A stretch of DNA of 20,009 bases from a virus, in IMG/VR virus record IMGVR_UViG_3300044490_000188, positions 1 to 20,009 of that record; one strand, written 5' to 3'. Below are positions 1 through 20,009 of this stretch, in pieces. The position numbers were made by a program, and so were the translations under genes. Numbering within the stretch: the first letter of the stretch is position 1; the number at the start of each line of letters is the position of its first letter. The notes under the pieces are model-generated. The model saw only the letters and a list, made by a program, of their open reading frames with translations. It was not told the origin of the DNA and searched no databases.

Positions 1-2
1 AG

Positions 3-272
3 GGATTTCGCGGCCTCGGTGGGGAACGCCCCCTACGATGTCCGTTCGGCTCGACCGGCGCGTGGTACAAGTACTGGCAGGGGATCATCAGCCAGGCCCA
101 GATCCGCCCTGGCTGTCTCCAGCAACTGCGGCGCACAGGTGCGAGCCACCTGGCGATCGATCACCCAGACGCGGTTCAGCGCTACCTCGGCCACCGCACA
201 CCAGGCATGCAGCGACACTACGTGGACCTGTCGATCGCCAGGCCGATCGCAATCCTGCCACCGGAGATTTAG
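3..272 (+). CDS. Tyrosine recombinase / phage integrase, C-terminal part (5' end outside window)
   Basis: The frame is open from base 3 to the TAG at 270-272, giving the last 89 residues of a site-specific recombinase that would integrate or excise the prophage. Visible catalytic-domain features are the helix around QQLRRTGAS, which holds the second catalytic Arg, then YLGHRTPGMQRHYVD, which contains the GH motif His and the nucleophile Tyr of the HY pair. The position normally occupied by His in H-x-x-R is Gln here (QQLR), a change seen in other family members. It is the only gene on the + strand and converges on the tail operon with a 10-nt gap. The N-terminal DNA-binding and first catalytic Arg regions lie beyond the window edge, so an intact gene cannot be confirmed. 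The family call is firm; its role in this prophage is inferred from position. Confidence 0.85.
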   Translation, partial: GFRGLGGERPLRCPFGSTGAWYKYWQGIISQAQIRPGCLQQLRRTGASHLAIDHPDAVQRYLGHRTPGMQRHYVDLSIARPIAILPPEI

Positions 273-282
273 CTGCGCCGAC

Positions 283-714
283 TCACTGCGAAGCGGAAGT
301 CCACTTCCCCACTGGGCACTGAAACGCGCGACCGCGGGCCTTCCAGTCAATAGCACACCCGCACTTCAGGCAGCGGCGATTCTCCCTAAACTCGCACGTA
401 TCGCAGACGTTTAACCGCTCCGCATACTGCTCCGCACTCACCAGCGTACAGCCGTCGCTGACGAATGACACCAGTGATTTCGTCAGGTTCCACAACTGCT
501 CGGCCACGGAGGGCATTGCCACCGTAGCCTGGCGAGTGCTGCTCCCGCAAGGTTGTGCTGGTGCCTGCCCGCGCTGGCCTGGTCCGTAGCCTCCTTCCCA
601 CGCCCGAAAATAGCTCTCTTTCGTTTTGCACAGCGCGTACCAAGCGGCATTTTTTTTGATTCCATGCCGCTCGCAAAATCCAGGTCCAGAACAGACGCAC
701 CCTGTATCCGCCAT
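283..714 (-). CDS. Small Cys-rich protein with two Cys clusters, tail module, function unknown
   Basis: This 143-residue protein has an N-terminal cluster C-x-C-x-GPG-x-C-x-RH followed by LCKTKESYFRAWEGGYGPGQ. Its C-terminal cluster is CDTCEFRENRRCLKCGC...CPVGKW, which looks like a treble-clef or zinc-knuckle metal site. The middle is low complexity, followed by a probable helix near VAEQLWNLTKSLVSFV. I recall the N-terminal motif from planctomycete prophage proteins, but no function is known to me. The ATG at 714 was chosen because it overlaps the stop of the upstream gene by one base (TAATG), which indicates translational coupling. An upstream in-frame start at 762 would overlap the neighbour by 49 bases and is less likely. 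It is the last gene of the - strand operon, 10 nt from the convergent integrase. Confidence 0.8.
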   Translation of the reverse strand: MADTGCVCSGPGFCERHGIKKNAAWYALCKTKESYFRAWEGGYGPGQRGQAPAQPCGSSTRQATVAMPSVAEQLWNLTKSLVSFVSDGCTLVSAEQYAERLNVCDTCEFRENRRCLKCGCAIDWKARGRAFQCPVGKWTSASQ

Positions 715-1622
715 TACAGCACCCACTCTGTTATGTGAATGTTGAAGGTCCCCGTGCAGCATTCGTTGTCAAGCGAAATCGGGCCAAATGAAATCGTCAA
801 CCCTTCTGGGATTCCGGCGTATGGCCTCAGTCCCTCATACAGCAGCACGTCGTCCTTGTCCCAAATGTCCAATCTCCAGTCGCACCAGCGGTTATGGTAT
901 CGCGTTCCATAAAACTTGAACCGGAAACAGCAGGTCGTGCTTTCCCCGAAACACACTATCCCGCCAGAGATCCATTCGCACTCGCATTCATCGCCGACCT
1001 CGCCGGCGCATCCCGGGTCATCGTCGCAGTTCAGTTGCCAGAAAGCCCCGTCGATTTCCTCGCATCCAGCTACGTTTTCGATTGTCAGCGTCAACTCTGC
1101 CGGCATACAGAAGTGGCAAAACCTGCAAGTGCAGGTATCGTACCCGATGCTGTTGCAGTCATCGGTGTAGATGCGCACGGTAACGTCACCGCAGCATTTG
1201 TTCCCCTCGCCGCATCCGTAATCGTCCGATGGAATGACGAACGTGTAATCGAATGGGTAGCACGGTACGGTGACTTCCAGTTCCCAGGAATCCATGCAAC
1301 ATGAGTCGCTCAAAACCAGTTCGGCACGGATGACCAGTCGCACCAATCCAGGCGACCCCTCAACGTCGTTGCACGTAACCGATAGCGTGCCGGCCGAACA
1401 GGGAAAATCATATACCTGCCACGGGCTAGCAATTCCTCCAGAAATCCCATGCACATCGCAGAAGCAATCCGGCGCGTGAATGTCGAACAGGACCGTAGCC
1501 CACGTTTCCAGGGATATGCAGCAGCCGCAGTCCTGACAGCAGCAGCAATCTTCCTCGAATGCAATCTCCCCGTCCTCTAAGCAGAGAATATCGTCGTCCC
1601 ATAGGTGAATCTCGTCCGTCAT
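714..1622 (-). CDS. Extremely cysteine-rich tail-module protein (34 Cys in 302 aa)
   Basis: I count 34 cysteines in 302 residues, about 11 percent. They include a CCCC run and a further CC near residues 26-35 and several later CC pairs (SCC, KCC, TCC, ECC), together with C-x-C and C-x2-C spacings. Between the Cys clusters are alternating hydrophobic stretches typical of beta strands (LTLTIENV, LRLVIRAELVL, FKFYG, GLTISFGPISL). This suggests two or three beta-sandwich units clamped by disulfides or metal. The protein is acidic (many Asp and Glu) and has no signal peptide. The position after the hub-like and coiled-coil tail genes points to a distal tail, fibre or tip protein; that is inference. 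The ATG at 1622 follows the previous stop by 6 nt and has no clear Shine-Dalgarno, so it probably relies on coupling. I do not recognise a named family. Confidence 0.85.
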   Translation of the reverse strand: MTDEIHLWDDDILCLEDGEIAFEEDCCCCQDCGCCISLETWATVLFDIHAPDCFCDVHGISGGIASPWQVYDFPCSAGTLSVTCNDVEGSPGLVRLVIRAELVLSDSCCMDSWELEVTVPCYPFDYTFVIPSDDYGCGEGNKCCGDVTVRIYTDDCNSIGYDTCTCRFCHFCMPAELTLTIENVAGCEEIDGAFWQLNCDDDPGCAGEVGDECECEWISGGIVCFGESTTCCFRFKFYGTRYHNRWCDWRLDIWDKDDVLLYEGLRPYAGIPEGLTISFGPISLDNECCTGTFNIHITEWVL

Positions 1623-1628
1623 GGCGGC

Positions 1629-2234
1629 TCAGCAATACCGGAACTGCCAGGGTTCGCAGACCCACGCCGTCCAGCCAGGGTACTTGCCCCAGCGGACCTT
1701 CTTGCCGACCTTCAGCGTCACATCGTGCGCGTTGAGCACGCTGAACATATTCCCCGTGGCCACCCACGCCTGGTTGTGCCGCTCCACGGTGCCCCAGCTG
1801 CCCGCGGCGATGTCAGCCACGACAACCTTGCCGATGTAGAACGCGCCTGTTGCCGACCAGATCCACCACTCCCCCGCTCCAGCCGCACCCAGGCCGCGCG
1901 AATAGAGCGCGAAGCACACCGTGCCCTCGGCCAGATAGTCCCCGCTGAGCACGTGCCCGACCAGGCGTTCCCCGCGTTTCTCGTGCGTCGGCGTCTGATC
2001 TCCCGGGATGGCTGGAAACCACGAGTCGAGCAGCTCGATATAGAACGTATTGCCGCTGGTCGGGTAGGTTTCCCCGCCGTCCACCGTCTGCGCCAACCGG
2101 ACGTCGCGCGGCCAGTCGTGGTGAAACAGCCGATTCGTCTGCCGCTCCAGGTCACGGCGCAGGCTAGCCGCCTCGCGCTCGAGCTGCGAGACGCGACGGT
2201 GCAGTGAATTGTCCTTGGTTGGTGCACCGGCCAT
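1629..2234 (-). CDS. Coiled-coil-start tail protein, probable distal tail component
   Basis: This 201-residue protein begins with a heptad-rich helix at about residues 8-36 (LHRRVSQLEREAASLRRDLE), likely a trimerising or oligomerising coiled coil. A Trp- and Gly-rich beta region follows, with WWIWSATGAFYIGKVVV and a C-terminus near WTAWVCEPWQFRYC. The layout resembles small tail fibre or tip proteins, and the place directly after the hub-like gene supports a tail role. The ATG at 2234 was chosen over the longer start at 2291 because it lies 4 nt after the upstream stop, while the longer form would overlap that gene by over 50 bases. The specific function is unknown. Confidence 0.8.
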   Translation of the reverse strand: MAGAPTKDNSLHRRVSQLEREAASLRRDLERQTNRLFHHDWPRDVRLAQTVDGGETYPTSGNTFYIELLDSWFPAIPGDQTPTHEKRGERLVGHVLSGDYLAEGTVCFALYSRGLGAAGAGEWWIWSATGAFYIGKVVVADIAAGSWGTVERHNQAWVATGNMFSVLNAHDVTLKVGKKVRWGKYPGWTAWVCEPWQFRYC

Positions 2235-2238
2235 TGTG

Positions 2239-4509
2239 CTATCCAGGGTTGCGTGGGTTCCGCTGGTGGAGACTGCCGGAACTGGCGGCACTGGCGGCCA
2301 GATACGGTGGCGTCAACTTGGAGCGCGGCGCGACCGGCATGATCTGCAGGGGATCCAACTCGCCTGCCCAGGTCAGAACGAGCATGACGGGATCGCCACC
2401 ATCGCGCGGAATCCGCACGCCGATCTCCGTCACCGGGGAGTTGATCACGTGGTGATGTCCATTGACCGCGGCCGGGTCGCCGATCTCCGTGACCAGGTCC
2501 CCGATCGCGATGTCCGTCCGGAGTCGTTTGGTCTCCAGCCGCAGCACGAAGTGTGTGACGCAGTACCAGGCTGCGGCGATTTTGGCCAAGGCCTTCAATC
2601 GCGCCTCGTCGTCATCGGGCGAAACTTTCGGGATATGCCCACCGGTGGAACGCAGCAGCGAACCGTCGTTTTTGGCGCCCACCACGGTCCCAGGTGCCAC
2701 GTAGTCTTTGCGATAGCCGTCCCCGGCATCGATCACCAGCTTCCGAATCGCGTCCACGTTGGCCGGAGGCGTGGCTGGCCAGACGCCCTCGACGTGCCGA
2801 TCGTCCGGCAGACTCAGCGTCAGGATCATCCCGTCGCGAAAGTTGTACCCGCCCGGGTGCTCGTCCACTGGCAAGCGCGTGAAGTCCGCCGTGGCGATCG
2901 CATGCTGTCCGACACCGCCGTGGACGCGCACGAAAACGCCGCGGCTATCGGGTGGGACTCGGACACTGGCAGAGAACCTGTTGTTGGCGTCGCTGTTGGA
3001 TTCCTCGGCGGTGAGGGTATCGGCCAGCGTCTCCGCGTCCACCCAGCGGACCGTAGTGTCGTACCTGGTTTCCTGCCGCTTGAGGAAGACCAACGAGGAC
3101 AGCTCCTCGCGATCGCGCTTCGGCTCCTCGTAGGTGCCGTTTTTCACGGCATCGCCGCTGTAGTCAATGCCCTTGATCAGCGGCAGCGACTGCTCGAAAG
3201 CCAGGGTGGGGAAATAGATAGGCTCGCCAGCCGCGCCTCCGTCCGCAGCGGGAAATAGTGGGTTGGCGTCCCCGCCTTCGCCATTCTTCACTTTCTTGTT
3301 CCAGGTCGTGGGCAAACGGAAGAACGAAAACACTCGCTCCAACTTCGGGACGTCGCGCGCGTCCCGATTCTTCTTCTGCTTCTCCTTCGTGCCGAGACCT
3401 GCGTACCCCGCCGAACCACTCGCCCCCTCCTCGTAGGCCGTTTCATCTGCCGCGACCCAACCCGGCTCGATCGTGGCATCGGTCACGCTAAACGAACCCA
3501 CGCTGCGGCGCCGTGCACCGCGACAAACAACCTGGTCATACCGCTGCACGCTGTCGTCGCGCAGGACTGCCACCGTCAACTGGTCCTGATTGAACAGCAA
3601 TCGCTTCTGGTGCGCGTTGGCGGGAATCGCGGAGGCCCCGGGCAGCGGGACGATCACGTCCCGCGCCACCAGCGTCTCGGTGTGCAACACGACATTATCC
3701 GGGTCCTCCTCTTCCTCTGGAGATTCGACCTCCAGCCACCACAACAGCAGCCGCTTGCGGTTGATCACACGCTCGATCAGGCTGTAGGTCGTCTGTCCTT
3801 CCTGCGCCAACTCCGGCCGGTCCCAGGTCGGGATGTTGTGCGCGGAATCCAGCGCAAACGGGATCCGGATAGCGTCACCGTTGTCGCGCGGCGTCTGCAG
3901 CGCGAGCAGATACTCGACCACATCCGCGCTCGACCAGTGCTCGGACCAGTCGGGGTCAGACGCGAACACGTAACTGCCGTCTTTCGACAGTGAGCGATTG
4001 GCGTGTCCGCCGTCATTGAACGTGAGCGCGCGGGCCGTCTTGGTGGTGGATCCATCGAAGTATGAATGCAGGATCCAATGATCCGCCAGCAGCTTCTCCA
4101 GGCCGTAGGCGGTGAAGAGCTGTTCCCCGCTGGAAAACGCGCCCGCTGCGTCGCGGGCACCCCACAGCGTGTCGTCGTTCAGGTCGATCGCGCCATACCA
4201 GGTCTTGGTCTGCCACTCGTGCCATTCGTACTCGCGATACATATCGATTTCGATCTTCACGAACAGCCGCGAGACGTTGCTTTTCTTGGCGTACCAGATG
4301 AAGCCCGGCTCGTCGATCTGTGAGATCGAACCGTACCGCCAGGCCAGCGTGGCTGTCGGGAGCGTGGGAGCGCAGCACCAGACCGCCTCGAGGCACTGCA
4401 GGTGGTCGATCCGCTGCCAAGTCTCGTTCCAATGGGCGCGCGTGTAGACACGATGATCGCCGACCTCGCGGATCCCGCCGTAGCCAAAATCAATCGTGGT
4501 GACAGGCAT
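2239..4509 (-). CDS. Large tail protein, probable baseplate/tail hub
   Basis: A 756-residue protein, the largest in the tail module. The N-terminal third is rich in aromatic residues and beta-like (HWNETWQRIDHL, WRYGSISQI, FIWYAKKSNVSRLFVKIEI). It contains ADHWILHSYFDGS and ARALTFNDGG, which I associate with large distal-tail proteins of planctomycete phages. An acidic loop (ESPEEEEDPDN) lies near residue 290, and a charged linker (GTKEKQKKNRDARD) sits mid-protein. The C-terminal part has VTEIGDPAAVNGHHHVINSPVTEI, resembling hub-domain strands that carry parameter-like loops. No enzymatic motif is evident. By position, after the tape measure and the small tail genes, it corresponds to the tail-tip hub (lambda gpJ or gp27-like role); this is inferred. 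Its ATG overlaps the upstream stop by one base (TGATG). Confidence 0.8.
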   Translation of the reverse strand: MPVTTIDFGYGGIREVGDHRVYTRAHWNETWQRIDHLQCLEAVWCCAPTLPTATLAWRYGSISQIDEPGFIWYAKKSNVSRLFVKIEIDMYREYEWHEWQTKTWYGAIDLNDDTLWGARDAAGAFSSGEQLFTAYGLEKLLADHWILHSYFDGSTTKTARALTFNDGGHANRSLSKDGSYVFASDPDWSEHWSSADVVEYLLALQTPRDNGDAIRIPFALDSAHNIPTWDRPELAQEGQTTYSLIERVINRKRLLLWWLEVESPEEEEDPDNVVLHTETLVARDVIVPLPGASAIPANAHQKRLLFNQDQLTVAVLRDDSVQRYDQVVCRGARRRSVGSFSVTDATIEPGWVAADETAYEEGASGSAGYAGLGTKEKQKKNRDARDVPKLERVFSFFRLPTTWNKKVKNGEGGDANPLFPAADGGAAGEPIYFPTLAFEQSLPLIKGIDYSGDAVKNGTYEEPKRDREELSSLVFLKRQETRYDTTVRWVDAETLADTLTAEESNSDANNRFSASVRVPPDSRGVFVRVHGGVGQHAIATADFTRLPVDEHPGGYNFRDGMILTLSLPDDRHVEGVWPATPPANVDAIRKLVIDAGDGYRKDYVAPGTVVGAKNDGSLLRSTGGHIPKVSPDDDEARLKALAKIAAAWYCVTHFVLRLETKRLRTDIAIGDLVTEIGDPAAVNGHHHVINSPVTEIGVRIPRDGGDPVMLVLTWAGELDPLQIMPVAPRSKLTPPYLAASAASSGSLHQRNPRNPG

Positions 4510-5159
4510 CAAGTCAGTCCCAGGCTGCCAGTGGCCGCGCCGACGCAGAGGATCTGGCCGCGGATCACGGTCTTGATCTTGTCGTCGTCGGAATCGTCGA
4601 CGAGCGCCAGTTCGTAGTCGTAGTAGGTGTCGGCCGTCAGACCCACGGTGTCCACCTGGTCGAGCTTCACCGTGACGGTGGCCGGAGTGGTGTTGGCCAG
4701 GCCCACGGTGTCGACCGTGATACTGGAGTGCGTGCGCGTCCAGGTGTGCGTGCCGACTCCGGCGCCGGTGATGTCCACGGCGGATCCGCCGGACGTGAGC
4801 GAGAGCTTGAACGTGTCGGTCGTCTTGTCGATCACCCAGTACGTCGTGTTGAGCGCCAATCCCCCCGGCAGTGTGTCGGTCGTCGTGAGCCGCACTGCCT
4901 GGCCGTTGGACAGACCGTGAGCCGCGTCGGTACAGACGTCCGTCCCTGCGTCGGCTGTGAAGTTGCCCGTGGCGGCTGCCAGGCTGGAGGCCTCGATCGC
5001 CGGGGCTGCGCCGTCCGTGGCCCAGATTTTGAATCGCCACACGTCCGAGGCCTCGACTACCAATTCCGTCTCCAGGTCGCCCTCGTAGCACTGGATCTGC
5101 CACTTCTTGGTGCGACCCTGCTCGATAGTCAGTTGTGGCCCTGCGGCGGAAATGGTCAT
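4509..5159 (-). CDS. BppU-like baseplate protein with an inserted phage tail domain
   Basis: This 216-residue protein appears to be two parts of one beta domain split by an insert. Residues about 1-55 (QGRTKKWQIQCYEG, VWRFKIWATDG) and 150-210 (TYYDYELALVDDSDDDKIKTVIRGQI) together resemble the N-terminal BppU-type domain of receptor-binding baseplate proteins. Between them, residues about 65-145 form a small module (DAAHGLSNGQAVRLTT, LALNTTYWVIDKTTDTFKLS, GVGTHTW). Its Gly-Leu-N-G-x-x-V and TYYVI-type pattern recurs in many phage tail and fibre proteins. The expected role is in the baseplate periphery or receptor-binding apparatus. It lies 6 nt after the preceding stop and overlaps the hub-like gene by one base. 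Domain names come from pattern memory and are moderately certain. Confidence 0.8.
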   Translation of the reverse strand: MTISAAGPQLTIEQGRTKKWQIQCYEGDLETELVVEASDVWRFKIWATDGAAPAIEASSLAAATGNFTADAGTDVCTDAAHGLSNGQAVRLTTTDTLPGGLALNTTYWVIDKTTDTFKLSLTSGGSAVDITGAGVGTHTWTRTHSSITVDTVGLANTTPATVTVKLDQVDTVGLTADTYYDYELALVDDSDDDKIKTVIRGQILCVGAATGSLGLT

Positions 5160-5165
5160 GGTTGA

Positions 5166-5525
5166 TTACCTCTCATCAGACAACAGAGTGACAACAGCCG
5201 CTCCCGGACCCAGCACGGAGATGTTCGCGGACATGGTCGCCGCGGTCATGTCCACCGCGCCCGGGCCGACGGCCGTCACGTCAGCGGAGCCAGGCGTTGA
5301 CAGTGGCGTGTCGGGAATCGGCACGACGTGCCAGGCCAGCGGCGGCACGTCCACGACGGGGAGACCATACAGGACGTACTGCGGCTCGCCGAGCCACTGC
5401 AGGTTGTCGTAAGACGGCAGGGGCGGGCAGCCGTAGGCGATCTCCGGCACGTCCAGCCAGGTCTCGGGAGCGACCACGAGCGGGGACGGCGCGAGCAGAT
5501 CGGCGATTTCGTCCACGACGGCCAC
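5166..5525 (-). CDS. Small hypothetical tail-module protein with imperfect C-terminal repeats
   Basis: A 119-residue protein. The N-terminus is an amphipathic stretch (DEIADLLAPSPLVV). The middle is Pro- and Tyr-rich (YGCPPLPSYDNLQWLGEPQY). The C-terminus contains two copies of a short motif, TAVGPGAVDMT and SVLGPGAAVVT, about 17 residues apart. The GTG at 5525 is preceded by GAGAGG at suitable spacing and is the best start. It is located between a zinc-binding small protein gene and the BppU-like gene, so a structural tail role is plausible, but I do not recognise a family. Confidence 0.7.
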   Translation of the reverse strand: MAVVDEIADLLAPSPLVVAPETWLDVPEIAYGCPPLPSYDNLQWLGEPQYVLYGLPVVDVPPLAWHVVPIPDTPLSTPGSADVTAVGPGAVDMTAATMSANISVLGPGAAVVTLLSDER

Positions 5526-5540
5526 GGTGCACCTCTCACG

Positions 5541-5843
5541 TCATCCCACGATCGGTCGATGATCGATCGGCCGGCCCTGCTCGATGTTCTCCAGTCGCTG
5601 CTCCAGCGGCACGCACACGGAACACGCCTCGCCGGGGCAGGTGATCCCGTGGCACTGGCGACAGAATCCCAGCTCCAGCTTCCGCTGCAGAATTAGGCCG
5701 ATCGAGGCCCCCACCGGCCAGTGCCGGCCGCAATGGACGCATTGCACCAGGTCGGCCTGTCCCTCACGGGAGCCGTCACCGGGCGTGATCACGATTTGCG
5801 AACTCGGCCGCAATGCCGAGTGTCCCCGCAGCCCTACTGTCAT
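5541..5843 (-). CDS. Small zinc-knuckle protein (CVHCGRHW), tail module
   Basis: A 100-residue protein with a cluster of paired cysteines: CVHC-GRHW at about residues 35-42, CRQC at 61-64, then CPGEACSVC at 69-77. A helical tail follows (VPLEQRLENIEQGRP). The spacing suggests one or two bound zinc ions. I associate the CVHCGRHW and C-x-x-C-VP-x-EQRLE signature with small proteins in planctomycete prophage tail clusters; their function is unknown to me. The ATG at 5843 lies 9 nt after the upstream stop. It could be a structural protein with a metal-stabilised fold or an assembly factor; the sequence does not decide. Confidence 0.8.
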   Translation of the reverse strand: MTVGLRGHSALRPSSQIVITPGDGSREGQADLVQCVHCGRHWPVGASIGLILQRKLELGFCRQCHGITCPGEACSVCVPLEQRLENIEQGRPIDHRPIVG

Positions 5844-5852
5844 GGGCGCTTG

Positions 5853-6302
5853 CTACTCCTCGAAAAACATCGTGGCCTGCACGTCGCCGGCGAAACTCGC
5901 GTGCACCGGCTGCAGGCCCACGCCGTTGGCGGCCGTGGCCGGCAGTACCAGTTCGCAGCCCGGCCGGGCGATCCACTGGAAGGTGGCCCGCTGATTCACG
6001 CTCACATTCAGCAGGATCTCGTCGGCCGTGTACGTTGGCTCCACGGTGTGGTTCTCGCCGGCGGAGGCCAGCGCCACCGGATCACCGGGATCCAGCTTCT
6101 GTGGTGTGACAGCGGTCGCCGTGCCGGCCGCGGTGTAGCGCTGCAGCAGCCATTGCAGTGCGTTGTCCGCTGGCGAGGCATTCGACCCGAAGATCAGCGA
6201 AAACACTTTCGGCCGCACCGTGGTGGCCGATGTCAGACCCAGGACCGAATCGGTGGGCGACGCCACGGTCTGGGCACCGTCGATGACATACTTGCGCGAC
6301 AT
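5853..6302 (-). CDS. Small beta-rich tail structural protein
   Basis: A 149-residue protein (MSRKYVIDGAQTVASPTDSV...). Alternating strands dominate (SLIFGSNASPADNALQWLLQRY, GTATAVTPQKLDPGDPVAL, ADEILLNVSVNQRATFQWI), ending LQPVHASFAGDVQATMFFEE. The pattern TAVTPQKLDPGDPVAL recurs in small virion proteins of planctomycete prophages as I recall them; no biochemical function is known. The ATG at 6302 was chosen over the start at 6314 because GTGAGG lies 6 nt upstream of it. It sits 16 nt after the preceding tail gene and follows the tape measure by one gene, consistent with a distal tail or baseplate position. Confidence 0.8.
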   Translation of the reverse strand: MSRKYVIDGAQTVASPTDSVLGLTSATTVRPKVFSLIFGSNASPADNALQWLLQRYTAAGTATAVTPQKLDPGDPVALASAGENHTVEPTYTADEILLNVSVNQRATFQWIARPGCELVLPATAANGVGLQPVHASFAGDVQATMFFEE

Positions 6303-6318
6303 GGTAAACCTCACGTTT

Positions 6319-6732
6319 TCAAAGCAGGTAATGCGGAGTCATGGTAAATCGCGTGATCAGCTCCGCGCCGTTGACGAGGTTGATGCCTGGACCCACGAGC
6401 CGCAGGACTTTCTGGCAATGCAGTGGCTCGACGGCATCCACGAAATACCCGTGGGCGAACTCGTAGAAGTAATTGAGGTTGTTGTAGGTCACGAGCACCC
6501 AGCCCGTCCGGATGATCGACTGCATCAGCGGGATCGCCAGCATGGCGGACTGGTAACTGTTCCACCACGACACGAGTTCCACCTCGAACTGATCGCCCCA
6601 GCGTCCGAGCCGCTGTTGCCCGACGCCATCCGCTCCAGGCCGCGTAAAGGACGAGCCGTGCTCGTAGGCCAACCCTGGCGGCTGACCGCGCCAAAACTCG
6701 AAGTTGAACACGTCGACCCGATGAGCACTCAT
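6319..6732 (-). CDS. Post-tape-measure tail protein, function unknown
   Basis: A 137-residue protein (MSAHRVDVFNFEFWRGQPPG...) with many aromatic residues, including WWNSYQSAMLAIPLMQS and YNNLNYFYEFAHGYFVDAVEP, and no transmembrane segment or metal motif. The ATG at 6732 overlaps the tape measure stop by four bases (ATGA), indicating translational coupling. Its place directly behind the tape measure is where many siphoviruses encode a distal tail or tail-initiation protein, so that is the favoured inference. No family was recognised from sequence. Confidence 0.75.
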   Translation of the reverse strand: MSAHRVDVFNFEFWRGQPPGLAYEHGSSFTRPGADGVGQQRLGRWGDQFEVELVSWWNSYQSAMLAIPLMQSIIRTGWVLVTYNNLNYFYEFAHGYFVDAVEPLHCQKVLRLVGPGINLVNGAELITRFTMTPHYLL

Positions 6733-8219
6733 GGTGGCACCGCCGCTTGGGCGCGTTGACTGTGACTGAAAGAACCAGCTTGTTTGCTTTGCTCTTGTGC
6801 GGCAGCATTCAAGTTCGCGGCGGCCTGATTCAACTGTCTGGCCGACGACTCCAAGGCACCGGCTGTCTCGCGTTCTCGCTGCCGTTGGATGGCTGTGATC
6901 CGCTTGCCGAGTGCGCCGACCTCCTCACCGGAAAATGTCTCAGCCGCTAAGCCCGCCGCTCCCGCGACCGCCTCCGGGGACCCACCCACGGACTTGACTG
7001 CCCACCCGACCCACTCGGCAACGGCTTGCGCTGGGGCGTCGCCACCGGCCATCTTGATGTCGGCCATGACCTGGTCGAGCGCCGCCTGCCGGAGTGCACT
7101 GCCGGTCTGATAGACGCCTTCATTGACGATTTCACGCCGGATGCGTGCCTGCTCAGCCGCAATCGAGGCCTGCGTCTGTCGACCAACTTCCGTGCTGGTG
7201 TCGACGGCTGCGGCTCGGGCTCTCGCCAGAGCGGACCGCGGAGTCTCTGCTGTCTGGATGGCCTCGTCAACCAGTCGCGTCAGCTCCTCGATAGTCGCCA
7301 GCTCTTCACCGACGACACGGAAAGCGGCGTTCAACTCATTGCTTTCGCCAAGAAAATCCTTGCGCCGCTCCTCGCCCGCCGCCTGCAATTCCTTCACGGC
7401 GCCCACAATGCCCTTGCCACCAAGTTCGCTGTCCAGAGCGATCTTGGCACCAAGTACCCTGATCCGGTCCGCAGCTGTTTCGCCAGATTTGAAGCGACTC
7501 GCGAGCACCGATTGTAGCGCCATTGTCTCCGCTGGCGCCGCACCAGCCGCTCCGGCGCCCTCGGCCGCACCAGGCAGATTCGCGGTGAGCTGCTCGAACG
7601 TCAGTCGACTTTGCGTCGCAGCGACCAAGGCCGCATTCACCGATTGCCGCGGTGTCAGGCCAGCACCTGGGAATAGTGCTGGAATCTGACCGGCCGCTTG
7701 AGCGGCAGACTCGGGGGCGACGACCCGCGCACTGGAAATGATCTCGCGAAAGAAGTCCTCAAACCCCTCGGAGCGCGCGGAGAACAATACGCGCCTGGTG
7801 ACCTCGCGTTCGACACCGTATTCCGCTGACGCCTGGTCGGCGATTGTCTCCAGTCGTTGGCGATCCGACGCATCCACCGAAACCTGCGTCAGCCGCCGGC
7901 GAGCGTCGTTCAACGTATCGAACGATCTGGTGGCGGACTCCGTTTCCTGCTGGTGATGGGCGATCACCTGGCGGGCCACGTTCACGGCCGCCGTCACCGA
8001 GACCCAACTGGCGACAGTTTGATTGATGGAGCTGACAAGTCGCTGCTGCGCTGCCGCCTGATTCTTGGCGGCCTTCTCGCCGTCATCGCCCGCCTTCTTG
8101 CCCGCGGAGCCGACCTTCTTGTAGCTGCCCTCCAGCTCCTTGGTCTGCGCGAGGATCTTCTGCTGTGCTCGCCAGAGCTTGGCCTCCTCCCCCGTCATGA
8201 CAACCGCGACTTCGGCCAT
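6729..8219 (-). CDS. Tape measure protein (short)
   Basis: A 496-residue protein, predominantly helical with long Ala, Glu, Gln and Arg-rich stretches. The N-terminal coiled-coil (EEAKLWRAQQKILAQTKELE) is followed by KKVGSAGKKAGDDGEKAAKN, a pattern typical of tail tape measure N-termini. The C-terminal region is again helical and Gln- and Ala-rich (RQLNQAAANLNAAAQEQSKQ). No transmembrane segment or lytic/peptidase domain is apparent, which is unusual, and the length is below many tape measures, implying a short tail. It lies immediately downstream of the frameshifting chaperone-like gene, the standard place for a tape measure. The ATG at 8219 was preferred over GTG at 8225; neither has a strong Shine-Dalgarno, and it likely depends on ribosomes ending at 8226 in the shifted frame. 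Confidence 0.8.
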   Translation of the reverse strand: MAEVAVVMTGEEAKLWRAQQKILAQTKELEGSYKKVGSAGKKAGDDGEKAAKNQAAAQQRLVSSINQTVASWVSVTAAVNVARQVIAHHQQETESATRSFDTLNDARRRLTQVSVDASDRQRLETIADQASAEYGVEREVTRRVLFSARSEGFEDFFREIISSARVVAPESAAQAAGQIPALFPGAGLTPRQSVNAALVAATQSRLTFEQLTANLPGAAEGAGAAGAAPAETMALQSVLASRFKSGETAADRIRVLGAKIALDSELGGKGIVGAVKELQAAGEERRKDFLGESNELNAAFRVVGEELATIEELTRLVDEAIQTAETPRSALARARAAAVDTSTEVGRQTQASIAAEQARIRREIVNEGVYQTGSALRQAALDQVMADIKMAGGDAPAQAVAEWVGWAVKSVGGSPEAVAGAAGLAAETFSGEEVGALGKRITAIQRQRERETAGALESSARQLNQAAANLNAAAQEQSKQAGSFSHSQRAQAAVPP

Positions 8220-8225
8220 GATCAC

Positions 8226-9082
8226 TCACGCGAAAATCGGTCCTAGTTCGTCGTAACGATGGAATCCGGCTGCGTACGCTCGCAGCTCGGCGACGGTGGG
8301 GTGATGGCGACTGACGCCCCCTCCATCGATAATTCGCCCCCAGAGACAGAAAGTGATCCACTGCGGGCCAATGCGGCACACTTTTTTTTTACCCACGCCC
8401 GCCAGGTGGCGACGTCCAGCAGTGCGTCCACGATCCGCTCGCGGATCTGCAGGTCGTAGATCCCCAGCAGGTCCAGCTCGCTGGCAGACACCCGGTAGTT
8501 CGCCTGCAGCGCGGCAATGGCCATATCGTTGATCGCGTCGAAGGTGAACCGCACGACGTCGCCGTCGTGGTGTGACTGCACGGCCTCCGCGAACGCCTGC
8601 TCGTAGGCACACACCCAGCGCCACAGCTGCTCATAGCGCGACTTGACAGCCCCCAGTTGCCACTGGCCATCGGCGGCCAGCGACAATCGTTGCGGCAGGC
8701 CGCAGACCGGATAACATTCGCCGTCGAACTCCTCCCAGCGGCGAGCCTTGGGTATCAGCCACTGGGAGCCGTCGTCACACGTGATCCATAGGCCGTCGAG
8801 CAGCTCCGGACGGGCGAGATCAGTTGGTGTCGGTCGCTCATCACGGTAGTAGCCGATCCAGGCGGACGAATGGGGAATCTGCCTCCAGTCCTGCTCGTGC
8901 TTGTGATAGCCGACTCGCTGGTCACCAGCCGCGATCACTACGCCGCTGCCATTGTCTGGACCGCCCAAACACTGCCGGGGAGTCAACTGGGCGTCGAAGG
9001 CGTAGCCCAGGCCCAGGGCTCGCACGTCGGCCAGCTTGATGTCCGGGCCACGCCCCGGCAGGTAGTAGAGGAAACCAGCCAC
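8226..9082 (-). CDS. Predicted -1 frameshift product of the chaperone gene (gpGT-type), 285 aa
   Basis: If ribosomes slip back one base on the A-run at 8382-8390, the first 234 residues are joined to a 51-residue tail. That tail starts VCRIGPQWITFCLWGR and ends VAELRAYAAGFHRYDELGPI plus FA. The shifted frame stays open to TGA at 8226-8228, six bases before the tape measure ATG at 8219. It reads more like a folded protein (VAELRAYAAGFHRYDE helix) than the zero-frame tail does. The direction of shift, -1, matches lambda G/GT and most siphovirus examples. The shifted C-terminus would correspond to the T domain that contacts tail tube subunits. Sequence supports the site and open frame; use in the cell is predicted. 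Confidence 0.65.
8243..9082 (-). CDS. Tail assembly chaperone-like protein, unshifted product (gpG-type)
   Basis: A 279-residue protein beginning MAGFLYYLPGRGPDIKLADV. Its first ~120 residues (GLGYAFDAQLTPRQCLGG, GYHKHEQDWRQIPHSSAWIG, DLARPELLDGLWITCDDGSQ, WLIPKARRWEEFDGE) resemble a protein commonly found ahead of the tape measure in planctomycete prophages. The second half is helical. The GTG at 9082 has GGAG 7 nt upstream. Near the end, codons GTA AAA AAA AAG form a slippery run, after which the zero frame continues for 45 mostly low-complexity residues (SLSVSGGELSMEG...). The location between the tail tube and tape measure genes and the frameshift signal support an assembly chaperone like lambda gpG. 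The role is inferred; homology to gpG itself is not evident. Confidence 0.75.
   Translation of the reverse strand: MAGFLYYLPGRGPDIKLADVRALGLGYAFDAQLTPRQCLGGPDNGSGVVIAAGDQRVGYHKHEQDWRQIPHSSAWIGYYRDERPTPTDLARPELLDGLWITCDDGSQWLIPKARRWEEFDGECYPVCGLPQRLSLAADGQWQLGAVKSRYEQLWRWVCAYEQAFAEAVQSHHDGDVVRFTFDAINDMAIAALQANYRVSASELDLLGIYDLQIRERIVDALLDVATWRAWVKKKCAALARSGSLSVSGGELSMEGASVAITPPSPSCERTQPDSIVTTN
8381..8391 (-). promoter_or_regulatory. Slippery sequence for programmed -1 ribosomal frameshifting
   Basis: On the - strand the sequence reads GTA AAA AAA AAG in the zero frame, a run of nine A residues followed by G. This contains the in-frame heptamer A AAA AAG, the same slippery heptamer as E. coli dnaX. 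It lies about 140 bases before the end of the chaperone-like gene, and the -1 frame continues open to the start of the tape measure gene. A downstream stimulatory hairpin was not identified with certainty. Confidence 0.7.
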
Positions 9083-9086
9083 ACAC

Positions 9087-9296
9087 TCACTCCGTCTGCT
9101 CTGCGTCCGCCAGATCCGCTCGTCCGCGATCCGCCATCCGATCCGCTACCGCGTCCAGCACGGCCTGCAGCTCGTCGCCGGTCTCGCACGCGGCGATCGC
9201 CTGCTGTTCGTCCGGCGTGCACCGTCTGGCGAACGCGGCCGCTGCCGACTTTCCCAGGCCGCGCATGCGGCACAGGATTTCTACTGCTTCTTCCAT
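9087..9296 (-). CDS. Small acidic hypothetical protein ahead of the chaperone gene
   Basis: A 69-residue, helical, acidic protein (MEEAVEILCRMRGLGKSAAA...), ending DRGRADLADAEQTE. The ATG at 9296 has GAGAGGG about 5 nt upstream, a good ribosome site. The in-frame start at 9350 would overlap the tail tube gene and lacks support. It is placed between the tail tube gene and the frameshifting chaperone gene, so it may also be part of the tail assembly set. No family recognised. Confidence 0.65.
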   Translation of the reverse strand: MEEAVEILCRMRGLGKSAAAAFARRCTPDEQQAIAACETGDELQAVLDAVADRMADRGRADLADAEQTE

Positions 9297-9309
9297 GTCA
9301 CCCTCTCGC

Positions 9310-10248
9310 TCAAGTAATCGCCGTGGCCGTGTTGATGACGATCGGCGCATTGGTGCCGTCGTAAGCCACGGTCATCTCCAGTTCGATCTGGGCCGGATTG
9401 TCGCCCTGGTCGTCGAATGGATTGGTGATGACGGCCAGGCCCGCCGCCGCCAGGGAGATGTGCTCCGCCGTGCCGTTGGCGACAAATCCAGTAGCGCCCG
9501 TCGAACGCTTCCGCAGGTAGAGTTTCGTGTTGGCCTGCGTGAACACCAGGCCCGTTCGCGGCACGTTGGTGGACTTGAGCCACTCGATGTTGCTGCCCAC
9601 CAAGCGGATCTTGGGTTCGATCGCCCGGATCATGCAGTGCGTGTCGTACAGGTCGCTGTCGGTCGACTGGGCTTGGGCCATGACGCCGAAGTCGACTTCC
9701 AGCCGGATGATTTGCGCGATGGCAATCGAGCCGATGGTCACCTGCCCCAGTGTGAACCGCTCGTTGTCCGTGGGCGCGGTGGGCAGGGCGGACGTGTCGG
9801 TTTCGACGATGGGATCGTTTGAACCGTCATAGGTCGGCAGGATCGCGTACTCCAGCTCCGCGTCCCCACGGTGCTCGCACGTGAGTCGCACGGGGTAGAC
9901 AAGTCCCTCGGTGATGTTGTACTTGCGGTGCACGGAGCCCGCCGCCGCGAGCGCGCCCTCGGTGAATTTCTGCGCGAACAGATTGATGCCGGTGTACGTC
10001 AACGCCAGGCCGGTCAGTCCAATCTGATCGAGCGCGTCCTGCAGACAGACCGTGCGGAAGGTGGGCCGGGGCGCGTGCGAATAGGCCGCGATGTACCGCG
10101 GATAGACGTCCCCGCCCGTGCGCGTCGCGCGGACGTCCCACTCGTCCGGCACACTCACGTTCGTGATGCCCGCCAGATTCACGGGCACCGAGGGAGTGAG
10201 AACGTCGATCTGCACGGCGTAACGACCGTGAACTTGAGCGATAGTCAT
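9310..10248 (-). CDS. Major tail tube protein (probable)
   Basis: A 312-residue beta-rich protein between the tail-completion-like gene and the chaperone/tape measure genes, the usual place of the tail tube subunit. Strand-like segments include YAVQIDVLTPSVPVNLAGI, ELEYAILPTYDGSNDP, GSIAIAQIIRLEVDFGVMAQ, PKIRLVGSNIEWL and IELEMTVAYDGTNAPIVINT. A short motif is repeated: YDGSNDPIVETDT near residue 140 and YDGTNAPIVINTAT at the C-terminus. The ATG at 10248 has TAGGAG at 8 nt, overlapping the previous stop codon. The length exceeds that of single-domain tube proteins, suggesting an extra domain. Function is inferred from location and fold-like pattern. Confidence 0.7.
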   Translation of the reverse strand: MTIAQVHGRYAVQIDVLTPSVPVNLAGITNVSVPDEWDVRATRTGGDVYPRYIAAYSHAPRPTFRTVCLQDALDQIGLTGLALTYTGINLFAQKFTEGALAAAGSVHRKYNITEGLVYPVRLTCEHRGDAELEYAILPTYDGSNDPIVETDTSALPTAPTDNERFTLGQVTIGSIAIAQIIRLEVDFGVMAQAQSTDSDLYDTHCMIRAIEPKIRLVGSNIEWLKSTNVPRTGLVFTQANTKLYLRKRSTGATGFVANGTAEHISLAAAGLAVITNPFDDQGDNPAQIELEMTVAYDGTNAPIVINTATAIT

Positions 10249-10259
10249 GTGCCCGACTC

Positions 10260-10763
10260 CTACGCTAGTTTCTTGGTTTCCGTGGTTTTGATCCGTGCCA
10301 ATCGCTGGTGCACCTGCCGATCGGCGCGGGCAATGATCAGCTGTTCCTCGCGCGGGCTGATCCGCGTCAGTTCGTCCCGCATGCGGATGCGGCTCTTGGG
10401 ATGCTTGAGGTTGAATTTCCGGGGCAGAACCACCCGCACCCGTTTGCTGGTGGCCCGCACGTCCCGCATCCGGGAGAGCCGCTCGCCTTCGCCCGTGTAG
10501 ACCAGCGGCCTGGTGTGGCCAAAGCGGGCGAACTTGCGGCCCGTGTAACTACGACGCCAGCCCTTCGAGCCGCGCGGCAGGCCCTCGCCCTTGCGCTGGT
10601 AGTAGCCGTATTCCTGCGCCCCGGCCTCGGTGAAGTGCTTGGCACGAAACTGACGATGCCAGTATTCGCCCGCGTCGCGGAAGACCGGCTCCGCGACCTC
10701 CGTGTTCCAGTCCCGGCGACGGAGCGGGTGGGCGCCTCGGTAGTGCACCTCGATGCCGAGCAT
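10260..10763 (-). CDS. Tail completion / head-tail connector protein (probable)
   Basis: A 167-residue, highly basic protein. Visible segments are VAEPVFRDAGEYWHRQF, KHFTEAGAQEYGYYQRKGEG, SYTGRKFARFGHTRPLVYTG and RMRDELTRISPREEQLIIAR. The PLVYTGEGERLSR element followed by a DELT-x-x-x-x-x-EE tail is a pattern I associate with tail-completion (gpZ or HK97 gp10-like) proteins of planctomycete phages. The ATG at 10763 overlaps the upstream stop by one base (TAATG); the longer start at 10778 is disfavoured. It lies between the tail-terminator-like and tail tube genes, as expected for a neck component. Confidence 0.65.
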   Translation of the reverse strand: MLGIEVHYRGAHPLRRRDWNTEVAEPVFRDAGEYWHRQFRAKHFTEAGAQEYGYYQRKGEGLPRGSKGWRRSYTGRKFARFGHTRPLVYTGEGERLSRMRDVRATSKRVRVVLPRKFNLKHPKSRIRMRDELTRISPREEQLIIARADRQVHQRLARIKTTETKKLA

Positions 10764-11344
10764 TAGCCCATCCCCCATTCGATCGCCAGATCGACCGCCA
10801 GGAAATCACCGCGGGCCGTGCGCTGATCTTCGTCAGCGCGGTAGAGTTCACTGACCTCATGACGACGTGCTGCCAGGTAATCACTGCCACCACCGGCGAG
10901 ATCCAACAGGCCCTTGAAGCTGGCGTCGTCCGTCGACTCCCGCCGCAGGATCTTGCCAACCGAGTTGGCAAACTGCATCAACGCTTCGTCAGGATGGAGG
11001 AGGTCGTTTTCCGTATCGTAGTTTTCCTCGAGATGCAGCCAGAGCGTTCCTGACTGGAGATAATCCCATGAACCGGCACTCGTGGCGCGGTGTTCGAACA
11101 CATTGGCCACGCCCGGCCAGAAGTCGACCACCGCGAAAGGCCGGTACGTCGCCCAGACGCTGGCGGCGTGCGCGTCCGCAGTCAGTGCCGGAGCCGGCAC
11201 GTCGAAATAGTAGATCCGTGCCAGGGCCTGAGCTTGTGTCGAGGCGCCGCACCAGGTGCGAAACTGCGTGCAGTCCGCCAGCGTCGACCGCAGCGCTTGT
11301 AGCTGCTTCGAGAGGACCCCGATCGGTGTGCTGGTGACGGTCAT
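10763..11344 (-). CDS. Neck protein, tail-terminator-like (tentative)
   Basis: A 193-residue protein starting MTVTSTPIGVLSKQLQALRS. An N-terminal helix (LSKQLQALRSTLADC) is followed by strands (ALARIYYFDVPAPAL, RPFAVVDFWPGVANV, SGTLWLHLEENYDTE) and a C-terminal beta segment FLAVDLAIEWGMG. The layout, small size and position between a head-closure-like and a tail-completion-like gene fit a tail terminator that caps the tube, but I do not see a specific diagnostic motif. The ATG at 11344 overlaps the preceding stop by four bases (ATGA). Confidence 0.6.
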   Translation of the reverse strand: MTVTSTPIGVLSKQLQALRSTLADCTQFRTWCGASTQAQALARIYYFDVPAPALTADAHAASVWATYRPFAVVDFWPGVANVFEHRATSAGSWDYLQSGTLWLHLEENYDTENDLLHPDEALMQFANSVGKILRRESTDDASFKGLLDLAGGGSDYLAARRHEVSELYRADEDQRTARGDFLAVDLAIEWGMG

Positions 11345-11715
11345 CGACGCGTGGGACCTGGTGCTCGGTTTCTGTCCATCGGTTCCGGTCGCACAAGCTG
11401 CAATTGCCAGGCATTGCCCGGCAGACTAACGATCTTCTCTATCGCGTAAGACACGGAACTGATGGTCACCGTGTCTTTCAGGTTGGGACTGGCGATGCCG
11501 CCATAAGTGGACGACGTATCAGCCGAGATCACGACGTCTCGCTTGCGTACCTTGGTGCGGCGATCGCCTTCGATTTCCGTCTCGGCCCGCTCGCCGTCCA
11601 CCACGCCCGTAAGTGTTGTTGAGACGCCCGCCGCGGTGACGTAGGTCAACGACGACCCGAAGGCCTCGCAGAGCAGCTCCGCGCCCGCCTCCAGATCGTT
11701 GTCATAGAGCGCCAT
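11341..11715 (-). CDS. Head-closure / head-tail joining protein (gpFII-like, probable)
   Basis: A 124-residue beta-rich protein (MALYDNDLEAGAELLCEAFG...). SSLTYVTAAGVSTTLTGVVD, RRTKVRKRDVVISADT and ISSVSYAIEKIVSLPGNAW show the small-barrel pattern of head closure or gpFII-like connector proteins, including the G-x-x-Y-x-I-x-x-I element near the end. The ATG at 11715 was chosen over an upstream GTG (11727) because GGGGTG lies at suitable distance. It follows the decoration gene after a 93-nt gap that holds a strong hairpin, and starts a closely coupled connector cluster. Confidence 0.65.
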   Translation of the reverse strand: MALYDNDLEAGAELLCEAFGSSLTYVTAAGVSTTLTGVVDGERAETEIEGDRRTKVRKRDVVISADTSSTYGGIASPNLKDTVTISSVSYAIEKIVSLPGNAWQLQLVRPEPMDRNRAPGPTRR

Positions 11716-11732
11716 GCAACACCCCACACTAA

Positions 11733-11781
11733 GCCGAGAAGGGGGCCGCCGGCTGGTATGCGGCGGCCCCTGGCGCTCGGC
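11733..11781 (-). other. Strong composite stem-loop between decoration and head-closure genes
   Basis: A perfect 10-bp GC-only inverted repeat (ggggccgccg at 11742-11751 and cggcggcccc at 11761-11770) has a 9-nt loop. It is extended by outer arms gccgag (11733-11738) and ctcggc (11776-11781) with small internal bulges. On the - strand no T-run follows, so it is not a classical intrinsic terminator. It may act as an mRNA-stability or attenuating structure separating highly expressed capsid genes from connector genes. The rest of the 11716-11808 gap holds only the ribosome site of the next gene. Confidence 0.6.
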
Positions 11782-11808
11782 GAGTCACGGAGTAGGCCAA
11801 CCCGGCGA

Positions 11809-12771
11809 TCAGATGTCGGGCGTGATCCGCACTTCCAGCTTGTCCAACCGCACTTCGCCCGGACTGTCGTTGGAGGATTTCTCCAAATGGAACAGCGCCT
11901 TGAGCGGGCCAGTGCCGGCGGCCAACGTAAACACCGTCGCCGGCAGTCGATTGACGCCGTTGACATACAACTGGATGTCGGTGTGATCACGGCCGTCGAA
12001 TACGATGTGCACGGGCGTGCCCACGGCCCAGTCCACGGTCGTGTCCGTGGCGTTGACTTCGGTCGTCCCATCGTCGGACTCGGCATCCAGGTTGAGATCC
12101 GCACCCATGTCGAAATGGGCGAAGACGGATTCCGTGATGGAGTCCGCGTCGCTGGCATGCGTGGCATTGGCCACACCCACGTTGAGATCACCAACGTCCG
12201 CGTCCGCGTTGGTCAACACCGTCACGATCGCCTCCAAGATCCAGTTGGCGTTGATCGGGAACGATCGATCGGACAGCAGGTCCTCTTTCTGCGCCTCGGC
12301 TGTCGCCGAAAAACCGGCGTAAAACGCGGCACCCAACTGCTTGCCGTACGGCGTGCCGGCAGTCAGCACGGGCACATTCGTGAATCCGGCTCTCGTTAGC
12401 GAAATGATCGCGTGGGAGCGGACGTTCAGATCCACGGTCACCGTCGCATCGCCGCTGGCCGCATCCGCGACAGCCACGCCGACGATAAAGTCCTTGTCGT
12501 CGGTCAATACCGGAATCGTGGCCGTGTTCGCGGAGTGATCCCATTTCACCTCGCCACCCTGCACAATCACGATACTGGCGGTCTTGAGCAGCTTGACCTG
12601 CCCCTGGACCTTCACGGAGGCCTTCTCGCCGGACACCAGCGCCCGGAGCGATTCAACGACACCAGCGCGCCCATCGGGCAACTGGATCACCTCGCCGCCA
12701 GAGTAACCGGCGGACGGAACCGTCACGATGACGCTCGATTCATCGTGATAGGTTGTTGCTTCAGCGGTCAT
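11809..12771 (-). CDS. Capsid decoration protein with C-terminal lectin-like domain
   Basis: A 320-residue protein. Residues about 23-118 (GGEVIQLPDGRAGVVESLRA, IVGVAVADAASGDATVTVDL) match the DUF2190-type capsid cement pattern. In that pattern a small beta domain carries G-x-x-V-x-L, D-G-x-A-G and G-V-A-x-x-D-A-A-S-G-D. Residues about 145-317 form a second beta domain with FPINANWILEAIVTVLTNA, GTPVHIVFDGRDHTDIQLYV-NGVNR and VRLDKLEVRI, the H-I-V-F-D-G...L-Y-V-N-G pattern of concanavalin/LamG-like jelly rolls. It follows the major capsid gene by 70 nt, as expected for a decoration protein. The extra domain may display a binding surface on the capsid. The ATG at 12771 has GGAG 8 nt upstream. 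Domain calls are from pattern. Confidence 0.7.
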   Translation of the reverse strand: MTAEATTYHDESSVIVTVPSAGYSGGEVIQLPDGRAGVVESLRALVSGEKASVKVQGQVKLLKTASIVIVQGGEVKWDHSANTATIPVLTDDKDFIVGVAVADAASGDATVTVDLNVRSHAIISLTRAGFTNVPVLTAGTPYGKQLGAAFYAGFSATAEAQKEDLLSDRSFPINANWILEAIVTVLTNADADVGDLNVGVANATHASDADSITESVFAHFDMGADLNLDAESDDGTTEVNATDTTVDWAVGTPVHIVFDGRDHTDIQLYVNGVNRLPATVFTLAAGTGPLKALFHLEKSSNDSPGEVRLDKLEVRITPDI

Positions 12772-12841
12772 GTTTGTTTCTCCGATTCAGTTCGTTTGCT
12801 TGTCTATGGAAACGTCACCTCGTGCGTTGACTCAGTTCACA

Positions 12842-14446
12842 TCACGCAGCGCCGGTCGATTTGACGAGTGCCCGGAAATCGAGCGCCTTGGCTCCGATGT
12901 CCATGTTCACATCCCAGCCCAGGCCCCACTGCCCCTTGTCCAGCACAAACGAACGGATCTGGGGAGCCCGGCCCGTGCCGCGCAAGTAGCCCACCTCGAT
13001 CGTCTTGGCACCGTTCTCGCCAGGACGAGCGGCCATGAAGTAATTGGTGGCCGTCCCGGTGTAGGCCGTCCCGGACGCCGGATCCGTCACGCCCGTGGCA
13101 CCGATGCGGTCGTCTGCCACGATCTGCAGCATTAGGTCCGACACCGGGTTCAGGTCACCCTCGGAGCTGTAACGGAAGGCCGAGGCACAGATGATCTGAG
13201 CCGTGAACAGCAGATCCTGCGGTACGATCAAGAACCGCGGACGCAGATTGAGCGGCCTGGTTCTGATACGCTGCTTGGCCATCATCTGAATGACGGCCTG
13301 AACATAAGCCGCCGACATGGCGCCACCGGAGTGCAGGTTCGCGTGACCACCGGATGTGGTGGTGGCCGTGGCGTTGAACAGTGCGCCCGATGTGGCGGTC
13401 AGAGTCGCATTGGCCAGCAGGATGGCATAGACCAGATCCGGCCGCAGCGCCCGGGCGGCGTTGCCGATTTCCGCCGGGGTGCTACCTTCGATCGCCCCGA
13501 AGCGGTCGTCAATGATGTCCTGCTCGTCGACCACGAACTGGCCGGCGTAACGGGCGATGCGGTAGGACTCATAGCTGTCGCTTTGATCCAGGTGTTCCGC
13601 CGTTCCCCCGCGGCGATGCCGTGTCAGCGTCTGGAACTTGCCCATCGCCGCCCGCTCATTGCTCTGGAAGTTCGGCACGTCCGCGTCACTGCACCAGCCC
13701 GCTGTCGTGTCCGTCGCCTCGGTGTACGCGGCCACCAGCGCCGCTGAGACGTTGGTGGTGAAGATGGCCGAGAGCGTTCCACCGGACACAGCCGCGCGAA
13801 TGCACTCCCCGCGCGAGGCTGGAATCCGCCCCGTGTCAATGCGGCACGCCTCGCGGCAGAAGTCCACGAGGGACAGGTCCCGCCACTGCCAGCCCAGATC
13901 GGCGGCCCGTTCGAGTGCCTCGTCCCGCTGACCTTCGCGCCGCGGACGATAGCAGCCGTCCACGTACCGGGCGTGTTGGCGCACCGGATCCAGTCCGTGG
14001 CGGATCATCAAGGCCGCCCCCAAGGTCTCGCGAGTGCAGTCCGCGTCGTGACTACGCAGGTGAATGGCTGGGCCTGTCGGCGGCAGGCGATTCTGACGCA
14101 CGGAGGCGAGGAACTCGCGTGCCGCCCGGGCCGTATCCCAACCCTCATTGACCGCTCGCTGCCGCACCACTTCCGATACGTCCGCCCCCGCCATTTCCAC
14201 GATCTGCCGCACGCGATCCCGCTCCGCGGCGATCGCCCGTTCCGCCACCTGCTCCGCTGTCGGTGGCGTCGCGTCGCTCGGTGGCGGATCGTCGTCAGCA
14301 CCGGCGTCCCGTGTGGCTGCCGCCGCTTCGTCGGCCTGTGCTCGCTGGCCCGCATCCAGACCCTCATAGAAGGACTGGGCTTCATCTTCGGTGGCTTCGG
14401 AACGAAGCCCGATCGTTTCCAAGTACGCTCGAAGTCTGGGATTCAC
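12842..14446 (-). CDS. Predicted nested in-frame product: scaffold-capsid protein without protease (534 aa)
   Basis: Inside the fusion ORF, codon 193 is GTG at plus positions 14444-14446, preceded by GAAAGGAGATTCAC with AGGAG exactly 6 nt before the GTG. From here translation would begin MNPRLRAYLETIGLRS and run through the scaffold-like helices into the capsid domain. The downstream residues look like a natural N-terminus of a stand-alone planctomycete-phage capsid gene. The layout parallels lambda, where an in-frame internal start inside the protease gene yields scaffold. The sequence supports the ribosome site and frame; expression is predicted only. Confidence 0.55.
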   Translation of the reverse strand: MNPRLRAYLETIGLRSEATEDEAQSFYEGLDAGQRAQADEAAAATRDAGADDDPPPSDATPPTAEQVAERAIAAERDRVRQIVEMAGADVSEVVRQRAVNEGWDTARAAREFLASVRQNRLPPTGPAIHLRSHDADCTRETLGAALMIRHGLDPVRQHARYVDGCYRPRREGQRDEALERAADLGWQWRDLSLVDFCREACRIDTGRIPASRGECIRAAVSGGTLSAIFTTNVSAALVAAYTEATDTTAGWCSDADVPNFQSNERAAMGKFQTLTRHRRGGTAEHLDQSDSYESYRIARYAGQFVVDEQDIIDDRFGAIEGSTPAEIGNAARALRPDLVYAILLANATLTATSGALFNATATTTSGGHANLHSGGAMSAAYVQAVIQMMAKQRIRTRPLNLRPRFLIVPQDLLFTAQIICASAFRYSSEGDLNPVSDLMLQIVADDRIGATGVTDPASGTAYTGTATNYFMAARPGENGAKTIEVGYLRGTGRAPQIRSFVLDKGQWGLGWDVNMDIGAKALDFRALVKSTGAA

Positions 14447-15022
14447 GTGAATCTCCTTTCTCGAAAATGTGTGACTGTCCTCCCGGATCTTCGCGGCGTT
14501 GTCCGCCCCGATCGGGACTAGGGATCCTTCACGCAGTAACCACTCAGTGGCAATGCGCAGCACGCGCTTGCCAGCCGTGTATTGCTTGCTCAGCACCGTG
14601 GCCGTCTGGCCGGCGGCGATCTCCGTGGACTGCATCACGCGGTAGCCGACCGACACGTCAGTGAGGTGACCTCCACGGACCATTTGCCAGGCGTGGTCCG
14701 CGTCCTCGCTCTCGGCGAAATGCAGTCGCCCGGCGACGCTATTGCCGTCGACGCGCAGGTCGCGGACCGACCCCAGGACGTCCCGCAGCGACGAGCGAGA
14801 GTGATTGGCCAGCATCGGCATCTGGGACGGGATCCTGGCGCCCTCCGGCAAAAGCACCTCATCGATTGTCTCGCCGCGTCGCCAATCGTAGACCTCTACC
14901 GGATCGCCCGTGCTGATCGTCGCCTCGACTGTCCGCTGTTCGGCGTTGACAGTGGCCGCGCGGAGCTGCATACCGCGAGTGACGATGTCGCGCCGGTCCT
15001 CGTCGCGCTGCTGCCAGGTCAT
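12842..15022 (-). CDS. Fused prohead protease and major capsid protein
   Basis: A 726-residue polyprotein. Residues about 15-180 are an HK97/U35-type prohead serine protease with PMLANHSR (catalytic His74) and HLTDVSVGYRV (catalytic Ser124), ending near EWLLREGSLVPIGADNA. Residues 193-310 are Ala- and Glu-rich and helical (EQVAERAIAAERDRVRQIVE), the scaffold-like or delta region. Residues about 320-726 form the capsid protein, with LVDFCREACRID, IARYAGQFVVDEQDIIDD and a C-terminus RAPQIRSFVLDKGQWGLGWD typical of Mu-I/HK97-like major capsid proteins in this arrangement. The protease would cut itself and the scaffold region away during maturation. The ATG at 15022 overlaps the portal stop by four bases (ATGA). 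Fusion of protease and capsid is known in phages; the internal restart is described separately. Confidence 0.85.
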   Translation of the reverse strand: MTWQQRDEDRRDIVTRGMQLRAATVNAEQRTVEATISTGDPVEVYDWRRGETIDEVLLPEGARIPSQMPMLANHSRSSLRDVLGSVRDLRVDGNSVAGRLHFAESEDADHAWQMVRGGHLTDVSVGYRVMQSTEIAAGQTATVLSKQYTAGKRVLRIATEWLLREGSLVPIGADNAAKIREDSHTFSRKEIHVNPRLRAYLETIGLRSEATEDEAQSFYEGLDAGQRAQADEAAAATRDAGADDDPPPSDATPPTAEQVAERAIAAERDRVRQIVEMAGADVSEVVRQRAVNEGWDTARAAREFLASVRQNRLPPTGPAIHLRSHDADCTRETLGAALMIRHGLDPVRQHARYVDGCYRPRREGQRDEALERAADLGWQWRDLSLVDFCREACRIDTGRIPASRGECIRAAVSGGTLSAIFTTNVSAALVAAYTEATDTTAGWCSDADVPNFQSNERAAMGKFQTLTRHRRGGTAEHLDQSDSYESYRIARYAGQFVVDEQDIIDDRFGAIEGSTPAEIGNAARALRPDLVYAILLANATLTATSGALFNATATTTSGGHANLHSGGAMSAAYVQAVIQMMAKQRIRTRPLNLRPRFLIVPQDLLFTAQIICASAFRYSSEGDLNPVSDLMLQIVADDRIGATGVTDPASGTAYTGTATNYFMAARPGENGAKTIEVGYLRGTGRAPQIRSFVLDKGQWGLGWDVNMDIGAKALDFRALVKSTGAA
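14444..14462 (-). promoter_or_regulatory. Internal ribosome binding site and GTG start at protease-capsid junction
   Basis: The strand reads GAGAAAGGAGATTCACGTG, one of the best Shine-Dalgarno sites in the window. Here it decides an in-frame start within the protease-capsid ORF rather than the start of a separate ORF. Chance occurrence is possible, because E-I-H encoded by GAG ATT CAC is unremarkable, but the placement exactly at the domain boundary argues for function. Confidence 0.6.
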
Positions 15023-16551
15023 TGTGCTTTCTCCGTTGTGGTGGATTCATCCTCGTCCGCGTCGTAATCAGCGATCGCGGAATCCACATCCTCGCCACGC
15101 ATCCAAGCGGGCTGTGGCAGACCGGCAGCCTCGAACACCTGCTGCTCGCGTTGCAGCATGGCGATATGGGTCTCGAGGTCTCGGCCACGGGCGGCCAGTG
15201 CGTCGGTCAGCGTCAGGGTTCTGGTGCCGAGCGATGTTTCCTCGGCACTTGCCTCCTTCGTCGGATCGACATGCGGACGACTCGGCCAGGTCCACTGGTA
15301 GCGGACGGATCGCGGCTTGTTGCGTAGTGCCGGCACGGAGAAGCGCGCCTCAGCTGCGATCGCATCGACCAGGCGAGATAGCATGCCGGTGGACCGCTGC
15401 GTCCCGCTCAGCCACGACTGCAGGCCAGCGATGGCCCGGTAGTAGTTTTGCGTCTCCAGGCGCGCCGACGAGTAGTTGTATTTGCTCGCGTCCAGTCGGA
15501 TCATCATCAACGGCATGCCCACCGGGCGCCCTAGTTCCCGCTGCCGCTCGGCCCGATAGTCCGGATACTGCACCGGCGGCTGCGTCGCCGGATAGACAAA
15601 TGGTTTCCACCCGGGAGGCGCGGTCTTGATCGTGCGGCGCTGCACGTCGACGGATTCCGGCGATAACCACGGGGTGGCATCTGGGTGTTCCGTGTAGAGG
15701 ATGCCAGACTGATCGGCGATTTGTCGCGCGGCGTCCTGCACCTGGTCGTCGTAGTCCCGCAGATCGGCGGCGGGCTGCAAGCCGGTATTCAGCCAGGGGA
15801 TGCCACGCAGTTGGCCTTCCTCCTCGACGATAAACTCGTGCACGATCAGGTCCGCCGGCACGGGTGTGTAGCGCGTGGTATAGAGCGACCCGTCGATTTC
15901 CGGATCGGCGATCAGGTATTGCGTTGGTCGTCCGAAGCGGTCGAAGCGGATGCCCATGAACACGTTGGCATCCGTGGAAACGGTAGCCGCCGTGCCCAAT
16001 AGTCGCGGATGCAGCGGCTGGATTCGCAACTGCACCGGCCCGTCAGCCTGGTCGTCGGTGACGAGCTGCCCCAGGAACTCGCCGCAGCGCCACAGCGTTT
16101 TGACCCACATCTTGAGCAACGAGGCGCCACTCACATTGCGGCGCGGCGTCGGACAGGCGAACCAATCCTGCCAGAGTTGTTCCAGGGCGTCGTTGTACCC
16201 GGCGGCGTCGCTCAGCACCTGCAGCGTCGGGCCATCTGGCCCTACGATGTCGTCGGCGTGGGTGGCCAACATGCCCAGGACGATGCCGTTCTGGCGGCAT
16301 TCGTAGTGCGTTCTGGCTCTGATGGTCGCCAGTTGGGCAGACAACCAGGCGTTGACCGATTCGTCATGGGCGTACGTCCAATGCGCTGAGTTGAGCCTGG
16401 TCGTGTTGGCGGACTCAAACCTCCGTACGCCGCCATCCAGCCACGAGGGATGCGAGACCCACTGCTGCTCGGGGCCCGATCGCGGTACCGAGGCCAGCAC
16501 CCCTGTGCCAGGCAGGCAGACATAGCTCGTGCTGTCGAGCGCGTTGGACAT
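15019..16551 (-). CDS. Portal protein, lambda gpB family
   Basis: A 510-residue protein forming the dodecameric portal vertex through which DNA is packaged. Characteristic regions are the N-terminal TRLNSAHWTYAHDESVNAWL, then ATHADDIVGPDGPTLQV, RNVSGASLLKMWVKTLWRCG and a clip/stem region (VHEFIVEEEGQLRGIPWLN). The DASKYNYSSARLETQNYYRA segment is typical of lambda-type portals. The C-terminus is acidic (DYDADEDESTTTEKAQ). The ATG at 16551 overlaps the gpW-like stop by one base (TGATG); a TTG three bases upstream is not needed. The gene order gpW-portal-protease/capsid is that of lambda-like head modules. Confidence 0.85.
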   Translation of the reverse strand: MSNALDSTSYVCLPGTGVLASVPRSGPEQQWVSHPSWLDGGVRRFESANTTRLNSAHWTYAHDESVNAWLSAQLATIRARTHYECRQNGIVLGMLATHADDIVGPDGPTLQVLSDAAGYNDALEQLWQDWFACPTPRRNVSGASLLKMWVKTLWRCGEFLGQLVTDDQADGPVQLRIQPLHPRLLGTAATVSTDANVFMGIRFDRFGRPTQYLIADPEIDGSLYTTRYTPVPADLIVHEFIVEEEGQLRGIPWLNTGLQPAADLRDYDDQVQDAARQIADQSGILYTEHPDATPWLSPESVDVQRRTIKTAPPGWKPFVYPATQPPVQYPDYRAERQRELGRPVGMPLMMIRLDASKYNYSSARLETQNYYRAIAGLQSWLSGTQRSTGMLSRLVDAIAAEARFSVPALRNKPRSVRYQWTWPSRPHVDPTKEASAEETSLGTRTLTLTDALAARGRDLETHIAMLQREQQVFEAAGLPQPAWMRGEDVDSAIADYDADEDESTTTEKAQ

Positions 16552-16856
16552 CAATAGGTTTCCGAGTCATCCGCAAGTTCGTACGTCACTTTCGACTGCT
16601 GGTATGGCCCGTAGCTGGCATTGGCCGCGTAGCTGGCCGCCTGTTGCCGTCGACAGTCAGCGATCAGCGAATCGAGCTGCGTGGCATTCCACGTGATCGA
16701 CTGCGACCCTCCACCGCTAAGATTGCGGGCGAGGTTCGGCATTGTCGCCAGCCGCGCCTTCATCGCCATCAGCTTGGCAATGGCCGTGCTCCAACTGCCC
16801 GCGTCGATGGCGGCGACGGCAGCGGAGTACAGCGTGTCCAGCTCGGCGATAGTCAT
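16551..16856 (-). CDS. gpW-like head-tail joining protein
   Basis: A 101-residue helical protein, MTIAELDTLYSAAVAAIDAG, with LDSLIADCRRQQAASY near the C-terminus. The length, the helix-rich layout with an N-terminal TIAELD-type helix, and the place between terminase and portal match the small gpW family. The C-terminal tail is YELADDSETY. No clear Shine-Dalgarno lies ahead of the ATG at 16856; instead, the T-run of the upstream hairpin ends 8 nt away, so translation initiation may be affected by that structure. The assignment is good by context and moderate by sequence. Confidence 0.7.
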   Translation of the reverse strand: MTIAELDTLYSAAVAAIDAGSWSTAIAKLMAMKARLATMPNLARNLSGGGSQSITWNATQLDSLIADCRRQQAASYAANASYGPYQQSKVTYELADDSETY

Positions 16857-16864
16857 GGCGCAAC

Positions 16865-16900
16865 AAAAAACCCGTGCTCGGTGTGCTGCCCCAGCACGGG
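16865..16900 (-). terminator. Intrinsic terminator-like hairpin upstream of the gpW-like gene
   Basis: On the - strand, CCCGTGCT pairs perfectly with AGCACGGG (8 bp, 14-nt loop) and is followed directly by six T residues (plus 16865-16870). An alternative pairing in the loop region (gtgctg at 16883-16888 with cagcac at 16892-16897) is also possible, so two exclusive folds exist. It would stop transcripts coming from the terminase/zinc-ribbon genes before the head genes. Confidence 0.65.
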
Positions 16901-16971
16901 CATTTAGGCACCGGTCGTCACCGATGGCCGTTATTCACTGTAGCCGAATGCAATACCAAGCCAACCCGCAT

Positions 16972-16989
16972 TTACCAACGAGTTGGTAA
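16972..16989. promoter_or_regulatory. Perfect inverted repeat, possible operator
   Basis: TTACCAAC and GTTGGTAA are perfect 8-bp arms separated by 2 nt, near the end of the zinc-ribbon gene and 70 nt before the terminator hairpin. The size and spacing suit a dimeric repressor or activator site. Weak promoter-like hexamers follow on the - strand (TTGGCT, 16 nt, TACAGT) but are not convincing. The remaining bases of the 16857-16994 gap hold nothing else I can support. Confidence 0.35.
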
Positions 16990-16994
16990 CAACC

Positions 16995-17432
16995 TTACCC
17001 GGCGTCCTTCATCGTTTTGAACCGTTTTCCGCATTTTGGACACTTCCGGTACTGGGTGCGTCCCTTGGTGGTATAGGCTTTGGCTGTCTCACCGCAGCCA
17101 GGACAGACCGTGGGATCGATCTTCAGCCGCAGCGAGTCGGACGGAGGATCCTGAAAGTCAACGCAGGGAGCCATTGTCGGTGAGTAGCTGTCGGCGATTG
17201 GCGGCACGTCAGGTTGCGGCGTCGATTGCTGGTGGTCATTGGTGATCGATGTTGGTGCTGGACGGAACGCAAAGAACGTACCGCAGTGCCGACACGTGGC
17301 ACGTCCCGACGAGTACCAGGATTGTGAAGCGTCCTTTGGCCACTCGTGAACTTCGCAGTCCTGGCAGCCACAACGCGGACAGGCCGGCCCCTTACAGCGA
17401 TCGAGAATCAGACTATTCACTCGCTCACCCAT
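16995..17432 (-). CDS. Double zinc-ribbon protein between terminase and head genes
   Basis: A 145-residue protein with two zinc ribbons. The N-terminal one is CPRCGCQDCEVHEW ... CRHCGTFF (about residues 18-53), with the two CxxC pairs about 26 residues apart. The C-terminal one is CPGCGETAKAYTT ... CPKCGKRFKTM (about 109-140). The linker is Pro-, Ser- and Thr-rich and probably disordered. Such ribbons bind nucleic acid or mediate protein contacts, so a packaging accessory or late-gene regulator are both possible; nothing here decides. The ATG at 17432 lies 16 bases inside the end of the large terminase gene, so it is probably co-transcribed with it. It is the last gene before the terminator-like hairpin. 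Confidence 0.75.
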   Translation of the reverse strand: MGERVNSLILDRCKGPACPRCGCQDCEVHEWPKDASQSWYSSGRATCRHCGTFFAFRPAPTSITNDHQQSTPQPDVPPIADSYSPTMAPCVDFQDPPSDSLRLKIDPTVCPGCGETAKAYTTKGRTQYRKCPKCGKRFKTMKDAG

Positions 17433-19474
17433 TCATCCGCAGTCTGTCGCTGACGTCGATCTGGTCGCAACTGTCGATACCACCCAGCAGTCGGCTTGGA
17501 CTTTTGCCGCTCAATCTCCGCAGCCACGAAATGCCCGGCCGCCAGGCTGAGATACCCAGCGTCGAGCCAGTGGTTCTGCCGTCGCACTCGCTCCCAGACG
17601 ATCGCTTCACCACGCCCTGGGATCCACCGCTCCTTCTGGATCTCGGCGGTGATGTGCTCCGAAAACTCCACATGCTCCCGATGGCTCGCCGCCTCGTAGA
17701 GAGTCAGCGCGCCGGGCTCGTCGGCGGACATCGCCAGTCGCTGGTGTAGGTTGGACTTCCAATGATCGCTGTTCACATGCACTAGGTTGAGCTGTGCTGG
17801 CCGCTGATAACTCAAATGGTATTCCAGGCCTAGATAACGAACGTCCCCACCCTTGGACCGCGGTGCGATGTACCTGGTGGTTCCTCGCTGTCGCTCGCCG
17901 TGGCCCTTGCTGGGGCGGTAAACCTCCTGTCCCGGACGTAATCCCGCCGCCGCAGATACCTGCCTGCAGAAGGCGTACACCGCCTCCTGGTGCTCGTACC
18001 AGCCCGAGTCAATCCAGACTTGAGACGGCTGCCAGACACGACCGGCGGCATCACTCCACCCGCCGCAGAAATAGGCGTGCAGCCGCAACAGCGCATCCAT
18101 CAGGCCGCGGGTTGTGCCCACGGAGTCCGCCTCCGTGGGCTGCAGACCGTACTCAATCACATGAGCCGAACCATTCTGCCGGACGGCTACAGCGTGCCAG
18201 TGCAGTTGCCGCTTGCCGGTGTCGATACCGACAGCAATCCCCAGACAATCCTCGGGCACAATACCTCGCCGAAGTCCGCCCGTGCGACCAGCAACGTCTT
18301 CCGCCGTGAGTGGCGTCAACTCCACCTCGGGTGGTATCCACGGCAGGCACCAGACGAACTGACGCATCTTCTTCTCGGCGCTCTCGCGGTCGTGCGCGCG
18401 GGCGGCTCGCCATTCCTCGGCGCCCAGGTCGGCGGCGGTCGTGAATGGGTTATCGATCGCCGACCACCGGAAACCCAGCGTCTTGGTCGGCGGCGGTTCG
18501 CCAATCACGTCGCCACTCGGCAGCACCCTCTGGCCGCTGTGAACCAGGACGGCCTGAGCGGCTGCGTCGCGCCGCTCGCCCTCAGTCCACTGCGACTGAC
18601 AAGCCGGACACGTCCAGGAGGCCTTATCGGCGGCTTCCAGTTCGCTTTCGGCCTCCTGCCAGCCAACCAGGTGCTCGCGCTCCGGTGACACGTACTGACC
18701 GCAGCGTGGACAGGGGCGGAAGATGCGGCTATCCGTGCCCTGCGTGATCTCCTGCCAGATGCGGCCCTTCTCAATACTCGCCGTGCACTCCAGGTAGACG
18801 CGCTTGCTGCTGCCGTAGGCCCGCGTGCGGCCTTCAAGCTGCTCGATCTTGTCCGCCTCGCGCGAGGTTTCACCGGGTTCGTCCATGCCGTCTGTCTCGG
18901 TGACCGCCAGGATCCTCGCGGTGTAACCAGCTCGCTGCTTGTCACCGCCGCCCGCAGTCATGAATCGCAGTGTCACGTCATTGCGGAAGCGGATGGCTCG
19001 CTTGACCATGCCGCCGCGGGAACCCTCGCCAGTGAGCGGCAGCAGCTCGCAGTAGCGGCTCGCCTCGATGGCTGGGAGTAGATCCTCGGTCCATTTATCC
19101 TGAGCCATCTGCATCGTCGGGAGTCCGATGATCACCGTCTCCTGCAGTTCGAACAGGTGATACATGACCGGAGCCACATAGCACATCAACGTCTTACCGT
19201 TCTGCGTCGGACCGGAAGCCGCGAATCTATTCCAACACCCCAAATCCAAAGCCGCGAACCACAATCTGCTGGCCGGATGCCTGCGGTGCTTGTACCGCTC
19301 GCTTTTGTACGGACCGCTGGGTAGGACGAGTTCGCTTTCTACCCATTCGCTGATTGGCCGCTGTCTTGCTGGTCTTGCGTTTTGCAGTGCCCTGCGGAGC
19401 AACTCCTCTTGGTGATCCGCCGGAAGCCACGGCTCGATCGTCGGCTTTTCGGATGCTTCCGTTACCATTGCCAT
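17417..19474 (-). CDS. Terminase large subunit, GpA family
   Basis: A 685-residue DNA-packaging motor. Visible motifs are: Walker A GPTQNGKT (about residues 88-95); Walker B-like segment RILAVTETDGMDE (187-199); coupling motif LECTAS (228-233); a zinc-binding insert CPRC (255-258) and CPAC (289-292), usual in GpA-type terminases; and a nuclease domain with VGIDTGKRQLHWHAV (Asp418) and VWIDSGWYEH (Asp489). The ATPase would translocate DNA and the nuclease cut at genome ends. The ATG at 19474 was selected because the conserved N-terminus (TIEPWLPADH, RPISEWVESELVLPSGPYKS) follows closely. A TTG at 19576 would add unrelated residues; ATG at 19468 is an alternative. The start lies about 248 bases inside the small terminase gene. 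Confidence 0.88.
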   Translation of the reverse strand: MAMVTEASEKPTIEPWLPADHQEELLRRALQNARPARQRPISEWVESELVLPSGPYKSERYKHRRHPASRLWFAALDLGCWNRFAASGPTQNGKTLMCYVAPVMYHLFELQETVIIGLPTMQMAQDKWTEDLLPAIEASRYCELLPLTGEGSRGGMVKRAIRFRNDVTLRFMTAGGGDKQRAGYTARILAVTETDGMDEPGETSREADKIEQLEGRTRAYGSSKRVYLECTASIEKGRIWQEITQGTDSRIFRPCPRCGQYVSPEREHLVGWQEAESELEAADKASWTCPACQSQWTEGERRDAAAQAVLVHSGQRVLPSGDVIGEPPPTKTLGFRWSAIDNPFTTAADLGAEEWRAARAHDRESAEKKMRQFVWCLPWIPPEVELTPLTAEDVAGRTGGLRRGIVPEDCLGIAVGIDTGKRQLHWHAVAVRQNGSAHVIEYGLQPTEADSVGTTRGLMDALLRLHAYFCGGWSDAAGRVWQPSQVWIDSGWYEHQEAVYAFCRQVSAAAGLRPGQEVYRPSKGHGERQRGTTRYIAPRSKGGDVRYLGLEYHLSYQRPAQLNLVHVNSDHWKSNLHQRLAMSADEPGALTLYEAASHREHVEFSEHITAEIQKERWIPGRGEAIVWERVRRQNHWLDAGYLSLAAGHFVAAEIERQKSKPTAGWYRQLRPDRRQRQTADEWVSE

Positions 19475-19931
19475 GCGTGTCGAATATGTCACCAATCGCG
19501 CGATCACAATCTTCGATCGCGTCAGCCACCATATCGCCGGCGTCCCTCCCGTACTTCCTCCCGATCCGCTCACCAAGTCGTTTGAGAATAGATGCCCATA
19601 CGGTCAGTACGTCTCGGACCCTGTCGATCTGCACGACCGTTTTTCGCAGCGCCGCCAGCTTGATCTGCTCTTGCTGGGCTTTGTATTTCCGTAGCTCTTC
19701 GAGCCACGGGCTATCGCTGACCGAGGAGAGCAACTGCTCCTCGTCCTTTCGCGACTGTCGCCACTCCTCGATTTCCCTCAGCGGCCAGCGACCAACCTCA
19801 CCTGGCATGCCTTGAGAGACCCACAGGCCCACGGTACCACGGCGTACTCGGAAATGAGCCGCCACGGCTGCCTGTGTCTTCACGACGTCTGGTTCTACTG
19901 CGGGGCGTGATCGCGCACGTCCTTTCGGCAT
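19227..19931 (-). CDS. Terminase small subunit, Nu1-like
   Basis: A 234-residue DNA-recognition subunit. Residues about 18-58 (KTQAAVAAHFRVRRGTVGLW, VSQGMPGEVGRWPLREIEEW) form a Nu1-type winged helix-turn-helix. Helices for oligomerisation follow (EELRKYKAQQEQIKLAALRK, RVRDVLTVWASILKRLGERI, DCDRAIGDIFDTHG). From residue ~152 the protein becomes a basic, low-complexity tail (GTAKRKTSKTAANQRMGRKR...) encoded on top of the large terminase N-terminus. The ATG at 19931 was chosen; a GTG at 19934 is directly adjacent, and the AGGTG upstream is unusually close to the start. It is the first gene after a terminator-like hairpin. Confidence 0.8.
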   Translation of the reverse strand: MPKGRARSRPAVEPDVVKTQAAVAAHFRVRRGTVGLWVSQGMPGEVGRWPLREIEEWRQSRKDEEQLLSSVSDSPWLEELRKYKAQQEQIKLAALRKTVVQIDRVRDVLTVWASILKRLGERIGRKYGRDAGDMVADAIEDCDRAIGDIFDTHGNGNGSIRKADDRAVASGGSPRGVAPQGTAKRKTSKTAANQRMGRKRTRPTQRSVQKRAVQAPQASGQQIVVRGFGFGVLE

Positions 19932-19979
19932 CACCTGGACTCACGTCTTGTCTTTTGCCACATTCACACCCCGTGCGTG

Positions 19980-20004
19980 AAAAAGTGCCCAGATAACCGG
20001 GCAC
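19980..20004 (-). terminator. Intrinsic terminator-like hairpin upstream of terS
   Basis: On the - strand, GTGCCC and GGGCAC form a 6-bp stem with an 8-nt loop, followed by TTTTT. It would end a transcript entering from beyond the right edge. The 48 bases between it and the small terminase ATG hold a 10-codon ORF and no clear promoter. Confidence 0.5.
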
Positions 20005-20009
20005 AGCCC

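Follow-up and report, generated by a model that had tools for sequence, protein, structure and literature searches.

A conserved run of nine A residues joins two reading frames in a putative tail assembly chaperone gene of phages and prophages from Planctomycetota-type hosts

The stretch of DNA analysed here, hereafter called the window, comprises 20,009 nucleotides of an IMG/VR virus record (IMGVR_UViG_3300044490_000188). Along these 20 kb the genes follow the order terminase, portal, protease-capsid fusion, head decoration, connector, tail tube, chaperone-like gene and tape measure. The features of interest lie on the minus strand around the chaperone-like gene.

9310..10248, minus strand: major tail tube protein, the upstream gene, with a two-domain, T5 pb6-like model
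8243..9082, minus strand: tail assembly chaperone-like gene, an ORF with a GTG start and a 0-frame product of 279 residues; relatives in IMG/VR and in Planctomycetota genomes
8382..8390, minus strand: putative slip site of nine A residues, read from the sequence as GTA AAA AAA AAG in the 0 frame and appearing as nine T on the plus strand
8243..8380, minus strand: 0-frame tail past the slip site, 45 codons and a stop; not conserved, the 0-frame tails of relatives being short and mutually unlike
8226..8381, minus strand: -1 frame tail, 51 codons and a stop, for a predicted shifted product of 285 residues; based on pairwise scores and a held-out profile
6729..8219, minus strand: tape measure protein, the downstream gene, with ATG at 8219 and an alternative GTG at 8225; based on homologous downstream genes

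An earlier note on this DNA had proposed a programmed -1 frameshift at an A AAA AAG heptamer, giving a chaperone pair of the gpG/gpGT type. Its description of the nine-A run, of the register GTA AAA AAA AAG and of the heptamer within it is exact, as are its product lengths of 279 and 285 residues and its 51-codon -1 frame ending 6 nt before the tape measure ATG. A slip of -1 opens these 51 codons as far as the TGA at 8228-8226, after which come six bases (GTGATC) and then the ATG at 8219. The two predicted products have roughly their first 234 residues in common, the shifted one thus comprising 234 + 51 = 285 residues. They are nearly equal in length because the 0-frame tail of the window is unusually long, at 46 codons in a family where the median is 15.5 and the range 1-46; in most relatives the 0-frame end is short and the shifted product clearly longer. 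The -1 tail carries a motif of the type RW..G....YRPT.AD..L, of which the window version is FCLWGR..GG.SRHHPTVAELRAY.

The neighbouring genes were assigned by structure modelling and by comparison across loci. The model of the tail tube protein (9310-10248; pLDDT 87.8) aligns with the SH-Ab15497 major tail protein at a VIA-align Z of 18.2 over 272 residues at 3.5 Å, and with the T5 tail tube at a Z of 17.8, while searches of Pfam and PHROG with its sequence gave no match. The modelled two-domain fold, of the T5 pb6 / P74-26 type, suggests a tube of the trimeric type. At the tape measure position the loci encode homologous proteins of roughly 450-800 residues; PF10145 is matched by three of 13 members of this downstream gene (best E 1.5e-6) and PHROG tape measure families by single members at E values of about 1e-3. 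The order tube, chaperone, tape measure is held in nearly all loci. A tube profile matches 20 of the 22 genome loci, the others being L051, with no match, and L028, whose sequence begins at the chaperone. Extra genes occupy the interval between chaperone and tape measure in L022 (4878-5318, a relative of the window gene 10260-10778), in L017 (4979-5707, a signal-peptide-like protein) and in L007 and L008 (4815-5168 and 4830-5174, a protein of about 117 residues).

Several other ORFs of the window may be recorded. Between tube and chaperone lies an 87-residue ORF (9087-9350, minus strand) that overlaps the 3' end of the tube gene by 41 nt; it has no relative among the other loci and is a gene peculiar to the window or else an ORF that arose by chance. 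The prohead protease and major capsid protein form a single ORF of 726 residues (12842-15022, minus strand), which matches phrog_4523 'major head and protease protein' at E 3.5e-87. Cysteine-rich ORFs, some of them zinc-ribbon-like by eye, flank the structural cluster on the minus strand at 283-762, 714-1622, 5541-5843 and 16995-17432.

An AlphaFold model of residues 1-233 of the chaperone-like protein (pLDDT 94.8) divides into a beta domain (1-147) and, after it, a helical domain (148-232). Its best BFVD match is a protein annotated as 'Tail assembly chaperone', with E 2.1e-3, a probability of 1.00 and a modest TMq of 0.27. The PDB yielded no match for the chaperone by profile or by fold, and neither Pfam, searched with the window protein, nor PHROGs, searched with the window protein and with an 18-member scan, gave a relevant one. 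The position of the gene and the one modest fold match make its identification as a tail assembly chaperone quite probable. As to the gpG/gpGT-type pair of the earlier note, the place between tube and tape measure bears the idea out and the fold lends weak support, although Pfam and PHROG reveal no sequence relation; judging by position and frame use the gene probably functions like a G/GT pair.

The family was assembled as 40 members, namely the window, 17 other distinct IMG/VR loci (L012 was left out as a near-copy of L011) and 22 loci from Planctomycetota genomes. The genome loci came from profile searches and include a Phycisphaeraceae MAG (L028) and a complete chromosome (L029; CP087563, 'Planctomycetes bacterium syqfu'). 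Most loci were found by conserved-domain patterns or by profile, the A-run being no criterion; the first scan included one pattern covering VKKKCAAL. A first genome scan with an 8-residue pattern gave no relative and a looser second scan three. Later genome searches were confined to groups of genomes that already matched, so that the sample shows presence in Planctomycetota and not restriction to it. No relative was found by tblastn in the INPHARED annotated phage collection, and additional IMG/VR scans seeded from distant members brought no new ones. Two apparent features were discarded. The invariance of MAGFLYY in the IMG/VR relatives is an artefact of the search, in which this peptide served as a pattern, and the peptide varies in the profile-found genome relatives; in L038 the chaperone looks as if fused to a longer frame upstream of it, but that frame is open by chance only.

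Close to where the conserved 0-frame domain ends, 34 of the 40 diverged members have an A-run, with nine A's in 29 of them, ten in four and seven in one (L005). Behind it an open -1 tail of 32-63 codons follows in 34 of 34, the 0-frame continuation being unconserved and 1-46 codons long (median 15.5). Runs of at least nine A's, found in 33 of the 40 members, occur in all three codon registers; the A-run members divide as 10, 16 and 8 among registers 0, 1 and 2, with the seven-A member in register 2. The 309 kb of the 18-locus set, taken on both strands, hold 17 runs of at least nine A's, and these are the sites of the 17 members whose site has that length. Since there is no other such run in the set, the presence of one at this place is far beyond chance.

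Two GC-rich members, L035 (75% GC) and L046 (67%), are devoid of the A-run and keep the -1 tail, in the correct register, behind G_GGA_AAA and G_GGA_AAC, respectively. The former has an SD-like GGAGG upstream of the predicted slip site and the latter a strong downstream hairpin (z -4.5). The earlier note expected homologues to conserve the A-run together with the -1 frame; this holds in 34 of 40, two more keep the tail with a classical G_GGA_AAN heptamer, and the remaining four, all diverged (L030, L043, L051 and L052), have neither slip site nor -1 tail. These four may have no need of the extension, may provide it from another place or may represent prophages in decay; L051 has no tube match either. 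A tape-measure-like frame comes immediately after the chaperone in L030 and L043. Across the family the predicted slip site takes several forms (A7, A9, A10, GGGAAAA, GGGAAAC), the protein and its tail remaining homologous throughout, and L035 and L046 present a natural swap of the putative slip-site type at one conserved frameshift.

That the -1 frame codes for protein was assessed in two ways. In pairwise local comparisons of the 18 viral members the -1 tail scores 60.7 on average, the 0 frame 26.4, the +1 frame 27.6 and shuffled sequences 19.7. As a held-out test, a profile built from the 18 viral tails was run against the 22 genome loci in all six reading frames; it recognises the -1 frame of 13 of them at E<1e-3, both G_GGA_AAN loci included, and no match in any other frame is better than 0.6. 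In the -1 tails of L039-L042 and L050 the likeness to the motif is weak or visible by eye only.

The conserved tail might instead be a small overlapping gene with a start of its own, and here the distribution of start and stop codons is informative. At 15 of 34 loci the -1 frame does contain some ATG, GTG or TTG ahead of the tail, and GTG codons lie near the run in the window. However, start positions are not conserved, and at the other 19 of 34 no such codon stands ahead of the conserved motif; the tail there therefore cannot start on its own. In five loci a -1-frame stop reaches into the run, as a TAA that shares the run's first two A's (L009, L018, L036 and L045) or as a TGA that shares its first A (L039), so that entry into the -1 frame must there fall within the A's. 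A separate gene is accordingly very improbable. Judged by comparison of the sequences, the use of two frames, the position of the shift inside the A-run and the placement of the gene between tube and tape measure may be taken as established.

Homopolymers are error-prone and the two window products have almost the same length, as would be expected had a single original frame been broken by one wrong base, through sequencing error or decay of the gene. Against this, the run and the frame break recur in 34 separate records, among them the complete chromosome CP087563, so the possibility raised in the earlier note that the run is a homopolymer error did not materialise. Furthermore, the run measures 9-10 in three different registers, both frames are open and the neighbouring genes are intact. 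Among the members, none was seen that had a single fused frame and no slip site. Sequencing error as a general explanation is refuted by the relatives, and error or decay retains a negligible probability. It is highly probable that the frameshift and the two-product gene are real and conserved.

Which machinery slips is a more finely balanced question. If slippage were purely ribosomal, two tRNA-Lys would slip by -1 on A_AAA_AAN, the long run making an efficient site without stimulators. Such tandem slippage is familiar from lambda-type phages and from E. coli dnaX. An in-frame X_XXY_YYZ heptamer is present in 34 of 34 A-run members and in L035 and L046, although this counts for little in the former since any A9 automatically provides one. 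The substitution of G_GGA_AAA or G_GGA_AAC at the same place in L035 and L046 speaks for the ribosomal account, as does the single seven-A run (L005), which is short yet stands in a ribosome-competent register. Immediately upstream of the A-runs, mean anti-SD pairing shows a modest enrichment (permutation p 0.0013), but strongly pairing sites are no more frequent than in the background (8 of 34, against 0.23). The G/GT cases covered in a review are likewise ribosomal (PMC5009743). Because L035 and L046 use G_GGA_AAN with an SD-like GGAGG or a hairpin, ribosomal slippage seems at home in the family, and these two members almost surely take that route.

A purely ribosomal account nevertheless leaves the conservation of run length unexplained. 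The run measures 9-10 in 33 of the 34 A-run members despite the three registers, and the tree requires at least 21 changes of register or state; even well-supported sister pairs differ in register (L007/L008, L016/L017 and L002/L014). A's beyond the heptamer are retained: in register 1 the codon after AAA AAA begins with A, outside the heptamer, in 16 of 16 members (background 0.196), and in register 2 the outer A's are kept in 7 of 8. The third Lys codon of register 0 is AAA in 10 of 10, when elsewhere AAA and AAG are used 148 and 146 times. Probabilities calculated from such nucleotide counts take no account of common descent and serve as indications only. Sites with six to eight A's, such as NNA AAA AAG, are missing among the 34, one A7 excepted. 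Nor was a simple downstream structure found to be conserved. Where the earlier note suggested folding the region in search of a stimulatory element, no simple structure exceeds control in the window (z -0.19), and the A-run members as a group fold no differently from control stretches (mean z of -0.39, against -0.19 in the controls; p 0.37, simple structures).

What evolution keeps is, evidently, run length and not codon register. A length held at 9-10 across registers, with no simple conserved structure found downstream, points to a contribution from slippage by RNA polymerase rather than to A_AAA_AAG alone. Two published observations bear on this. In many bacteria A/T runs in coding sequence are avoided from nine nucleotides upwards, and A9 is exploited in T. 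thermophilus dnaX and in IS elements (PMC1088944); the frequency of single-base insertions climbs exponentially as a run lengthens, and nine nucleotides is also the length of the RNA:DNA hybrid (PMC5574713). We regard the chances that polymerase slippage is a main or substantial source of the shift as about evenly balanced. The fuller proposal, that a phage lineage sets its chaperone ratio by polymerase slippage on a length-fixed A9 and that GC-rich relatives switched to, or kept, ribosomal G_GGA_AAN at the same place, is tentative and falls just short of an even chance; the purely ribosomal account is a serious possibility somewhat short of one. The earlier proposal is thereby modified in two respects. 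The heptamer A_AAA_AAG is indeed present in the window but is restricted to it and a few relatives, nine A's in any register being what is conserved; and the programmed -1 frameshift is upheld by the conserved site and tail, but the conserved run length is explained by RNA polymerase slippage at least as well as by a slip at A_AAA_AAG that is ribosomal alone.

Taken together, the locus very probably holds a siphophage tail chaperone gene, from Planctomycetota-type hosts, that yields two products by way of a nine-A run. The majority of expression events would give the 0-frame protein of 279 residues, and a minority would enter the -1 frame within the run at 8382-8390 to give the protein of 285 residues with its different, conserved C-terminal tail. 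The leading candidate mechanism, and at about even chances a substantial source of the shift, is RNA polymerase slippage on A9 that would add one A to part of the mRNAs; tandem -1 ribosome slippage on A_AAA_AAN would be an alternative or a partner to it. In lambda, the part common to gpG and gpGT attaches to the tape measure, and it is the extension of the minority form that brings in the tube protein (PMC5009743). By analogy the shared region would here cover the tape measure protein, and recruitment of the tail tube protein would fall to the tail of the minority form. We infer the production of both proteins, the identity of the minority form, the ratio of the two and their binding partners.

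If correct, this reading carries the G/GT paradigm over to Planctomycetota phages and prophages, in a chaperone family unmatched in Pfam and PHROGs, and gives annotators the means to find the gene and to join its frames correctly. A nine-A run in shifting registers would also lend itself well, as a natural system, to the question whether slippage by the polymerase and by the ribosome can stand in for each other in setting one protein ratio; were the polymerase reading true, two decoding mechanisms would have been interchanged at one conserved frameshift.

The lambda pair gpG/gpGT and its analogues in other long-tailed phages share with the present gene a place between tube and tape measure and a C-terminal extension drawn from a new frame. 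Lambda gpG is about 140 residues long, whereas the 0-frame protein here is about twice that length, has an extra N-terminal beta domain and shows no Pfam or PHROG relation; the tail here is short (some 30-60 residues) and no simple conserved structure was found downstream of the nine-A slip site. Programmed transcriptional realignment on nine A's, as in T. thermophilus dnaX and bacterial IS elements (PMC1088944), offers a second parallel, in that nine A's are kept and one gene gives two products, but the gene here is a phage tail gene and polymerase slippage on its run is a candidate mechanism. A literature search of incomplete coverage found no report of transcriptional slippage in a tail chaperone. 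A third parallel may be drawn with tssM1 of the Citrobacter rodentium T6SS, where RNA polymerase slippage on A11 gives two length variants whose ratio matters (PMC4256274). There too a poly-A slip operates in a tail-like machine, and that paper itself makes the comparison with lambda G/GT; gene and protein are different, however, and the slip, demonstrated experimentally in that case, restores a prematurely interrupted frame. The lambda G/GT trick is the known element of the present locus, set apart here by a slip site whose run of nine A's is unusually fixed.
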